The notes under the pieces were generated by a model. It did not search any database. It saw only the letters and a list, made by a program, of their open reading frames with translations, and had not been told where the DNA came from. This document shows, one piece after another, positions 1-64,000 of a stretch of DNA of 64,000 bases. This DNA is from Streptomyces sp. NBC_01306 (GTDB taxonomy: Bacteria > Actinomycetota > Actinomycetes > Streptomycetales > Streptomycetaceae): contig NZ_JAPEPC010000001.1 in assembly GCF_026340465.1 (NCBI RefSeq), forward strand, positions 6,959,501 to 7,023,500, in the 5' to 3' direction. Position 1 is the first letter of the stretch; every line of letters begins with the position of its first letter. The translations under genes and the position numbers were made by a program.

Positions 1-113
1 AGGTCGAGCTCGATGGCGTCCATACCCGCCTGTTCCGCACGGCGGAAGGACCGCAGGGTGTTCTCCGGCTCGACGCCCATGACCCCGCGATGTCCGATGA
101 TGAGGAGACTCAA
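1..113 (-). CDS. Glycerophosphodiester phosphodiesterase, N-terminal part (cut by window edge)
   Basis: Only the first 37 codons are present. The minus-strand reading gives a protein that starts with LSLLIIGHRG and continues through PENTLRSF to AIELDL. GHRG and PENT are the first two conserved blocks of the GDPD TIM barrel, which hydrolyses glycerophosphodiesters to glycerol-3-phosphate and an alcohol; the H and the E/N belong to the active site. The start is taken as TTG at 113-111, preceded by the purine-rich GGAAGCGAGAG, because no ATG or GTG lies closer. The catalytic HD and EID motifs further on are outside the window. The family call is firm and the exact start is uncertain. Confidence 0.82.
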   Translation of the reverse strand, partial: MSLLIIGHRGVMGVEPENTLRSFRRAEQAGMDAIELD

Positions 114-459
114 GGTTCTCTCGCTTCCGTCGACGGCGGCTCTCGCGTGGCATTGCTACCCAGCTGGCAGAGCCGCAGCCTAACTCTCCGCCTCCGCCAC
201 TGTCCCCGGCTCCCGCGATGCGGCGGAGCGCCCGTTTTTCCGGCCGGCGGGCGGACCGGAAAACGGATCTTCCGAAGTGCGGTTTTTCCGGGCACCGCGG
301 GGTGGAAGCGGTTCCATCCCGGGCATACGACAGGAAGATTCGCTGCGATCATGGGGGTTCCGCGGGATGATTTGTTGAGTGCGACCTTGAACCAGCGATC
401 CGAACATGGATACGGTGTCCCAGCGGTTGGACGGCAAATTCTGCTGTGGAGGAAGTGAC
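114..459. other. Divergent intergenic region with an A/T-containing hairpin
   Basis: These 346 bp separate the leftward GDPD gene from the rightward DUF6421 gene and contain no convincing gene. The one visible structure is an inverted repeat, CCGTTTTTCCGG at 232-243 against CCGGAAAACGG at 256-266, with a 12-nt loop. It could be an operator or a transcript structure for either gene. I see no clear -35/-10 pair. Confidence 0.4.
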
Positions 460-1860
460 ATGACGAAAATTCTTGTGCCGGACGCAGTCGGCGGCGGTAT
501 ATCCGGCGACCGGCGGGTGGTTGAGCACCCGGCCTGGCCCGTGCTCAAGAACGCCGTCGAGGAGATCCGGCCGTGGCAGTCGAAGGACGGTTCCATCGAC
601 TTCGAGGCCGACGGTGCCCCTTCCCGTACCGCCGTCGATGAGGCGGTCGCGCGTGTGACGGGCGCGGTCGAGGAGCTCTCCCCGCTGCTGCCCCACGACG
701 CCGCGTACCACCGGGCGCTCGTCGCCGACCTCCGCAAGTGGGCCGGCAGCGGATTCGCCGTCCCGGACTTCCTGGACTCGCTGCTCGCCTTCCAGCCGGC
801 CGACCTGCGCGCCGACGGACTCCAGCATCTGGTCGTCTTCGCGATGTACACGCAGAACGGCAACCCGGACCGCAACCTCGAAGCGGTCGTGCTCCGCATG
901 GTCTGGCCGGAGTGGCTCTCCGAGCTGGAGTCCACGCGCTACGACAACCCGCTGTTCTGCGGCATCACCTTCGAGGACTTCACGTCCGGTTACGACACCA
1001 ACTCCGCGGTGCTCTTCCCGGAGACCATCGCCGTGCGCGAGGCCCCCGAACGCTTCACCTGGGGCGGCATCTTCTGCGACCGCGAGGCGGCACGCTTCCG
1101 GACCGTGACGGAGGCCGCCGTGCAGGTCCTGCGGCTCGAACTGCCCGAAGACATCCATGAGATGGTCTCCGACCAGGAGCGCTGCCAGCAGGCGTTCGTG
1201 CTGTGGGACATGATCCACGACCGCACCCACAGCCACGGCGACCTGCCGTTCGACCCCTTCATGATCAAGCAGCGCCAGCCGTTCTGGATGTACGGCCTCG
1301 AAGAGCTGCGCTGCGACCTGACCGCCTTCCGGGAGGCCGTGCGCCTGGAGGCCGACGGCTACGGACAGGGCCGCGACGTCCAGTACGCCGTGCTCTTCGA
1401 CCGGATGTTCCGCTTCCCGGTGACCGGTGAGCGCGTGCGCAACTACGACGGACTCGGCGGCCAGCTGCTCTTCGCCTATCTGCACAAGCACGACGTGGTG
1501 CGCTGGACCGACAGCACCCTGAAGATCGACTGGGAGCGGGCCCCGCAGGTCACCAAACAGCTCTGCGCGGAGATCGAGGACCTGTACCGGGCCGGCATCG
1601 ACCGCCCCAAGCTGGTCCACTGGTTCGCCGCCTACGACCTGGTCTCCCGCTATCTCGCCCCGCACCCGGGATCACGCTGGGCCAAGGGCCCGGACGCCCT
1701 GGATCTGAGCCAGCCGCCGCGTAAACTTGTGGATGACGTGCTTGCGGACGAGTTTCCGCTCAGCATGTTCTATGAGGCCCTCGCCAAGAAGCTGAAGCGC
1801 GTGGTCGCCTCGACCAAGGGCATCACCGCGGCGGGCACCCACGAGCGGGAAGCGGCGTGA
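460..1860 (+). CDS. DUF6421 family protein
   Basis: 466-residue protein of the actinobacterial family DUF6421, whose biochemical role is unknown. The sequence is soluble-looking, rich in acidic and aromatic residues, and has no signal peptide or membrane span. Histidines and acidic residues cluster in the middle (around HDRTHSHGDLPFDPF, residues 250-265), which could be a metal or cofactor site, but this is inference. Translation starts at the ATG at 460, preceded by GGAGGAAG; an upstream in-frame ATG at 406 lacks a ribosome site. An SDR gene follows after 26 bp and then a threonine aldolase that overlaps the SDR, so the three form one operon. Recognition of the family is from memory of this conserved gene trio. 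Confidence 0.75.
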   Translation: MTKILVPDAVGGGISGDRRVVEHPAWPVLKNAVEEIRPWQSKDGSIDFEADGAPSRTAVDEAVARVTGAVEELSPLLPHDAAYHRALVADLRKWAGSGFAVPDFLDSLLAFQPADLRADGLQHLVVFAMYTQNGNPDRNLEAVVLRMVWPEWLSELESTRYDNPLFCGITFEDFTSGYDTNSAVLFPETIAVREAPERFTWGGIFCDREAARFRTVTEAAVQVLRLELPEDIHEMVSDQERCQQAFVLWDMIHDRTHSHGDLPFDPFMIKQRQPFWMYGLEELRCDLTAFREAVRLEADGYGQGRDVQYAVLFDRMFRFPVTGERVRNYDGLGGQLLFAYLHKHDVVRWTDSTLKIDWERAPQVTKQLCAEIEDLYRAGIDRPKLVHWFAAYDLVSRYLAPHPGSRWAKGPDALDLSQPPRKLVDDVLADEFPLSMFYEALAKKLKRVVASTKGITAAGTHEREAA

Positions 1861-1886
1861 GCGCCCGCAGGCAGGAGGCGGAGACG

Positions 1887-2633
1887 ATGAGCAAGGGATC
1901 GCTGGACGGAGCCGTGGTCGCGGTGGCCGGGGCCGCGGGCCCGGCGGGCCGCGCGGCGCTGCTGAGGCTGGCCGAGGCCGGGGCGACCGTGGTCGGCGCG
2001 GACTCCGATGTCGCCCGGCTGGCCGAGGCGGTGGACGCGGCGCGCTATGCGCACGGCGGCGCCACCGTCACCGGTGAGACGGTCGATCTGCTGGACCTGG
2101 CGGCCACGCGGGCCTGGGCCGACCGTACGGAGGCCGAGTTCGGCCGTATCGACGGCCTGGTGCACCTGGTGGGCGGCTGGCGCGGCAGCGCCACCTTCAC
2201 CGAGACCGACATCGCCGACTGGAACCTGCTGGAGAAGCTGCTCATCCGTACGGTGCAGCACACCTCGCTGGCGTTCCACGACGCGCTGCTGCGCAGCGAC
2301 CGCGGCCGCTATGTGCTGATCAGCGCGGCCGGTGCGTCCAAGCCCACCGCGGGCAATGCCGCCTACGCGGCGTCGAAGGCCGCGGCCGAGGCCTGGACGC
2401 TGGCGCTCGGCGACGCCTTCCGCAAGGCGGGCGGTGAGGACGGTCCGCGTACGGCCGCGTCCGTCCTGGTGATCAAGGCTCTGGTGCACGACGCGATGCG
2501 TGCCGAGCGTCCGAATGCGAAGTTCTCGGGCTTCACCGACGTCGCGCAGCTGGCCGAGGCCATCGCCGGTGTCTGGGACCAGCCCGCCGGAGATGTGAAC
2601 GGAAAGCGCCTGTGGCTGACACCCGCCCCGTGA
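1887..2633 (+). CDS. SDR family oxidoreductase
   Basis: 248-residue short-chain dehydrogenase/reductase. The cofactor region VVAVAGAAGPAGRAAL near the N terminus is a variant of the TGxxxGxG Rossmann loop. The catalytic Tyr-Lys pair is visible as YAASKAA (about residue 165), preceded by a serine in LISAAGASK. The start is ATG 1887, with AGGAGG at 1873-1878; an in-frame GTG at 1857 overlaps the upstream stop but has no ribosome site. The gene is second in the DUF6421-SDR-threonine aldolase operon. Substrate unknown. Confidence 0.85.
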   Translation: MSKGSLDGAVVAVAGAAGPAGRAALLRLAEAGATVVGADSDVARLAEAVDAARYAHGGATVTGETVDLLDLAATRAWADRTEAEFGRIDGLVHLVGGWRGSATFTETDIADWNLLEKLLIRTVQHTSLAFHDALLRSDRGRYVLISAAGASKPTAGNAAYAASKAAAEAWTLALGDAFRKAGGEDGPRTAASVLVIKALVHDAMRAERPNAKFSGFTDVAQLAEAIAGVWDQPAGDVNGKRLWLTPAP

Positions 2634-3691
2634 GGACCGACGCCGTACGCCACCACGACCCGCAGGTCCGTGGCTTCGCCAGTGACAACTACGCGGGCGC
2701 GCACCCGGAGATCCTGGCCGCGCTCGCCGTGGCCAATGGCGGGCACCAGATCGCGTACGGCGAGGACGCGTACACCGACCACCTCCAGCGGCTGGTCCAC
2801 AGCCACTTCGGCCAGAGCGCCGAGGTGTACCCGGTCTTCAACGGCACCGGGGCCAACGTCGTCGCGCTACAGGCGCTCACCGACCGGTGGGGCGCCGTCG
2901 TCGCGGCCGAGACGGCCCACATCAACGTGGACGAGGGCGGCGCCCCCGAGCGGGTCGCCGGGCTGAAGCTCCTCACCGTCCCCACGCCCGACGGCAAGCT
3001 CACACCCGAGCTGATCGACCGCCAGGCGTTCGGCTGGGACGACGAGCACCGGGCGATGCCGCAGACCGTCTCGATCACCCAGAACACCGAACTCGGCACG
3101 GTCTACACACCCGAAGAGATCCGGGCCATCTGCGAGCACGCCCACGGCTACGGGATGAAGGTGCATCTCGACGGGGCCCGGATAGCCAACGCCGCGGCAT
3201 CGCTCGACGTGCCGATGCGCGCCTTCACCAACGCGGTGGGCGTGGACATCCTCTCCTTCGGCGGCACGAAGAACGGCGCGCTCTTCGGCGAGGCCGTCGT
3301 GGTGCTCAACCCGGACGCCGTCCGGCACATGAAGCACGTGCGGAAGATGTCGATGCAGCTGGCGTCCAAGATGCGCTTCGTGTCGGTGCAGCTGGAGGCG
3401 CTGCTCACCGGCGACCTGTGGCTGCGCAACGCCCGCCACGCCAACACGATGGCCCAGCGGCTCGCCGCGGGGGTGCGCGAGACGGACGGGGTCGAGATCC
3501 TGCACGCCGTCCAGGCCAACGCGGTGTTCGCACGGCTCCCGCACGACGTCAGCGAGCGGCTGCAGAAGCGCTACCGCTTCTACTTCTGGGACGAGCCGGC
3601 CGGAGATGTCCGCTGGATGTGCTCCTTCGACACCACCGAGGAAGACGTGGACGGCTTCCTGCTGGCGCTGAAGGAAGAACTGGCCCGCTGA
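2612..3691 (+). CDS. ltaE: Low-specificity L-threonine aldolase (PLP-dependent)
   Basis: 359-residue fold-type I PLP enzyme expected to cleave L-threonine/L-allo-threonine to glycine and acetaldehyde. Family landmarks are SDNYAGAHPE near the N terminus, the histidine-containing AETAHINVDEGGAPE that stacks on PLP, VHLDGAR (PLP pyridine-binding Asp, about 187), and FGGTKNG with the Schiff-base lysine at about residue 220. The GTG at 2612 overlaps the SDR gene by 22 bp and is preceded by GGAAAG; a second GTG at 2630 would give a classical 4-bp GTGA overlap and is a fair alternative. Either way it is translationally coupled to the SDR. Confidence 0.9.
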   Translation: MADTRPVRTDAVRHHDPQVRGFASDNYAGAHPEILAALAVANGGHQIAYGEDAYTDHLQRLVHSHFGQSAEVYPVFNGTGANVVALQALTDRWGAVVAAETAHINVDEGGAPERVAGLKLLTVPTPDGKLTPELIDRQAFGWDDEHRAMPQTVSITQNTELGTVYTPEEIRAICEHAHGYGMKVHLDGARIANAAASLDVPMRAFTNAVGVDILSFGGTKNGALFGEAVVVLNPDAVRHMKHVRKMSMQLASKMRFVSVQLEALLTGDLWLRNARHANTMAQRLAAGVRETDGVEILHAVQANAVFARLPHDVSERLQKRYRFYFWDEPAGDVRWMCSFDTTEEDVDGFLLALKEELAR

Positions 3692-3725
3692 CCCGGAGGT
3701 CTGTGGGCACAGGCGAATACATGAA

Positions 3726-3768
3726 GGTGCGACCGACCGGAAAGTGATTGCTTCCGGCCGGTCGCACC
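3726..3768. terminator. Bidirectional hairpin terminator between ltaE and the acyltransferase gene
   Basis: Two 17-nt arms (3726-3742 and 3752-3768) are complementary except for one A-C mismatch, with a 9-nt loop. The hairpin lies 35 bp after the ltaE stop and 68 bp beyond the stop of the convergent acyltransferase gene, so it can serve both. Confidence 0.75.
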
Positions 3769-3835
3769 CATGTGCTCACGGTCCACCGCACCGGCCCCGC
3801 CGGCCCGCGGGCCGGGCCGGGACCGGGACCCGGTG

Positions 3836-4564
3836 TCAGCCGGCGCCGGCTTCGCGTACCTGCGCGGGGGTCGGTGCCGTGCCGCCGAGGTGGGCCGGGA
3901 TCCACCAGGTGTCCGCCGCGTTCTTCGGGCGTACCGGATAGGCGCGCTGCGCCGCTTCCAGCAGCTCCTGCATACGCTCGCGGACCCTGCGGGTGATCGC
4001 GCCCGCGTACTCGTCGGTGGGTGCCTCCATGGGCTCACCGACCCGGACCGTCACCGGGATGTGGCTGCGCTTGAGGTTGCGCGGCCTGCCCTTGGTCCAC
4101 AACCGCTGGGTGCCCCACAGCGCCATCGGGATCAGCGGTACGCCCGCGTCCTGGGCCAGCCGTGCGGCGCCGGACTTGAAGCTCTTGAGGGTGAAGGACT
4201 CCGAGATGGTGGCCTCGGGGAAGACGCCGATGATCTCGCCGGAACGCAGGGCCGTGAGGGCGTGCCGGTAGGCGGCCTCGCCCTGTTTGCGGTCCACCGG
4301 GATGTGCTTCATGCCGCGCATCAGCGGCCCGGAGATCTTGTGGCGGAAGACCGACTCCTTGGCCATGAAGCGCACCAGGCGCTTCTGCGGGAGCGCGGCC
4401 AGACCGTTGAAGATGAAGTCCAGATAGCCGATGTGGTTGCTGACGATCACGGCCCCGCCCGTGCGCGGGATGTTCTCCGAACCCTGTGTATCGATCTTGA
4501 GGTCGAGCGCCTTGAAGAGCCCCCGAGCAGCGCCGATGACCGGTCGATAGACGAGTTCTGCCAT
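3836..4564 (-). CDS. 1-acyl-sn-glycerol-3-phosphate acyltransferase (PlsC family)
   Basis: 242-residue acyltransferase of the PlsC/LPLAT family, expected to transfer a fatty acyl group to lysophosphatidate or a related lysolipid at the membrane. Block I is NHIGYLD (HX4D catalytic dyad, about residue 46). Block II is GMKHIPVDR, block III is FPEATIS (variant of FPEGTRS), and block IV is VPLIPMALWG. The ATG at 4564 is used because the family begins close to this MAELVYRP; an upstream in-frame extension to 4672 has no ribosome site. The gene is divergent from the thioredoxin gene and shares a terminator with ltaE. The actual acyl acceptor cannot be read from the sequence. Confidence 0.88.
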   Translation of the reverse strand: MAELVYRPVIGAARGLFKALDLKIDTQGSENIPRTGGAVIVSNHIGYLDFIFNGLAALPQKRLVRFMAKESVFRHKISGPLMRGMKHIPVDRKQGEAAYRHALTALRSGEIIGVFPEATISESFTLKSFKSGAARLAQDAGVPLIPMALWGTQRLWTKGRPRNLKRSHIPVTVRVGEPMEAPTDEYAGAITRRVRERMQELLEAAQRAYPVRPKNAADTWWIPAHLGGTAPTPAQVREAGAG

Positions 4565-4925
4565 CTGGAGAAGACCCTTCTGTGCCCGGGGACGTGCCCC
4601 CCGGCGGAAGTTACGCTGCCGTAGGTTTGCGGCATGGGGCAGATCGTGCCCCATGGCGACCAGAGTAGCCACCCCTGGTGACGTGGGGCCGCGAGATCCT
4701 CGTCACGTCGCGCGTAATCGGCTCGCACCGCCCCCGAGCAGCGCATACTCCGCTCGGCAGGGCGGTGCGGCCCCGCGCGCGGCCGGCGGGAATCATCCTG
4801 GCCGTGGGAGCGCTGCATCCGAACGGAGGCCGGAGCTGCGGCGGCCGGCGGTTTGCGCGGCCGCGCGGGCGGCTGTGGACCGTACGGCTTCCGGCCGGTA
4901 CGGCGGCGGAGGAACGGAGAGCGAC
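4565..4925. other. Divergent intergenic region, no gene recognised
   Basis: These 361 bp are very GC-rich. I see no coding region, hairpin or clear promoter. All reading frames are open across part of it, and none resembles the membrane anchor that I recall preceding the thioredoxin domain in related proteins. Confidence 0.35.
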
Positions 4926-5252
4926 GTGCGCGGGCAGGACGGCGAAAGGCGGCTCGGGGCCGCGGAGTTGGGCGAGGAGCTGGGGGAGCGGGCGACGCTC
5001 GTCCAGTTCTCCACTGCCTTCTGCCGGCCCTGCCGGGCCACCTGGCGGACGCTGCGGGAGGTGGCCGACATGGTCGACGGTGTCACTCATGTCGAGCTCG
5101 ACGCGGAGGCCCGGCTCGGACTCGTACGGGAGCTGGACATCCTCAGGACCCCCACGGTGCTGGTGCTCGACGCGCAGGGCCGGATCGTCCGCCGGGCGTC
5201 CGGCCAGCCGCGCAAGGCGGATGTCATCGCCGCCCTGGGACAGGCGGTCTGA
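4926..5252 (+). CDS. Thioredoxin-fold protein
   Basis: 108-residue thioredoxin-like protein with the redox site FCRPC (CxxC) near residue 38 and the cis-proline segment RTPTVLVLD near residue 76. The expected role is dithiol-disulfide exchange. The start is GTG 4926, preceded by GGAGAG. No signal peptide or membrane segment is present in this form. Streptomycete relatives that I remember carry an N-terminal transmembrane anchor just before the equivalent RVRG segment, so this copy may have lost it or may begin further upstream in another frame. The gene stands alone, divergent from the PlsC-type gene. Confidence 0.8.
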   Translation: MRGQDGERRLGAAELGEELGERATLVQFSTAFCRPCRATWRTLREVADMVDGVTHVELDAEARLGLVRELDILRTPTVLVLDAQGRIVRRASGQPRKADVIAALGQAV

Positions 5253-5288
5253 CTCACCGTGAGCGATCTCCCACATTCCGGAACACTC

Positions 5289-5318
5289 TTGACGGGGTGT
5301 CCCCTGAATCGTCAATCT
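5289..5318 (+). promoter_or_regulatory. Putative promoter of the Cys leader ORF
   Basis: TTGACG at 5289-5294 and CAATCT at 5313-5318 are separated by 18 bp. The -10-like box lies 6 nt before the ATG of the short ORF at 5325, the arrangement expected of a leaderless transcript. Confidence 0.5.
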
Positions 5319-5324
5319 GACGCT

Positions 5325-5420
5325 ATGTCGCAGCTCTCTTCTCCTGACGGCCGGTGCCTCCCCAGTCAGGTCCCTGTGGACCTCGCACGGAACGCCGGCG
5401 CGGGCTGTCCGGGTGTCTGA
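5325..5420 (+). CDS. 31-residue Cys-containing leader peptide (putative attenuator uORF)
   Basis: A short ORF begins directly after a promoter-like box and ends 43 bp before the flavin reductase start. Its C-terminal half reads VDLARNAGAGCPGV. This resembles the actinobacterial leader peptides with a VDLxRxxxAxCP core found upstream of sulfur-metabolism genes, where ribosome stalling at cysteine codons is thought to control the downstream gene. There is a second Cys codon at position 11. Seen directly: the ORF, its leaderless position, and the two Cys codons. Inferred: regulation of the downstream reductase by cysteine supply. Confidence 0.6.
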   Translation: MSQLSSPDGRCLPSQVPVDLARNAGAGCPGV

Positions 5421-5463
5421 ACATCCCCGGCCCCGTTCGCTCACACCGGAGAAGGACACCCGC

Positions 5464-6045
5464 ATGACGACGACGCCCACACCGACCCCCACGCCGACAT
5501 CGATACCGGCATCGACGACGTCCGCGGCGCGGACCGCCCCGGCGGCTGCCACGGATTCCGCCGCCGACCCGCTCGCCGCCCCCGCACTGCTCCGCTCGGT
5601 CTTCCGCCGTCACGCGTCCGGTGTCGCGGTGGTCACCGCGGCCGGTGAGCGGCCGGTGGGTTTCACCGCCACCTCCCTGAACTCCGTCGCCGCCGAGCCG
5701 CCGCTCATCTCCTTCGGCGTCGGCACGGGCTCGTCGAGCTGGCCGGTGGTGGCCCGAGCCGAGCACATCGGGGTCCACATACTCGGCGAGCACCAGCAGG
5801 AACTGGCCGCCACCTTCGCGCGCAGCGGCGCCGACCGGTTCGCCGCGCCCACCGACTGGCGCAGTGGCCCCGAGGGTGTGCCGCTGCTGGACGGCGTACT
5901 GGCCTGGCTGGTCTGCCGGGTGGTGGCGCGGGTTCCCGCCGGGGACCACCGCATCGTGATCGCCGAGGTCGTCACCGGCGATCCGGCCGGGGCCGGGCGC
6001 CCGCTCCTCTACCACCAGGGCCGCTTCAACGCTCTGCGGGACTGA
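5464..6045 (+). CDS. Flavin reductase family protein (FMN-binding split barrel)
   Basis: 193-residue protein. Residues 1-45 are a low-complexity tail with a (TP)n run and Ala-rich sequence. Residues 45-193 form the flavin reductase-like split barrel, with FRRHASGVAVVTA, GFTATSLNSVAAEPPLISF and HIGVHILGEHQQELA. Such proteins reduce free FMN/FAD with NAD(P)H to feed a two-component monooxygenase, but no monooxygenase is adjacent. The start is ATG 5464, with GGAGAAGG upstream. The preceding Cys leader ORF suggests sulfur-responsive control, which would fit supply of FMNH2 to sulfonate monooxygenases encoded elsewhere. That link is inference. Confidence 0.85.
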   Translation: MTTTPTPTPTPTSIPASTTSAARTAPAAATDSAADPLAAPALLRSVFRRHASGVAVVTAAGERPVGFTATSLNSVAAEPPLISFGVGTGSSSWPVVARAEHIGVHILGEHQQELAATFARSGADRFAAPTDWRSGPEGVPLLDGVLAWLVCRVVARVPAGDHRIVIAEVVTGDPAGAGRPLLYHQGRFNALRD

Positions 6046-6245
6046 GACTCTCCCGGAATCCCCGGCTACGGAGCGTTGCTCACGTCACAGTTCAAAGCGC
6101 TTGCTCACTGGGTACATTCTGGATGTACTGGCGAGTAATATTTCGGTGGGGGCGTCGGAACCCCCAGGCGGAAATCGCCCCATCAGGCGCCTATGCTGCG
6201 AGCAACAAGGCAGCCCGGAAAAGACGATGCAGTAGGAGAGCCGGC

Positions 6246-7031
6246 GTGAGCTTGAGGATCGTTGTCTGTGTGAAGTACGTGCCCGATGCCACTGGTGACC
6301 GGCATTTCGCCGATGACCTGACGCTGGACCGTGAGGATGTCGACGGGCTGCTGTCGGAGCTCGACGAGTACGCGGTGGAGCAGGCGCTCCAGATCGCGGG
6401 CGAGGCCGACGACGCGGAGATCACTGTTCTGACGGTGGGTCCTGAGGATGCGAAGGACGCGTTGCGCAAGGCGTTGTCGATGGGTGCGGACAAGGCTGTT
6501 CATGTCGAGGACGACGATCTGCACGGTACGGATGTGATGGGTACGTCGCTGGTGCTGGCGAAGGCGATCGAGAAGACAGGGTATGACCTGGTGGTCTGTG
6601 GGATGGCGTCGACGGACGGCACGATGGGTGTGCTTCCGGCGCTGCTCGCTGAGCGGCTCGGGGTTCCGCAGGTGACGCTGCTGTCGGAGGTGTCGGTCGA
6701 TGGCACCACGGTCAGGGGCCGCCGTGACGGTGACACGGCCAGTGAGCAGCTGGAGGCGTCGCTGCCGGCTGTGGTGTCGGTGACGGACCAGTCGGGTGAG
6801 GCCCGCTATCCGTCGTTCAAGGGGATCATGGCGGCGAAGAAGAAGCCGGTTCAGTCGCTGGATCTGGAGGATCTGGACCTGGAGGCCGGTGTGGTGGGTC
6901 TGGAGGGTGCGTGGACCCGGGTCGATTCGGCGGCGCAGCGTCCGGCGCGTACCGCGGGCACGATCGTCAAGGACGAGGGCGAGGGCGGCAAGCAGCTGGC
7001 TGAGTACCTCGCGGGCCAGAAGTTCATCTGA
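6246..7031 (+). CDS. etfB: Electron transfer flavoprotein subunit beta
   Basis: 261-residue EtfB. It begins [13 protein letters not shown] and contains the family segments [19 protein letters not shown] and [16 protein letters not shown], followed by the AMP-binding LSEVSV region. With EtfA it accepts electrons from acyl-CoA and related dehydrogenases and passes them to the respiratory chain. The start is GTG 6246, with AGGAG at 6234. etfA follows after 74 bp in the same direction, so they are cotranscribed. Compared with its neighbours this gene uses noticeably more T-ending codons, especially between 6400 and 6900. Confidence 0.95.
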
Positions 7032-7105
7032 GGCCCTCCCGTCCCCCTCATCCGCCCTCTGACTCATCCGCCCCTGATTCTTCGTATGCGCAGGAGAGCA
7101 ATTCC

Positions 7106-8068
7106 ATGGCTGAAGTTCTCGTCTATGTCGATCACCTCGACGGTGTTGTCCGCAAGCCCACTCTGGAGCTTCTGACGCTGGCGCGCCGGATCGGTGATCC
7201 GGTCGCTGTCGCGCTGGGCGCCGGCGCCCCCGACACGGCTACCGTGCTTGCTGAGCACGGTGCGGTGAAGGTCCTGACCGCTGAGGCTCCCGAGTTCGCC
7301 GACTATCTGGTCGTGCCGAAGGTGGACGCCCTGCAGGCCGCGTGTGAGGCGGTGTCGCCGGTCGCGGTGCTGGTTCCGTCCTCGGCCGAGGGCAAGGAGA
7401 TCGCTGCGCGTCTCGCGGTGCGTATCGGCTCCGGGATCATCACTGATGCCACTGACCTGGAGGCCGGTGACGGTGGCCCGGTCGCCACGCAGTCGGCGTT
7501 CGCCGCGTCGTTCACGACCAAGTCCCGTGTCTCCAAGGGCACTCCGGTGATCACGGTCAAGCCGAACTCGGCGCCGGTCGAGGCGGCCCCGGCCGCGGGC
7601 ACCGTGGAGGCGCTGAGCGTGTCCTTCGGTCAGAGGGCCACCGGTACGAAGGTCGTCTCGCGTACTGCGCGGGAGTCGACCGGGCGTCCGGAGCTGACCG
7701 AGGCCGCGATCGTGGTCTCGGGCGGGCGTGGGGTCAACGGTGCGGAGAACTTCCACATCATCGAGGCGCTCGCCGACTCGCTCGGTGCGGCTGTCGGTGC
7801 TTCACGGGCGGCGGTGGACGCGGGCTGGTACCCGCACTCCAACCAGGTCGGCCAGACCGGTAAGTCGGTATCCCCGCAGCTCTACATCGCCAACGGGATC
7901 TCCGGCGCGATCCAGCACCGGGCCGGTATGCAGACCTCGAAGACCATCGTCGCCGTCAACAAGGACGCCGAAGCCCCGATCTTCGACCTCGTCGACTACG
8001 GCATCGTCGGCGACCTCTTCCAGGTCGTCCCGCAACTCACCGAAGAGATCACCACCCGCAAGGGCTGA
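7106..8068 (+). CDS. etfA: Electron transfer flavoprotein subunit alpha
   Basis: 320-residue EtfA. It has an N-terminal Rossmann-like domain ([12 protein letters not shown] to about residue 190) and the C-terminal FAD domain with [45 protein letters not shown] and [15 protein letters not shown]. These are the FAD-binding signatures of the family. The start is ATG 7106, with AGGAGAG upstream. It is the second gene of etfBA and ends at a strong terminator. Confidence 0.96.
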
Positions 8069-8085
8069 CCAGCCTCTTCTCGGCG

Positions 8086-8126
8086 GCCGGGGGCCGCGCG
8101 GCGACTTTCGCCGCGCGGCCCCCGGC
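8086..8126 (+). terminator. Intrinsic-type terminator after etfBA
   Basis: A perfect 18-bp GC-rich stem (8086-8103 with 8109-8126), a 5-nt loop ACTTT, and then TGTTT. It starts 18 bp after the etfA stop codon. Confidence 0.85.
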
Positions 8127-8220
8127 TGTTTCGGCCAACCATTGACGCAGGTCATGACCGCCCGTTAACTTCGCTATGCGGATTGTTGATTCCGTGAAGC
8201 GGAAAATAGGAGGGTGCAGG

Positions 8221-9519
8221 ATGGGTCAGCAGGAGAAGGTGGCAACGAGCCTCGCCGGTGCGGTCAGCGAGGACATCAGCGCTTCCCTGGTCGCGGTCGA
8301 CGAGGAGCTGGCGAGCCGCTACCCGGGGGACCCGGGCACCCGCCAGCCCGTCCACACCGTGTACGTCCCCGGCGACGCATTCGACGCGGGCACCATCCGC
8401 TCCTGGGGCGACCAGGCGCTGGCCGCCCTCGACACACATGCTCCCGACGCCGCCTCCTTCGCCGGGGTTCTCGGCATCAACGAGGACCTCGCCACGGCCG
8501 TCCACGACAGGGTGCGGGCGAAGCTGGAGCGCGAGCCCGTCGAGGACCTGCGCATCGACTTCGAGGACGGCTACGGCCCCCGCCCCGACGCCGAGGAGGA
8601 CGAGACCGCGGCCCGCGCCGCCCGGCTGGTCTCCGAGGCGTTCGCCAACGGCACGAACGCTCCGTACATGGGCATCCGGATGAAGTGCATGGAGGCGGCG
8701 GTCCGCGACCGCGGCATCCGCACCACCGACATCTTCCTCACCGGTCTGATGCAGGCGGGCGGGCTGCCCGACGGGCTCGTCCTCACCCTTCCCAAGGTGA
8801 CCTACCCCGAGCAGGTCACCGCCTTCGTACGGCTCCTCGAAGCCTTCGAGAAGACGCACAGCCTGCCGGCCGGGCGGATCGGCTTCGAGATCCAGATCGA
8901 GACCAGCCAGTCCATCCTCGCCACGGACGGCACCGCGGCCGTCGCCAGGATGATCGGCGCCGCCGAGGGCCGGGCCACCGGACTGCACTACGGCACCTTC
9001 GACTACAGCGCGTGCCTCGGCGTCAGCGCCGCCCACCAGGCCAGCGACCACCCGGCGGCCGACCACGCCAAGGCCGTCATGCAGGTCGCGGCGGCGGGTA
9101 CCGGCGTACGGGTGTCGGACGGCTCGACCAACGTCCTGCCGATCGGCACGACCGAGCACGTGCACGAGGCCTGGCGGCTCCACTACGGCCTGACGCGCCG
9201 CGCGCTGGCCCGCGCCTACTACCAGGGCTGGGACATGCACCCGGCGCATCTGCCGACCCGCTACGCCGCCGTCTTCGCCTTCTACCGGGAGGGCCTGGAA
9301 CCGGCCGCAGCCCGCCTTGCCGCGTACGTGGCGAAGGCCGGCGGCGACGTCATGGACGAGCCGGCGACCGCCAAGGCCCTCAGCGGATATCTGCTGCGGG
9401 GCCTCGACTGCGGCGCACTCGACGACGCCGAGGTCACTCAGCTCACCGGCCTGACCCGCGCCGACATGGAGGGCTTCTCGGGACCGCGCCGTGCGGACCT
9501 GACCATCACCGCCCCCTGA
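8221..9519 (+). CDS. DUF6986 family protein (HpcH/HpaI aldolase / citrate-lyase-beta-like fold)
   Basis: 432-residue protein resembling TIM-barrel enzymes of the phosphoenolpyruvate/pyruvate superfamily. Visible landmarks are DLRIDFEDGYG (acidic metal-binding strand), LTLPKVTYPEQV, GFEIQIETSQSIL (second metal-binding Glu) and HYGTFDYSACLG. These match the layout of citrate lyase beta and HpaI aldolases, so carbon-carbon lyase or kinase-like chemistry on a 2-oxoacid is plausible, but the substrate is unknown. The start is ATG 8221 with AGGAGG at 8209; an earlier ATG at 8176 lacks one. It is monocistronic, ending at a 17-bp hairpin. Confidence 0.8.
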   Translation: MGQQEKVATSLAGAVSEDISASLVAVDEELASRYPGDPGTRQPVHTVYVPGDAFDAGTIRSWGDQALAALDTHAPDAASFAGVLGINEDLATAVHDRVRAKLEREPVEDLRIDFEDGYGPRPDAEEDETAARAARLVSEAFANGTNAPYMGIRMKCMEAAVRDRGIRTTDIFLTGLMQAGGLPDGLVLTLPKVTYPEQVTAFVRLLEAFEKTHSLPAGRIGFEIQIETSQSILATDGTAAVARMIGAAEGRATGLHYGTFDYSACLGVSAAHQASDHPAADHAKAVMQVAAAGTGVRVSDGSTNVLPIGTTEHVHEAWRLHYGLTRRALARAYYQGWDMHPAHLPTRYAAVFAFYREGLEPAAARLAAYVAKAGGDVMDEPATAKALSGYLLRGLDCGALDDAEVTQLTGLTRADMEGFSGPRRADLTITAP

Positions 9520-9574
9520 CCGCATCCCGGCCCGCACACCGGCCGGACACCGGTCCCGCCGCCGTGCCGCCCGG

Positions 9575-9617
9575 ACAGCGCTGCCCCCGCCAGGACAACC
9601 GGCGGGGGCAGCGCTGT
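9575..9617. terminator. Bidirectional terminator hairpin
   Basis: A perfect 17-bp stem (9575-9591 with 9601-9617) and 9-nt loop sit between the convergent DUF6986 and LacI-family genes. Confidence 0.8.
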
Positions 9618-9636
9618 GTCATGCCGCTGTGTCACG

Positions 9637-10677
9637 TCACCGTGATCGCTGCGCCGGCGGGATCTCGCCCGAGCCGCGCGCGATGAGCCGGGTCGGCAGC
9701 ACCTTCTGCGTGGGTGCGTCGTCCGCGCCGTCCAGCCTGCGGAAGAGGGTCTCCGCCGCCGTACGCCCCAGCGCCGCCGAATCCTGTGCGATCACCGTGA
9801 TCCCCAGCAGGTCGGCCAGCTCGATGTCGTCGAACCCGACGAGAGCCACCTGCTGCTCCCGCTCGGCCAGGACGCGCACGGCGGTCACCGTCACCCGGTT
9901 GTTTCCCGCGAAGATCGCGGTGACCGGAGTGGGCCCGTCCAGCAGCGTCTCCACCGCGGCACGCACCCGTTCGGCCTCCGTGACGCCGAGCGAGACCCAG
10001 GCGTCGTCCACATCGAGACCGCCGTCCGCCATGGCCGCGTGGTAGCCGCGCAGGCGCTCGGTGGCCGTGTGGATGCGCGGCTGGTCACCGACGAAGCCGA
10101 TCCTGCGGTGGCCCCCCGCGATCAGATGGGCGACGCCGTCGCGGGCGCCGCCGAAGTTGTCCGAGAACACCATGTCCGCGTCGATCTTCCCGGCGGGACG
10201 GTCCACGAAGACGGTGGCGACCCCGGCGGCGATCTCCGGCTCCAGATAGCGGTGGTCGTCCCCGGCCGGGATCACGATCAGCCCGTCCACCCGGCGGGCG
10301 CAGAGCGCGAGGACCAGCTCCTGCTCCCGCTCGGGATCCTCGGCGCTGGAACCGTTGATGAGCAGTGCGCCGTGGGCGCGGGCCACCTCCTCCACCGCAC
10401 GGTTCAGCGGGCCGTAGAAGGGGTCGGCGAGGTCCTCAAGGACCAGCCCGATGCTCGCGGTGCGGCCCTTGCGCAGCACGCGCGCGCTGTCGTTGCGGCG
10501 GAAGCCGAGGGCCTCGATGGCCTCCTGCACCCGGCGCTCGGTGTCGGGCGTGACGCCCGCCTCGCCATTCACGACCCGCGACACTGTCTTGAGGCCGACT
10601 CCGGCGCGCGCGGCGACATCCTTCATCGTCGGCCGGTTGCCGTAGCGGGGCTCGGAGTGGCTGGCGGTCTGGGCCAC
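9637..10677 (-). CDS. LacI family transcriptional regulator
   Basis: 346-residue sugar-responsive repressor. The N-terminal helix-turn-helix reads TMKDVAARAGVGLKTVSR, followed by the hinge FRRNDSARVLRKGRT. The periplasmic-binding-protein-like sensor domain spans about residues 75-335 (SIGLVLEDLADPFYG, GLIVIPAGD, VGDQPRIHTATERLRG, VGFDDIELADLL). The start is GTG 10677, with AGGAC upstream; an internal ATG at 10626 is the first residue of the HTH and less likely. It is divergent from a ROK kinase gene, and a 12-bp palindrome with a central CG lies between them, so autoregulation and control of the kinase are likely. Confidence 0.92.
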   Translation of the reverse strand: MAQTASHSEPRYGNRPTMKDVAARAGVGLKTVSRVVNGEAGVTPDTERRVQEAIEALGFRRNDSARVLRKGRTASIGLVLEDLADPFYGPLNRAVEEVARAHGALLINGSSAEDPEREQELVLALCARRVDGLIVIPAGDDHRYLEPEIAAGVATVFVDRPAGKIDADMVFSDNFGGARDGVAHLIAGGHRRIGFVGDQPRIHTATERLRGYHAAMADGGLDVDDAWVSLGVTEAERVRAAVETLLDGPTPVTAIFAGNNRVTVTAVRVLAEREQQVALVGFDDIELADLLGITVIAQDSAALGRTAAETLFRRLDGADDAPTQKVLPTRLIARGSGEIPPAQRSR

Positions 10678-10738
10678 GGTGCGCTGTCCTGTCGTCGGCT
10701 GGTGTGCTGTGGGAGATGCGTGTCGAGCATAGGGCCTG

Positions 10739-10750
10739 GACAACGTTGTC
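10739..10750. promoter_or_regulatory. Probable LacI-family operator
   Basis: GACAACGTTGTC is a perfect 12-bp palindrome centred on CG, the usual form of LacI-family operators. It lies 62 bp before the regulator start and 65 bp before the ROK kinase start. Confidence 0.65.
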
Positions 10751-10814
10751 AGGTGAATGGAGACTGACCACTTACACTCCTCATCACCCCTTGTCACCTG
10801 GAGATCCGACAGCA

Positions 10815-11774
10815 ATGCACAACCACCTCGTAGCCGCGCTGGACATCGGCGGCACAAAGATCGCCGGCGCGCTGGTGGACGGCGGGGGGCGGATTCTCGT
10901 ACGCGCGCACGCACCGACGCCCGCCAAGGAGGACGGCGACACGGTGATGGGCGCCGTCGAGCAGGTGCTCGACGGGCTCGCGGCGGACCCCCGGTGGGAG
11001 CGCGTGACGGCTGTCGGGATCGGCAGTGCCGGGCCCGTCGACGCGTCGGCCGGCACCGTCAGCCCGGTCAACGTGCCTGGCTGGCGTGACTACCCGCTCG
11101 TGGACCGGGTGCGCGGCGCGGTGGGCGGTCTTCCCGTCACGCTCGTCGGGGACGGTGTCGCGATGACCGCGGCCGAACACTGGCAGGGCGCGGCCCGCGG
11201 GTACGACAACGCGCTGTGCATGGTCGTCTCCACGGGCGTGGGCGGCGGCCTGGTGCTGGGCGGCACGCTGCGCCCCGGCCCCAGCGGCAACGCCGGACAC
11301 ATCGGCCACATCAGTGTCGATCTGGACGGGGACGCCTGTCCGTGCGGTTCGCGCGGCTGCGTCGAGCGCATCGCCAGCGGCCCGAACATCGCCCGCCGGG
11401 CGCTGGCGGGCGGCTGGCGCCCCGGCCCGGACGGCGACGCCTCCGCCGCCGCGGTCGCCGCTTCGGCGCGGGCCGGCGACCGCACCGCAGTCGCGTCCTT
11501 CGAGCGCGCGGCGCAGGCGCTCGCCGCCGGGATCGCCGCCACCGCCACCCTGGTCGAGATCGACATCGCGGTGATCGGCGGGGGAGTGGCGGGCGCGGGC
11601 GATGTGCTCTTCGTGCCGCTGCGCCGCGCGCTGCGGGACTACGCCACGCTCTCCTTCGTACAGCAGCTGAAGGTGGCGCCCGCGCTCATGGGCAATGACG
11701 CGGGTCTGGTCGGGGCGGCGGCCGCCGCCTCGCTCGGCGAACCGGACGGGGCGGCAGCGGGCGTCAGCAGCTGA
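10815..11774 (+). CDS. ROK family sugar kinase
   Basis: 319-residue ROK protein without an N-terminal DNA-binding domain, hence a kinase rather than a repressor. The phosphate-binding loop is ALDIGGTKIAGALVD at residues 8-22. The zinc site CPCGSRGCVE follows GHIGHISVD. GDGVAMTAAEHW occupies the position of the catalytic aspartate block, and a final adenosine segment reads VIGGGVAGAG. It phosphorylates glucose or a related sugar. Its placement next to a LacI regulator, alpha-galactosidase and sugar ABC genes points to intracellular sugar processing. ATG 10815 has GGAG 10 nt upstream. Its 3' end overlaps the convergent alpha-galactosidase gene by 11 bp. Confidence 0.88.
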   Translation: MHNHLVAALDIGGTKIAGALVDGGGRILVRAHAPTPAKEDGDTVMGAVEQVLDGLAADPRWERVTAVGIGSAGPVDASAGTVSPVNVPGWRDYPLVDRVRGAVGGLPVTLVGDGVAMTAAEHWQGAARGYDNALCMVVSTGVGGGLVLGGTLRPGPSGNAGHIGHISVDLDGDACPCGSRGCVERIASGPNIARRALAGGWRPGPDGDASAAAVAASARAGDRTAVASFERAAQALAAGIAATATLVEIDIAVIGGGVAGAGDVLFVPLRRALRDYATLSFVQQLKVAPALMGNDAGLVGAAAAASLGEPDGAAAGVSS

Positions 11775-13794
11775 GCCGCACTCCGGCCCAGTCGGCGTGG
11801 TCCGAGTCGTTCCCGTCCCCGCCGTCGGTGACCACCAGACGTACCGTCCGCGCGCCGCTCACATCGGCCGAGAGCGGCTGCGCCGGCTTGTCGTTGGTGA
11901 GGACGCCGGTCGACGCGGCCTTTTTGCCGTCGGCCCAGATCTCGAAGGTGACCGTTCCCTTGCCGGCCGTCTCGTCGTCGACCCCCACCTGGGCGCTCAC
12001 CGTGGAGCAGGCGCCGCCCGTGTAGTACTCGACGGCGCTCGGCGCGTGCACCCCGAGCCCCTTGGCGTACACGGTCCCGCCGATCGTCATCGGCTTTCCG
12101 TCGCCCGCCCGGTCCTCGCCGTTGCTGGTGTCCTTCTCCACCGGGCCCCAGCCGTTGGTGGACGATATCTCCGGCAGATCACTGAGATACGGGCTCCCCG
12201 CCGGCGGTGCCACGACGACGTGGACCGGGACGGGCTGCCCCGACGTGACGTGTTCGCCGGCCGGCGAGCGGTACGCCGAAGCCAGCTGGAGATCGTAGGC
12301 GCCCGCAGGCGTCCCCGGGGGAGCGGTGAGCTGCCAGGAGGTGCGCAGCGACTTCCCGCCCGGCACAGCGGGCGCTGAAGCCCCGGAGACGGCCTTCACG
12401 GTCCAGCCGGCCGGCCCGGTGAGCGAGGCGCTCACCCGGAGCGCCGGGAGCCGGCCCAGGTCGGTGACCGTGGTGGTCACCCCCATGGCCTTGCCCGCTT
12501 CGGCCAGCAGCGGGCCGCTGATGCCGGTGTCGACGGCCGGCGGGTACATGGCCCACTTGCGGTCGGCGGCGACGCGCAGCAGCACCGTGCCGTGCGCGGG
12601 CACGGTGGCCGAGAGGGTTCCGGCGGTGCTGTAGGTCCGGTGCTGCCACAGGTCCCGCTCGGTGTACGCGGCGGCCTTCGGCAGACCGGCCGCGGCCGCG
12701 GTGGTGGAGATGCGCTGCGGGCTGTCCGACTCGTTGAAGAGCGCCACGGCGCGGCTGCCGTCCTTCATCTCCTTGGCGACCACCCAGCGCCCGTCGTCGG
12801 ACGAGAGGACGGTGCCCTGCTTGCCGAGCGGGTCCTGGTCGACGGCGATGACCTCCTTGTTGGTCACGATGTTGTAGGTCTCGTCCGACGCCTTGCGCAG
12901 GTCCGTGCCGATCAGCAGCGGCGCCGCCATGACCGACCACATCGAGAAGTGCGTGCGGTACTCGGTGTCGGTCATCCCGCCGTTGCCGACCTCCAGCATG
13001 TCCGGGTCGTTCCAGTGACCGGGACCCGCGGCCGCGGCGAGCGGCAGGTTCTGCTTGATGATCGACAGCATCGAGGCCCAGTTGTCGCTGATGTCACCGG
13101 TCGTACGCCAGAGGTTCCCGATGTCTCCGGCCCACTCCCAGGGCTTGTTGGAGCCCCATTCGCAGATGCTGTAGACGATCGGGCGGCCGGTGGCGGCGAG
13201 GGCGTCCCGCATGGCCGTGTAGCGCTTCACGGCGTCCACGCCCTGGTTGTTGCAGTTGTCGTACTTGAGGTAGTCGACGCCCCAGTCGGCGAACTGCTGG
13301 GCGTCGCTGACCTCGTGGCCCAGCGCTCCGGGCAGCCCGGTGCTGTCGCACGTCCTGGTGCCGGCGCTCGTGTAGATACCGAGCTTGAGCCCCTTGGAGT
13401 GGACGTAGTCGGCAACTGCCTTGATGCCGTGGGGGAAGCGCACCGGATCCGGCACCAGCTTCCCATCGGCGTTCCGCTGGGGGAGCGCCCAGCAGTCGTC
13501 GAGGTTCACATACTGGTATCCGGCGGCCTTGAGGCCCTTGGCCACGAAGATGTCGGCGATGCCCTCGACCATCGCCTCGTTGAAGTCCGCGCGGCAGTGC
13601 GTGGAGTTCCAGTTGTTGAAACCCATCGGAGGTGTGAGCGCCAGGCCGTTGTCGGCCTTCGGCATCACGGTGTCCGGCGCGCTGCCGGCTGCGGCGGGTG
13701 AGGCGAGTCCGCCGGCACAGAGCAGTGCGGTGACCAGTGTTCCGAGGATTCTTCGGCGTATGGGACGGGAGTGACTGGGGGGAAGGTGACGCAT
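11764..13794 (-). CDS. Secreted alpha-galactosidase (GH27) with C-terminal NPCBM-type domain
   Basis: 676-residue secreted enzyme. Residues 1-37 are a signal peptide with a twin-Arg-like RRRILGTLVTALLCAGG. The GH27 barrel follows: GFNNWNSTHC, NLDDCW, the nucleophile in YLKYDNCN (Asp about 179), the likely acid/base in TTGDISDNW (Asp about 234) and GHWNDPDML. After the C-terminal beta domain come an NEW3-like linker domain (about 440-540) and an NPCBM-type module (SDLPEISSTNGWGPVEKD to the end) that would bind galactosides. It cleaves terminal alpha-galactose from oligosaccharides such as melibiose or galactomannan. ATG 13794 has GGAGGAA; the upstream GTG/ATG alternatives do not. It is divergent from the ABC importer operon. 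Confidence 0.93.
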   Translation of the reverse strand: MRHLPPSHSRPIRRRILGTLVTALLCAGGLASPAAAGSAPDTVMPKADNGLALTPPMGFNNWNSTHCRADFNEAMVEGIADIFVAKGLKAAGYQYVNLDDCWALPQRNADGKLVPDPVRFPHGIKAVADYVHSKGLKLGIYTSAGTRTCDSTGLPGALGHEVSDAQQFADWGVDYLKYDNCNNQGVDAVKRYTAMRDALAATGRPIVYSICEWGSNKPWEWAGDIGNLWRTTGDISDNWASMLSIIKQNLPLAAAAGPGHWNDPDMLEVGNGGMTDTEYRTHFSMWSVMAAPLLIGTDLRKASDETYNIVTNKEVIAVDQDPLGKQGTVLSSDDGRWVVAKEMKDGSRAVALFNESDSPQRISTTAAAAGLPKAAAYTERDLWQHRTYSTAGTLSATVPAHGTVLLRVAADRKWAMYPPAVDTGISGPLLAEAGKAMGVTTTVTDLGRLPALRVSASLTGPAGWTVKAVSGASAPAVPGGKSLRTSWQLTAPPGTPAGAYDLQLASAYRSPAGEHVTSGQPVPVHVVVAPPAGSPYLSDLPEISSTNGWGPVEKDTSNGEDRAGDGKPMTIGGTVYAKGLGVHAPSAVEYYTGGACSTVSAQVGVDDETAGKGTVTFEIWADGKKAASTGVLTNDKPAQPLSADVSGARTVRLVVTDGGDGNDSDHADWAGVRLSC

Positions 13795-13927
13795 CGTTAC
13801 GTTCCTCCGTACGTGGCCCATGATCGGATGTCTTCATGTACGCGTCATGACGAGCGTTTACGGTAGGGCTTGTTCGAGTCTGTTGGAAGAGGCGTGGTAA
13901 CGGTTGTTCGATATCTCGCTTAAACCC

Positions 13928-13956
13928 TTGACTGGCACGTCACTTGGGAGTGAGAT
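13928..13956 (+). promoter_or_regulatory. Putative promoter of the sugar ABC operon
   Basis: TTGACT at 13928-13933 and TGAGAT at 13951-13956 are spaced 17 bp, about 50 bp before the ATG of the binding-protein gene. An AACGGTT element at about 13898-13904 resembles the lacI-kinase palindrome with one inserted base and might be a weak operator. Confidence 0.4.
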
Positions 13957-14005
13957 CCAATCCTCGCGTTCGGTTGTGTTGGGTTTCACCCTGGAGGAGG
14001 GGGAC

Positions 14006-15355
14006 ATGGCGCAGTCTTCGTACAACGGTTCAGTCGTGCCCGGAAGTGTGGCTGGACATCGGATGTCCCGCCGGAATCTTCTGCGTGGCGCGGCAGTCGG
14101 TGCCGGCGCTGTGGCGCTGCCTTCGCTCCTGACCGCATGCAGCAGCGGACCCGGAGGTGACTCCAAGATCATCAAACTGGGGTCGAACTCCTCGGACGCG
14201 GTACCGAAGAAAGCTTTCGCTGACGCGTTCGCCGCATATGAGAAGCAGTCCAAGGAAGGCCGGAAGATCAAGGTCAACACCGTTGACCACAACAGCTTCC
14301 AGGAGAACATCAACCGCTATCTGCAGAGCGACCCGGACGAGGTCTTCATGTGGTTCGCGGGGAACCGTATGCAGTACTTCGCCAAGAAGGGCCTGCTGTA
14401 CGACATCAGCGACCTCTGGCAGGACTACAAGGGCTTCACGCCCGCGCTCAAGGCCCAGTCGACGGGGGCGGACGGAAAGCAGTACTTCACGCCGTACTAC
14501 TACTACCCGTGGGCGGTCTTCCACCGGAAGAGCGTCTTCGCCAAGTACGGCTACCAGGCCCCGAAGACGCTCGACGAGTACATCGCGCTCGCCAAGCAGA
14601 TGAAGAAGGACAAGCTCGTCCCCATCGGCTCCTGCGACAAGGACGGGTGGCCCGCGATGGGCACCTTCGACTACATCAACATGCGGTCCAACGGCTACGA
14701 CTTCCACAAGTCCCTGATGGCGGGCGAGGAGTCGTGGACCGACAAGCGGGTCAAGGACGTCTTCGACACCTGGCGGCGCATCCTCCCGTACTGCCAGCCG
14801 GGCGCCAACGGCCGTACCTGGCAGGAGACCGGACAGAGCCTCCAGAAGCGCGAGATCGGCATGGTCGTCCTCGGAATGCCGCATCCGGGCCAGCAGTTCC
14901 CGGCCACCGAACGGTCCGACATCGACTTCTTCCCCTTCCCCGAGATCAACCCGGAGCACGGTCAGGACGCCGTCGAGGCGCCCATCGACGGGTTCCTGCT
15001 GGCGAAGAAGTCCAAGGAACTCAAGAACAAGAAGTCCATGGAGAGCGCCAAGGACCTGCTCAAGTGGCTGGCCACACCCAGGGCCGAGGACGTCTATCTG
15101 GCCGGCGACCCCAACAACATCGCGGTCAACAGCGGGGCCGATCTGTCGAAGTACACCGGACTGCAGAAGAAGTCCGCCCAGCTGATCGCCGGGGCGAAGC
15201 AGATCTCGCAGTTCATGGACCGTGACACCCGGCCGGACTTCGCGTCGACGGTGATGATCCCGGCCATCCAGAAGTTCCTCTCCACCCCGAACGATGTCGA
15301 CGGACTGTGCAACGACATCGAGCGGCAGAAGAAGACCATCTTCGCTTCCGAGTGA
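14006..15355 (+). CDS. Sugar ABC transporter substrate-binding lipoprotein
   Basis: 449-residue extracellular solute-binding protein of the MalE/CUT1 type. The N terminus has SRRNLLRGAA (Tat-like twin Arg) and the lipobox LLTAC, so it is exported and lipid-anchored. The mature protein shows the family pattern, including GFTPALKAQST and PYYYYPWAVFHRKSVF in the hinge/ligand area and a late PAIQKFLSTPNDVDG. ATG 14006 follows GGAGGAGG at 13993-14000. It is the first gene of a three-gene operon with two permeases. Divergence from alpha-galactosidase suggests galactosides as ligands, which is inference from context. Confidence 0.9.
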   Translation: MAQSSYNGSVVPGSVAGHRMSRRNLLRGAAVGAGAVALPSLLTACSSGPGGDSKIIKLGSNSSDAVPKKAFADAFAAYEKQSKEGRKIKVNTVDHNSFQENINRYLQSDPDEVFMWFAGNRMQYFAKKGLLYDISDLWQDYKGFTPALKAQSTGADGKQYFTPYYYYPWAVFHRKSVFAKYGYQAPKTLDEYIALAKQMKKDKLVPIGSCDKDGWPAMGTFDYINMRSNGYDFHKSLMAGEESWTDKRVKDVFDTWRRILPYCQPGANGRTWQETGQSLQKREIGMVVLGMPHPGQQFPATERSDIDFFPFPEINPEHGQDAVEAPIDGFLLAKKSKELKNKKSMESAKDLLKWLATPRAEDVYLAGDPNNIAVNSGADLSKYTGLQKKSAQLIAGAKQISQFMDRDTRPDFASTVMIPAIQKFLSTPNDVDGLCNDIERQKKTIFASE

Positions 15356-15377
15356 ACAGCCCCCTGGAGTTCAGACC

Positions 15378-16292
15378 GTGGCGCTCAACACCGCTCGGCG
15401 CTCCGCACGACGAGGCCGCAGCCGCTTCACGCGGCGCGACCTCGTCGTTCTCGGGCTGCTGCTGGGCATACCCGTCCTGCTCGACATCGCCATCGTGTGG
15501 GGACCGACCCTCGCTTCCGTCGTGCTCTCCTTCACCAGCTGGGACGGCGTCGGATCCATCAAGTGGGTGGGCACGCAGAACTACGCGAACCTCTTCACCA
15601 ACTACCCGCCCTTCTGGCCCGCGGTCCGGCACAACCTGCTGTGGCTGGGCTTTCTCGGTCTCGTCTCGGTGCCGTTCGGGCTGCTGCTCGCCGTACTGAT
15701 CGACCGGGGCGTGCGCTTCAGCCGCTTCTACCAGTCGACGCTCTACATGCCGGTGGTGCTCTCGCTCGCCGTCGTCGGCTTCATCGCACAGCTGGTCTTC
15801 TCCCGCGACCAGGGTGTGCTCAACGCCATCATCGGCAACACCAAGAACCCCACCGACTGGCTCGGTGACCCGAAGCTCAACATCTGGATGATCCTGCTGG
15901 CCGCCGCCTGGCGGCACACCGGATACGTGATGATCCTCTATCTGGCCGGACTGAAGGCCGTGGACCCCTCGCTCAAGGAGGCGGCGGCCATCGACGGGGC
16001 GAGCGAGGCGCAGACCTTCTTCCGGGTCGTCTTCCCGACTCTGCGGCCGGTCAACGTGATCGTCGGTGTCATCACCGTCATCGAGTCGCTGCGCGCCTTC
16101 GACATCGTCTACGCGGTCAACCACGGCCGCAACGGCCTGGAGGTGCTCTCGGTGCTCGTCACCGACAACATCATCGGCGAGGCGAGCCGAATCGGCTTCG
16201 GCTCGGCGATCGCCGTGGTGCTGCTGGTGGTCTCCATGGGCTTCGTCGTGACGTATCTGGTGCAGGAGATCCGAGGAGAGAAATCCCGATGA
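15378..16292 (+). CDS. Sugar ABC transporter permease (MalF-type)
   Basis: 304-residue inner-membrane protein with about six membrane spans. The EAA loop reads EAAAIDGASEAQTFFRVVFP (about residues 198-217), the coupling site for the ATPase. An Arg-rich cytoplasmic N terminus precedes the first span. The start is GTG 15378 with GGAG 9 nt upstream, 22 bp after the binding-protein gene. It pairs with the next permease, whose ATG overlaps its stop. No ATPase gene is in the operon; streptomycete CUT1 importers commonly share the MsiK ATPase encoded elsewhere. Confidence 0.92.
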   Translation: MALNTARRSARRGRSRFTRRDLVVLGLLLGIPVLLDIAIVWGPTLASVVLSFTSWDGVGSIKWVGTQNYANLFTNYPPFWPAVRHNLLWLGFLGLVSVPFGLLLAVLIDRGVRFSRFYQSTLYMPVVLSLAVVGFIAQLVFSRDQGVLNAIIGNTKNPTDWLGDPKLNIWMILLAAAWRHTGYVMILYLAGLKAVDPSLKEAAAIDGASEAQTFFRVVFPTLRPVNVIVGVITVIESLRAFDIVYAVNHGRNGLEVLSVLVTDNIIGEASRIGFGSAIAVVLLVVSMGFVVTYLVQEIRGEKSR

Positions 16293-17206
16293 CCGTCGAC
16301 ACCGCGCCGCCGCCCACCGCGGTCCCGGCGTCCGCGCCCGCCGTCCGCCGCAGGGGGCTGCGGCCCGGCCGGATCGGCGTGCACGTCTTCCTGATGGGCG
16401 TCTCGATCGCCTTCCTCGCGCCCCTGCTCCTCGCGGTCTACGCCTCGCTCAGGCCGTACGACGAGACCTCCAAATACGGCTACTTCTCACTGCCGAGGCA
16501 TCTGTCCTTCCAGTACTACAAAGAGGCCTTCAGCGACTCGGGGATGACGAAGTACTTCGTCAACACCCTGATCATCGCCGTGCCCGGGGTCATCATCACG
16601 CTCTTCCTCGCGGCGTTCGTGGCCTTCGCCGTGTCCCGGCTGAAGATGCGCGGCGGCATCGTCCTGCTGATGCTCTTCACCGCGGGCAACCTGCTGCCGC
16701 AGCAGGTCATCGTCACCCCGCTGTACGTCGTGTTCAACCGCATCCCGCTGCCGTACTGGATGTCCGACTCGATGACCATGTTCGACTCGTACTGGGCGGT
16801 CATCCTGGTGCAGGTCGGGTTCCAGCTCGGCTTCTGCGTCTTCGTCCTCGCGAACTTCATGCGGACGCTGCCGCAGGAGATCCTGGAGGCGGCGATCGTC
16901 GACGGCGCGGGGGTGTGGACCCAGTTCTGGCGGATCACGCTGCCGCTCTGCCGCCCCGCCATCGCGGCGCTGTGCACCCTTGAGTTCACCTGGATGTACA
17001 ACGACTTCCTGTGGGCGCTGGTCTTCATGTCCGACGGGGACAAACTGCCGATCACCTCGGCACTGAACAATCTGCGGGGGGAGTTCTTCACGGACTACAA
17101 CCTGCTGGCCGCGGGTTCGGTGATCGTGGCACTGCCCACGCTTGTGGTGTTCCTGCTGCTGCAGCGGCACTTCATCGCCGGGCTGACACTCGGATCCAGC
17201 AAGTGA
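16289..17206 (+). CDS. Sugar ABC transporter permease (MalG-type)
   Basis: 305-residue partner permease with about six membrane spans. The EAA loop is EAAIVDGAGVWTQFWRITLP, followed by the conserved SNLRGEF-like segment LNNLRGEFFTDYN near the end. Its ATG overlaps the stop of the upstream permease (ATGA), indicating translational coupling. It is the last gene of the operon and ends at a strong terminator. Confidence 0.92.
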   Translation: MTVDTAPPPTAVPASAPAVRRRGLRPGRIGVHVFLMGVSIAFLAPLLLAVYASLRPYDETSKYGYFSLPRHLSFQYYKEAFSDSGMTKYFVNTLIIAVPGVIITLFLAAFVAFAVSRLKMRGGIVLLMLFTAGNLLPQQVIVTPLYVVFNRIPLPYWMSDSMTMFDSYWAVILVQVGFQLGFCVFVLANFMRTLPQEILEAAIVDGAGVWTQFWRITLPLCRPAIAALCTLEFTWMYNDFLWALVFMSDGDKLPITSALNNLRGEFFTDYNLLAAGSVIVALPTLVVFLLLQRHFIAGLTLGSSK

Positions 17207-17227
17207 GCTGCTGGTAGCCGGAGTTAC

Positions 17228-17267
17228 GGGGAGGGGCCGCCGCCGACTGTGGCGGCGGCCCCTCCCC
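17228..17267 (+). terminator. Terminator of the sugar ABC operon
   Basis: A perfect 17-bp stem (17228-17244 with 17251-17267) and 6-nt loop lie 21 bp after the permease stop. Confidence 0.8.
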
Positions 17268-17300
17268 GCCCCCGCATCCTCCCGGCTCCCCGCTTTCCCC

Positions 17301-17642
17301 TCACCCCCCGACCGACTCCACCGCCCTGAGCACCGCCCCGCCCCGTCCTCGGCGGCCATCAGCGCGGCCCCCCTCCCGGCCGCCCCACCGGCCCAGCGAG
17401 CGTGCTCCATCCACCACGGGGGCGAACTCGCCGGTGGGCTCGGCCGGCTGGAGGTACACACCGAGCGCCGGGATACCCAGGGTCTCCGACAGCTCACGTC
17501 CCAGCGGCGCCGTGGTGGCGGAGAGCAGCAGCAGTCCGGTGTCCGGCGACACCGGTCCGGCGAGCCCGGCGCCCAGCTCCCGTACGGAGCCCGCGGCCGT
17601 CCTGTCCCTGCCCCTGTCCCCGGTGCGAGTACGCCATGTGAC
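17301..17642 (-). pseudogene. Remnant of a UGT-like glycosyltransferase
   Basis: The minus strand encodes about 75 residues that look like the middle of the N-terminal domain of an actinobacterial UDP-glycosyltransferase (GT1/GT28 type): DTGLLLLSATTAPLGREL, LGIPALGVYLQPAEPTGEF and GARSLGRWG. Recognisable similarity covers roughly 17367-17582. The reading then runs into low-complexity Gly/Arg sequence and stops at 17301. Neither the N-terminal nucleotide-free domain start nor the C-terminal sugar-nucleotide-binding domain can be found around it, so it is a truncated, non-functional fragment. The family call is from recognition of the VYLQPAEPTGEFPPV-type motif. Confidence 0.6.
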
Positions 17643-17834
17643 GACCGCCTTCCGTACGGCGACCGGTCCCCGGTGTGGGAACGGCTCGGTGTCCAGCGTG
17701 GTCCCTGACGTCGGGTCAGGGTCAAAGCGGCCCCTGCGGACCGGAATGTTCCGGCAAAGTGTTGGCGGGTGCAACCATTGCGCGCTCTCGTGTGTCAGGG
17801 GAGAGGAAGCAGTTTTCAAGAGATCGGAGATCGT
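17643..17834. other. Upstream region of the FG-GAP gene
   Basis: These 192 bp hold a small inverted repeat, CCCTGAC at 17703-17709 with GTCAGGG at 17715-17721, and no gene. The repeat could be an operator or a hairpin in the leader of the following gene. Confidence 0.3.
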
Positions 17835-19328
17835 GTGCATTCCCGAGCCCTGGGTGCAGGTGTGGCCATCGCCGTAGCAGTGGTGTCCGCCGCTGTCGCC
17901 GCGCCCGCAGCCCAAGCCGCGCCCGCGTCGTCCATACGGTCGGCGCACTCCGCCGCACCGGCCGCCGGAGCCCCCGAGAAGGCCGACTTCAACGGCGACG
18001 GTTACGCCGACACCGCCTTCACCGCGCCGTCGGCCACCGTCGGCGGCAAGGCGGGCGCCGGATACGTCGGTGTGATGTACGGCTCCAAGTCCGGTGTGAA
18101 CAAGGCCTCCAAGCAGGTCATCGACCAGAACACCGCGGGTGTCCCGGACTCGGCCGAGTCCGGCGACGCCTTCGGCAGCGCCATCGCCTCCGCCGACCTC
18201 GACGGCGACGGCTACACGGATCTCATCGTCGGCGCCGCGAACGAGGACGCGGGCGTCGGAAAGCTCGGCACCCTCACCGTGCTCTGGGGGAGCGCCACCG
18301 GCCTGTCCGGCGGTGCGGTGCTGGCCCAGGGCGACACCGACACCGGAGGCATCGGCGACAAGCTGGCCGTCGGCGACTTCAATGGTGACGGCGGCCAGGA
18401 CGTGGTGACCGTCGCGGGCAACCAGCATCTGCGGGTGCTCTCCGGCCCGTTCAAGCGGGACGGATCGGCGAAGAGCACGTCGGTCATCCGCGACACCGAG
18501 GACACCCGGTACCTCGACATCGCGGCGGGCGACATCACGGGCGACGGCGTCACCGACCTGGTCGGCACCATCAACGACGGTGACGAGTACGACGCCCGCC
18601 GGGTGCGCTTCCTGCCCGGGACGGCGAACGGTCTCGGCGCACCCAAGATCGTCGAGGACGCGAAGGGCAACTGGGTCGAGGGCGGCGAGCACGTCACCAC
18701 GGGCGATGTGAACCATGACGGCTATGCCGACATCGTTGTCGGCCGTCCGGTGGAGGGCTACGACAGTGATCTCAACCTGCCCCTCGCCAAGGGCGGCATG
18801 ATCATGTACATCCCCGGTGGCGCGTCCGGCCCGCAGGGCACCAAGGCCAAGGCCTTCAGCCAGGACAGCGCGGGCGTCCCCGGGGCGTCCGAGGTGGGCG
18901 ACAAGTTCGGCGAGGCGGTCTCCGTCGGTGACACCAACGGCGACGGCTACGGCGACATCGCCGTCGGTCTCCCCGGCGAGGCCCTCGGCACCAAGGCGAA
19001 GGCCGGACAGGTGATCGTCCTGCCCGGCAGCGCGACCGGACCCACCGGCACCGGCTCCAAGGCGTTCAACCAGGACACCCCGGGCGTCGAGGGTGCCGTC
19101 GAGCCCAATGACGCCTTCGGCGGGGCGACTTCGCTGATGGACGCCAACGGCGACGGCCGGGCCGAGCTCGTCGTCGGCTCGCCCGGTGAGAACGCCAACG
19201 CCGGATCCGTCTGGGTCCTGCCGGGCAGCACCGCCGGCACGACCGGCACCGGTTCGATGACCTTCGGATCCGGCACGCTCGGTACGGACCCGGCGAACGC
19301 CAAGCTGGGGTCGTCCTTCAACCGCTGA
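17835..19328 (+). CDS. Secreted FG-GAP/VCBS repeat protein (integrin-alpha-like beta-propeller)
   Basis: 497-residue exported protein. A signal peptide of about 35 residues (HSRALGAGVAIAVAVVSA to AAQAAPA) is followed by seven FG-GAP blades, each with a Ca-binding DxNxDGxxD-type loop: DFNGDGYAD, DLDGDGYTD, DFNGDGGQD, DITGDGVTD, DVNHDGYAD, DTNGDGYGD and DANGDGRAE. Seven blades predict a complete beta-propeller, an extracellular ligand- or surface-binding scaffold. No catalytic motif is visible. The GTG at 17835 is chosen because it places the basic n-region just before the hydrophobic core; GGAGA is close upstream. It is monocistronic, with a terminator after it. Confidence 0.88.
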   Translation: MHSRALGAGVAIAVAVVSAAVAAPAAQAAPASSIRSAHSAAPAAGAPEKADFNGDGYADTAFTAPSATVGGKAGAGYVGVMYGSKSGVNKASKQVIDQNTAGVPDSAESGDAFGSAIASADLDGDGYTDLIVGAANEDAGVGKLGTLTVLWGSATGLSGGAVLAQGDTDTGGIGDKLAVGDFNGDGGQDVVTVAGNQHLRVLSGPFKRDGSAKSTSVIRDTEDTRYLDIAAGDITGDGVTDLVGTINDGDEYDARRVRFLPGTANGLGAPKIVEDAKGNWVEGGEHVTTGDVNHDGYADIVVGRPVEGYDSDLNLPLAKGGMIMYIPGGASGPQGTKAKAFSQDSAGVPGASEVGDKFGEAVSVGDTNGDGYGDIAVGLPGEALGTKAKAGQVIVLPGSATGPTGTGSKAFNQDTPGVEGAVEPNDAFGGATSLMDANGDGRAELVVGSPGENANAGSVWVLPGSTAGTTGTGSMTFGSGTLGTDPANAKLGSSFNR

Positions 19329-19357
19329 CCCGCAGGCAGTACCAGTCGCTGACACAG

Positions 19358-19384
19358 GATGCCCAGGGCCCTGCCCTGGGCATC
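19358..19384 (+). terminator. Terminator after the FG-GAP gene
   Basis: A perfect 12-bp stem, GATGCCCAGGGC (19358-19369) with its complement at 19373-19384, and a 3-nt loop, followed by TCTGCTGT. Confidence 0.75.
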
Positions 19385-19539
19385 TCTGCTGTCCGGTGCA
19401 CAGGGCGCCGCACCCGGGGCCCCCGTGCACGGCCCGTACGGCGAATCGCCCGTCCGATGCACCATGCCGCCCAACCGGGTTTCCGTGGCAAGGTGTTGCG
19501 GGCAAACCACTGGGGCCCAGGCAGCGAAGAGGGGGAACC

Positions 19540-20577
19540 GTGATCGTCTGGATCAACGGTGCGTTCAGTGCGGGCAAGACCAGCACCGCGCGGGAACTGA
19601 TCGATCTGATCCCGAACAGCACCTTCTACGACCCCGAGGTGCTCGGCGGGGCGCTGCGTCTCCTGCTGCCGCAGAAGAGACTGGCCGAGGTGAACGACTT
19701 CCAGGACCTGCCGGTCTGGCGGCGCATGGTGGCCGATACCGCGGCAGCACTCCTCGCCGATGTCGGCGGGGTGCTGGTGGTGCCGATGACGCTGCTGAGA
19801 CAGGAGTACCGCGACGAGATCTTCGGCGGGCTCGCCTCCCGCCGCATTCCGGTCTGTCATGTGCTGCTGACAACAGAGGAAACGATCCTGCGGGAACGGA
19901 TCGCCGGGCGCGTCGAGCTGCCCGACGACCCGGAGGGCAGCGAACGCGTCCGGCAGTGGTCCTACGAGCACATCGAGCCGTACCGGACGGCGCTCGGCTG
20001 GCTCACCGCCGACGCCCACACCGTCGACAACACCACGCTGACCCCCGCCGGGACCGCGGAGCGGATCGCCGAGGCGCTGCGCTCCGGGGCCGCCGGGCCC
20101 TGCGAGATCGTCCAGACCCCGGAGCCCACCTCCGAGACGCTCGCCGCGGGCGTTCTCCTCTTCGACGAGCAGGACAGGGTGCTGCTCGTCGACCCGACGT
20201 ACAAGCCGGGCTGGGAGTTCCCCGGCGGGGTGGTCGAGAACGGCGAGGCCCCGGCGCAGGCGGGGATCCGGGAGGTGGCGGAGGAGATAGGGATACACCT
20301 CGGGCAGGTGCCCAGACTCCTGGTGGTCGACTGGGAGCCGCCGAAGCCCCCCGGCTACGGCGGTCTGCGGCTCCTCTTCGACGGCGGCCGCCTCGACTCC
20401 GCCGCAGCCGGGCGGCTGCTGCTGCCCGGCTCCGAACTGCGCGGCTGGCGCTTCGTCAGCGAACAGCAGGCGGCGCACCTGCTGCCTCCCATCCGGTACC
20501 AGCGGCTGCGCTGGGCGCTGCGCGCCCGGGAACGCTCAGCCGTCCTCAACCTGGAGGCCGGGGTGCCGGTCGGCTGA
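19540..20577 (+). CDS. P-loop kinase-like domain fused to a Nudix hydrolase
   Basis: 345-residue two-domain protein. Residues 1-175 are a P-loop NTPase with Walker A NGAFSAGKTS at 6-15, a later TRP-like LTTEE segment and a kinase-like Arg lid; it resembles small-molecule or tunicamycin-resistance-type kinases. Residues 195-345 are a Nudix hydrolase with the box GGVVENGEAPAQAGIREVAEEIGI (GX5EX7REUXEEXGU) at about 224-247. The two activities would act on nucleotides or phosphorylated small molecules; substrates are unknown. GTG 19540 is preceded by AGGGGGAA. Upstream in-frame ATGs would place a Walker A loop unusually far from the start. Confidence 0.85.
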   Translation: MIVWINGAFSAGKTSTARELIDLIPNSTFYDPEVLGGALRLLLPQKRLAEVNDFQDLPVWRRMVADTAAALLADVGGVLVVPMTLLRQEYRDEIFGGLASRRIPVCHVLLTTEETILRERIAGRVELPDDPEGSERVRQWSYEHIEPYRTALGWLTADAHTVDNTTLTPAGTAERIAEALRSGAAGPCEIVQTPEPTSETLAAGVLLFDEQDRVLLVDPTYKPGWEFPGGVVENGEAPAQAGIREVAEEIGIHLGQVPRLLVVDWEPPKPPGYGGLRLLFDGGRLDSAAAGRLLLPGSELRGWRFVSEQQAAHLLPPIRYQRLRWALRARERSAVLNLEAGVPVG

Positions 20578-20649
20578 CGGGCGCCCCGGCCGCATCCGCA
20601 GTGCCTCTTGCGGCCCGGTACGGACGGGCTCCCGTATTCCTCTTCCTCG

Positions 20650-21444
20650 CTATTCCTGCCGTGTGACCGCACGCAGGTATGCCTCGGTGAAGAGTTCGCA
20701 GACTTCGTTCACGGGTGGGAGGTCAAGGCTCTCCATGGGTTCGAGGACCGGTCGTGTGAGGATGTGGGTGATCATCGGGCCCAGCAGGAGTTGGACCAGG
20801 ACCGGGAGCGGCAGTGGTCGTATCCGGCCCGTCTCCACGTGCGGCAGCAGGAGCCGGGCGAGGCTGTCGAACAGGCGCGGGAGATACGCCCGCGTCGCTC
20901 GCGCGGCGGGCCCGTCGGGTCGGCTGAAGAGGTCCGCGAAGATCGCCGGGAGCACGCGCGGTTCACGGTCGAACGCCGTGATCACGGCCCGGTGGAGCGC
21001 CCGCACCGTGTCCTCCAGGCGCTCCGGCGGGTCGGCGGTCAGGGCTTCCAGGCCGGGTAGCGGGCCGTAGCGTTCGTAGACGGCTCCGAGCAGGCCGTCG
21101 CGGCCGTCGAAGACCGTGTGCAAGCTGGGAAGCGAGCACACGGCCCGCTCCGCGACGGCGTCCAGGGTCATCGCGCCGAGGCCCCGCTCGGCGACGAGCT
21201 GCGCCGCCGCCTCGATCGCGCGCTCGCGGACCGGCCGCCGGCCGCCGGGGTCGACGCCCGCCCGCCGGACCGCCTCGTCCAGCGCGGCCCGTGAGCCGCC
21301 CAGCCGGCGCAGCAGCGTGCTGCGGGAGACGCCGGCCGCCGCAGCGATCACTGTCAGCGGGACGTCCGCGACGTCCCGGCCGCGTGCCTCCGCCGCCGCC
21401 AGGGCGGCGGCCACCAGATCCCGCATCTGCTCATGGTCCTGCAT
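20650..21444 (-). CDS. TetR-type regulator with two apparent helix-turn-helix units
   Basis: 264-residue regulator. The canonical TetR HTH is at about residues 70-115 (RERAIEAAAQLVAERG, TLDAVAERAVCSLPSLHTVF). In front of it a second segment, VPLTVIAAAAGVSRSTLLRRLGG (about 29-51), also reads as an HTH. The C terminus is a typical ligand/dimer domain ending LFTEAYLRAV. Several ATGs are possible (21483, 21468, 21453, 21444). 21444 is taken because a TTGACA promoter-like box for the divergent monooxygenase lies upstream of it. It probably regulates that monooxygenase gene. Confidence 0.8.
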   Translation of the reverse strand: MQDHEQMRDLVAAALAAAEARGRDVADVPLTVIAAAAGVSRSTLLRRLGGSRAALDEAVRRAGVDPGGRRPVRERAIEAAAQLVAERGLGAMTLDAVAERAVCSLPSLHTVFDGRDGLLGAVYERYGPLPGLEALTADPPERLEDTVRALHRAVITAFDREPRVLPAIFADLFSRPDGPAARATRAYLPRLFDSLARLLLPHVETGRIRPLPLPVLVQLLLGPMITHILTRPVLEPMESLDLPPVNEVCELFTEAYLRAVTRQE

Positions 21445-21454
21445 GTGAAACATG
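21442..21454. promoter_or_regulatory. Inverted repeat at the TetR start, possible operator
   Basis: CATGTGAAACATG is a 5-bp inverted repeat with a 3-nt centre that overlaps the candidate start codons of the TetR-type gene. A TTGACA box for the divergent gene is at 21462-21467. An operator here would explain coordinate control, but the repeat is short. Confidence 0.35.
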
Positions 21455-21528
21455 GTACTGCTTGACATCTGACACCGTTCCAAAGACTCTCTCTATAGGA
21501 GTTCCACTCGGAATGTGGGGAGAGTGCC

Positions 21529-22767
21529 ATGAGTGTCGTCATCTCCGGGGGCGGACCGGCAGGCATGATGCTGGGCCTGCTGCTGGCGCGGGGCGGAATC
21601 GAGGTGACCGTGCTGGAGAAGCACGGCGACTTCCTGCGCGACTTCCGCGGTGACACCGTCCACGCGTCCACCGTGCGACTGATGGACGAGCTGGGCCTGG
21701 GCCGGGAGTTCGCCTCGCTGCCGCAGAGCAAGCTCAGCAACATGGTGGTGCCCACGTCGGACGGCGGCCGTATGCGGCTGACCGCCTTCGAGGCCCTGCC
21801 GGCGCCGTACAACTACATCGCGATGGTCCCGCAGTGGGACCTGCTCGACCTGCTTGCCCAGGAGGCCCGGCGCGAGCCGTCGTTCACCCTGCGGATGAAT
21901 ACCGTGGCGACCGGGCTGATCCGGGAGGGCGGCAAGGTCGTCGGCGTCCGCTACCGCACTCAGGGCGGCGAAGAGGGCGAGATCCGCGCCGCCCTCACCG
22001 TCGCGGCCGACGGCCGCCACTCCGCACTGCGCCAGGACGCCGGTCTGGTGCCGCAGGAGTTCCCGGTCCCGTTCGACACCTGGTGGTTCCGGCTGCCCAG
22101 GCATGCCGCGGAGCAGGCCCAGGAGCCCCGGCAGGTCGCCGCGTTCCGCGCCGGCGAGTTCGCCCTGAGCCTCACCAGGAACGACTACTTCCAGATCGCG
22201 TACTTCACCACGAAGGGATCCGATGCCCGGCTGCGCACCGAAGGCGCCGAACGCTTCCGGGCGCGGATCGCCGACCTGATGCCGCAGTACGCGGACCGCG
22301 TCGACCAGCTGCCGGGCATGGACGACGTCCACCTGCTCGACGTCCGGCTCAACCGGCTTCCGCGCTGGTACGCCGACGGCCTTCTGCTGATCGGCGACGC
22401 CGCCCACGCGATGTCCCCGGCCGGCGGAATGGGGATCAACCTCGCCATCCAGGACGCGGTCGCGGCGGCCACGCTGCTCGCCGAACCACTGCGCCGGAAC
22501 CGGCTGACCACCGCCGACCTGGCAAAGGTCCAGCGGCGGCGGTGGCGGCCCACGGTGATCATGCAACGCGTACAGCTGATGCTGCACGACGGGTTCTTCG
22601 CCCCGGTCCTCACCGGCCGCCGAGTCGGCCCGCCCACCTCGATTGTCCTGGCCACCCGGTACCTGCCCGGGTTCCGCCAATTCCCCACCCGCCTGGTCGC
22701 GTTCGGCCCGCGCCCGGAGCACGCCCCGGCCTTCGCCCGGCGCCCCGTGGCGGAGCCGGCCGGCTAG
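21529..22767 (+). CDS. FAD-dependent monooxygenase/oxidoreductase (PHBH-type)
   Basis: 412-residue flavoprotein of the p-hydroxybenzoate hydroxylase group. The FAD-binding loop is VISGGGPAGMMLG at residues 4-16, the DG motif is VAADGRHSALRQ (about 160-171), and the GD motif is GDAAHAMSPAGGMGINLAIQDA (about 287-308). It likely hydroxylates or epoxidises an aromatic or polyketide-type substrate with NAD(P)H. ATG 21529 follows GGGGAGAG. The TAG stop at 22765-22767 lies within the CTAG at the left end of the adjacent IS630 remnant, so the native C terminus was probably altered by the insertion, though only the last residues are affected. Confidence 0.88.
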   Translation: MSVVISGGGPAGMMLGLLLARGGIEVTVLEKHGDFLRDFRGDTVHASTVRLMDELGLGREFASLPQSKLSNMVVPTSDGGRMRLTAFEALPAPYNYIAMVPQWDLLDLLAQEARREPSFTLRMNTVATGLIREGGKVVGVRYRTQGGEEGEIRAALTVAADGRHSALRQDAGLVPQEFPVPFDTWWFRLPRHAAEQAQEPRQVAAFRAGEFALSLTRNDYFQIAYFTTKGSDARLRTEGAERFRARIADLMPQYADRVDQLPGMDDVHLLDVRLNRLPRWYADGLLLIGDAAHAMSPAGGMGINLAIQDAVAAATLLAEPLRRNRLTTADLAKVQRRRWRPTVIMQRVQLMLHDGFFAPVLTGRRVGPPTSIVLATRYLPGFRQFPTRLVAFGPRPEHAPAFARRPVAEPAG

Positions 22768-22850
22768 TGCTGTGACCGCATAGGTTCGCCGGGTTGGTCG
22801 TCGTGGCGGTTGGATGTGCGGTGACGTCCGATCCGACTGCTGGAGGCGCG

Positions 22851-23351
22851 GTGGCCGAGCCGGTCCGTGTGCGCAGACTGACCGACCAGGAGGGGCGGCG
22901 GGTGCAGCAGATCGTGCGCCGGGGCAGCACCAACTCGGTGCGCTATCGGCGCGCGATGATGCTGCTGGCCTCGGCCGGCGGGAATCGGGTGCCGGTGATC
23001 GCCCGGCTGGTGGCGGCCGACGAGGACACCGTGCGCGATTGATCCACCGGTTCAACGAGATCGGCCTGGCCTGCCTGGACCCTCGGTGGGCGGGAAGCCG
23101 TCCCCGCCTGCTCAGCGATGACGACGAGGACTTCGTCGTCCAGACGGCCACCACCCACCCCACCAAGCTCGGCCAGCCTTTCACTCGCTGGTCGCTACGT
23201 GCAGACACGAGCCCTGCACGCCTATCTACGCTGGCCCAACGCCAACGCCCGCCACCGCGACGTCCTGGCCGCCGAACGCAAGGAACGCGCCCGCATCCGA
23301 AGCGAGAAGGGCATCCGTTGGGGCGGACGCCCCCTCAACACCGCAGCCTGA
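22851..23351 (+). pseudogene. IS630 family transposase, frameshifted and internally deleted
   Basis: The frame from GTG 22851 gives the usual N-terminal HTH region (AEPVRVRRLTDQEG, RRGSTNSVRYRRAMMLLASA, RVPVIARLVAADEDTVRD) and stops at TGA 23040-23042. A single missing base there moves the rest (IHRFNEIGLACLDPRW, TKLGQPFTRWSLR) to another frame. At about 23199-23204 the sequence jumps directly to the C-terminal RALHAYLRWPNANARHRDV to GRPLNTAA. The catalytic DDE core, roughly 200 residues, is missing. The element is dead. Confidence 0.85.
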
Positions 23352-23449
23352 CCAACCGCGAACTTACACAGCCACAGCGCATCATCGGTCCGCTCGTGGC
23401 CAAGCGCGGACGACCGAAGCGTTGTGAAGATGATCTCGGCTGGGCAGAC

Positions 23450-23471
23450 CCGGAGCCCCGAACGGGGCCGG
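23450..23471 (-). terminator. Possible terminator of the SnoaL-like gene
   Basis: GCCCC and GGGGC around a GAAC loop, extended by CGG/CCG with one bulge, lie about 35 bp after the stop of the minus-strand SnoaL-like gene. The structure is short. Confidence 0.35.
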
Positions 23472-23504
23472 TTCAGGAGAAGGGCGGCGCCAGAGGAGAA
23501 TGGC

Positions 23505-23882
23505 TCAGGAGGCGGACGGCTCGATCTCCCCCGCGAAGACGATGACCTGGTCGATGAGGCTCCGCCGCAGATGGACGACGTCCGTTCCCGCCAGGCGGGG
23601 GCCTCCATCCGGCGTCGTGAAGACCCACTGGTACCGGGCCCACTCGTCCGGCATGTCCACCGCCGAACAGCGCACCATCGTGCCGGTCCCCGCGGGGTGG
23701 CGCCGGATGTCCAGCACGAACCGCTCGACCGCCTCGATCCCCTCACTGCGGCCCAACGGTCCCCAGAAGACCACGTCCGAGGTGAGGGCCTGGGAGAGCA
23801 GTGCAGTCACATAGCTGTCGTCCGAGGCGTTGAACGCGGAGATGAACGTGTCGATCGCGGACCGCGCGGTTTCTTCCTGCAT
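23505..23882 (-). CDS. SnoaL-like / NTF2-fold protein
   Basis: 125-residue protein with the SnoaL/NTF2 cone-fold pattern: an N-terminal helix (ARSAIDTFISAFNASD), LTSDVVFWGPLGRSEG, a central IEAVERFVLDIRR helix, and a final strand WVFTTPDGG to VIVFAGEIE. Such proteins act as polyketide cyclases, isomerases or small ligand binders; the role here is unknown. The ATG at 23882 has no obvious ribosome site, and an ACCAGT direct repeat lies just upstream. It sits inside the IS630-type bracket, unusual for a cargo gene, and may have been carried or trapped there. Confidence 0.7.
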   Translation of the reverse strand: MQEETARSAIDTFISAFNASDDSYVTALLSQALTSDVVFWGPLGRSEGIEAVERFVLDIRRHPAGTGTMVRCSAVDMPDEWARYQWVFTTPDGGPRLAGTDVVHLRRSLIDQVIVFAGEIEPSAS

Positions 23883-23970
23883 GCACCAGTAATACCAGTC
23901 GCCTCGCGGACCGCGCTCGTCCCGTGAGCCGTCTCCCGACCACGGTGAACCATCCCGGTCACAGCACTAG

Positions 23971-25412
23971 TAGGGCTTGGTCATGTTGATGGTGGTGGAG
24001 CGTGTCCGTTGGGTGTGGTCCGGCGTTGAGAGGGTGTGACTCCGGACGAGATTGCCTGTGTGCGTGGTGAGTTGGAGACGTTTGCGGCGGAGGTGTTCGA
24101 GCCGTTCGCGAGAAAGGATCAACGTCGCTGGGGGCAGGTCTACCTGCGCGGGCTGTTGACCGACGGCAAGCGGAAGTCCGTCGAGCCGATGGCGGCCCGC
24201 CTCGGGGAGGAGGGGAACCGGCAGGCGCTGGCTCACTTCGTCACCACCAGTCCGTGGGACCCCTCACACATCAGGGCCCGGCTGGCGTGGAAAATGGAGG
24301 CGGCGATCCAGCCGAGCGCGCTGATCTTCGACGACACCGGCTTCCTCAAGGACGGAAATGCTTCGGCGTGTGTGTCGCGGCAGTACACCGGCACCGCCGG
24401 CAAGGTCACCAACTGCCAGGTGGGCGTTTCGCTGCACCTGGCCTCCGATCACGCCTCCTCGGCGGTGGACTGGCGGCTGTTCCTGCCCGAGACGTGGGAT
24501 GCGGCCTCGCCGAAGGCGAACCCGGACAGGGTCGCCCGCCGCGCCTCCTGTGGCATTCCCGACGATGTCGGGCACGTGGAGAAGTGGCAGCTGGCCCTGG
24601 ACATGCTGGACGAGACGCGCTCGTGGGGCATTGAGATCCCGTTGGCCATCGCGGACGCTGGATACGGCGACGCCACCGCTTTCCGGCTCGGTGTTCAGGC
24701 CCGCGGCCTGAATTACGTCGTCGGGATCTCCACGACGCTCACGGCCCACCCCGGCCAGGCCGTTCCCGTGGCCGTTCCGTACTCCGGAACCGGACGCCCA
24801 CCGGTTGTGAAGTATCTGGACAAACCACAGTCGGTGAAACAACTGGCCATGGAAGCAGGCCGGAAGGCGGCCAAACCCGTGCAATGGCGGGAGGGCTCGC
24901 GGCCTGGCACCAGCCGCAGCGGCTTCAAGCGCATGTACTCGCGGTTTGTCGCCCTGCGGATTCGCCCCGCCGGACGCGAGATCCGTCAGGCGGTCCAGGG
25001 CCCGCAGTTGCCGGAGTGCTGGCTGCTGGCCGAGTGGCCGGCAAACGAACCCGAACCGGTCCAGTTCTGGCTCTCCGACCTGCCCACCGACACTCCACTG
25101 ACCACGTTGGTCCGCCTCGCCAAGCTCCGTTGGCGCATCGAGCACGACTACCGGGAGATGAAACAGGCCCTGGGCCTGACCCATTTCGAGGGCCGCACCT
25201 TCAACGGCTGGCACCACCACGTCACACTCGTCTCCGTCGCCCACGCCTTCTGCACCCTGCAACGACTGGCCAGAGCCCCAAAAGACACGGCGCCGGTCTG
25301 AGCCTCTACCAAGTCGTCCGCGAGCTGCAGATACTCCTCGCGGTCTGGGCCGGCGCCTGCCCCACCTGCCACCGCGACATACCCACGCTCGTACTGACCT
25401 GACCAAGCCCTA
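23971..25412 (+). mobile_element. IS701-type insertion sequence with CTAG target duplication
   Basis: A complete element of 1442 bp. The ends TAGGGCTTGGTC (23971-23982) and GACCAAGCCCTA (25401-25412) are perfect 12-bp inverted repeats. Both sides are flanked by CTAG (23967-23970 and 25413-25416), matching the 4-bp YTAR duplication described for IS701-group elements. The left CTAG is the end of the IS630-type element and the right CTAG is the end of the palindromic MITE, so this IS arrived last. Confidence 0.88.
24036..25301 (+). CDS. IS701 family transposase
   Basis: 421-residue DDE transposase. The acidic residues lie in LIFDDTGFLKDG (about 97-108), IADAGYGD (about 208-215) and WRIEHDYREMKQALGL (about 367-382). 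SRQYTGTAGKVTNCQVGVSLHLAS is the family-typical block between them. The start is GTG 24036, 64 bp inside the left end. The stop at 25299-25301 is followed, in the -1 frame, by 34 protein-like codons (LSLYQVVRELQ to DIPTLVLT) that end exactly at the right inverted repeat. The zero frame contains CCCAAAA at 25277-25283, a possible -1 slip site. The gene may be frameshifted by decay, or the extension may be made by slippage. Confidence 0.9.
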   Translation: MTPDEIACVRGELETFAAEVFEPFARKDQRRWGQVYLRGLLTDGKRKSVEPMAARLGEEGNRQALAHFVTTSPWDPSHIRARLAWKMEAAIQPSALIFDDTGFLKDGNASACVSRQYTGTAGKVTNCQVGVSLHLASDHASSAVDWRLFLPETWDAASPKANPDRVARRASCGIPDDVGHVEKWQLALDMLDETRSWGIEIPLAIADAGYGDATAFRLGVQARGLNYVVGISTTLTAHPGQAVPVAVPYSGTGRPPVVKYLDKPQSVKQLAMEAGRKAAKPVQWREGSRPGTSRSGFKRMYSRFVALRIRPAGREIRQAVQGPQLPECWLLAEWPANEPEPVQFWLSDLPTDTPLTTLVRLAKLRWRIEHDYREMKQALGLTHFEGRTFNGWHHHVTLVSVAHAFCTLQRLARAPKDTAPV

Positions 25413-25590
25413 CTAGGGCCTGTCGTCAAAGTGCCGCCTGCCGCGCGGCGTCTGGCACGCACGCTCGCGGCGTTGCCGAAATGCCCTAGTAGCTCCGCTA
25501 CGAGAACATTCCGGCGCCTTGCGATCGCACGCACCAGACGCCGCGCGGCCGCCCTTCGGGCAACGACGGCACTTTGACGACAGGCCCTAG
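25413..25590. repeat. 178-bp palindromic MITE-like element
   Basis: Perfect 24-bp inverted repeats (25413-25436 and 25567-25590) begin and end with CTAG. A second perfect 15-bp pair, CCGCGCGGCGTCTGG at 25441-25455 with its complement at 25534-25548, lies inside, and the remaining sequence pairs imperfectly. No ORF is present. The layout is that of a non-autonomous miniature inverted-repeat element that would be moved in trans by a transposase recognising GGGCCTGTCGTCAAAGTG ends. As RNA or single-stranded DNA it would fold as one long hairpin. Confidence 0.8.
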
Positions 25591-25620
25591 CCACGTGCGA
25601 ACGTGCTTACCGTGCCGTGC

Positions 25621-26988
25621 TTACTGCGCCGCCTTCGACTGCGCGTAGTTGAGGAGGAAGTGCGCCTCGGTGACGGAGAGCCGCTCCAGTTCCTCCGGTG
25701 AGACGCTCTCGTTGACGGCGTGGATCTGTGCCTCGGGCTCGCTCAGCCCGATCAGCAGGATCTCCGCCTCCGGGTAGAGCGTGGCCAGCGTGTTGCAGAG
25801 CGGGATCGAGCCGCCCATGCCCGACGACTGCATCTCCTCGCCCGGGTACCCGACGCGCATCGCCTCGGCCATCGAGGTGTACGCGGGGCTGCTGGTGTCG
25901 GCGCGGAACGGCTGGCCCTGGCCGACCTGTTCCACGGAGAGCCGTGCGCCCCAGGGGGTGTGCGCCTTCAGGTGCGCGGTCAGCAGCTCGGTGGCCTCGG
26001 CGGCGTCGGTGCCCGGCGGTACCCGCAGGCTGACCTGGGCCCGCGCGCTCGCCTGCACCGACGGTGTCGAGCCCACGACAGGCGGGCAGTCGATGCCGAT
26101 GACGGTGACGGCGGGGCGCGCCCAGACACGGTCCGCCACCGTGCCGCTGCCGATCAGCTCCACACCGTCGAGGACCTTCGCGTCCTGGCGGAACTCGCCC
26201 TCCGGGTACTGGAGTCCGTCCCACGCGGCGTCCGCGGCCAGCCCGTCGACCGTCGTCGAACCGTCCTCGGCGCGCAGCGAGTCGAGCAGCCGGATCAGTG
26301 CGGCGAGCGCGTCGGGCGCCGCACCGCCGAACTGGCCGGAGTGCAGGTTGCCTTCGAGGGTGTCCAGCTGGACCCGGAGCATCGTCATCCCGCGCAGTGT
26401 GGCGGTGACGGTCGGCAGACCGACGCGGAAGTTCCCGGTGTCGCCGATGACGACCGCGTCGGCCGTGAGCAGCTCGGGGTGTGCCTCGGCGTAGCGCTCA
26501 AGCCCGCCGGTGCCCTGTTCCTCCGAGCCCTCCGCGATCACCTTCACGGAGACCGGGACGCCCCCGTTCGCCTTGAGGGCGCGCAGCGCGAGCAGGTGCA
26601 TGATGAACCCGCCCTTGCAGTCGGCGGCCCCGCGCCCGTACCAGCGGCCGTTCCGCTCGGTCAGCTCGAACGGCGGGGACAGCCAGGCGTCCTCGTCGAG
26701 CGGCGGCTGGACGTCGTAGTGCGCATAGAGCAGCACGGTCGGCGCGCCCTCGGGGCCGGGGAGGACACCGTAGACGGACTGGGAGCCGTCGGGGGTATCG
26801 AGGAGTGCGACGTCCTGGAAGCCCTCGGCGCGCAGTGCCCCGGCGACCCAGTCCGCGGCGCCCTCGCACTCGCTCCTGGGGAAGACCGCCGGATCCGCGA
26901 CCGACTGGAAGGCCACCAGCTCGGTCAGCTCCGCCCGTGCGCGGGGCATCAGCGAGGCGACGGTCTCGGCAATCGGATTCGCGGTCAT
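25621..26988 (-). CDS. M20 family dipeptidase / zinc metallopeptidase
   Basis: 455-residue metallopeptidase. Metal ligands are visible in YAHYDVQ (His90, Asp92), GRGAADCKGG (Asp123) and the catalytic-metal pair AEGSEEQG (about 153-160), followed by VIGDTGN and a later C-terminal ligand region AQIHAVNESV. A dimerisation domain lies at about 200-320 (NLHSGQFGGAAPDAL). It hydrolyses dipeptides or N-acyl amino acids in the cytoplasm. ATG 26988 follows GAGGAG with 8-nt spacing. The gene stands alone between the MITE and a divergent flavoprotein gene. Confidence 0.93.
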   Translation of the reverse strand: MTANPIAETVASLMPRARAELTELVAFQSVADPAVFPRSECEGAADWVAGALRAEGFQDVALLDTPDGSQSVYGVLPGPEGAPTVLLYAHYDVQPPLDEDAWLSPPFELTERNGRWYGRGAADCKGGFIMHLLALRALKANGGVPVSVKVIAEGSEEQGTGGLERYAEAHPELLTADAVVIGDTGNFRVGLPTVTATLRGMTMLRVQLDTLEGNLHSGQFGGAAPDALAALIRLLDSLRAEDGSTTVDGLAADAAWDGLQYPEGEFRQDAKVLDGVELIGSGTVADRVWARPAVTVIGIDCPPVVGSTPSVQASARAQVSLRVPPGTDAAEATELLTAHLKAHTPWGARLSVEQVGQGQPFRADTSSPAYTSMAEAMRVGYPGEEMQSSGMGGSIPLCNTLATLYPEAEILLIGLSEPEAQIHAVNESVSPEELERLSVTEAHFLLNYAQSKAAQ

Positions 26989-27154
26989 GGGCACGCTCCT
27001 CGTGGGTGCGACGTTGAAGTACGTGTACGTGTGTGCACACATGCGTTCGTTTGCGGGCTGACCGATCCTCCCACAGCGGGGTCGGCCGGCAGCGCGCCGT
27101 AGTATGCCGTCGACAAGCACGGGCCACTGGTCGGATCAGGAGCAGCAGCACATC

Positions 27155-28471
27155 GTGAGCAGCGAGAACGCAGACGCGGGCACGGAACACGACCAGCCGG
27201 TATGGGATGTGGTGGTGGTCGGCGCAGGTCCGGCCGGGGCCTCGGCGGCGTACGCCGCGGCGGTGGCGGGACGGAGAGTTCTCCTCCTGGAGAAGGCCGA
27301 GTTGCCGCGTTACAAGACGTGCGGCGGCGGCATCATCGGCCCGTCGCGCGACTCCCTGCCGCCGGGATTCGAACTGCCGCTGCGGGACCGGGTGTACGCG
27401 GTGACGTTCTCGATGAACGGCAGGCTGACCCGGACCCGAAGGTCCAAGCAGATGCTCTTCGGGCTCATCAACCGCCCCGAGTTCGACCAGGGGCTGGTCG
27501 AGGAGGCGCAGAAGGCGGGTGCCGAGATTCGCACCGGCACCGCCGTCTCCCGCGTGGAGCAGCACGGATCCGCCGTGCCCGACCGGCGCACGGTCGCAGT
27601 CGTCCTCGCCGACGGCGAGACGGTGCTGGCGCGCGCGGTCGTCGGCGCCGACGGCAGCGCCAGCCGGATAGGGGCTCATGTCGGGGTGAAGATGGACCAG
27701 GTGGACCTCGGTCTTGAGGCCGAGATCCCGGTCCCGCCGACTGTCGCCGAGGACTGGGCCGGACGGGTGCTCATCGACTGGGGCCCCATCCCGGGCAGTT
27801 ACGCCTGGGTGTTCCCCAAGGGCGACACGCTCACCGTCGGCGTGATCTCGGCGCGCGGCGAGGGCGCGGCCACCAAGCGGTATCTGGAGGACTTCATCGC
27901 CCGGCAGGGGCTGGCCGGTTTCGAGCCGACCGTCTCGTCCGGCCACCTCACCCGGTGCCGCAGCGACGACTCGCCGCTGTCCCGCGGGCGGGTGCTGGTG
28001 TGCGGGGACGCGGCCGGACTGCTGGAGCCGTGGACGCGTGAGGGGATCTCGTTCGCGCTGCGTTCGGGGCGGCTGGCCGGTGAGTGGGCGGTCCGGGTCG
28101 CCGAGGCGCACGACGCGGTGGACGCCCGCCGCCAGGCGCTGAACTACGCCTTCGCGATCAAGGCCGGTCTCGGCGTGGAGATGGCGGTCGGGCGCCGGAT
28201 GCTCAAGGTGTTCGAGCGCCGTCCGGTGGTGCTGCACGCGGCGATCACCGGATTCCGGCCGGCCTGGAAGGCGTTCGCCGGGATCACCCGCGGCTCGACG
28301 TCACTGGGCGAGCTGGTCCGTACGCATCCGCTGGCGCAGCGCGCACTCGGAGTGCTGGACCGCAAGGAGGCGGCCAGGACGGCGGGGAAGGCACCCGTCC
28401 CGGACGCGGAGGACGAGACCGCCGAGGGCAGCGGCGAGGACGCGGGCAGGGAAGTCAGCCCGGTCGACTAG
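27155..28471 (+). CDS. Geranylgeranyl reductase family flavoprotein
   Basis: 438-residue FAD enzyme. Landmarks are VVVVGAGPAGASAAYAAA (FAD loop, about 20-37), the family motif LPRYKTCGGGIIG (about 49-61), VVGADGSASRIG, and CGDAAGLLEPWTREGISFAL (about 288-307). Relatives saturate isoprenoid chains such as geranylgeranyl groups of menaquinone or archaeal-type lipids. In streptomycetes the substrate may be menaquinone or another polyprenyl lipid. The start GTG 27155 is preceded by AGGAG at 27138; an upstream ATG at 27104 is possible. The last 30 residues are an acidic low-complexity tail. It is divergent from the M20 peptidase gene. Confidence 0.87.
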   Translation: MSSENADAGTEHDQPVWDVVVVGAGPAGASAAYAAAVAGRRVLLLEKAELPRYKTCGGGIIGPSRDSLPPGFELPLRDRVYAVTFSMNGRLTRTRRSKQMLFGLINRPEFDQGLVEEAQKAGAEIRTGTAVSRVEQHGSAVPDRRTVAVVLADGETVLARAVVGADGSASRIGAHVGVKMDQVDLGLEAEIPVPPTVAEDWAGRVLIDWGPIPGSYAWVFPKGDTLTVGVISARGEGAATKRYLEDFIARQGLAGFEPTVSSGHLTRCRSDDSPLSRGRVLVCGDAAGLLEPWTREGISFALRSGRLAGEWAVRVAEAHDAVDARRQALNYAFAIKAGLGVEMAVGRRMLKVFERRPVVLHAAITGFRPAWKAFAGITRGSTSLGELVRTHPLAQRALGVLDRKEAARTAGKAPVPDAEDETAEGSGEDAGREVSPVD

Positions 28472-28594
28472 CCCTTCGTCCGGATCAGGCCCGGATCCGC
28501 GACAAGAGGTACGGGGCGACGGCGCGGGGAACGAAGCGGCAGGAGACAACGGGGCAAGGGGCCTGGCCTCGGGGCCGGTGCCCCGGGCCGGATC

Positions 28595-29044
28595 TCACTC
28601 CGACGCCGTGATGCGGAAGACGGGATGGTCGGGGGCGATCCGGCTGAGTTCCTCGGCGGTCGAGTCGGCATCCACTCCGTCGAAGAAGGCCCCGACCTCC
28701 ATCTTCCAGCGCTTCAGGTAGGCGCGAAGGATCTCCGGCTTCTCCTCGTCGGGCACCTCGACCGAGCGGAAGGGCTCCGATCTGCGGCCGAGCAGCAACT
28801 CACCGCCGCCGGCCGCGCGCATGTTGTGGGTCCACTGGACGTGCCCGCGCGCGGCGACCAGATACTGCCCCCCCGCCATTGTCAGCGGGTTGACCGGGGT
28901 GCGGCGCCACTGGCCGCTCTTGCGTCCGCGCACCGCCAGGACCCGCGATCCCCAGACGCTGACACCGCGCCGGGTCAGCCAGGCGACCATCCGGTTGAGC
29001 ACCTTGACCGTGAACCAGCCGGGCTGCCTGACATAGGTGGTCAT
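28595..29044 (-). CDS. Deazaflavin (F420)-dependent nitroreductase family protein
   Basis: 149-residue protein of the DDN family (split-barrel fold). Typical segments are SRVLAVRGRKSGQWRRTPVNPL, GQYLVAARGHVQWTHNMRAAG and a late HPVFRIT. These proteins bind F420 (or a related flavin) and reduce quinones or xenobiotics. ATG 29044 follows GGAG. It is divergent from a TetR gene, with two similar palindromes between them, so it is probably that regulator's target. Confidence 0.88.
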   Translation of the reverse strand: MTTYVRQPGWFTVKVLNRMVAWLTRRGVSVWGSRVLAVRGRKSGQWRRTPVNPLTMAGGQYLVAARGHVQWTHNMRAAGGGELLLGRRSEPFRSVEVPDEEKPEILRAYLKRWKMEVGAFFDGVDADSTAEELSRIAPDHPVFRITASE

Positions 29045-29071
29045 GGGGATCTCCTTGATTGAGTGAAGTGT

Positions 29072-29082
29072 GAGCAGTGCTC
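29072..29082. promoter_or_regulatory. TetR operator candidate 1
   Basis: GAGCAGTGCTC, an 11-bp palindrome with a single-base centre. A related half-site, AAGAGCAGT, is nearby at about 29089-29097. It lies just upstream of the F420-dependent gene. Confidence 0.6.
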
Positions 29083-29123
29083 TCGTTCAAGAGCAGTCTG
29101 CCTCTGATTGGTGATCCAAAGCA

Positions 29124-29136
29124 AGAGCACTGCTCT
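29124..29136. promoter_or_regulatory. TetR operator candidate 2
   Basis: AGAGCACTGCTCT, a 13-bp palindrome sharing GAGCANTGCTC with candidate 1, with centres 53 bp apart. It lies 41 bp before the TetR start. Two equal sites suggest co-operative or looped repression of both divergent genes. Confidence 0.65.
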
Positions 29137-29177
29137 CTTTATGGGGCGGTGATCTGGAATCTGGCAGACTGGCCACC

Positions 29178-29873
29178 ATGAGCGCTGTCCGAGGAGCCAG
29201 AGAACGAGCCCGCACCGAGATCACCGCAGCCATCAAGGACGAGGCGCGCAGACAGCTCGCCGACCAGGGAGCCGCGAAACTCTCCCTGCGCGCTGTCGCC
29301 CGTGAACTGGGCATGGTCTCCTCCGCGCTCTACCGCTATTTCCCGAGCCGTGACGACCTCCTCACCGCTCTCATCGTCGACGCCTACGACGCGATCGGCG
29401 ACACAGCGGAGACAGCCCTCGCCGGAGCCGGCGCGGTCTCCGCCCGTACCCGCTGGGTCACCGTCTGCATGGCGGTACGCGGCTGGGCCCTCGCCCGCCC
29501 GCACGAGTACGCCCTGATCTACGGCTCCCCGGTCCCCGGCTACACCGCGCCCAGCGCGACCATCGGCCCCGCGTCCAGGGTCGCCCTGGCCCTGATCGCC
29601 ATCGCCGGCGACGCGTACCGCAGCGACGGCCTGGCGCTCCCGCCGGTGGCCCCCGCGCTGCGGCCCGAGGCGGAGCGCCTCGCGGCGGACATCACCCCGG
29701 ACCTCCCGCCCGCCGCGGCCGTCGCGCTCGCCGCCGCCTGGGCGCAGCTCTTCGGGCTCATCTCCTTCGAGGTCTTCGGCCAGTTCAACCGGGTGGTGAC
29801 GGACCGCGATGCCTTCTTCGAGCGGGCCGTGGAGAACCTCGCCGAATCCGTCGGGCTACTCCGCCGGGAGTAG
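29178..29873 (+). CDS. TetR/AcrR family regulator
   Basis: 231-residue repressor. The HTH is LADQGAAKLSLRAVARELGMVSSALYRYFPSRDDLL (about 31-66), a textbook TetR domain. The C-terminal ligand domain (about 80-230) resembles the TetR_C_13/WHG type, including GWALARPHEYALIYGSPVPGY. It is divergent from the F420-dependent reductase gene, with two matching palindromes in the 133-bp gap. It probably senses a compound handled by that reductase. Confidence 0.9.
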   Translation: MSAVRGARERARTEITAAIKDEARRQLADQGAAKLSLRAVARELGMVSSALYRYFPSRDDLLTALIVDAYDAIGDTAETALAGAGAVSARTRWVTVCMAVRGWALARPHEYALIYGSPVPGYTAPSATIGPASRVALALIAIAGDAYRSDGLALPPVAPALRPEAERLAADITPDLPPAAAVALAAAWAQLFGLISFEVFGQFNRVVTDRDAFFERAVENLAESVGLLRRE

Positions 29874-29919
29874 ACGTGACCGCCACGCCGGGCTGACGTC
29901 CCGGGTGCCCCCGCCGGTC

Positions 29920-29925
29920 TAGCGT
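29920..29925 (+). promoter_or_regulatory. -10 box of a probable leaderless promoter (histidine kinase gene)
   Basis: TAGCGT ends 7 nt before the ATG of the kinase gene, leaving no room for a ribosome site. The -35 region is poor (CTGACG at 29893-29898 is 21 bp away). Confidence 0.4.
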
Positions 29926-29932
29926 TGCCTCC

Positions 29933-31390
29933 ATGGACGAGCCCGGCACGGATGAGCGACACGGACCCCTGAGAGGCGGGGCGCCGTGGGTGCACAGCCG
30001 GTCGTCCGGCCGGGGCCGTACGGCGCGAGGCCGCGACGGGCGCGGCGGACCCGACCGCGCCGATCGCGCCAGCCGCGCCGGACGTGGCGGCCGTGGCGGG
30101 CGTGCCCGGCGGCATCCGGCCCGGGAGCGCGGCGGCCCGGGCCGGTGGCAGCCGCCATGGGAAGGGGCGCCCGCACACCGGGTGCCGTGGCGCTCCACCC
30201 TGGTCCTCACCGTGATCGTCCTGGTGGGGACCACCATCGCCGCCCACGGGCAGGCCGGCTACCGCGCCCCGCTCGACGTCTGGGCCAGGCTGCTGCTGCT
30301 GGCCGGGCAGGCGTTCCTGCTGCTCCGCCTCAAGTACCCGGTCCTCACCGCCTTCGCCACCGCGGCCTGCGCGATGGTCTACCTGGGCGCCGGATATCCG
30401 TACGGACCGGTCTTCCTCACCGTTGCCGTCGGCTGCTTCGGCGCCATCGTCGCGGGCCACCGCTACGCCGCCTGGTCCGCCGTCGCGATGCTCTGGGCCG
30501 GGCACGTCCTGGCCGCCCACTGGCTCTACCGCTGGCTCCCGCCCGCCGGTGACCATGCCGCCCCCTGGGGGCAGGAACTGGCGGTCACCGCCTGGGTGGT
30601 GGCGATCCTCGCCGCCTCCGAGCTCGCCCGGGTGCGGCGCGAGCAGTGGGCCCGCGAACGGGCCGAACGCCGGGCCGCCGAGAAGCGCCGCGCCGACGAG
30701 GAACGGCTGCGTATCGCCCGTGAACTCCACGACGTACTGGCCCACAGCATCTCCGTCATCAATGTCCAGTCCGGCGTCGGCCTCGCGCTCCTGGACTCCG
30801 ACCCCGAGCAGGCGCGTACCGCACTGACCACCATCAAGGCCGCGAGCAAGGAGGCGCTGGGCGAGGTGCGCCAGGTGCTGGACACCCTGCGGGCGCCCGG
30901 TGCGGCCCCGAGGGCGCCGGCCCCCGGACTCGGCCGGCTCGCCGAACTCGTGGAACAGGCATCCGCCACGGGCCTCACGGTGGACACCGTGACCGAAGGT
31001 GTACGCAGGGACCTCCCGCCCGGCGCCGACCTCGCCGCCTTCCGCATCGTCCAGGAGGCGTTGACCAATGTGGTGCGCCACTCCGGGTCCCGTACCGCCC
31101 GGGTCACTCTCGCCTACGCCCCGCGGCAGTTGGTCCTGCGGATCGAGGACGAAGGGCCGGCCACCGGGGACGACGCCGGAGGCAGCGGCAACGGCCTGGT
31201 GGGGATGCGGGAGCGGGCGGCCGCGCTGGGTGGCACGATCGGCGCGGGCCCGCGCCCCGGCGGCGGATTCCGGGTCGAGGCAGTCATCCCGTTCACCGGC
31301 GGGGGCTCCGAGCCCCGTTCCGCGCCCCCCGCCGGCCCGTCGGCAGGTCCACCTGCCGCACCGCCCGCCGCACCGAAGGAGTCACCGTGA
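29933..31390 (+). CDS. Two-component sensor histidine kinase (NarL/DesK type)
   Basis: 485-residue membrane kinase. Residues 1-85 are an unusual Arg/Gly-rich, basic, disordered N terminus. About four to five membrane spans follow (87-230), then the HisKA_3 dimerisation helix with the phospho-acceptor ELHDVLAHS (His266). The ATPase domain has NVVRHSG (N box), LRIEDEGPATGDD and GNGLVGMRERA (G boxes). The tail is Pro/Ala-rich. No large extracellular sensor is present, so the signal is probably detected within or near the membrane. The GTG of the response regulator overlaps its stop. Because the basic N terminus is odd, a later start at the first span cannot be excluded. Confidence 0.9.
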   Translation: MDEPGTDERHGPLRGGAPWVHSRSSGRGRTARGRDGRGGPDRADRASRAGRGGRGGRARRHPARERGGPGRWQPPWEGAPAHRVPWRSTLVLTVIVLVGTTIAAHGQAGYRAPLDVWARLLLLAGQAFLLLRLKYPVLTAFATAACAMVYLGAGYPYGPVFLTVAVGCFGAIVAGHRYAAWSAVAMLWAGHVLAAHWLYRWLPPAGDHAAPWGQELAVTAWVVAILAASELARVRREQWARERAERRAAEKRRADEERLRIARELHDVLAHSISVINVQSGVGLALLDSDPEQARTALTTIKAASKEALGEVRQVLDTLRAPGAAPRAPAPGLGRLAELVEQASATGLTVDTVTEGVRRDLPPGADLAAFRIVQEALTNVVRHSGSRTARVTLAYAPRQLVLRIEDEGPATGDDAGGSGNGLVGMRERAAALGGTIGAGPRPGGGFRVEAVIPFTGGGSEPRSAPPAGPSAGPPAAPPAAPKESP

Positions 31391-32052
31391 TCCGTGTCCT
31401 GCTCGCCGACGACCAGTCCCTGGTCAGAGCCGGATTCCGGGCGCTGCTCGGGGCCCAGCCGGACATCGAGGTGACCGGCGAGGCCGCCGACGGCACCGAG
31501 GCGCTGGCACTGGTACGGGAACTGCGGCCGGACGTCGTGCTGATGGACATCCGGATGCCGTTGCTCGACGGCCTGGCCGCCACCAGGAAGATCACCGCGG
31601 ACCCGGAGCTGGACGGGATCAAGGTGGTCATGCTCACCACCTTCGAGCTCGACGAGTACGTCTTCGAGGCGATCCGCTCCGGAGCCTCCGGCTTCCTGGT
31701 CAAGGACACCGAACCGGAAGAACTGCTGCGTGCGGTACGGGCGGTGGTCGACGGCGACGCGCTGCTCTCGCCGGGCGTGACGCGCAGGCTCATCGCCGAG
31801 TTCGCCGCGCGCTCCAAGGAACCGGCCACAGCCGTCGGCCTCGGCGGACTCACCGAACGCGAGCGGGAGGTGATGGCCCTGGTCGGTATCGGCCTCTCCA
31901 ACGATGAGATCGCCCGCAGGCTCGTGGTCAGCCCGCTCACCGCCAAGACCCACGTCAGCCGCGCCATGGTGAAGCTCGGTGCCCGCGACCGGGCCCAGCT
32001 CGTGGTCCTGGCGTACGAGTCGGGGCTGGTGCGCCCCGGCTGGCTGGGCTGA
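31387..32052 (+). CDS. Response regulator, NarL/LuxR family
   Basis: 221-residue regulator. The receiver domain has Asp8/Asp9 in LLADDQ, the phosphorylation site Asp54 in VLMDIRMP, and Lys in FLVKDTEPEELL (about 103). The C-terminal LuxR-type HTH (about 155-210) reads LTEREREVMALVGIGLSNDEIA to VKTHVS-like AKTHVSRAMVKLGA. It starts at GTG 31387, overlapping the kinase gene by 4 bp, so the pair is translationally coupled. Confidence 0.95.
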   Translation: MIRVLLADDQSLVRAGFRALLGAQPDIEVTGEAADGTEALALVRELRPDVVLMDIRMPLLDGLAATRKITADPELDGIKVVMLTTFELDEYVFEAIRSGASGFLVKDTEPEELLRAVRAVVDGDALLSPGVTRRLIAEFAARSKEPATAVGLGGLTEREREVMALVGIGLSNDEIARRLVVSPLTAKTHVSRAMVKLGARDRAQLVVLAYESGLVRPGWLG

Positions 32053-32113
32053 ACGCACGGGCCGCCACCGGGCACCGGTCGCGTTCCACCGCGCGGACCA
32101 CCCGGCGCCCGGA

Positions 32114-32860
32114 TCAGATCGCTGAGGTCTCCTGCCACAGCCGGGCCAGGGACGCGTCGCCCGTGACGGACACGGCGGAGAGCGGCCGGCGGTTCCACAG
32201 CGTCGCGTAGAGCAGCGCGGCGTCCCCGCTCAGCTCGCAGTCGGCGGGAGCGCCGTCGCCGGTGCGCTCGGCCCGTGGTGGTCCCGCCGAAAGCCGGACG
32301 GTCCACACGTCCCCGGTATCTGTGGCCCGTACCCGGAGCACCTTCGGCACCTCCGTGCGCACCCGGCTCCTGGACCTCGCGTGGAACGCGCACAGCAGTT
32401 CATCGATGCCGTCCGCCGCGAACTCCGGTGCCGGAGCGCCCGGTTCGGCGCCGAGCGCAGTGTCGGCGTCCATCCGGTGCACGGTGGTCTCGTGCGCCTG
32501 CCGCCGTGCCCAGAACGCCAGCGGGGACGCCGAGGGAAGAAAGGTCCAGCAGTCCAGATCCTCGGGTGCGGCAGTCAGCGCGGCCACCAGCGAACGGTGC
32601 CCTTCCCTGAACCACTCGACGAGTTCGTCCCCGTCGAGAGCGGGTCCGGCGCCGGCCCGGCGGAAGCCGGTGTGTCCCTCGGCGACGAAGGCCGTGGCCC
32701 AGCGGTGCACCGCGCCCGTGTGCCGGAGCAGGTCCCGTACGTGCCAGCCGGGGCAGGTGGGCACCGTGGCCCCGGTGCCCACCCGCGCGGCCGCCGTGGC
32801 GAGCAGCCGGCCTTCGCGGTCGAGGGCCGGGACGAGTACGTCGGTCGGCAGGGGTTCCAT
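32114..32860 (-). CDS. Maleylpyruvate isomerase family, mycothiol-dependent enzyme
   Basis: 248-residue DinB/YfiT-like protein. The N-terminal four-helix bundle has the motif TCPGWHVRDLLRHTGAVHRW (metal-ligand His about 41 and 48), and a third His occurs in RQAHETTVHRMDA (about 134-142). The C-terminal domain (about 170-245, LRVRATDTGDVWTVRL) is the MDMPI C-domain. Such enzymes use mycothiol as a thiol cofactor. The substrate is unknown. It lies between the response regulator and an MFS gene; the MFS gene is in the same direction, 41 bp upstream. Confidence 0.85.
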   Translation of the reverse strand: MEPLPTDVLVPALDREGRLLATAAARVGTGATVPTCPGWHVRDLLRHTGAVHRWATAFVAEGHTGFRRAGAGPALDGDELVEWFREGHRSLVAALTAAPEDLDCWTFLPSASPLAFWARRQAHETTVHRMDADTALGAEPGAPAPEFAADGIDELLCAFHARSRSRVRTEVPKVLRVRATDTGDVWTVRLSAGPPRAERTGDGAPADCELSGDAALLYATLWNRRPLSAVSVTGDASLARLWQETSAI

Positions 32861-32901
32861 GCGGGCGATTGTGCCAGTGCCTCCGGGGACCTCGGGAGAC
32901 C

Positions 32902-34125
32902 TCAGACGGCCTCAGGGGCCGAGGCGTTGCGGGTGGCGTATCCGATCAGGGCGGCGACAGCGGCGAGCAGCGCCACCGTCGTGAGGGCGATCGGCAGCGA
33001 CAGCCAGTCCGCGACGAAGCCGATCACGGGCGGGCCGATGAGCATGCCCCCGTAGCCCAGGGTGGACGCCGTGGCGACCCCGCCGGGACCGGCCAGGGCG
33101 CCGGCCCGCGCCACCGCCACGGGAAAGCTGTTGGCGAGCCCCAGCCCGGCCAGCGCGAAGCCCGCGAGTGCCAGCCAGACCGTGGGTGCGAGCGCCCCCA
33201 GCAGCAGTCCTGCGGCCGCGACGGTCGCACCTCCGACGAGGGCGCGGGTCAGGCCGAGACGTTCCAGGAGCGCGGTGCCGGAGAGCCGGCCGACCGTCAT
33301 GGCCAGTGCGAAGAAGGAGTACGCGGCGGCCGCGACCCCCGGATGCGCGTGGAGATCCTGTTTCAGGTGCAGGGCGCTCCAGTCGGCCATGGCCCCCTCC
33401 CCGTACGAGGTGCACAGGGCGATCGTCCCGAAGACCAGCACCAGCCGCCCGGTGTGGCTGGTGAGGCGCCGGGGCGCCGCGTCCCGTACCGCGGTCCGCG
33501 CTGTCTCCGGGACCGGGTGCCGGAGCAGCCCGGGCCCGGCGGCGCAGGTCACCAGCAGTCCGACGACGGTCAGGCCGAGCAGATGGGACGCCGGTGACAG
33601 CCGGCCCGCGACGAGTCCCCCCACCCCTGCCCCGACCATGCCGCCGAGGCTGAACGCGGCGTGGAAGCTGGACATCACCGGGCGGCGCAGCGCGGCGACC
33701 AGATCGACGGCGGCGCTGTTCATCGCGACGTTGAGCCCGCCGTACGCGGCGCCGAAGAGCAGCAGGACCAGGCCGAGAGCGAGCGCCGAGTGCGTCTGCG
33801 GCGGCAGCGCGATGCTCAGCGAGAGGAGGGCCGCGGAGGCGACGGTGACCGGGTGGTTGCCGAAGCGCCGGCACAACCGCCCCGTCAGCATCATCGTGAT
33901 CACGCCCCCCGCGGACACCCCCAGCAACGCCAGGCCGAGTGCGCTCGCCGAGGCGCCGGTCTGCTGCTTGATCGCGGGAATGCGGACCACCCAGCCGGCG
34001 AACACGAAGCCGTCCAGGGCGAAGAAGACAGTGAGGATGACCCGCAGACGGAGCAGGGAGGGTACGGCGCTGTTTTCGCCGGGGCCTCCCGAGAGCGCCG
34101 TCCCGACTTTGTTTAGATTCGGCAC
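32902..34125 (-). CDS. MFS transporter
   Basis: 407-residue membrane protein with about 12 spans. The opening LRVILTVFFALDGFVFAGWVVRIPAIKQQTG fits the first span and loop of the FucP/YbjJ-like MFS group, and GRLCRRFGNHPVT is the loop 2-3 motif. The GTG at 34125 lies 6 nt after TATCCT (34137-34132), so the mRNA is probably leaderless. The sequence TTTGT ... ACAAA around the start (34109-34127) may be the operator of the divergent ROK regulator. A sugar or small-molecule exporter/importer role is likely. An open frame extends far upstream but overlaps the ROK gene and is ignored. Confidence 0.88.
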   Translation of the reverse strand: MPNLNKVGTALSGGPGENSAVPSLLRLRVILTVFFALDGFVFAGWVVRIPAIKQQTGASASALGLALLGVSAGGVITMMLTGRLCRRFGNHPVTVASAALLSLSIALPPQTHSALALGLVLLLFGAAYGGLNVAMNSAAVDLVAALRRPVMSSFHAAFSLGGMVGAGVGGLVAGRLSPASHLLGLTVVGLLVTCAAGPGLLRHPVPETARTAVRDAAPRRLTSHTGRLVLVFGTIALCTSYGEGAMADWSALHLKQDLHAHPGVAAAAYSFFALAMTVGRLSGTALLERLGLTRALVGGATVAAAGLLLGALAPTVWLALAGFALAGLGLANSFPVAVARAGALAGPGGVATASTLGYGGMLIGPPVIGFVADWLSLPIALTTVALLAAVAALIGYATRNASAPEAV

Positions 34126-34127
34126 AA
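34109..34127. promoter_or_regulatory. Possible operator at the MFS start
   Basis: TTTGT and ACAAA form a spaced inverted repeat in an A/T-rich patch that spans the MFS start codon. ROK repressors often bind such TTT/AAA-rich sites. The repeat is short. Confidence 0.35.
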
Positions 34128-34212
34128 AAGAAGGATAGGGGGAGCGGTGGCCGGGAACAAGGGCGGTACCGGATCGTCTTCCACCGCCCGGGATCATGGG
34201 AGACTCGCCCCC

Positions 34213-35427
34213 ATGAACGGCAAGGTGACGACCAACCGGACCAGACTGGAGCGTGGCCGCAGCGCGCTGGGACCGGCGCTGGAGCTGGTCCACACGGGCC
34301 GCGCGCCCACCCGGGCGGTGCTCACGGCGGAGCTGGGCGTCACCCGCGCCACCGCCGGCGCGGTCGCGGCCGAACTCGAATCGCTCGGGCTGATCCAGGT
34401 CGACTCGCGCCCCGGCGCCGCCGCCGGCTCCCAGGGCAGGCCCTCGCACCGGCTGTCGGTCAACAACGGCGGGCCCGTCGTGCTGGCCGCCCAGGTGCAC
34501 GCGGACGGTTTCCGCGCCGCGCTCGTCGGGCTCGGCGGCCGGGCGGTCGCCACCTCGCCCGGCTGCGTCACGGTCTCCGCCGACCCCGCGCAGGTCCTCG
34601 GCGCGGTCGTCGACGAGGGGGCCGCGCTGCTGCGCGACAGCGGTCTGCGCTGCGTCGGAGCAGGACTCGCGGTGCCGTCGGCCGTCGCCGAACCGGAGGG
34701 CACCGCGCTCAACCCGCTGCACCTGGCGTGGCCCGCGGGGGCCCCGGTCCGCGACATCTTCGCCGACCGGGTCCGCGCGGCAGGCATCACCGGGCCCGCC
34801 TTCACCGGCAACGACGTCAACCTCGCGGCGCTCGCCGAACACCGGCACGGAGCGGGCCGCAGCGCGCAGCACCTGCTCTGCGTGGCCACCGGGCACCGCG
34901 GGGTCGGCGGCGCCCTGGTACTCGACGGCCGTCTGCACACCGGGAGTTCGGGGCTGGCCCTGGAGGTCGGGCACGTCACCGTCAACCCCGAGGGCCGCGC
35001 CTGCTACTGCGGAAGCCGGGGCTGTCTCGACGTCGAGACCGACCCGCTCGCCTTCCTGACAGCGGCCGGACGTACCCCCGGCCCCGAGGGTTCGCTGCTC
35101 CAGCAGTCCCGCGACATTCTCCGTACGGAGTTCGACGACCCGGGGGTACGGATCGCCGCACAGGAGATCGTCGACCGCCTCGGGCTCGGCCTGGCCGGAC
35201 TGGTCAACATCCTCAACCCGGACCGCATCATCCTCGGCGGGCTCCACCGCGAACTGCTCGACGCGGACCCGGAGCGGCTGCGCGCGGTCGTCGCCGACCG
35301 GAGCCTGTGGGGGCGCAGCGGCGGGGTGCCGATCCTGCCGTGCACGCTGGAGCACAACAGCCTGGTGGGAGCCGCCGAGTTGGCCTGGCAGCCGGTCCTC
35401 GACGACCCGCTCTCGATCATCGGCTGA
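34213..35427 (+). CDS. ROK family transcriptional regulator (HTH plus sugar-kinase-like domain)
   Basis: 404-residue repressor. Residues 10-70 are a winged HTH (ALGPALELVHTGRAPTRAVL, TRATAGAVAAELESLGLI). Residues 95-400 are a ROK domain with the zinc site CYCGSRGCLD and GNDVNLAALAEHRHG. ATG 34213 fits related proteins (MNGKV start); a GTG at 34147 with GGGGGAG upstream would add 22 Gly/Ser-rich residues. The P-loop is degenerate (LAAQVHADGFRAALV instead of DxGGT), so this is a sensor, not a kinase. It probably controls the divergent MFS gene. Confidence 0.88.
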   Translation: MNGKVTTNRTRLERGRSALGPALELVHTGRAPTRAVLTAELGVTRATAGAVAAELESLGLIQVDSRPGAAAGSQGRPSHRLSVNNGGPVVLAAQVHADGFRAALVGLGGRAVATSPGCVTVSADPAQVLGAVVDEGAALLRDSGLRCVGAGLAVPSAVAEPEGTALNPLHLAWPAGAPVRDIFADRVRAAGITGPAFTGNDVNLAALAEHRHGAGRSAQHLLCVATGHRGVGGALVLDGRLHTGSSGLALEVGHVTVNPEGRACYCGSRGCLDVETDPLAFLTAAGRTPGPEGSLLQQSRDILRTEFDDPGVRIAAQEIVDRLGLGLAGLVNILNPDRIILGGLHRELLDADPERLRAVVADRSLWGRSGGVPILPCTLEHNSLVGAAELAWQPVLDDPLSIIG

Positions 35428-35487
35428 GGGCGGGGGAGTCCCGGCCCGGCCCGGCTCAGGTCCCACCGCGCCTCAGGCTCGCGTGGA

Positions 35488-36273
35488 TCACTCCGGCTTA
35501 CGTGGACCACTCGGGCTGTGGGTCCTGGCCTCCGGGGCGTTCGCTCCCCGTTCCGGCTGAGCGGCTCCGCGCAGGACGACGAGCCGCGCGGACGCCGCCT
35601 CCAGCAGCAGGTCGAGGCTCTGCGTGTAGGCGGTGCGCCGCATCTCCGCGAGCAGCAGCGTCGACGTCGCCGCGATATGGGGATGGCTGCCCGCCGGCAG
35701 CGCAGCGTAGGTGCGGTGCCAGACCTGCCGCTCCGCCTCCCGTGCCTGCGGTGGCAGGGCCATGGTGCTCGCGTCCAGTGCCGCGAAGGCGAGGCTGGTG
35801 TCGACGAAGCTGTGGTAGATCCGCACCGCCTCCGGGTCCGGGAAGCCGCCACCGCGCAGCGCCCCCAGGATCGACTCGACCGCGTACACCTCGTGCGGCC
35901 GCCCCGTGACCCGGTGCGCCGCCAGCATCGCGGCCTGCGGATGCTCCTGATAGGCGGCGTGCATCCGGAGCCCCAGCTCGCGCAGGTCCTTCCGCCAGTC
36001 CCCGGTCGGCGCCCACCCGGCGAAGGACTGGCCGATCAGCTCGTCGGCGACGGCCAGCAGCAGCCCGTCGGTGTTCGGGAAGTAGCGGTACAGCGCGCTG
36101 GGGTCCGCCCCCAGTGCCGCGCCCAGCCTCCGTACGGTCAGCGCCTCCCCGCCGTGCTGCCGGATCAGCCGCAGCGCGGTCTCCACAATCAGCTTCTCCG
36201 AGAGCACTGTGCCCTGCTTGGTGCGCCGCCTCCGCGCTCCGGTCGTGACCTGCCGTCCGCTTCCGTCCGTCAT
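35488..36273 (-). CDS. TetR family regulator
   Basis: 261-residue regulator. The HTH lies at about residues 27-72 (IVETALRLIRQHGGEALTVRRLGAALGADPSALYRYFPNTDGL, read in parts). The ligand domain resembles the TetR_C of tetracycline-repressor relatives. The start is ATG 36273, with AAGGT upstream. CAAC-AGC-GTTG at 36290-36300, 17 bp upstream of the start codon, is a candidate operator. It is divergent from the APC permease/amidohydrolase pair and is their probable regulator. Confidence 0.88.
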   Translation of the reverse strand: MTDGSGRQVTTGARRRRTKQGTVLSEKLIVETALRLIRQHGGEALTVRRLGAALGADPSALYRYFPNTDGLLLAVADELIGQSFAGWAPTGDWRKDLRELGLRMHAAYQEHPQAAMLAAHRVTGRPHEVYAVESILGALRGGGFPDPEAVRIYHSFVDTSLAFAALDASTMALPPQAREAERQVWHRTYAALPAGSHPHIAATSTLLLAEMRRTAYTQSLDLLLEAASARLVVLRGAAQPERGANAPEARTHSPSGPRKPE

Positions 36274-36289
36274 GGCCGAGACCTTATGA

Positions 36290-36300
36290 CAACAGCGTTG
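36290..36300. promoter_or_regulatory. Candidate TetR operator
   Basis: CAACAGCGTTG: 4-bp inverted arms around AGC, extended imperfectly by GA and AC. It lies in the 114-bp gap between the TetR and permease genes. Confidence 0.35.
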
Positions 36301-36387
36301 ACTTGGTAAGAGCCGGCGCGCTTCCATGTGGCTCCGGCAGGCGAAGGCAGTGCCTGCCGAGGCGCTAGCGAGAGCAGTGGTGGTCCG

Positions 36388-37866
36388 ATGACAGCAGACC
36401 TGAGAAAGTCCCTCGGCGTGGTGGACGGCGTGGTGATCGCCGCGTCCAGCACCGCCGCCACATCGAGTATCGGCATCGGTATGGGCCTGATCGCCGGAGT
36501 GGTCGGGCTCCATCTGCCCATCATCATGCTGCTGGGCTTCCTGCCGGTCCTGGGCATCGCGGCGGCCTTCGCCCGTCTCAACAGGGTCGAGCCCAACTGC
36601 GGCAACAGCTATGTCTGGGTGGGGCGTTCACTCAGCCCGTGGCTGGGCTTCCTGTCCGGCTGGGTGAACATCGTCGGCACCGTGGTCTTCCTCGCGTACA
36701 CCACCACCGTCACCGGCTCGGTGCTGCTGCAACTGGCGGGCGAGGCCGGACTGCACTCCGCTGCCGGACTCGTCCTGGACCCCGGGAACACCCTGCAGAC
36801 CACCCTGATCGGGATGGTGGTCCTGGCCTGTGTCACCGCCGCCGCGGTCACCGGCATCGATGTCGCCGCCCGCATCCAGCGCTATCTGCTGGCGTTCGAG
36901 TACCTGGTACTGCTGGGCTTCTGCGGGTACGGGCTCTTCGCGGGCACCCATGCCTTCACCCTCGACTGGTTCAACCCCCTCACCATCCCCTCCCTCTCGG
37001 GGCTCGCCCAGGGGATGGTGCTGTCGGTCTTCTGCTACTGGGGATTCGACGCCGCGTTCAGCGTCTCGGAGGAGGTCCGCGACCCGCGCGACGCCTCCCG
37101 GGGCGGGATGATCGCACTGGTCACCATGCTGGTCCTGTTCCTGCTCGGCGGGACGGCCTTCCAACGGGTGCTCTCGCCCCGGCAGTTGGCCGACCACGGC
37201 GCCGAGGGGCTGACCTTCTTCGGCAACCAGCTGGCCCACCAGCCGCTGGCGGCGCTCCCTCTGGTCGCGCTGATGTTCTCCGCCGTGGCCTCACTGCAGT
37301 CCGGCGTCATCCCGACCGTGCGCGGGATGTTCGCCATGGGCCGCGACCGCACTCTGGGCCGGGTCTGGACCCGGATCGACCCGAAGTACGGCACTCCCGC
37401 CGCGGGTACCCTCCTGGTCGGTGCGATCGCCGCGCTGGTCGCCGTGCTGTCGCTGGTCATCCCCAGGGTCAGTGATCTGATCAGCGCGGCGGTCAACGCC
37501 ATAGGCATCGTCGTCGCCCTGTACTACGGTCTCACCGCACTCGCGGCAGCCGTACGCTTCCGCGGTCTGCTGCGCAGCGCCCGCCGGGAGGCGCTGGGCT
37601 CCGTCGTCGTCCCCACGCTGAGCGCGACCGTGCTGTTCGCGCTGGGCGGCTATATGTGCTGGGGGTACGCCACATCCACCGACCACTTCGCGCTCCGCGC
37701 CGACAACGGCTGGTTCGCCCTGATGGTGCCGGTCCTGATGGTCGCGTCCGGTGTGCTGGCGGCCGCCTGGGCCAAGTGGGGCCGCAAGTCCGCGTACTTC
37801 AGCACCGGCCTGGCCACCGATGCCGACGCCCTCGACCTGCTCGGCCCCGGACCCACCACCGTCTGA
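36388..37866 (+). CDS. APC superfamily amino acid/amine permease
   Basis: 492-residue transporter with about 12-14 spans. The first span carries the APC signature around IAASSTAATSSIGIGMG (residues 16-32, substrate-site glycines), followed by PNCGNSYVWVGRSLSPWLGFLSGW. The later segment GFDAAFSVSEEVRDPRDASRGG is the conserved cytoplasmic loop of amino acid permeases. An amidohydrolase gene follows in the same direction after 122 bp, suggesting uptake and cleavage of an amide or amine. ATG 36388 has only a weak ribosome site. Confidence 0.9.
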   Translation: MTADLRKSLGVVDGVVIAASSTAATSSIGIGMGLIAGVVGLHLPIIMLLGFLPVLGIAAAFARLNRVEPNCGNSYVWVGRSLSPWLGFLSGWVNIVGTVVFLAYTTTVTGSVLLQLAGEAGLHSAAGLVLDPGNTLQTTLIGMVVLACVTAAAVTGIDVAARIQRYLLAFEYLVLLGFCGYGLFAGTHAFTLDWFNPLTIPSLSGLAQGMVLSVFCYWGFDAAFSVSEEVRDPRDASRGGMIALVTMLVLFLLGGTAFQRVLSPRQLADHGAEGLTFFGNQLAHQPLAALPLVALMFSAVASLQSGVIPTVRGMFAMGRDRTLGRVWTRIDPKYGTPAAGTLLVGAIAALVAVLSLVIPRVSDLISAAVNAIGIVVALYYGLTALAAAVRFRGLLRSARREALGSVVVPTLSATVLFALGGYMCWGYATSTDHFALRADNGWFALMVPVLMVASGVLAAAWAKWGRKSAYFSTGLATDADALDLLGPGPTTV

Positions 37867-37988
37867 CCTCACCGCGTCCGGCCGCACGGCGTCCGGCCTC
37901 ACCGTCCGCCCGCGCTTCAGCCGTATCAGTCGCATTACTGCACCTGGCGCACCAACTGCATCAGCCGTACCAGTCCAAGGAGTACCGC

Positions 37989-39623
37989 ATGACCACCCAC
38001 GCCGATCTCGTCTTCACCGGCGGCCCCGCCTTCACCACTGACCCGGCCCACCGTGGTGCCGACACGGTGGCTGTCCGCGGCGAACGGATCGTCGCCGTCG
38101 GAGGAAGCGAGGTGCGCGAGCTGGTCGGACCCCGTACGGAGGTGGTCGACCTGGCCGGGCGGCTGCTGGTCCCCGGCTTCACCGACGCCCATGTCCATGC
38201 CGTCTTCGCGGGCGTCGAGCTGGGCGAGTGCGACCTCACCGGCACCACCGATCTCAAGGAGTACCTGAGCCGGATCGCCGCCTATGCCGCGGCCCACCCC
38301 GAGCGGGAGTGGATCACGGGCAGCGGCTGGTCGATGGAGTCCTTCGCCGGCGGTGTGCCCACCCGGCAGCTCATCGACGCCGTCGTCGCCGACCGCCCGG
38401 TACTGCTGTTCAACCGGGACCACCACGGCGCCTGGGCCAACACCCGCGCCCTGGAACTCGCCGGCCTCACCGCAGGATCCGCCGACCCGGCCGACGGCCG
38501 GATCGAGCGCGAGCCCGACGGCACGCCCGGCGGAATGCTCCAGGAGGGCGCCACCGGCCTGGTCGCACGCCTCGTCCCGCAGACGACCACCGCCGATCGC
38601 GTCGCCGGGCTGCTGCGCGCCCAGGCCGTACTGCACTCGCTGGGGATCACCGGCTGGCAGGACGCCATCCTCGGCGTCTTCAACGGCGGCCCCGATGTCT
38701 CGGACGCCTACCTCACCGCCGCCCGCGACGGACGCCTCACCGCCCGCGTCAACGGGGCGCTGTGGTGGGACCGTTCGCGGGGCGCCGAGCAGATCCCCGA
38801 ACTCGTGGAACGACGTACGAAGCTGCGCGCCGGGCGCTTCCGGGCCGACTCCGTCAAGATCATGCAGGACGGCATCACGGAGAACTTCACCGCCGCCATG
38901 ACCACCCCCTACCTGGACTCCTGCGGCTGCGCCACCGCCAACAGCGGTCTGAGCTTCGTCGACCCGGCCGCGCTGCGGGACCATGTCACCGCACTGGACG
39001 CACTGGACTTCCAGGTCCATTTCCACGCGCTCGGCGACCGCGCCGTCCGCGAGGCGCTGGACGCCGTCGAAGCCGCTCTGACCGCCAACGGCCCCCGCGG
39101 CAACCGGCACCACCTCGCCCACCTCCAGGTCGTCCACCCGGACGACGTGCCGCGCTTCGCCCAACTGGACGCGATCGCCAACCTGCAGCCGCTGTGGGCG
39201 ACCCACGAGCCGCAGATGGACGACCTCACCATCCCGTTCCTGGGCGGCGAACTCGCCTCCCGGCAGTACCCGTTCGCCGATCTGCTGCGTGCCGGGACCA
39301 CGTTGGCGGCGGGCAGCGACTGGCCGGTGAGCAGTCCCGACCCGCTCCAGGGCATCCATGTCGCGGTCAACCGGACCGCTCACGGTGAGGACCGGCCGCC
39401 GTTCCTGCCCGAGCAGCGCCTCGACCTGGGCACCGCGCTGGCCGCCTACACGGCGGGCTCGGCGTATGTGAACGGCCTCGACGACGGCGGCACGATCCGC
39501 GTCGGAGCCCTCGCCGACCTGGCCGTGCTCGACCGCGACCCGTTCGCCGGACCGCCGGAGGAGATCGGCGGCACGGGCGTGGCGCTGACGTACGTCGGCG
39601 GCGAGCGCGTCCACGAGAGCTGA
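37989..39623 (+). CDS. Amidohydrolase (YtcJ-like, metal-dependent)
   Basis: 544-residue amidohydrolase of the YtcJ/AEPA subgroup. The HxH strand is FTDAHVHA (about 67-74), a later Lys/Asp region is SVKIMQDGITEN, and further ligands are in FHALGDRAVREAL (His about 341), HHLAHLQVVHP (about 376) and the catalytic Asp in AAGSDWPVSSPDP (about 440). The substrate is probably an exogenous amide or cyclic amide. ATG 37989 follows AAGGAG at 37976. The upstream permease may import its substrate, and the divergent TetR gene may control both. Confidence 0.92.
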   Translation: MTTHADLVFTGGPAFTTDPAHRGADTVAVRGERIVAVGGSEVRELVGPRTEVVDLAGRLLVPGFTDAHVHAVFAGVELGECDLTGTTDLKEYLSRIAAYAAAHPEREWITGSGWSMESFAGGVPTRQLIDAVVADRPVLLFNRDHHGAWANTRALELAGLTAGSADPADGRIEREPDGTPGGMLQEGATGLVARLVPQTTTADRVAGLLRAQAVLHSLGITGWQDAILGVFNGGPDVSDAYLTAARDGRLTARVNGALWWDRSRGAEQIPELVERRTKLRAGRFRADSVKIMQDGITENFTAAMTTPYLDSCGCATANSGLSFVDPAALRDHVTALDALDFQVHFHALGDRAVREALDAVEAALTANGPRGNRHHLAHLQVVHPDDVPRFAQLDAIANLQPLWATHEPQMDDLTIPFLGGELASRQYPFADLLRAGTTLAAGSDWPVSSPDPLQGIHVAVNRTAHGEDRPPFLPEQRLDLGTALAAYTAGSAYVNGLDDGGTIRVGALADLAVLDRDPFAGPPEEIGGTGVALTYVGGERVHES

Positions 39624-39848
39624 GCCCGGACAGGCTCACCGGCCGGTCGCGCGCAGCCACCTCGTAATCCCGCGGAGCCGTCCTGTACTCCCGCGGAGCC
39701 TTCTCGTACGCCCGTCGGGTCCCCTCGTACTCCCGTCGGCGCAGACGCACAGCCGCTGGCCGTACGACGCCGTGGGCCGCTCGTCGCGAGAGGCTCGAAG
39801 GCAGTAGGGAACCAGTAGGGAACCTTCCCACCGAGGAGCTGAACCGAC

Positions 39849-40139
39849 ATGAACACGCTGGCCTTCGCGGGACCCGGGCCGTGGATCCTGCTCTTCCCGT
39901 TCCTCTGGGCGGCGGTCATTTTCACGGTCGTCACCGTTCTGCGCCGTACCGTGTGGCGCGGCAGGCGGGGCCCGTGGCAGGGCCCCGGCCGGATGAGCTC
40001 CGCCCAGGGCGAGCACGCGCCGATCGCGATTCTCGGCCGCAGGTTCGCCTCCGGAGAGATCGACGAGGAGGAGTACTGGCGCCGGCTGTCCGTCCTGGAC
40101 GAGCAGTTCGGTCCCCTGTCCAAGGGCGGGTCCCGCTGA
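39849..40139 (+). CDS. Small membrane protein with SHOCT domain
   Basis: 96 residues. One membrane span (about 10-32, GPWILLFPFLWAAVIFTVVTVL) is followed by a basic linker and a C-terminal SHOCT segment (ILGRRFASGEIDEEEYWRRL, about 62-81). SHOCT is a short oligomerisation or targeting motif. The start is ATG 39849, preceded by GAGGAG. It is monocistronic, with a 17-bp terminator after it. Function unknown. Confidence 0.82.
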   Translation: MNTLAFAGPGPWILLFPFLWAAVIFTVVTVLRRTVWRGRRGPWQGPGRMSSAQGEHAPIAILGRRFASGEIDEEEYWRRLSVLDEQFGPLSKGGSR

Positions 40140-40155
40140 CCCGTCGCCTCGTCCC

Positions 40156-40192
40156 GCCGTGGGGCCCGCAGCGACGCTGCGGGCCCCACGGC
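40156..40192. terminator. Bidirectional terminator
   Basis: A perfect 17-bp GC-rich stem (40156-40172 with 40176-40192) and 3-nt loop GAC sit between the convergent SHOCT and ATP-binding-protein genes. Confidence 0.8.
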
Positions 40193-40206
40193 CGTGCGGT
40201 CTCCGG

Positions 40207-40704
40207 TCAGCTCACCAGGGCCGGCCGGGTTGCCGGGCAGCCGTCGGCGAACGGCCCGGATGTCGTCGCTCCGTACACCGCAGTGCGGCGCGCGAGCGGT
40301 GTGGCGGGCGGCGCGGCCGGCAGCGTGAACCACACGACCTTCCCCGTCGCCCCGTGCGGCCGTACGCCCCAGCACTCGCTGACAGCGGCGATCATCGAAA
40401 GCCCGCGCCCGCAGGTCGCGAACTGCTCGGCGTCGCGCACCATGGGCATCCGGGGGTCGTGGTCGTGGACGGAGACCGTGAGCCGGTCGAGGAGCAGATC
40501 CATCTCGACGGTGCACAGCTTGTCCGGCTGGGCGTGCCGGTGGACGTTGGTCAGTAACTCGGTGACGCCCAGCGCTGCTTGGTCGATCAGAGGATCGAGA
40601 TGCCAGTAGCGCAGCTGCGCCGATACGATTCTGCGGACTTGCCCGATGCGGGACGGCAGCGCTTGAAGTTCCACCGCGCAATGCCTGGTTGGCTGGGTGA
40701 TCAC
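40207..40704 (-). CDS. ATP-binding regulatory protein (anti-sigma-factor-like HATPase)
   Basis: 165-residue HATPase_c_2 protein of the RsbW/SpoIIAB type. The N box is ALGVTELLTNVHRHA (about 51-65), followed by VSVHDHDPRMP and the G-box region CGRGLSMIAAVSECWG. Streptomyces encodes many such proteins, acting as anti-sigma factors or serine kinases in developmental and stress networks. No sigma factor or anti-anti-sigma gene is adjacent. The start is GTG 40704, with GGGGAG 9 nt upstream; the open frame upstream has no start that fits the family. Confidence 0.88.
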   Translation of the reverse strand: MITQPTRHCAVELQALPSRIGQVRRIVSAQLRYWHLDPLIDQAALGVTELLTNVHRHAQPDKLCTVEMDLLLDRLTVSVHDHDPRMPMVRDAEQFATCGRGLSMIAAVSECWGVRPHGATGKVVWFTLPAAPPATPLARRTAVYGATTSGPFADGCPATRPALVS

Positions 40705-40844
40705 GGCAGCGACTCCCCGAATGAGGTCCGGAAGAAGACGAAGTGGCCCGGCGGAGAGCTGCTCCCAGCGTGACTGCCGGTAAACCGTTAGTGATGTGAC
40801 ACCAGAGTCACCCAGGGGGTGCGGCTTCGCAACTCGCGCCGGGC

Positions 40845-41156
40845 TCAGCGCCTGCTGCCCCTGTGCACCGCGTCGAGGAACGTGGAGACCGACCTGGAGC
40901 TGTCGAGCGGCATGTTCCGCTGGCCCATGGTGAGCCGGTAGCGGGTGCCGTTGACGGTCGCCACCATCCGTCCGACCTTGGCGAACCACGGCTTTGCCGC
41001 GCTGACAGTGGTCAGCGGGGCGCTGTCGATCTCGCGTCCGCTGCTCGTGAGCAGAGCCAGCCTGCCGTCCTTGATCAGTACCTGCCCGGCCCGGGTGAGC
41101 GAACGGGTCCACCGCTCGATCCGTACACCCGTCGCAGTGAATTCGGCCTCCGACAT
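40845..41156 (-). CDS. Hypothetical protein, 103 residues
   Basis: Unrecognised. Predicted to be a compact beta-rich protein: alternating hydrophobic/polar strands from VRIERWTRSLTRAGQVLIKDG to TRYRLTMG, followed by a C-terminal helix (SVSTFLDAVHRG). It has no signal peptide or span. The pattern is reminiscent of a small PH-like or RNA-binding domain, without a diagnostic motif. ATG 41156 follows GGGGAG. It is same-strand and 140 bp upstream of the anti-sigma-like gene, and divergent from the PLP enzyme gene. Confidence 0.7.
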   Translation of the reverse strand: MSEAEFTATGVRIERWTRSLTRAGQVLIKDGRLALLTSSGREIDSAPLTTVSAAKPWFAKVGRMVATVNGTRYRLTMGQRNMPLDSSRSVSTFLDAVHRGSRR

Positions 41157-41378
41157 CGCGCTCCCCGCCCTCTTCCGTTCGTCTCCCTCCGGGAAGTGTG
41201 CCGGGGCGCGGGCCCGCGCACCAGTGCACCGGGGGTAACCGGCCGGCTTTGGCATGTGCCGGTATGTCCCGCAGTTCCGCAAGTCAGCCCTATGGGTGGT
41301 CAAAGTGAACGTTTGTGCAGGTGGGGCGGGTATGGTCACGGATGGAGACCGGAGCGGACACCATGAGGGGCGGCACGC

Positions 41379-42512
41379 GTGACGACGAGCGCACAGGGAC
41401 CGGAGGGCGGGGCTGCGGCGACCGCCGATGTGGACCGCAGCGACCCGGAGTACCGGGCCTGGCTCAAGGAGGCCGTCCGCAAGGTCCAGGCCGATGCCAA
41501 CCGGTCGGCCGACACTCATCTGCTGCGGTTTCCGCTGCCGGAGGAGTGGGGCATCGACCTCTATCTCAAGGACGAGTCCACCCACCCCACGGGCAGCCTG
41601 AAGCACCGGCTCGCCCGTTCGCTCTTCCTGTACGGGCTCTGCAACGGGTGGATCCGTCCCGGGAAGCCGGTCATCGAGGCGTCCAGCGGTTCGACGGCGG
41701 TCTCCGAGGCGTATTTCGCCAAGCTCATCGGCGTCCCCTTCATCGCCGTCATGCCGCGCACGACCAGCCAGGAGAAGTGCCGGCTGATCGAATTCCACGG
41801 CGGGCAGTGCCACTTCGTGGACGACTCCCGGAAGATGTACGAGGAAGCCGCCTCGCTCGCCACGTCGACCGGCGGCCACTACATCGACCAGTTCACGTAC
41901 GCGGAACGGGCCACCGACTGGCGCGGCAACAACAACATCGCCGAGTCCATCTACCAGCAGCTGAGGCTGGAGCGGTACCCCGAGCCCGCGTGGATCGTGG
42001 CGACCGCGGGGACGGGCGGCACATCCGCGACGATCGCCCGCTATGTGCACTACATGCAGCACGACACCCGGATCTGCGTCCCCGATCCGGAGAACTCCTG
42101 TTTCTTCGACGGCTGGACCCGGAACGACCCGACCGCGACCAGTGACTGCGGCTCACGCATCGAGGGCATCGGCAGGCCCCGGATGGAGCCGAGCTTCGTG
42201 CCCGGTGCCATCGACCGGATGATGAAGGTGCCGGACGCGGCCAGCGTCGCCGCGGTCCGCGCACTCGACCGGGTCATGGGACGCAAGGCGGGCGGATCGA
42301 CCGGTACGGGGCTGTGGAGCGCGCTGAAGATCGTCGCCGAGATGGTGGCCGACGGGCGTAAGGGCAGCGTGGTCACCCTGCTCTGCGACCCGGGCGACCG
42401 CTACCTGGACAAGTACTACTCCGACAGCTGGCTCGAAGAGCAGGGCCTCGACATCACGCCGTACGCCACGGCCATCGAACGGCTGCTGGTCACCGGCGTC
42501 TGGGCGGGCTGA
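41379..42512 (+). CDS. PLP-dependent cysteine synthase family protein (Cds1-like)
   Basis: 377-residue fold-type II PLP enzyme. The Schiff-base lysine is in [11 protein letters not shown] (about residue 73), the substrate loop is [13 protein letters not shown], and the phosphate-binding glycine loop is [14 protein letters not shown]. It resembles the actinobacterial cysteine desulfhydrase Cds1, which releases H2S from cysteine, more than a biosynthetic CysK; it is longer than CysK and carries the [12 protein letters not shown] insertion. GTG 41379 follows GAGGGGC. The assignment to Cds1 is from recognition, so cysteine synthase activity is not excluded. Confidence 0.82.
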
Positions 42513-42521
42513 GGGCCAGGT

Positions 42522-42995
42522 CTACGGGGCGGCCGCGGCGATCCGGCCGTCCAGCTTGCGCGTCGCGTCGCGGAAGGCCCGCCCCAGGCCGGACCTGCCG
42601 AACCGGATCCCGGCGAGCAGCGGTGCGGGCCCGTCCACCGCGAACGTCCACTGGACGCGGGTCCCGGAGTCCGTCGGGGTGAGCCGCCACTCCTCCAGCA
42701 GGGCCCGCAGGCCCGGGGTGTTGGTCTCGTCGACGCGGTAGACGTACCGGCTGGAGGGGTCGGCGGCGAGCACCGACTCCCGGAGGCGGGCGCCGCCCTT
42801 GAGCCGCACCTCGCGGCCGCCCTGGGTGGCGCGGGCCATGGTGACCGCCGTGAACCAGCACGGCCAGTCCGCGACGTCCTCGGCCAGCGCCCGGTAGACG
42901 GCCCCGGGGGCGGCGGACACCCCTGCGGCGAAGACCAGGCGCAGCGGGGCGGTCTCGACGAAGTCGAGGCCGACGGGGTGGAGTCGGCGAGCCAT
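42522..42995 (-). CDS. SRPBCC family protein (polyketide cyclase/dehydrase-like)
   Basis: 157-residue START/SRPBCC fold. Typical strands are VSAAPGAVYRALAEDVADWPCWF and VRLKGGARLRESVLAADPSSRYVYRV, and the long C-terminal helix is FGRSGLGRAFRDATRKLDGRIA. It probably binds a hydrophobic ligand; no enzyme motif is visible. ATG 42995 follows GGAGGTG. It converges with the PLP gene, with 9 bp between the stop codons. Confidence 0.85.
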   Translation of the reverse strand: MARRLHPVGLDFVETAPLRLVFAAGVSAAPGAVYRALAEDVADWPCWFTAVTMARATQGGREVRLKGGARLRESVLAADPSSRYVYRVDETNTPGLRALLEEWRLTPTDSGTRVQWTFAVDGPAPLLAGIRFGRSGLGRAFRDATRKLDGRIAAAAP

Positions 42996-43040
42996 CGGGC
43001 CGCACCTCCGGAGGTCGGTGGGGACAGGCCCGCACACCAT

Positions 43041-43059
43041 AGCTGACGGCTTATCAGCT
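43041..43059. promoter_or_regulatory. Inverted repeat upstream of the SRPBCC gene
   Basis: AGCTGA (43041-43046) and TCAGCT (43054-43059) with a 7-nt centre lie 46 bp before the SRPBCC start, in the gap to the divergent DoxX gene. It is a possible operator. Confidence 0.35.
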
Positions 43060-43198
43060 GTCTGTACCGGGGGAAGCGGTCGTCCGCGCGGACGAGGCGA
43101 CGCCGGGCTTCCCAAGGAAGCTACCGGCAAGTAAGAATCACTCCGTACGCGTACCTGTGCGATGTGTACGCCGCAGCGCACCGAACTCTGGAGGCCCC

Positions 43199-43588
43199 AT
43201 GCCGGCCGCTGACCGTCCGACGAAGTATCTGGTCGCCCTCCTGGCCGGTGCGGGAGCGGCCCACTTCCTGGCTCCGCGCCCGTTCGACACCACGGTGCCG
43301 CCCTGGCTGCCCGGCAGGGCCCGGACCTACACCCAGGTCAGCGGAGTGGTCGAGCTGCTGCTCGCGGCGGGTGTGGCGGTGCCCGCCACCCGGAGGGTCA
43401 GCGCTCGCGCCGCCGCCGGCTTCTTCGTGGCGGTCTTCCCCGCGAACGTGCAGATGGCGTACGACTGGCGGCACCGGCCCGCGCCGCTCAAAGCGGCGGC
43501 GCTCGCCCGGCTGCCGCTCCAACTGCCGCTGCTCGCCTGGGCGTCGAAGGTGAGCCGGACCGCGCGCCGCGACGGCGCCGCGCGCTGA
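43199..43588 (+). CDS. DoxX family membrane protein
   Basis: 129 residues with four predicted spans: KYLVALLAGAGAAHFLAP, VSGVVELLLAAGVAVPA, AAAGFFVAVFPANVQMAYDW and a last one near LPLQLPLLAWASKV. This is the DoxX/MauE-type bundle associated with membrane redox functions. ATG 43199 follows GGAGG. Its last codons form the left arm of a 21-bp terminator. Confidence 0.85.
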   Translation: MPAADRPTKYLVALLAGAGAAHFLAPRPFDTTVPPWLPGRARTYTQVSGVVELLLAAGVAVPATRRVSARAAAGFFVAVFPANVQMAYDWRHRPAPLKAAALARLPLQLPLLAWASKVSRTARRDGAAR

Positions 43589-43611
43589 CACCGTCGCGGC
43601 GCGCGGTCCGG
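43555..43611. terminator. Terminator overlapping the end of the DoxX gene
   Basis: A perfect 21-bp stem (43555-43575 with 43591-43611) and 15-nt loop. The left arm and the stop codon of the DoxX gene lie within it, and it also faces the convergent hydrolase gene. Confidence 0.75.
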
Positions 43612-43620
43612 CGGCCGGTC

Positions 43621-44322
43621 TCACTCCGTCCGGGCCGCCCCGGATTCCAGCGCCCGGTCCACCATCCGGGGCAGCGGCGCCAGTTCCAGCAGGCCCGTGA
43701 CCGTACCGGCCGTGAGGGCGTGCCAGAGCCCCGGCCTGCGGAGCATCGCGTGATCCCCGCCGGTGACCGTCAGCGCGCACGCCCGGGCACCGGATTCCCG
43801 GGCCCGGTGCACGAACGCGGCGCTTTCCCCGGGATCGGTCGTACGGTCCCGGTCCCCGTGCAGCAGCACGACCGTGCGGCCGCGCAGATGACCGGTCGCC
43901 TCGTCCGGCGGGCACCAGGGGGCCAGGCCGACCACCGCGCGTACCGACGGGTGCGCGGCGGCGCTCAGCGCCGCACGGCCGCCCATGGAGTGCCCGACGA
44001 GCACCACCGGGATGTCGCCTGCGGTTGCGGCGAGTTCACCGAGGGCGCGCCGCGCGTCCTGCGCGGCGTCCGCGCGGGTGCCGTTCCAGCCGCGGTACCG
44101 GTAGCGGACCCGCCCCAGCAGCACCGAGTGCCCCGCCGTGGCCCCGGCGATCCGCGAGGCGATGGGCCGCATCCGGACCTCCGGCAGATTCCACGGCGGC
44201 GGCGGACGCAGACCGTCGGCCCGGCCGCCGTGCAGCAGCAGCACCGCGGCCTTCGGGGCCGTGCAGGGCCTGGTGAGTATCAGGGCGGGCTGCTGCACGC
44301 CGTCATTGCGCCGTTCGGACAC
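43621..44322 (-). CDS. Alpha/beta hydrolase
   Basis: 233-residue hydrolase of the dienelactone hydrolase/lipase-like type. The oxyanion region is LLLHGGRADG. The nucleophile elbow is VGHSMGGRAAL (Ser about 112), the acid residue is in LLHGDRDRTTDP, and the histidine is in VTGGDHAML (about 204). All three catalytic residues are present. The start is GTG 44322, with AAGGAAG upstream; a longer frame upstream crosses a 12-C tract and is not used. Confidence 0.87.
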   Translation of the reverse strand: MSERRNDGVQQPALILTRPCTAPKAAVLLLHGGRADGLRPPPPWNLPEVRMRPIASRIAGATAGHSVLLGRVRYRYRGWNGTRADAAQDARRALGELAATAGDIPVVLVGHSMGGRAALSAAAHPSVRAVVGLAPWCPPDEATGHLRGRTVVLLHGDRDRTTDPGESAAFVHRARESGARACALTVTGGDHAMLRRPGLWHALTAGTVTGLLELAPLPRMVDRALESGAARTE

Positions 44323-44380
44323 GCGCGGGACTTCCTTTCCTGGCCGGTGGGTTCGCGGGCCCGTACGGCTGCGCCGTCCG

Positions 44381-44392
44381 CCCCCCCCCCCC
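44381..44392. repeat. Homopolymeric C12 tract
   Basis: Twelve consecutive C bases in the 145-bp gap between the hydrolase and DeoR genes (both minus strand). It may be a slippage-prone site or an assembly uncertainty. Confidence 0.8.
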
Positions 44393-44467
44393 GCAGGGTT
44401 CTTCGTGGCCGCCGGGGGTTCGGATTGCCCCACCGCGGAGCGTGGAGCGCGTGGCCGGGTCCGGCTG

Positions 44468-45301
44468 TCAGCCGGTGTCCTCGCGGTCACCCGCCACGAC
44501 AAGCCCCGGCAGATACTCGGTGATCTCCTCACGTGCCCCTTCGGACAGCCCGGAGTCGGTGACGAACGCGTCCACATCCTCCAGCGTCGCGAACGAACTC
44601 AGCCCGACGGTGCCCCACTTGGTGTGGTCGGCGACCACCACCACCCGCCGCGCGGACTGCACGAACCTGCGGTTCGTCTCCGCCTCCGCGAGATTGGGCG
44701 TGGAGAGCCCCGCCTCGGCCGATATGCCGTGCACACCGAGGAACAGCACATCGAAGTGGAGCGACCTGATCGCCTGGTCGGCCACCGGGCCCACCAGCGA
44801 GTCCGACGGCGTACGCACCCCGCCGGTCAGCACCACCGTCGCGGCGCCCGGCCGCTGCCCGCCCCCGCCCATGACCCGCTGGGCGGCGTGGAAGACATCG
44901 GCGACGCGCACCGAGTTCGTCACCACGGTCAGATCCGGCACGTCCAGCAGGTGCTGGGCGAGGGCGTAGGTCGTGGTCCCGCCGGACAGGGCGATGGCAC
45001 TGCCCGGCGCGGCCATCGCCGCCGCGGCCCGCGCGATGTCCTCCTTGGCGCTCAGTTCGAGACCGGACTTGGCCTCGAACCCCGGCTCGTGCGTGGACGC
45101 CTCGACCACCGGCACCGCGCCGCCGTGCACCTTCTCGATCACACCCTGGCGCGCCAGCGCGTCCAGGTCCCGGCGGACCGTCATGTCCGAGACGTTGAGT
45201 TTGCGGGTGAGCTCGTTGACGCGGACACCGCCCCGTCGCCGTACCTCGTCGAGGATCAGGGCGCGACGCTGCTCCGCGAGCAGATTCTGATTGTCGCTCA
45301 C
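44468..45301 (-). CDS. DeoR family transcriptional regulator
   Basis: 277-residue regulator. The N-terminal HTH is EQRRALILDEVRRRGGVRVNE and SDMTVRRDLDAL (about residues 10-50), followed by EKVHGGAV. The sensor domain is of the DeoR/GlpR type with SGGTTTYALAQHL, TVVTNS and FLGVHGIS, which binds phosphosugars. It begins at GTG 45301 (VSDNQN), with GGAAGGACC upstream. No sugar operon is adjacent, so its target may be elsewhere. Confidence 0.9.
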   Translation of the reverse strand: MSDNQNLLAEQRRALILDEVRRRGGVRVNELTRKLNVSDMTVRRDLDALARQGVIEKVHGGAVPVVEASTHEPGFEAKSGLELSAKEDIARAAAAMAAPGSAIALSGGTTTYALAQHLLDVPDLTVVTNSVRVADVFHAAQRVMGGGGQRPGAATVVLTGGVRTPSDSLVGPVADQAIRSLHFDVLFLGVHGISAEAGLSTPNLAEAETNRRFVQSARRVVVVADHTKWGTVGLSSFATLEDVDAFVTDSGLSEGAREEITEYLPGLVVAGDREDTG

Positions 45302-45584
45302 CGCAGGGTCCGGTCCTTCCACGCGCCGATGCGGTGGCCGGAAGCCAGGGCCTCGTGTTCGGACCGTGCCGGGCTCGCGGGGGTACCGCACGGTCGAACG
45401 AAGACCCTCACCCCCTGGCCACCGGGGGATCCCTCATCCTCGCACGCAGAGTTCCCCGCCGCGCCACTGGTTGCCGGTCCTCTTCCGGGGGGAGATTCAG
45501 TGAGAGCCGTGCGGCGGGCCGCAGCCGTCCAGGATTCTGGACACACACCGCCGACCGTCCCCTCCACGAGAGCGAGCCACCGCA

Positions 45585-47978
45585 GTGTCCCCACCCCCGT
45601 CGCCCGCCGAGAGCGGTGCCCCCACGCTCGAACTCCTCGTTCACGGCGTCGGCGGAGCCACCCCGCAGGGGATGCTCGGTGACGCGCGCACCGTCCGGAT
45701 CACCGGCGACGAGACCGCGGCCGTCTACCGCCGGGCCGCCGACCTCCACGCCGAGGCGCACCCGCAGGACGCCAGGGACCGGCCGGTCCCGGAGGCGTAC
45801 GTCTGGTCCAACCTCACCTCCGGCAACAGCGCCCGCGCCCTGTGGCTGCTGTTGCTCCCCTTCATGGTCGTCAATCTCGCCCACTGGATGCTGCCGTCCG
45901 GCCGCGGCGGGGGCCGGGCAGTGCGGGTGTACGGCGTGCTGGTGCGGCTCGTCGCGCTCAGCCTCACCGTGCTGCTGGTCGCGGCGGCCTGCGAAGTGGC
46001 ACTCGATCTGACGGCCTGGCAGTGCGCCGGATCGTCCGGCTGCTCCGACGGCAAGTCCTGGCTCGGATTCCTGGCCGCCGACCACGGCGGCTGGTGGGCG
46101 CAGCCCGGCCGGAGGCTGGCCGTGGCAGCGCTCGTCCCCTCGGCTCTGACGGCGCTGCTCTGGTACCTCTCCAACCGCACCTGGAGCGCGTACGAGTCCC
46201 AGCAGCCGCTGGGCGACGACGCGCGTGCGGCGGATGCCGGAGACCCCGCGGAAGGCGACGGAGAGGACGGCGCGGGGGCCGACCCCCGGCCGGCGCTCGG
46301 CAGGCCCGGGTTCTGGTACGGGCGCAGGCTCGTGGCCCGGCTCCGCGCGGCGCACACCGCCGCCGGATTCCTGACCGTCGCCGCCGCGCTCACCGTCGCG
46401 GCCGCCGCCTTCGACCGCCGCTCGTCGGGGACACTTCTGGAGGCCATCGGCTGGCTCCTGGAAGCAACAATCCTCGTGTCGGCCTCAGTTGTGGTCTGGG
46501 TGGTCTGCCGCAGAGGCCGTACCGAGACCCGGCTCGACGAGGAGCTCGACCGGGCCGTCGTCACCCTGCTGCCCGGCGGCGCGCTGACCCTGCTCGGACT
46601 CTCCGCCCTCTACGCCGCCTGGTCGCGGCCCGGCTGGCGGTCGAGCGGCACCCTTCCGGGCGACCGCAGCTTCGGCATCCTGACCCTCGCCCAACTCGCC
46701 CTCGTCGTCGTGCTGGCCGCTGTCGCCATGGCGATGTACCGCCGGGCTCCCCACATCCGTACCGCACTGCGCGGACTCGCCGGCCCCGCGGTCGCCCTGC
46801 TCGCCTGCGCGCTCGGCGGCGTGATGACCGGTGGCGTCGCCCAGCGCGTGGCCGACTGGCTCGACGGGCCGGGTACGCCCGGGATGGGCAGCAAGAGCTC
46901 CATCGCCGGACCACCGGTGCTGCTCAGCTGGCAGGCGTCCGTCATCCCGGTGCTGCTGCTCTTGCTGCTGCTCCCGGTCGCCTACTACGCCCTGCGCACC
47001 CTGCGCAGGGAACGCCGTATCGCAGCGACCCTCATGACGGACTACCCGCACGAGAGGCCGGACACCGTGCGTACCCGGCAGATCGCCGGGGTCCGCGCCC
47101 GCGCCCAGCTCACCGACGCCGCACCGCCGTTCGTCGGTATCGTCTCGGCGGCCACCCTGCTGCTCGGAGGGGGCGCGCTGATCGGCTCCTGGCTCAGCGA
47201 CCAGGTGCCGGGCCGGGCGGCCGACGCGGCGCCCTCCGTCATCGCGTCCGCCACCGACGCCGCGCAGGCGGCAGGGTCCTGGCTGGTGGGCCTCGGCTTC
47301 ATACTGTTCGTCACCCTGGGCAGGCGCGCGTACCGCGACGCGTCGGCCCGGCGCAGCATCGGCATCCTCTGGGACGTGGGCACCTTCTGGCCGCGCGCCG
47401 CGCACCCGTTCGCGCCGCCCTGTTACGCCGAGCGCGCGGTCCCCGACCTGACCTGGCGCATGTTCACCTGGACCGACCGCACCGGCGGCAGGCTGGTCAT
47501 CTCGGGCCACTCACAGGGCAGCGTGCTGGCCGCGGCCGCCGTCTGGCAGCTGCCCGCCCGTACCCGCCGCAGGGTCGCGCTGCTCACCTACGGCTCACCG
47601 CTGGAGCGGCTGTACGGGCGGTGGTTCCCGGCGTACTTCGGGCCCGACTGCCTGGACGGGCTGCACCTGGAAGTGCCCTGCTGGCGCAATCTGTGGCGGG
47701 CCACGGACCCCATCGGGGGCTGGGTGCTGCGCGACGGGGACGTCGACCGGGGGCCGCTGCTCGATCCGGCCGCCTACGGCAGAACCCGCGAACACCCGCT
47801 GCCGGACCCGATCCTGGGCCACTCCGACTACCAGGCCGACCCGGCGTTCGCCGAGGAGCGCGCGGCACTGCTGGACCGGCTGGCGACGAAACTGCCACGC
47901 CAGGCCGGTCCGTCCGGAGAGGCCGATTCCGGTCAGGTCACGGCAGTTCCGGCAGATCCTCCGGGAACAGCAGACTGA
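45585..47978 (+). CDS. Large membrane protein with alpha/beta hydrolase (lipase-like) motifs
   Basis: 797 residues. The N terminus holds LELLVHGVGGATP (residues 15-27), an oxyanion-type HGxGG. Multiple membrane spans follow (about 85-105, 115-135, 175-195, 250-300, 325-345, 365-385, 395-415, 445-465, 515-535, 560-580). A C-terminal cytoplasmic part contains VISGHSQGSVLA (about 637-648), a GxSxG nucleophile elbow, and LTYGSPLERLY. The two halves of a hydrolase thus appear separated by a membrane domain. The role is unknown; lipid hydrolysis is plausible. GTG 45585 has no strong ribosome site. It overlaps the convergent AAA+ gene by 41 bp. Confidence 0.78.
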   Translation: MSPPPSPAESGAPTLELLVHGVGGATPQGMLGDARTVRITGDETAAVYRRAADLHAEAHPQDARDRPVPEAYVWSNLTSGNSARALWLLLLPFMVVNLAHWMLPSGRGGGRAVRVYGVLVRLVALSLTVLLVAAACEVALDLTAWQCAGSSGCSDGKSWLGFLAADHGGWWAQPGRRLAVAALVPSALTALLWYLSNRTWSAYESQQPLGDDARAADAGDPAEGDGEDGAGADPRPALGRPGFWYGRRLVARLRAAHTAAGFLTVAAALTVAAAAFDRRSSGTLLEAIGWLLEATILVSASVVVWVVCRRGRTETRLDEELDRAVVTLLPGGALTLLGLSALYAAWSRPGWRSSGTLPGDRSFGILTLAQLALVVVLAAVAMAMYRRAPHIRTALRGLAGPAVALLACALGGVMTGGVAQRVADWLDGPGTPGMGSKSSIAGPPVLLSWQASVIPVLLLLLLLPVAYYALRTLRRERRIAATLMTDYPHERPDTVRTRQIAGVRARAQLTDAAPPFVGIVSAATLLLGGGALIGSWLSDQVPGRAADAAPSVIASATDAAQAAGSWLVGLGFILFVTLGRRAYRDASARRSIGILWDVGTFWPRAAHPFAPPCYAERAVPDLTWRMFTWTDRTGGRLVISGHSQGSVLAAAAVWQLPARTRRRVALLTYGSPLERLYGRWFPAYFGPDCLDGLHLEVPCWRNLWRATDPIGGWVLRDGDVDRGPLLDPAAYGRTREHPLPDPILGHSDYQADPAFAEERAALLDRLATKLPRQAGPSGEADSGQVTAVPADPPGTAD

Positions 47979-50391
47979 GATCGTCGGTCGACATCTCGGA
48001 GAACTGGGCCACCCGGCCCGCGTGCCGCTCCACCATGGACTCGAACGTCTGCCGGGCGGTCCTGCCGTTGCCGAAGGCGGGGCCCTTGGGCAGCACCGTG
48101 AAGTACTTCAGCAGGGCTTCCGGCGCGCCGTCACCGAGCCGGTACTCGTGCTCGTCCGCCTGCTGCTCGACGATCCGCAGCAGCTCGTCGGGCGCGTAGT
48201 CGCCGAAGGTGATGGTCCGTGAGAAACGGGACGCGACACCGGGGTTGACGCCCAGGAAGCGCTCCATCTCCGCGGTGTAGCCGGCGACGATCACCACCAC
48301 CGCGTCCCGGTGGTCCTCCATCAGCTTGACCAGCGTGTCGATGGCTTCCTTGCCGAAGTCCCGCCCCGAATCCTCGGGGGAGAGCGCATACGCCTCATCG
48401 ATGAAGAGCACCCCGCCCCTGGCCCGGTCGAACGCCTCCTGGGTGCGGATGGCGGTCGAGCCGATGTGCTCGCCCACCAGGTCGACCCGGGAGACCTCGA
48501 CGAGATGCCCGCGCTCCAGCACTCCGAGCGAGGCGAGGATCTCGCCGTACAGCCGGGCCACCGTGGTCTTGCCCGTGCCGGGGGAGCCGGTGAACACCAG
48601 ATGGCGCCGGGCCGAGGCTGCCTTGAGGCCCGCGGCGGCGCGCCGCCTGCCGATCTCGATCATGTCGGTGAGGGCGCGCACCTCGCGCTTGACGCTCTCC
48701 AGGCCCACCAGGGTGTCGAGTTCACCCAGGACGTCCACCGAGGAGCGTATGGGCTCGTCCACGGGGGCGGGCGCGGCCGGCTGCGCGGGGGCCCCGGCCG
48801 GCCGCGGGCCGGGCAGTGCGCCGAGCAGACCCGCCGTCTGCGTCGCGGTCGCCACGGCGGGAGCGCCCACAGCAGGCGCCCCGTGCGGATCGGTCAGCAG
48901 GCCGCTCTCGTCGCTGGTGCAGTCCTCCACCACGGGGCCGCCTGCGCCGCCCTCACCCAGGGCGCCGTCGGCGAACTCGTAACCGCTGCGTGCGCACCGC
49001 TCGGTACGGCAGCGGGTCAAGGTGGTGCGGCAGCCGTCTATGACATGGAAGCCGTACCCGGCGCTGCCCGTCACCCGGCAGTTGTGGAACGTGCCGCGTC
49101 CCTCGGCCGAGACATAGAAGCCCGCCTCCGCGGGCGAGGTCACGGTGCACCGCTCGATCCTCGGGTCGGCGCCCTTGGTGACGATGACGCCGGTCTGCGC
49201 CGCGTCGATGGTGCAGCCGCTGAGCGTGCCGCCGCTGCCGTGGTCGCGGAACCAGGCGCCGGTGGACGCCTCCCGGATGCGGCAGTCGTCCAGCTGCGCG
49301 GTGGCGCCGTCGCTCACCGAGACCGCCGTGTTCCGCACCTGCGAGAGATCGCTGTCGACCACGTCGGCCCGTGAGCCTCGGTCCAGTACGAAGATCGCGT
49401 CCGGTACGTCGTGCACCCGGCAGGAGTCCAGCACCACCGTCGCCCCGTCGCTGACCCAGACGGCCGGGTAGTCGCCCGTACTGTCGTGGATCTCGCACTG
49501 GTTGGCATCCACCCGGGTGCCCGGATCCCAGACCGAAAGACCGTTGCGCCCGAAGCGCCGGACGGTCGAGCGCGTCAGCGTGAGCACCGAACGGGACCGG
49601 AGGTCGACCGCGTTCTCCGGGATGTCATGGATGTCGCAGTCCGACAGCGTCAGTACCGCGTCCGTGTCGAGCGTGACGCCGTCGGCCGATGTGCGGTGGA
49701 CGGTGCAGTCGGTGAGATGGGCCGACGCGCGCGCGGCGACCTGCACACCGGTGCCCTTGACCTCGTAGATCTCGCAGCCGAAGGCCTCAAGGCCGCTGCC
49801 GTCGCCGGAGACGCTCAGTCCGGCGCCCGACGCGTGGTGGACCCGGCAGCCCTCGATCCTGGGGTGCGCACCGCCGTGCACCGAGATGCCCGACTGGCCG
49901 GCCGCGACCACCTCGCACTCCTCGAACACCCCGCCCGCGCCGTCCAGTACACCGATTCCGACGCCCGCCGGATTGTCGACCGTGCAGCGGCGCACGGTCG
50001 GCCGGGCCGCCCCGCGCACCTCGATGCCGACGGCCGAGCGGGTGACGATCCGCAGCCCCAGCAGCTCGGGGGTGCCCTCCTCGACGAGCAGCGCGGGCGC
50101 GGACGAGTCCTGCCCCTCGACCTGGAGGTCCTGGACGACCGCGGACGCCCGCACGGTGAGCGGGATGCCGTCGGCGGGCGCGATCCGCACCGAGCCGACC
50201 GCGCCGTCGGCGCCGCGCAGCGTGATCGCGTGCTGGACGACGAGATTCTCGCGGTACGTGCCGGGAGCGACCGTGAGGATGTCACCGTCGCCTGCGGCCT
50301 CCAGGGCTGCGGCGAGGGAGACGTACTCGCCTGTGCGGCGCCGCCACCTCGATGTTCCGGTGTACGTCACCTGGACCGTGCCCTGTGCCAT
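47938..50391 (-). CDS. Beta-helix repeat protein fused to an AAA+ ATPase (CbxX/EccA type)
   Basis: 817 residues. Residues 1-480 are a right-handed parallel beta-helix built from PbH1-like repeats (DCDIHD-type rungs of about 22-24 residues). A Pro/Ala linker follows (about 500-540). Residues 545-800 are an AAA+ ATPase with Walker A FTGSPGTGKTTVA, Walker B GGVLFIDEAYAL, the sensor AGYTAEMERFL and the Arg finger VASRFSRTI. The ATPase type is shared with EccA of type VII secretion and CbbX activases. The beta-helix may be a substrate- or surface-binding rod remodelled by the motor. It is cytoplasmic, as no signal peptide is present. Its 3' end overlaps the convergent hydrolase gene by 41 bp. Confidence 0.88.
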   Translation of the reverse strand: MAQGTVQVTYTGTSRWRRRTGEYVSLAAALEAAGDGDILTVAPGTYRENLVVQHAITLRGADGAVGSVRIAPADGIPLTVRASAVVQDLQVEGQDSSAPALLVEEGTPELLGLRIVTRSAVGIEVRGAARPTVRRCTVDNPAGVGIGVLDGAGGVFEECEVVAAGQSGISVHGGAHPRIEGCRVHHASGAGLSVSGDGSGLEAFGCEIYEVKGTGVQVAARASAHLTDCTVHRTSADGVTLDTDAVLTLSDCDIHDIPENAVDLRSRSVLTLTRSTVRRFGRNGLSVWDPGTRVDANQCEIHDSTGDYPAVWVSDGATVVLDSCRVHDVPDAIFVLDRGSRADVVDSDLSQVRNTAVSVSDGATAQLDDCRIREASTGAWFRDHGSGGTLSGCTIDAAQTGVIVTKGADPRIERCTVTSPAEAGFYVSAEGRGTFHNCRVTGSAGYGFHVIDGCRTTLTRCRTERCARSGYEFADGALGEGGAGGPVVEDCTSDESGLLTDPHGAPAVGAPAVATATQTAGLLGALPGPRPAGAPAQPAAPAPVDEPIRSSVDVLGELDTLVGLESVKREVRALTDMIEIGRRRAAAGLKAASARRHLVFTGSPGTGKTTVARLYGEILASLGVLERGHLVEVSRVDLVGEHIGSTAIRTQEAFDRARGGVLFIDEAYALSPEDSGRDFGKEAIDTLVKLMEDHRDAVVVIVAGYTAEMERFLGVNPGVASRFSRTITFGDYAPDELLRIVEQQADEHEYRLGDGAPEALLKYFTVLPKGPAFGNGRTARQTFESMVERHAGRVAQFSEMSTDDLSLLFPEDLPELP

Positions 50392-50480
50392 GGCGCTGTT
50401 GTGCCCCCACCTCGTGTGCCCGACGGATGTGGCCCCACCGTAGCGCGCGCGGGAGGCGGGAGTTGACGCGAGAGCCGGTC

Positions 50481-51089
50481 TCAGCTGCCTGTGCCCGTGC
50501 GTCCCCAGTCAGGACCGGCTTTGCTCCAGGCGCGGTCGAGTCTCACATACCGCCGCTGCACCAGACGCCATACGACGAGACGCCGCCCGACCACGATGAG
50601 CCCCGCCATGCCGGCGGCCGCCCCGAACCCCGCGAGCACCGCGCGGGCCCGCACCGTGCGGGGCTTCATGGGGCTGTTGACGAAGTGTCCGCGGTCGTCG
50701 GTCCAGATGCGCAAGCGGACGCCTGGCCGGCTGTCGCTCTTGAATGTGGAGAGTGCCCCGCGGTGTCTGCTCCCGTCCACACCGGTCCAGACGACGGCGG
50801 CCCGGCCCCGCGGCACGGCGTCCGAGATCCCGTCGGGGTTGGCGGCCATCACCGACCGGTCGGGCAGCGCACGCACGACAGTGGCGGTCGTCGCGTGCCG
50901 GTGCCGGCGCTGGACCCGGGCGGTGTCCTGGAGGGCGCTGCCGGTGAGAGAGCCGCAGAGCCATCCCGCGAGCGGCGCCGCGACCGCGATGAGCAGCAGC
51001 GCGACGAGCGCCACCCATGCTTCGGCGAGATCCGTCCCACGGCGCAGGGGATTGTGACGCCAGCGCCACACACCGGCTGCTGCTCGCAC
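50481..51089 (-). CDS. Rv1733c-like membrane protein
   Basis: 202 residues with two membrane spans: about 25-47 (AWVALVALLLIAVAAPLAGWLCG) and about 148-170. An extracytoplasmic domain lies between them (TATVVRALPD, RAAVVWTGVDG, RIWTDDRGHFVNSPM). The C terminus RRYVRLDRAWSKVGPDWG-like is typical of the streptomycete members of the Rv1733c family. The start is GTG 51089, with GGAAGGGGG upstream. Function unknown. Confidence 0.82.
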   Translation of the reverse strand: MRAAAGVWRWRHNPLRRGTDLAEAWVALVALLLIAVAAPLAGWLCGSLTGSALQDTARVQRRHRHATTATVVRALPDRSVMAANPDGISDAVPRGRAAVVWTGVDGSRHRGALSTFKSDSRPGVRLRIWTDDRGHFVNSPMKPRTVRARAVLAGFGAAAGMAGLIVVGRRLVVWRLVQRRYVRLDRAWSKAGPDWGRTGTGS

Positions 51090-51580
51090 CGTCCCGCACC
51101 CCCTTCCGCTTCCGTCCTGACCTCACTGGCACGGACTGCCCACGACGGGACGCAGCGAGATCAATCTCACTCCGTACAACGAGCGTGCCGTATCTGTGAG
51201 TTCCCTGGGAAACGGTCTCATCCGAGGATGTGCACAGGATCACCGACGTGCGGGACGCCGGTCGTCCCGGGGACGAGATTCTGGCCGAACAGCAGGTCAT
51301 TGTCCACGCGGCGGTGCCGGGCGAGGGCACGCGGTGGCTGCCAACGCCGGCCGTGGATACCGACGTTGGGTGACGGTGTTGCGTGACGGTCTTCCCGTTC
51401 TCGTCCCCGGGTATCCACCGCCGGTCTCCGGCCGCCTCCCAGGGTTCGACCGCGGCCGAACCCGACGCACACCCCCGTGAAGGACGTGGCCGGATGGATG
51501 TGGAACCTGTGCAGAACTGCGGGAACCGGTTGCGACACGGCAGTCGACCTGCCACCGGTCCTGATGTGCCGGAAGGGCCG
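51090..51580. other. 491-bp intergenic region with a MOSC remnant
   Basis: This gap between two leftward genes holds no intact gene. The only protein-like trace is the end of a MOSC-domain protein on the minus strand (51218-51343). The rest (51344-51580) has open frames of poor composition. Confidence 0.5.
51218..51343 (-). pseudogene. C-terminal remnant of a MOSC-domain protein
   Basis: The minus strand reads PPRALARHRRVDNDLLFGQNL and then VPGTTGVPHVGDPVHILG followed by a stop. This is the conserved end of MOSC (molybdenum cofactor sulfurase C-terminal) proteins, where EPLRTLAxHR, a FGxNLVP block and RVGDPVxVL occur in this order. The upstream frame is not MOSC-like, and neither the N-terminal barrel nor the cysteine region is present. 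It is a decayed gene end, called from motif recognition. Confidence 0.6.
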
Positions 51581-52024
51581 TCAGTATCCGCGGCCCTGGT
51601 AGGGGCGGTTGTACGGATCCTCGTACGGCGAGGGCGCGGGCCGCTGGGCCGCGGGACGCATCGCCTCGTAACCGGCGCCGCCGACGGGCCGCTGCGGCTG
51701 TTGCTGCGGTCCCGGGTACCCGCGCGGCGCCGTGGCCTGCTGCGGAATGTACGGCGCCGGCGCGTGCTGCATCGGCGCGGGCTGTCCCATGGGCTGCGGA
51801 TAGCCGTAGGACGGCGCCTGCTGCGAAGGACCGGCCGGCAGCGCGGGAAGCGCCGACGGCAGTGCCGGCAGGTAGCTGTTGCCGGTGTCGTAAGCCGAAG
51901 GGACTCTGATCGGAGCGATCTGAGGGGTGCCCCGCTCTGCGACAAGAGAATCGTAGATAGGGGTGTCCGGGAAGGACGGCGCGGAGTAGTAACCGCCACC
52001 GTAGGTCGCACGGGGGGACGTCAT
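51581..52024 (-). CDS. DUF6643 family protein
   Basis: 147-residue Pro/Gln/Tyr-rich protein. It opens with TSPRATYGGGYYSAPSFPDTP and YDSLVAERGTPQIAPIRVP, the conserved start of the streptomycete DUF6643 family. The rest is disordered and proline-rich, ending YQGRGY. No enzyme motif or membrane span is present. ATG 52024 lacks a ribosome site. It is divergent from the double TerD gene. Function unknown. Confidence 0.82.
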   Translation of the reverse strand: MTSPRATYGGGYYSAPSFPDTPIYDSLVAERGTPQIAPIRVPSAYDTGNSYLPALPSALPALPAGPSQQAPSYGYPQPMGQPAPMQHAPAPYIPQQATAPRGYPGPQQQPQRPVGGAGYEAMRPAAQRPAPSPYEDPYNRPYQGRGY

Positions 52025-52307
52025 GGCACATAAGTAAAGCCCACGATGTGCTGATTGGGGAGCCCGATAAGAGGGTTGTTTTGCGCGTTCCGGGTGACTG
52101 TGGATCCCCAATGCGAGCGAACTTGCCAAAAACGGTCGTCAGGCCCGACGCTGATCGGGTAGAGGCCTGCTCGCGGGCCGGTTACCGACGGGTTGCCGTC
52201 AGATGGCGCAACGATCTTCCCGTGCTCGTCGGGCGCGCTCACCGGTGGCTGGGATTAGGTTGGCCGTACGGAAATCTACGGCTTCACGACGCCAGTTGGG
52301 GGCGAGC

Positions 52308-53597
52308 ATGTCAATGCTTAAGGGAACCAATGTTCCGGTGTCGGCTCAGGCCGTGCGGGTCGAATTGGGATGGCGGCCGGGTCCGGGGGTGCCGGATGTC
52401 GATGCCTCGGCGCTGTTGCTGGCATCGGGAAAGGTCCGTACGGACGCCGACTTCGTCTTTTACAACCAGCCGCAGCACGCGTCGGGCGCGGTCCGCCACG
52501 AGGGCAAGACGACCACACCGGGCACCGCGACCGACACGCTCTCGGTCGACCTCTCGCTGGTGGAGCCCGCCATCGAACGGGTGGTCCTCGCGGCCTCCGC
52601 CGACGGGGGCAGTTTCGGACGGGTGCCCGGACTGTACATCCGGGTGCTCGACGCGGCGGACGGTACGGAGATCGCCAGGTTCGACAGCCAGGACGCGACA
52701 GTGGAGACGGCCTTCCTCCTCGGCGAGCTCTACCGGCGGCAGGGCGCCTGGAAGTTCCGTGCGGTCGGGCAGGGGTACGGCAGCGGCCTCGAAGGGCTGG
52801 CCACGGACTTCGGGATCAGCGTGGACGACGGACGCAAGCCCGCCCCGCAGAGCCCGGCCGCCCCACCGGCACCGCCGGCCCCACCCGCGGCACCGCAGAC
52901 CGCTCCCGCCGCGCCCGGCGCTCCCGTTCCCCCGCCGCCCGCCGCGCCGCCCGCCCCGGTACGGCTGAGCAAGGTCACCCTGACGAAGGAGGCGCCGGCC
53001 GTCTCCCTCACGAAGCAGGGCGGGACATCGGGGGCCATGCGGGTCAACCTCAACTGGGTGACCCGCCAGCAGCCCAAGGGCTGGGCGGCCAAGCTCGGCA
53101 AGGCCGTCGCCGGGAACTCCGGTGTCGACCTCGATCTCTGCGCGCTCTACGAGCTGACCGACGGCCGCAAGGGTGTCGTACAGGCCCTGGGCAACGCGTT
53201 CGGATCGCTGAGCCGGCCGCCGTACCTGCATCTCGACGGCGACGACCGCACCGGCTCGGTCTCGGCCGGGGAGAACCTCACCATCAACCTCGACCAGAAG
53301 AACAACATCAGACGGATCCTCATCTTCGTGACGATCTACGAAGGCGCGAAGAGCTTCGCCGATCTCCACGCGACGGTCACGCTCCAGCCGCAGAACGGCG
53401 CGGCCGTCGACTTCTCGCTCGACGAATGCACCGTGCCCTCCACGGTCTGCGCGCTGGCGCTCATCACCAACAACGCCGGGGACCTCGTCGTCCAGCGCGA
53501 GGCCCGCTACCTGGTGCCCGACCGCGGCGTCAGCCCGCAGCGCACCATCGACCAGGCGTACGGCTGGGGCATGAACTGGACGCCCGGCAGGAAGTGA
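52308..53597 (+). CDS. Double TerD-domain protein
   Basis: 429 residues. The first TerD domain (about 1-185) contains [18 protein letters not shown] and [17 protein letters not shown] Pro/Ala-rich linker (about 185-225) leads to a second TerD-like domain (about 225-429) with [18 protein letters not shown] and [12 protein letters not shown]. TerD domains bind Ca2+ through acidic loops and belong to tellurite/stress response systems. ATG 52308 follows GGGGGCGAG; a second ATG at 52314 is possible. It is divergent from DUF6643. Confidence 0.9.
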
Positions 53598-53646
53598 GCA
53601 CCCGGGCCCGCCCCGGAACGACCGTCGCGGAGCCCGGGAACGGCGC

Positions 53647-54897
53647 TCAGAGGTCCTGCGCCGCTCCGGGCGGGAGGCCGGGCCCGGTCCCGGCGTCCGC
53701 GGCGCCGGCTGCACCCGGTCCCTGCTCCGGTCCTGGCTCCGGTGCCGGCTTGGAATAGGTCCGCCCCTTCCAGGCGGCGCCGCGCCCGCGGTAGTGCTGC
53801 ACCGCCGAGTCGACCGTCATCAGCAGATACAGCAGCGCCGTGAACGGCAGGGCCGGGGCGAGCAGGGGCGACTGGCGGTAGTAGCGCAGCATCGGCAGAT
53901 AGCTGCCCGCCATCACCAGCCAGGCGAGCCCGCCCGCCCACGCGGCGGGGGCATCACGCCACAGCAGACCGGCAACCAGCGTGAGCGGCGGCGCGAGATA
54001 GATGAGCGCGAGGCCGAGCACCGTGCCGGTGAGCAGCAGGAGGCTGTGCCGGAGCTGGGCGTACGCGCTGCGCGAGACCATCCGCCACAGGTCACCGAGC
54101 CCCGGATAGGGGCGCACGCTGTCCACCCGCTCGGCGAGCCCCAGCCAGATGCGGCCGCCGCTGCGCTGCACCGCACGGGCCAGCGACACGTCGTCGATCA
54201 CCGCCTGCCTGATGGAATCGGGGACACCGGCCCGCTCCGCCGCATCGGCCCGCAGCAGCACGCAGCCCCCGGCGGCGGCCGCTGTACGGGCCCCCGGCCG
54301 GTTGATCCAGCGGAACGGGTACAGCTGGGCGAAGAAGTACACGAACGCGGGCACGACCTGCCGCTCCCAGAAACTCGCGACGCGCAGCCGCGCCATCTGG
54401 GACACCAGATCGAGCCCGGCCGAACTCGCGGCGGCCACCAACTCGCGCAGGCTGTCCGGCTCATGGGCGATGTCGGCGTCCGTCAGCAGCAGATATTCGG
54501 GCTGCCGCGCACGCGCGATCCCGATCCCGTACCGCAGCGCCCACAGCTTCCCCGTCCAGCCGGGCTCCGGCTCACCGGGGGAGACGACGGTCAGCGGGAG
54601 GCCGCCGTGGCGTGCCGACAGCCGTGCGGCCAGCTCTCCGGTGCCGTCGGAGCTCCCGTCGTCGACCAGGAAGATCTCGGCTTCGCCGGGATAGTCCTGG
54701 GCCAGCAGCGAGGGAAGGCTCAGCGGCAGGACCCCGGCCTCGTCCCTGGCCGGCACGATCACCGCCACGGACGGCCAGACGGCAGGGGCGGCGCGCGGTG
54801 GCAGGCGCTGGTCCGTCCGCCAGAAGAACCCCTGGCCCAGCAGCAGCCACATCCACACGGCCAGCGAACACACGGCGATCCAGGCAATGGCGCTCAT
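53647..54897 (-). CDS. Family 2 glycosyltransferase, HpnB-like
   Basis: 416 residues. An N-terminal span (about 3-25) precedes a GT-A domain with VAVIVPARDEAGVL, FLVDDGSSDGT (nucleotide Asp), LLTDADIAHEP (DxD-like) and AVIDDVSLARAVQRSGG (ED motif). WERQVVPAFVYFFAQLYPF and TAAAAGGCVLLRADA match hopene-associated HpnB glycosyltransferases. C-terminal spans (about 295-375) anchor it. The tail is Gly/Pro/Ala-rich. No hopanoid genes are adjacent, so the hopanoid role is uncertain. Confidence 0.85.
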   Translation of the reverse strand: MSAIAWIAVCSLAVWMWLLLGQGFFWRTDQRLPPRAAPAVWPSVAVIVPARDEAGVLPLSLPSLLAQDYPGEAEIFLVDDGSSDGTGELAARLSARHGGLPLTVVSPGEPEPGWTGKLWALRYGIGIARARQPEYLLLTDADIAHEPDSLRELVAAASSAGLDLVSQMARLRVASFWERQVVPAFVYFFAQLYPFRWINRPGARTAAAAGGCVLLRADAAERAGVPDSIRQAVIDDVSLARAVQRSGGRIWLGLAERVDSVRPYPGLGDLWRMVSRSAYAQLRHSLLLLTGTVLGLALIYLAPPLTLVAGLLWRDAPAAWAGGLAWLVMAGSYLPMLRYYRQSPLLAPALPFTALLYLLMTVDSAVQHYRGRGAAWKGRTYSKPAPEPGPEQGPGAAGAADAGTGPGLPPGAAQDL

Positions 54898-54943
54898 CCG
54901 CCGAAGTCTGCCCCACCGGGGCGGGCCAGGACGAGCCGTCGAC

Positions 54944-54949
54944 TAGGGT
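54944..54949 (+). promoter_or_regulatory. -10 box of a leaderless promoter (racemase gene)
   Basis: TAGGGT ends 6 nt before the GTG start at 54956, so the mRNA likely starts at the start codon. Confidence 0.6.
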
Positions 54950-54955
54950 GACCGG

Positions 54956-55741
54956 GTGAAGATCGCGCTCATGGACTCCGGAATCGGCCTGCTCGCGGCC
55001 GCCGCCGCGGTACGCCGTCAGCACCCCGACGCCGATCTGGTGCTGTCCAGCGACCCCGGCAGCATGCCGTGGGGCCCGCAGACGCCCGAGAACATCACCG
55101 CCCTCGCCATGGCGGTGGCGCGCGCGGCCGCCGCTCACCGGCCGGACGCACTGATCGTCGCCTGCAACACCGCGAGTGTGCACGCCCTGCAGGCCATCCG
55201 CGCCGCGCTCGAACCGGACATCCCGGTCATCGGTACGGTGCCCGCCATCAAGCCGGCCGCCGCCGACGGCGGATCCGTCGCGATCTGGGCGACCCCGGCG
55301 ACCACCGGCAGCGACTACCAGCGCGCGCTGATCCGTGAGTTCGCCACCGGCGCCGACGTCACCGAGGTGCCCTGTCCCGGCCTCGCCGACGCCGTCGAGC
55401 ACGCCGACGAGGCGGCGATCGACGCGGCCGTGGCCGCGGCAGCGGCGCTCACCCCGTCCGGCGTAAGGGCCGTCGTCCTTGGCTGCACCCATTACGAACT
55501 GGTCGGTGAGCGGATCGCCGACGCCGTCCGGCAGCACGGCAGCCCGGCCGCCGAGCTGTACGGCTCGGCCGGGGCCGTTGCCGCCCAGGCCCTGCGCCGC
55601 ATCGGGGCCGGGTCCGCATCCGACAGCCCTCCCGGCTCCCGGCTGACGGTGCTCCTCAGCGGTCGCGAGGGACCGCTTCCCACCGCCGCACTGACCTACG
55701 CGGAAGGGCGTCTGCTCCAGGCCGTCAGCCCCGCTCACTGA
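54956..55741 (+). CDS. Aspartate/glutamate racemase family protein
   Basis: 261 residues of the MurI/Asp-Glu racemase fold. The two catalytic cysteines are in VACNTASVHAL (about 70-80) and LGCTHYELVGER (about 177-188), and the opening LMDSGIGLL matches DSGxGGL. Both cysteines are intact, so racemisation of glutamate (or another acidic amino acid) is expected. It is somewhat divergent from core MurI and may be a paralogue. The GTG 54956 start has no ribosome site, but a TAGGGT box directly upstream fits leaderless expression. Confidence 0.85.
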   Translation: MKIALMDSGIGLLAAAAAVRRQHPDADLVLSSDPGSMPWGPQTPENITALAMAVARAAAAHRPDALIVACNTASVHALQAIRAALEPDIPVIGTVPAIKPAAADGGSVAIWATPATTGSDYQRALIREFATGADVTEVPCPGLADAVEHADEAAIDAAVAAAAALTPSGVRAVVLGCTHYELVGERIADAVRQHGSPAAELYGSAGAVAAQALRRIGAGSASDSPPGSRLTVLLSGREGPLPTAALTYAEGRLLQAVSPAH

Positions 55742-55787
55742 GCGCCGCTCCCTCCGCCGGACCACCGCCGCCCTCGCGGAAGGTGAG

Positions 55788-55793
55788 TAGGCT
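55788..55793 (+). promoter_or_regulatory. -10 box of a leaderless promoter (PH-like membrane protein gene)
   Basis: TAGGCT ends 7 nt before ATG 55801. Confidence 0.6.
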
Positions 55794-55800
55794 GCTACGC

Positions 55801-56322
55801 ATGAGGGACCACACCGAGCCCGGCTCCCGGGTCTGGACCGGCCATGCGACCAACCGTGTGCAGTGGCTGCTCTCGTTCGCCGGGGCCGCGTGCCTGGCGC
55901 TCGGGATCGAACTTGCTGTGGACTCCACCTGGACCGCGGACAGCGTGCCGCTGCTGATGGCCGTGATCGGCTGTGTGCTGGCCGGCCTGATGATGCTCTA
56001 CGGCACGCTCGCCTTCGTGCATGTCTCGGTGAAGGTCGACGACCAGTCCTTCGAAGTCCGCTGCGGCTACATCGGTCTGCCGCGCCGCCGCATCCTGCTC
56101 GACCATGTGGTGGGCGCCGACTTCGATCCGGCCGTGACCCCGCGCCAGTGGGGCGGCTGGGGATACCGGTGGCGCCCCGAGAAGGGGACCGCCGTGGTGG
56201 TGCGCCGCGGGGAGGGCCTGGTCCTCACCCTGGGGGACGGCCGGAGTTTCACCGTCACGGTCGACGACGCGGAGGCGGCCGTCCGGGTCATCCGCGACCG
56301 GCTGCGGCTCTCGCCGGGCTGA
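55801..56322 (+). CDS. Membrane protein with bacterial PH-like domain
   Basis: 173 residues. Two spans (about 20-40 and 50-72) are followed by a beta-rich domain (VKVDDQSFEVRCGYIGLPRR to the C-terminal helix EAAVRVIRDRL). This is the layout of bacterial PH / YdbS-type proteins, with the domain on the cytoplasmic face. No catalytic motif is visible. It starts at ATG 55801 after a TAGGCT box. Function unknown. Confidence 0.75.
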   Translation: MRDHTEPGSRVWTGHATNRVQWLLSFAGAACLALGIELAVDSTWTADSVPLLMAVIGCVLAGLMMLYGTLAFVHVSVKVDDQSFEVRCGYIGLPRRRILLDHVVGADFDPAVTPRQWGGWGYRWRPEKGTAVVVRRGEGLVLTLGDGRSFTVTVDDAEAAVRVIRDRLRLSPG

Positions 56323-56427
56323 CCGGCCGCCGCCGGACGCCGGGCACCCGGCGCCGCTCCGGTCCGCCCGCGCCGTCCGCCGCCGCTGCCCGCGGGCCGC
56401 GCTTGCCCGACGCACAGCCCGCCACCG

Positions 56428-56433
56428 TAGACT
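56428..56433 (+). promoter_or_regulatory. -10 box of a leaderless promoter (lnt)
   Basis: TAGACT ends 7 nt before GTG 56441. Confidence 0.6.
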
Positions 56434-56440
56434 CCGCCTG

Positions 56441-58042
56441 GTGAGCGCCCCCACCACACCCACGGCCGAGTCCGAGCGGCTCGCCCCGCAGCCCGCCGAC
56501 GAGCCGCGCGGACGACGGCTGGCCCGCCGCCTCGTACGGCCCGCCGCCGCTGCCGCGTCCGGCCTGCTGCTGTACGCCAGCTTTCCGCCGCGGCCCTTGT
56601 GGTGGCTGGCCCCCGTCGCCTTCGCCGTACTGGGGCTCGCCCTGCACGGGCGCCGGGCCCGGACGGGACTCGGCCTCGGCTACCTCGCGGGCCTCGGGTA
56701 CCTCCTGCCGCTCCTTGTCTGGACGGGCGTCGAGGTCGGACCAGGCCCCTGGCTGGGCCTGGCGGCGGTCGAAGCGCTCTTCATCGCTGTCGCGGGCGCG
56801 GGCATCGCGTACGTCTCCCGGCTGCCGCTCGGGCCGCTCTGGGCCGCCGCGGTGTGGATCGCCGTCGAGGCGGCCCGTGCCCGGGTGCCGTTCGGCGGGT
56901 TCCCCTGGGGGAAGGTGGCCTTCGGGCAGCCCGAGGGCGTCTTCCTGCCGCTGGCCGCCGTCGGAGGGACGCCGCTGCTCGGCTTCGCCGTCGTCCTCTG
57001 CGGCTTCGGCCTGGGTGAGCTGGTACGCCGCTGGGCCACTCTGCGGCACTTCGCGGACCGCCGGATCGTCACCGCCGCCGTCCTCGCCGTCGCGCCGGTC
57101 GCCGCCGGGTTCGCCGCGCTGCCGCTGGTCAGTACCAGCGCCCAGGACGGCACGGCCACGGTCGCCCTCATCCAGGGGGACGTGCCCCGGATGGGCCTCG
57201 ACTTCGCCACCCAGCGCCGCGCGGTGCTCGACCACCATGTGAAGGAGACGCTGAAGCTGGCTGCCGAGGTGAAGGCGGGCCGGGCCAAGCAGCCGGATCT
57301 GGTGCTGTGGCCGGAGAACTCGTCGGACATCGACCCGTACCTCAACGCCGACGCGTACGACGAGATCGACGAGGCGGCCAAGGCGATCAAGGCGCCCATC
57401 TCGGTCGGTGCCGTCGTCACCCCGGACAACGGGGCGGGTTCGCCGCTCAACCAGCAGATCCTCTGGGACCCCAAGAAGGGCCCCGTCGACACGTACAACA
57501 AGCGCCAGCTCCAGCCGTTCGGCGAGTACATGCCTTACCGGTCGTTCTTCCGGCTGTTCAGCTCCGACGTGGATCTGGTCCGCAAGGACTTCGTGCCCGG
57601 GCACAAGGCGGCCGACTTCGACATGGCGGGCACCAGGGTGGGCCCTGTCACTTGTTACGAGGCCGCGTTCGACTGGGCCGTACGGGATCAGGTGAAGGCG
57701 GGGGCGCAGATCATCTCCGTACCGAGCAACAACGCCACCTTCGACCGCAGCGAGATGACCTACCAGCAGCTCGCGATGTCGCGGGTACGGGCCGTCGAGC
57801 ACAGCAGGGCCGTGATGGTCCCCGTCACCACCGGGGTGAGCGCGGTCATCCGGCCGGACGGATCGGTCGCTCAGAAGACCAAGATGTTCACCGCCGACGC
57901 GCTGGTGGCCGATGTGCCGAAGCGCTCGTCGCAGACCCCGGCCACCCGGATGGGAACGCTTCCCGAGTGGCTGCTCGTCGCGCTCGGCGCGGGCGGCGTC
58001 GGCTGGGCGGCCGCCCGCTCGGTGCGGCGGCGCAAGGCGTGA
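56441..58042 (+). CDS. lnt: Apolipoprotein N-acyltransferase
   Basis: 533-residue integral membrane enzyme that transfers the third acyl chain to the N-terminal cysteine of lipoproteins. Six or seven spans occupy residues 35-235. The periplasmic nitrilase-like domain (about 240-500) has the triad: Glu in LWPENSSD (about 290), Lys in YNKRQLQPFGEY (about 353) and Cys in VTCYEAAFDW (about 407). All are present. A final span (about 505-525) and a basic tail end it. GTG 56441 lies directly after TAGACT. Confidence 0.95.
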   Translation: MSAPTTPTAESERLAPQPADEPRGRRLARRLVRPAAAAASGLLLYASFPPRPLWWLAPVAFAVLGLALHGRRARTGLGLGYLAGLGYLLPLLVWTGVEVGPGPWLGLAAVEALFIAVAGAGIAYVSRLPLGPLWAAAVWIAVEAARARVPFGGFPWGKVAFGQPEGVFLPLAAVGGTPLLGFAVVLCGFGLGELVRRWATLRHFADRRIVTAAVLAVAPVAAGFAALPLVSTSAQDGTATVALIQGDVPRMGLDFATQRRAVLDHHVKETLKLAAEVKAGRAKQPDLVLWPENSSDIDPYLNADAYDEIDEAAKAIKAPISVGAVVTPDNGAGSPLNQQILWDPKKGPVDTYNKRQLQPFGEYMPYRSFFRLFSSDVDLVRKDFVPGHKAADFDMAGTRVGPVTCYEAAFDWAVRDQVKAGAQIISVPSNNATFDRSEMTYQQLAMSRVRAVEHSRAVMVPVTTGVSAVIRPDGSVAQKTKMFTADALVADVPKRSSQTPATRMGTLPEWLLVALGAGGVGWAAARSVRRRKA

Positions 58043-58064
58043 GGGAGCCCGGCCGGGCGGCGGT

Positions 58065-58070
58065 TAGGGT
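58065..58070 (+). promoter_or_regulatory. -10 box of a leaderless promoter (Nudix gene)
   Basis: TAGGGT ends 6 nt before ATG 58077. Confidence 0.6.
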
Positions 58071-58076
58071 CGGGGC

Positions 58077-58571
58077 ATGGCTACTCCTGACTTCATCCGA
58101 GAGATCCGGGCCACCGCCGGCCACCAGCTGCTCCTGTTGCCCGGTGTGAGTGCCATCGTCTTCGACGACGAGGGGCGGGTGCTGCTCAACCGGCGCGCCG
58201 ACACCGGCAAGTGGTCGATCATCGGCGGCATCCCGGAGCCGGGTGAGCAGCCCGCCGACACGGCCGTCCGGGAGGTCCACGAGGAGACGGCCGTACGGTG
58301 TGTGGTGGAGCGGGTGGTCCTCGTCCAGGCGCTCAAGAAGATCCAGTACCCGAACGGCGACCACTGCCAGTTCATGGACATCAGCCTGCTCTGCCGGGCG
58401 ACCGGGGGAGTGCCCCGGGTCAATGACGACGAGTCCCTGGACGTCGGCTGGTTCGCCGTCGACGCTCTCCCGGAGCTGGCCGATTTCGCGCTGACACGGA
58501 TCAAGCGGGCCCTCGCCGACGGCCCCACCTGGTTCGAACCGGCCACTTTCGCTCCCGGACCCGCTGTCTAG
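58077..58571 (+). CDS. Nudix hydrolase
   Basis: 164 residues. The Nudix box is GGIPEPGEQPADTAVREVHEE (about 54-74) followed by TAV, so the GX5EX7REUXEE core is complete and only the last Gly is replaced. The protein opens FIREIRATAGHQLLLLPGVSAIVFDD, as in ADP-ribose/NADH-type Nudix enzymes. It probably hydrolyses a nucleoside diphosphate derivative. ATG 58077 follows TAGGGT and is probably leaderless. Confidence 0.92.
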   Translation: MATPDFIREIRATAGHQLLLLPGVSAIVFDDEGRVLLNRRADTGKWSIIGGIPEPGEQPADTAVREVHEETAVRCVVERVVLVQALKKIQYPNGDHCQFMDISLLCRATGGVPRVNDDESLDVGWFAVDALPELADFALTRIKRALADGPTWFEPATFAPGPAV

Positions 58572-58574
58572 GCT
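58569..58574 (+). promoter_or_regulatory. -10 box of a leaderless promoter (3-hydroxybutyrate dehydrogenase gene)
   Basis: TAGGCT ends 8 nt before ATG 58583. It overlaps the stop codon of the Nudix gene. Confidence 0.55.
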
Positions 58575-58582
58575 GTGGCCCC

Positions 58583-59386
58583 ATGACCATCCATACCGCT
58601 CCCGCGTCCGCGCCTGCCCCGCTCGGTCTCGATCTCGCGGGCCGTACCGCGCTCGTCACCGGGGCCGCGGGCGGCATCGGCGCCGCCTGTGCGCTCCGCC
58701 TCGCCGCCGCCGGTGCCTCGGTGCGGGCCGTCGACCGCGACGAGGCCGGGCTCGAAACGCTCGCCGGCCGGGCCACCGGGCTGCCCGGAGCCGTCGAGCC
58801 GTACGTGCTCGACCTGACCGATCTCGACGCCGCCGAGCGGGCCGCCGCCGGTACGGACGTCCTCGTCAACAACGCGGGCCTGCAACTGGTGCGGCCCATC
58901 GAGGACTTCCCGCCAGAGGTCTTCCACACCATCCTCACCGTGATGCTGGAAGCACCCTTCCGGCTGATCAGGGGCGCCCTCCCGCACATGTACGGACAGG
59001 GCTGGGGCCGGATCGTCAACCTCTCGTCCGTGCACGGGCTGCGGGCCTCCGCGTACAAGTCCGCGTACGTGTCGGCCAAGCACGGGCTCGAAGGGCTCTC
59101 CAAGACGGCAGCGCTCGAAGGCGCCCCGCACGGTGTGACGTCGAACTGCGTGAACCCCGGCTATGTGCGCACCCCGCTGGTCGAGCAGCAGATCGCCGAC
59201 CAGGCCGCCACCCACGGGATCCCGCGTGAGCGGGTGGTCAGCGAGGTGATGCTGAAGGAATCAGCGCTCAAACGGCTTGTCGAGCCGGACGAGGTCGCCG
59301 AGGCCGTGGCTTATCTCTGCACACCTCAGGCCGCGTTCATCACCGGCACCTCACTCTCGCTCGACGGCGGATGGACCGCGCGTTAG
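58583..59386 (+). CDS. 3-hydroxybutyrate dehydrogenase (SDR)
   Basis: 267-residue SDR. The cofactor loop is LVTGAAGGIGAAC (about 23-35), NNAGLQ is at about 95-100, and the catalytic residues are in NLSSVHGLRAS (Ser) and YVSAKHGL (Tyr-Lys, about 160-164). NCVNPGYVRTPLVEQQI and the segment ESALKRLVEPDEVA fit 3-hydroxybutyrate dehydrogenases, which interconvert 3-hydroxybutyrate and acetoacetate. Convergent with the KAS III gene, 23 bp apart. Confidence 0.87.
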   Translation: MTIHTAPASAPAPLGLDLAGRTALVTGAAGGIGAACALRLAAAGASVRAVDRDEAGLETLAGRATGLPGAVEPYVLDLTDLDAAERAAAGTDVLVNNAGLQLVRPIEDFPPEVFHTILTVMLEAPFRLIRGALPHMYGQGWGRIVNLSSVHGLRASAYKSAYVSAKHGLEGLSKTAALEGAPHGVTSNCVNPGYVRTPLVEQQIADQAATHGIPRERVVSEVMLKESALKRLVEPDEVAEAVAYLCTPQAAFITGTSLSLDGGWTAR

Positions 59387-59409
59387 CTGCCGGTTCCCGG
59401 AGCCGATGC

Positions 59410-60447
59410 TCAGGCGAGAGCCTGAAGGCCGACCGGCCACAGCAGAGTGGTGGCCGCCCAGGTGAAGCCTGCTCCGAAAGAGGTCACGAGGACTCGCTGC
59501 CCGGCTTTCAGCTGCCCGTCGAGCGCGGAGTGGCTCAGCAGCAGGGGGATGGAGGCCGCAGAGGTGTTGCCGACGTGGGTGATATTGGACGGAACGCGCT
59601 CCGGCGGGATTTCCAGCTTGCCGGCCACGGCTGCGCTGATGCGTGCGTTCGCCTGGTGGACGATCAGTCTGTCGATGTCCTGGACGGCCCATCCCGCTGC
59701 CGTGGCTGATTCTTGAGTCACCTGGGCGATACGGCGCACCGCGTGACGGAACACTTCGTTGCCTTTCATGTGTACGTACTGATTTTTCAGGTCGCCGGTG
59801 GTGTGTGAGGGGCGGCGGGAGCCCCTGTCGGGGATGTGGATGGCGTCCGCGTGTTCGCCGTCGCTGCCCCATGCGGCCGGCCCCAGGGCTCCTGGTTCGT
59901 CGGCGCGTCCGGTGGTGAGTACGACTGCGCCTGCCCCGTCCCCGAAGATCGGCGCGGTGGACCGGTCGGCGGGGTCGATGACGGCCGACATCTTCTCCGC
60001 TCCGATGACCAGAACGGTGCCGGCGGTTCCCGCGTGGATGAGGCCCGCTGCGACGGTTGTTGCGTAGACGAATCCCGAGCAGCCGGCGCCGATGTCGAAG
60101 GCGGGGACCTGACGCAGGCCGAGTCGATGGGCCACCAGAGGCGCGGTGCCGGGCACGTGATGGTCCGGAGTGGCGGTGGCCAGGACGACGGCGTCGACGT
60201 GTTCGGCCTTCGCCGATTTCATCGCCCGTAGCCCTGCCTCTACCGCCAGATCACTGGTGGCCGTCGCTGGACCGGCGATGCGTCGCTCGGCGATGCCGAT
60301 ACGGGTGCGGATCCATTCGTCCGTGGTGTCCAGGCGTGACATCAAGTCGGCGTTGCTCACCTTGCGCGGCGGCAGGTAGGACCCCAGGCCGATCAGCCGT
60401 GCAATACGTTCCGGCGACGGTGCCGTGGTTCTGCGTGCGAAGATCAA
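59410..60447 (-). CDS. 3-oxoacyl-ACP synthase III (KAS III / FabH-like)
   Basis: 345-residue condensing enzyme. The opening IGLGSYLPPRKVSNADL and DEWIRTRIGIAERR are FabH signatures. The triad is intact: Cys in DIGAGCSGFVYA (about 123), His in IVHQANARIS (about 264) and Asn in HVGNTSAASIP (about 294). It should condense an acyl-CoA starter with malonyl-ACP or catalyse a related C-C or C-O acyl transfer. The start is a TTG at 60447, with GAAGAG 9 nt upstream; the frame stays open to 60579 without a better start. It is the third gene of the operon, 165 bp after the acyltransferase-ACP gene. Its composition is less GC-extreme than that of the neighbouring housekeeping genes. Confidence 0.88.
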   Translation of the reverse strand: MIFARRTTAPSPERIARLIGLGSYLPPRKVSNADLMSRLDTTDEWIRTRIGIAERRIAGPATATSDLAVEAGLRAMKSAKAEHVDAVVLATATPDHHVPGTAPLVAHRLGLRQVPAFDIGAGCSGFVYATTVAAGLIHAGTAGTVLVIGAEKMSAVIDPADRSTAPIFGDGAGAVVLTTGRADEPGALGPAAWGSDGEHADAIHIPDRGSRRPSHTTGDLKNQYVHMKGNEVFRHAVRRIAQVTQESATAAGWAVQDIDRLIVHQANARISAAVAGKLEIPPERVPSNITHVGNTSAASIPLLLSHSALDGQLKAGQRVLVTSFGAGFTWAATTLLWPVGLQALA

Positions 60448-60612
60448 CGGATTCGTCTCTTCTGTGCTTGCTGGTTGGCGTCGCCGGAGGCGGAGGTACT
60501 GCCTTCGGGCCCGGATGACACCGGTCGCTCCGGTGATCCCGCTCTCGCCGCTGTGCGGCCGCTGATGTCCGCGGGCCACTGGCCGGAGCTTCTGGCAGAC
60601 GGCTGGGCGCGG

Positions 60613-62238
60613 CTACGCCTCAGGTACGGCGTGTGTGCGGTCCGATCGTGGGTGAGGGCCCTGTTCTCCCGGGCTCTCGTGGTCGGAGCGTGACGCTGCC
60701 TGTCGCGCCACCAGGCTGACCAGGTCGGCCACGGTGGGTGCCTGAGCCAGCTCGGTTTCGGTGATCACGACGCCCATCCGGTCCTCAAGTGTCATCGACA
60801 GCACGGCAATGGCCAGGGAGTCGATGCCGGCTTGTGCCTGCGTGGCCCGGAGAGCGATCGGTGCAGCCGGCAGACTTCCCTGTTGGACCAGAATGTCTTT
60901 GATGAGCCTGAAATCGATGACAGGTGCGGCATCACGGTCAGCGGCGGGTGCCGGGAACGTCACGCCGGTGCGGGGAGGTCGGCCCGGCTCCTTGTCCGCC
61001 TGCGGATCGTCCTGAGGCTGCGGAAGTTCGTCCACAGCGTCGTGGAAGAGACCGGGCAGCTCGTCCAGTCCGGGGAGAGCGGCGTCGGTGACAAAGCAGA
61101 CGCTGGTGACGTCGTTGTAGCTGCAGGCCACGATCGAGGCCGGCTGGTGCCGTGGGAGCCAGTTGAAGGGCTGGATACGGGTGACGGGGTCCAGCCGGTA
61201 GCGAAGGGGCCGGGAGACGGCGAGGTAGGAAGTGGTGATGGCGGACCGGTCGGGTGTGGTCATCCGGGTCGCCAGAGCCTGGAAGGCGCGTACGGGGACG
61301 GCATCCATCAGGGAGCGCATGGCCCTGTGGCGGCCCGGGTCCTTCACGGTGCGGGTGGCGGCGATGACTTGGTCGAGTCGGCCGTCAGCTGTCGGCTCCT
61401 GGCAGGGGAGGAGCGCGGGGGCGAAGGCGATGTGGTTTCCGGGCCGGTCCTGTTCCCCGGCGCGGCGCGTATTGACCATCGTGATGGCGGGCAGCGGCCT
61501 GTCGGCTCCCCGGGGCCAGGATTGTGATGTCCATGTGCGCAGGGCTCCGCTGAGGGCTGCCAGGAATCCGTCGTTCGTGTCGCCGCCGCGGGCCGTGGCG
61601 GCGTTCCGCAACCGGTGGCTGGGTACATGCGCCCAGCTGATGTCACGGTTGCCGGTGAGGGGCAGTGCGGTGTCGTTCCAGACGTTGTGGGTGGCGCTTG
61701 CGGAGAGCATGTCGCGCACGGTGCCCAGGTAGGCTCTGGCGCCTGCCCGGGGCGCGCGCTGCTCGGTCGGCGCGGGCGCGGTGCCGAACAGAGTGGTCAG
61801 GGTACCGACCATGCCCATGCCGTCCTGGGTGCTGTGGTGCGCTCGCAGGCAGATGGAATACCGGCCGGGGGCGTATCCGGCGAGCAGCCAGATGTCCCAC
61901 AGCGGGCCCGTGCCGGGCAAGGGGCGCGCGACGAGGTCGGTCAGGGCCGTTTCGAGGTGCTGCTCGCCCGATGGGCAGTGCTGTTCGCGGACGCGGTTGT
62001 TCAGGTCGGGGGAAGGGTCGTGGTGCCAGCGGGCTTTGAGTCCGGGGCCGCGGAGGTAGTGGGTCAGGCGTGGCACGTGCTCCAGATGGGAGGCGACATG
62101 CCGGCGGAGTTCGCCGAGGGGAGGAGCGTCTCCGTTCAGGTGGAGGATCACTCCGATCGTCTGGGAGATCGAGGGATGGGCCTGAGCCATGGTGTGCATG
62201 GTCAAGTCCATGGAGGTGGGACGAAGGGGCACGGTCAC
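60613..62238 (-). CDS. WS/DGAT-type acyltransferase fused to a C-terminal acyl carrier protein
   Basis: 541 residues. Residues 1-400 match the wax ester synthase/DGAT branch of the condensation-enzyme superfamily: active site HHSTQDGMGM (His134, His135, Asp139), TNDGFLAALSGALRTW (the family's ND block) and CSYNDVTSVCFVTD. Residues about 440-515 are a carrier-protein domain with PVIDFRLIKDILVQQG, the phosphopantetheine serine in GIDSLAIAVLS (Ser474, codon 60817-60819), and VVITETELAQAPTVADLVSL. The fusion would present an ACP-bound acyl group to the acyltransferase active site. GTG 62238 overlaps the upstream stop as GTGA and has GGAG in front. It is coupled to the cyclase-like gene. Confidence 0.85.
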   Translation of the reverse strand: MTVPLRPTSMDLTMHTMAQAHPSISQTIGVILHLNGDAPPLGELRRHVASHLEHVPRLTHYLRGPGLKARWHHDPSPDLNNRVREQHCPSGEQHLETALTDLVARPLPGTGPLWDIWLLAGYAPGRYSICLRAHHSTQDGMGMVGTLTTLFGTAPAPTEQRAPRAGARAYLGTVRDMLSASATHNVWNDTALPLTGNRDISWAHVPSHRLRNAATARGGDTNDGFLAALSGALRTWTSQSWPRGADRPLPAITMVNTRRAGEQDRPGNHIAFAPALLPCQEPTADGRLDQVIAATRTVKDPGRHRAMRSLMDAVPVRAFQALATRMTTPDRSAITTSYLAVSRPLRYRLDPVTRIQPFNWLPRHQPASIVACSYNDVTSVCFVTDAALPGLDELPGLFHDAVDELPQPQDDPQADKEPGRPPRTGVTFPAPAADRDAAPVIDFRLIKDILVQQGSLPAAPIALRATQAQAGIDSLAIAVLSMTLEDRMGVVITETELAQAPTVADLVSLVARQAASRSDHESPGEQGPHPRSDRTHAVPEA

Positions 62239-63905
62239 GGGGTTCTCCACTGTGGTGGGTTCGACGGGCAGACAGGGTCGGGCCGGTGAGCAGGAACATC
62301 CGCGAGCTGCGTCCTGGACGTGGAGCGGAGGAGACGCCGGCGGCCCGGCACGAGGACGCCTGACGGCCGGATGCGTCGGGTGAGGTGGCCCAGGGCGAGA
62401 AGGGCGAACGCGTCGGTCAGCAGAGGGACGTGGTACGGGAAGGGGCGCGGGCCGAGCATGTCGGGAACGGACACGATGCCGCCGTCGGAACGCTGGTGGG
62501 TGAGCAGGTGGCGGGCGGCGCGCGCAGCGGGAGCAGGGTCGGGCTGCCCGGCCAGGATGATCAGGGCGTAGGCGGTGCTGATGGCATCGCTCGGGGCGTC
62601 GTTCTGCTGTCCGAAGCCGCCGTCCGCGTTCTGCGTGGTCTGCACCAGGCCGGCGATCCGGCTGCTCATGCCATGGACGGCCGGCGGGGACTGCCGGTGA
62701 TGGGAGCGAGTGGCGAGGTACGCCCTGAAGAGGGTGTGCAGGCGGCTGCCGCTCCAGCCCGGGGGAAAGGACCCGTCAGGCATCTGGCGGTCGGCGAGAA
62801 AGCGCAGAGCGGCCTGGATGACGTGATGGTGGCGGCCTTGAGCGCTGAGCGCGTTGATCGCGGCGGCGGTCATGCACGCCTCGGAGGGAGTGCCTGATCC
62901 GTAGGTGGGGAATCCGCCGTCGGCGCCGCGGACCGCGATCAGTGCGTCCACAGCGCGCCGAATCGGGTCGCGGTAGACGTCCGCATCCAGCTGGTGCAGG
63001 AATTCGACAGCGACGGTGGTGCAGTCCGTGTCGGAGAGCTGAGCGCGGTCGGTGTAGGACCAGCCGCCGTTCGCGTGCTGGACGCGCACGAGGTGCCCGG
63101 CGATACGGTGCAGTACCTCACGTGGCGCGCCGGCGCTGCACAGGGCAAGGCCCGCGATGACGGTGCACCATGTATCGGTGTCCGTGACGAAGGGCAGGCC
63201 GCCGTCCTCCCGCTGGTGCGTGAAAGCGGTACGCAGTCCGTCGTCGACGACGCTCTCCATGCCGGGCACGTCGACCAGAGCATGCAGCACCGACAGGTGG
63301 ATGAAGAGGTTTCCCTCCCACACAGTTCCCGGGCACTGGGTGGACACCAGCAGGGTGACATCGTCCCGGTCGACGGGGGCTTCGCCTGTCGCCAGGATCG
63401 CTTTCACGGCAACGGCCTGCACAGCAGCCCACGGATGCAGCGCGCCCGTATCGACGGCACGTGAGTCACCGTCATCGCCGGCGTTGGCCACGCCGAGCAT
63501 CGTGAAGATGGCGTGTACCAGGGCACGTTTGCGAGTTCGTGCGAAGTCCGGCACACGGCTGACGATGCCCTCAAGGGCCTGCTGAGGCGACGGATGCCCA
63601 GTGCCCCGGCCCAGAGCGGCAGCGGCCACGGCCGCGTCCATCAGACCTCCACTGCCCCGGTGGCGCTCCAGGTAGCGCACCATGCGGTCACGTGCGCCGA
63701 CGTGGCCGGATCCGCGCCGATCCAGCAGCGCCAGGGCCAGTGCGGATTCAAGGACCCGGCTTCGACAGGTGTCACGCACGGCACCGTCCGCTCCCACCCG
63801 GTTCAGCACATACGCCAACAGACGACTACGTCCGGCAGGCAGCGCTGCCGGGAAATACGACGACGGCCAGGCCGGGGAAAGCTGCTCGGCGGCAGGGGGT
63901 CTCAT
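62235..63905 (-). CDS. Squalene-cyclase/prenyltransferase-repeat protein (class II terpene cyclase fold)
   Basis: 556 residues (start ATG 63905; the frame is open to GTG 63983). Repeats of the QxxxGGW/F type are visible: QREDGGLPFV, QHANGGWSY, RGADGGFPTYG, RQMPDGSFPPGW, QNADGGFGQQ and QRSDGGIVSV. They build the alpha/alpha barrel shared by squalene-hopene cyclases, class II diterpene cyclases and prenyltransferase beta subunits. SDTDCTTVA (about 291-299) occupies the place of the DxDD(T) acid motif, with Cys instead of the last Asp. No membrane insertion or signal peptide is obvious, and the tail is Arg/Pro-rich. AAGGAC precedes the ATG. It is the first gene of the operon in this window; the promoter lies at or beyond the right edge. 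Confidence 0.75.
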   Translation of the reverse strand: MRPPAAEQLSPAWPSSYFPAALPAGRSRLLAYVLNRVGADGAVRDTCRSRVLESALALALLDRRGSGHVGARDRMVRYLERHRGSGGLMDAAVAAAALGRGTGHPSPQQALEGIVSRVPDFARTRKRALVHAIFTMLGVANAGDDGDSRAVDTGALHPWAAVQAVAVKAILATGEAPVDRDDVTLLVSTQCPGTVWEGNLFIHLSVLHALVDVPGMESVVDDGLRTAFTHQREDGGLPFVTDTDTWCTVIAGLALCSAGAPREVLHRIAGHLVRVQHANGGWSYTDRAQLSDTDCTTVAVEFLHQLDADVYRDPIRRAVDALIAVRGADGGFPTYGSGTPSEACMTAAAINALSAQGRHHHVIQAALRFLADRQMPDGSFPPGWSGSRLHTLFRAYLATRSHHRQSPPAVHGMSSRIAGLVQTTQNADGGFGQQNDAPSDAISTAYALIILAGQPDPAPAARAARHLLTHQRSDGGIVSVPDMLGPRPFPYHVPLLTDAFALLALGHLTRRIRPSGVLVPGRRRLLRSTSRTQLADVPAHRPDPVCPSNPPQWRTP

Positions 63906-64000
63906 CGGGAGCACAGTCCTTGAGGGCACGGCGAACACGGTGACGTGCGAACCGGAGGGGCGAGGGCGAACGAGAGCAATCACATGGACCGGCGGCCGAG
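63906..64000. other. Upstream edge of the terminal operon
   Basis: These 95 bp hold the alternative GTG start (63983) and the ribosome-site-like AAGGAC. The promoter and any additional upstream gene are beyond the window. Confidence 0.35.

Follow-up and report, generated by a model that had tools for sequence, protein, structure and literature searches.

The closest described counterparts of the locus reported here are the SsDMS-type drimenyl diphosphate synthases and the drimane (cav) cluster of Streptomyces clavuligerus, in which a squalene-cyclase-like class II cyclase is clustered with a class I cyclase (PMC11035983). The same study describes the production of drimenol in E. coli with CavC and ascribes it to an endogenous hydrolase. 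In enzymes of the DxDD type the middle Asp is the proton donor, a residue that is also conserved in oxidosqualene cyclases (PMC11795633), and the DCTAE motif has been associated with epoxide activation (PMC10175467). For the acyl-handling genes of the locus, the known families that come closest are the wax ester synthase/diacylglycerol acyltransferases (WS/DGAT) and the FabH-type beta-ketoacyl-ACP synthases III (KAS III).

The locus lies near the right-hand end of a 64,000-nucleotide stretch of the genome of Streptomyces sp. NBC_01306 (contig NZ_JAPEPC010000001.1), hereafter the window. The original prediction, made from the letters alone, had placed three minus-strand genes at 59410-63905, and these agree with the list of open reading frames. 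The features, including one that enters the window only with its end, are as follows:

59410..60447, minus strand: KAS III (FabH subfamily) with a full Cys-His-Asn triad (from profiles, motifs and the start of the homologue in genome G259)
60613..62238, minus strand: WS/DGAT O-acyltransferase carrying a fused acyl carrier protein (ACP) at its C terminus (from Pfam and motifs)
60712..60903, minus strand: acyl carrier domain (PF00550) with an Asp-Ser-Leu attachment motif (from Pfam; coordinates by arithmetic)
61819..61839, minus strand: acyltransferase catalytic motif HHSTQDG (from the motif; coordinates by arithmetic)
62235..63905, minus strand: class II terpene cyclase (8zg1 and 7xq4 being the closest solved chains)
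63021..63032, minus strand: cyclase motif DTDC, DVDD in 7xq4 (from the alignment; coordinates by arithmetic)
63983..64000, minus strand: relic of a class I terpene synthase, the end portion within the window (from the match to G259)

We read these genes as what this strain retains of a mobile locus for terpenoid-ester biosynthesis that occurs in Streptomyces and its relatives, would cyclise, ionise and acylate, and is truncated here; we put the probability of this reading at about 0.5.

The open reading frame of the KAS III extends over 59410-60579, and the predicted 165-base gap before this gene is obtained when it starts at 60447, the equivalent of the start used by its homologue in G259. 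The frame of the acyltransferase-ACP fusion (60613-62250) has its likely start at a GTG at 62238 and that of the cyclase (62235-63983) at 63905, a start common to its homologues, while the GTGA overlap of the two genes can be read directly at 62235-62238. Pfam returned the three families that had been proposed, namely SQHop_cyclase_C/Prenyltrans for the cyclase, WS_DGAT_cat plus PP-binding for the fusion and ACP_syn_III for the KAS III. The less extreme base composition of the trio is also evident, with a third-position GC of 0.78-0.82 versus 0.87-0.93 in the six preceding plus-strand genes, and the neighbouring lnt, Nudix and 3-hydroxybutyrate dehydrogenase genes are indeed on the plus strand, i.e. 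in the opposite orientation.

Relatives of the fusion gene are rare. The genus search found it at >60% identity in 5 of 392 genomes and recorded a match at E 1e-40 in 20 of 392; the order search found it in 5 of 391 genomes, including that of the window, at E 1e-250 or better and in 12 of 391 at 1e-70. A GTDB scan yielded nine loci and a plasmid search four records. After duplicates had been merged (or43 = G070, E2N166 = G512, K. aureofaciens = G634, S. atroolivaceus = G615 and NBC_01549 = G370), our table comprised 19 acyltransferase loci and two loci that have a terpene synthase-cyclase pair and no acyltransferase. Acyltransferase matches under about 42% identity were kept outside the table, 12 of them being looked at separately. 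The matches in G440, G119 and G323 were left out, as were two in G108 (its second and third).

The ACP domain is present in 14 of the 19 acyltransferase loci and is accompanied by the KAS III gene in all 14, whereas neither was found within 8-9.6 kb on either side of the acyltransferase gene in Kitasatospora GP82, AV19, G355, G301 and the NBC_01707 plasmid. This joint presence and absence fits the predicted partnership of the KAS III with the fused carrier. On the acyltransferase tree, which predates the addition of four plasmid loci, ACP and KAS III amount to a single change, and the perfect association between them therefore represents one event and not repeated co-gain. Cyclase, fusion and KAS III genes occupy one same-strand run in 13 of the 14 ACP-fusion loci, mostly in different genomic contexts, as expected if the three families form a set; the run is interrupted by an SDR gene in S. 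mirabilis and by an SDR fragment in G253. The 14 loci are not independent, because those of NBC_01483 and NBC_01549 are near copies. The exception to the run is or43, in which the fusion and KAS III genes are terminal on a 5.2-kb contig, the cyclase gene being on another, with other genes adjoining it and no acyltransferase gene within 4.8 kb. We observed neither of the outcomes named beforehand as speaking against the prediction, that the families would rarely be adjacent elsewhere or that the cyclase would belong to another known pathway.

The idea of a compact three-gene pathway did not hold, since in other genomes the set also includes a class I terpene synthase, and two of the loci have an SDR/F420-reductase fusion as well. 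An intact terpene synthase gene stands beside the cyclase gene in 17 of 18 cyclase loci, the window being the exception, and in 13 of the 14 ACP-fusion loci; one further intact copy lies beside the acyltransferase gene in G355, which has no recognisable cyclase. Terpene synthase-cyclase pairs also occur without an acyltransferase (G376 and G295), as do acyltransferase homologues without terpene genes nearby (G301 and NBC_01707), so that the terpene and acyl halves are separable. This separability, along with the two contigs of or43, would suit two separate products, a terpene on the one hand and an acyl ester or lipid made by the fusion and the KAS III on the other. We consider such a division of labour quite unlikely in view of the shared run in 13 of the 14 loci, the near-identical set that moved as one block (see below) and the matching trees of acyltransferase, cyclase and terpene synthase, which agree on the main groups.

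Three of the loci are carried by linear plasmids of 1.0-2.4 Mb (Streptomyces megaplasmids). The plasmid-borne set of NBC_01483 is 98.5% identical to that of NBC_01549 over 6522 bases, a stretch that starts shortly before the gene for a small secreted protein (SEC) and ends 42 bases past the KAS III gene; similarity between the flanks is confined to two stretches, of 662 and 63 bases. Such a block of identity between mostly unlike flanks is the pattern expected if the whole set was recently transferred in one piece. On the chromosome, the suspected accessory insertion is borne out by a relative, G023, where about 3.2 kb of different DNA, without the three genes, separates the same flanks (3-hydroxybutyrate dehydrogenase and PaaX, 92-93% identical at the DNA level). 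The sequence at this place in G023 (L119, 4428-7685) contains a gene for alanine racemase and a HEAT-repeat ORF, and such different content at one chromosomal site suggests that insertions may recur there. Among the loci that carry the set, G259 has the flanking genes of the window, which were absent from those of the 10 other organisms compared (11 records). A cav-like functional role for the Nudix gene next door was considered and rejected, as this gene flanks the empty site in G023 and was not found at the loci of the 10 other organisms, a comparison in which G259 does have the Nudix flank and to which G525 and the plasmid loci do not belong. The set is recurrent and, as far as searched, undescribed, with all of its parts coming from known families; it was not found in the open-licence literature, which is weak evidence of absence. 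It can be regarded as a rare, recurring and mobile biosynthetic set for which we found no described product.

The nearest relative with the locus, G259, has KAS III, fusion and cyclase genes that are 91-93% identical to those of the window, and SEC is followed there by the genes for the class I terpene synthase, the cyclase, the fusion and the KAS III, in this order. All 18 intact terpene synthases among the relatives carry DDxxD and NDxxS, as expected of class I enzymes, and that of G253 matches pentalenene synthase (2.5e-24) and, more weakly, a labdane-related diterpene synthase (6oh6, 1.3e-11). In the genome of the window only three pieces of this gene are left, which match residues 1-21, 196-224 and 281-321, do not include DDxxD and extend to the equivalent of window position 64239 (L025, 11484-11740); the window itself ends 18 bases into the relic. 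The gaps relative to G259 measure 533 and 173 bases, neither of them a multiple of three. The same genome still has class I synthases elsewhere, since PF19086 matches at three other loci (four matches). Upstream of the relic is the SEC gene (L025, 11747-12448; window-equivalent 64246-64947), which is found in 11 of the 14 ACP loci. A model of the SEC homologue of E2N166, built on a 4-row alignment (mean pLDDT 70), has a possibly HtaA-like predicted fold; its best Foldseek E value is 1.5e-4, the HtaA matches have TMq values of 0.51-0.61 and the Pfam HtaA profile remains below its cut-off. HtaA proteins bind haem. The suggestion that the cluster be followed to the right was thus rewarded with a synthase relic and a secreted-protein gene upstream of the cyclase, beyond base 64000, and it was the three-gene outline of the pathway that had to be given up.

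Between the cyclase and acyltransferase genes, S. mirabilis NBC_01248 (458 aa) and Kitasatospora GP82 (467 aa) encode an SDR fused to an F420H2-dependent quinone-reductase domain. This is the only ketoreductase-like gene in the sets; it is intact in these 2 of the 19 acyltransferase loci and eroded in five others, G259, G525, G253, S. huasconensis and NBC_01450, which retain shreds of it at the same position. No SDR shreds were found between the two genes in the window, E2N166, K. aureofaciens, S. atroolivaceus, NBC_01549, A. paucisporea, NBC_01483 and AV19. The shreds in the relatives place the GTGA overlap of the window where those relatives lost the SDR, and those of G259 suggest that an SDR was once present in the ancestor of the window locus. 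The overlap had been taken as a sign of tight coupling, but it adjoins a gap of 261 bases relative to G259; with SDR shreds retained in G259, an ancestral coupling of cyclase and acyltransferase was discarded. A 4-base overlap between the fusion and KAS III genes exists in or43, K. aureofaciens, S. atroolivaceus and G253.

With its class I synthase and SDR lost, the locus may simply be dying in this strain, the three remaining genes being leftovers before decay. We regard this as a real possibility, at somewhat less than even odds: two frame-breaking deletions in the synthase gene, the 261-base deletion next door and the erosion of the SDR in five relatives all accord with it, but the remaining frames and catalytic motifs are intact and the omega values versus G259 are low, 0.20 for the KAS III, 0.32 for the fusion and 0.32 for the cyclase (0.12 for SEC and 0.11-0.29 for three neighbouring genes). 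The omega of the fusion rises to 0.52 versus G525 and 0.46 versus G253, above that of the KAS III or cyclase. Polarising the changes in the three genes by G253 gave 69 silent versus 52 replacement changes for the window lineage, against 56 versus 53 for that of G259 (p = 0.43). The window branch thus shows no sign of relaxed constraint, and a recent loss, too young to register, would look alike.

The cyclase exceeds the Pfam cut-offs for both PF13243 and PF00432, which places it in the class II terpene cyclase superfamily. It matches 8zg1 and 7xq4 with E values of about 1e-65; the retrieved entries are named only as cyclase-domain proteins, and we take them to be drimenyl diphosphate synthase (SsDMS). 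Its DTDC motif retains the middle Asp. All 18 tabulated cyclase loci have either DTDC or DVDC, and none has the DXDD of the SsDMS type. Among the more distant cyclases, DVDC is seen in G356 and G344, DVDD in G074, G321, G016 and the second G295 copy, and DTDD in G023; DxDC is therefore not unique to the set. The DxDC cyclases provide a natural test of the catalytic acid motif against substrate choice. Some distant class II cyclases are encoded beside aromatic prenyltransferases (PF11468), as in L085 (11540-12457 and 9614-11467) and L086 (14481-15425 and 9107-10744), the latter with FAD enzymes in addition; DVDC and DVDD both occur in these surroundings, whose composition suggests meroterpenoid clusters.

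The acyltransferase domain scores 53.6 bits with PF03007 (cut-off 23.6) and has the HHSTQDG motif, as befits a WS/DGAT family member, while its 129 bits with TIGR02946 are below the curated cut-off of 310 and thus mark a divergent branch of the family. The attachment motif of the carrier domain is IDSL and its profile resembles those of fatty-acid-type ACPs; both HHxxQDG and the Asp-Ser of the ACP are found in 14 of the 14 ACP loci. With a mean pLDDT of 54, an AlphaFold prediction for the fusion was too poor to be used. In seven of the 12 more distant acyltransferase loci (30-37% identity class), the gene adjoins two polyprenyl synthases and a PAP2-like protein, which ties this branch of acyltransferases to isoprenoids.

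These seven loci (L033, L034, L035, L036, L037, L038 and L144) share a compact set of two polyprenyl synthases, a WS/DGAT enzyme 34-37% identical to that of the window, the PAP2-like protein, which is below the Pfam cut-off, and an ABC transporter pair, and it resembles a pathway that makes and exports prenyl-alcohol esters. Among the remaining distant loci, L040 and L041 retain the ABC pair only, L040 having an additional weak terpene synthase match, and L039, L042 and L043 have neither synthase nor PAP2. The homologues in G301 (L032, 9625-10890) and the NBC_01707 plasmid (L148, 7959-9227), with no terpene genes nearby, do not have the standard HHxxQDG, the G301 protein reading SHTTHDG at this position. 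In G355 (L031, 7196-13512), WS/DGAT and terpene synthase genes are found together with an MMPL transporter gene, and a 387-aa protein with the sequence PADTDCT takes the place of a normal cyclase; this protein, considered as a possible mini-cyclase, had no Pfam match, and a profile comparison aligned 16 columns at 5% probability.

The predicted triad of the KAS III is complete, with GCSG, HQAN and GNTS all in place. The protein scores 384 bits with PRK09352 (cut-off 249), also exceeds the TIGR00747 cut-off, with FabH subfamily scores of 341-384 bits, and, judged by sequence, is a canonical FabH-type enzyme that is 41-42% identical to its nearest paralogues in the same genome. The triad is found in 14 of the 14 KAS III proteins of the ACP-fusion loci; in the S. 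mirabilis protein Ser replaces the Gly before the active-site Cys, and the Cys is kept. Some relatives of KAS III work as acyl shuttles, and the enzyme might likewise take the acyl group of acyl-CoA and hand it to the fused ACP without condensing, in which case the ester would contain an ordinary fatty acyl group. The scarcity of an intact SDR, the one ketoreductase-like gene, would be compatible with shuttling, but the full triad and the FabH scores are what a condensing enzyme should have, and we judge the shuttle unlikely. Condensation is favoured because the triad is complete in all 14 proteins.

Starting from the gene content, motifs, conservation, linkage, deletions and insertion documented above, we infer the substrates, the order of steps, condensation as opposed to simple acyl loading, the acyl transfer with its acceptor, and the product from what is known of the families. 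In the proposed terpenoid-ester pathway, the class II cyclase would protonate and cyclise a prenyl diphosphate. FPP appears likelier than GGPP, because no homologues of the two L033 polyprenyl synthases were found in 17 locus records (the plasmid loci being outside this test) and because the terpene synthase is closest to sesquiterpene synthases. The class I synthase would ionise the cyclised diphosphate to give a terpene, probably an alcohol, whose oxidation state may be adjusted by the SDR/F420-reductase fusion where it is present. The KAS III would condense acyl-CoA with malonyl on the acyltransferase's own ACP, producing a 3-oxoacyl-ACP held in cis, and the WS/DGAT domain would pass the 3-oxoacyl group to the terpene hydroxyl. 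In the window strain, with only shreds of the class I synthase and no SDR, the route would either give nothing or esterify the alcohol from the hydrolysed class II product, which a host phosphatase could release, by analogy with the formation of drimenol described above. A bolder version of the proposal, which we offer tentatively and consider somewhat unlikely, is that the locus embodies a new logic of terpene acylation, in which the KAS III builds a 3-oxoacyl group in cis, the alcohol made by a DxDC cyclase and a class I synthase is esterified, and the product in this strain has been redirected, not ended.

If the terpenoid-ester reading is correct, terpene cyclisation would be joined to ACP-bound acyl synthesis via one fusion enzyme, and the complete six-gene version on the S. 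mirabilis NBC_01248 plasmid (L145, 3230-10800) would provide a natural comparison with the partial and truncated versions of the locus. Among known systems, the KAS III resembles FabH-type enzymes in its full triad and in passing the family cut-offs but differs in its co-occurrence with a fused ACP. The acyltransferase shares the HHxxxDG motif and a family match with the wax ester synthase/diacylglycerol acyltransferases (PF03007; 6chj, 7nxg), from which it is set apart by the fused ACP, the KAS III partner and its place on a divergent branch. With the oxidosqualene cyclases and their DCTAE motif, the cyclase has in common the Cys-Thr after the catalytic Asp; unlike them it also keeps the first Asp and is about 540 aa long, and no epoxidase was recognised among the shared genes of the locus. 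The Nudix hydrolase and P450s of cav-type clusters are not part of this set, a P450 haem-loop pattern being found in 0 of 17 locus records (by a pattern scan, not a family search). The SsDMS-type synthases and the cav cluster nevertheless remain the nearest parallel, sharing with our locus the clustering of a squalene-cyclase-like class II with a class I cyclase and the sequence match of the cyclase to 7xq4 and 8zg1 (presumably SsDMS), whereas here DTDC replaces DXDD, an acyltransferase-ACP fusion and a KAS III are present instead and no Nudix gene travels with the set.
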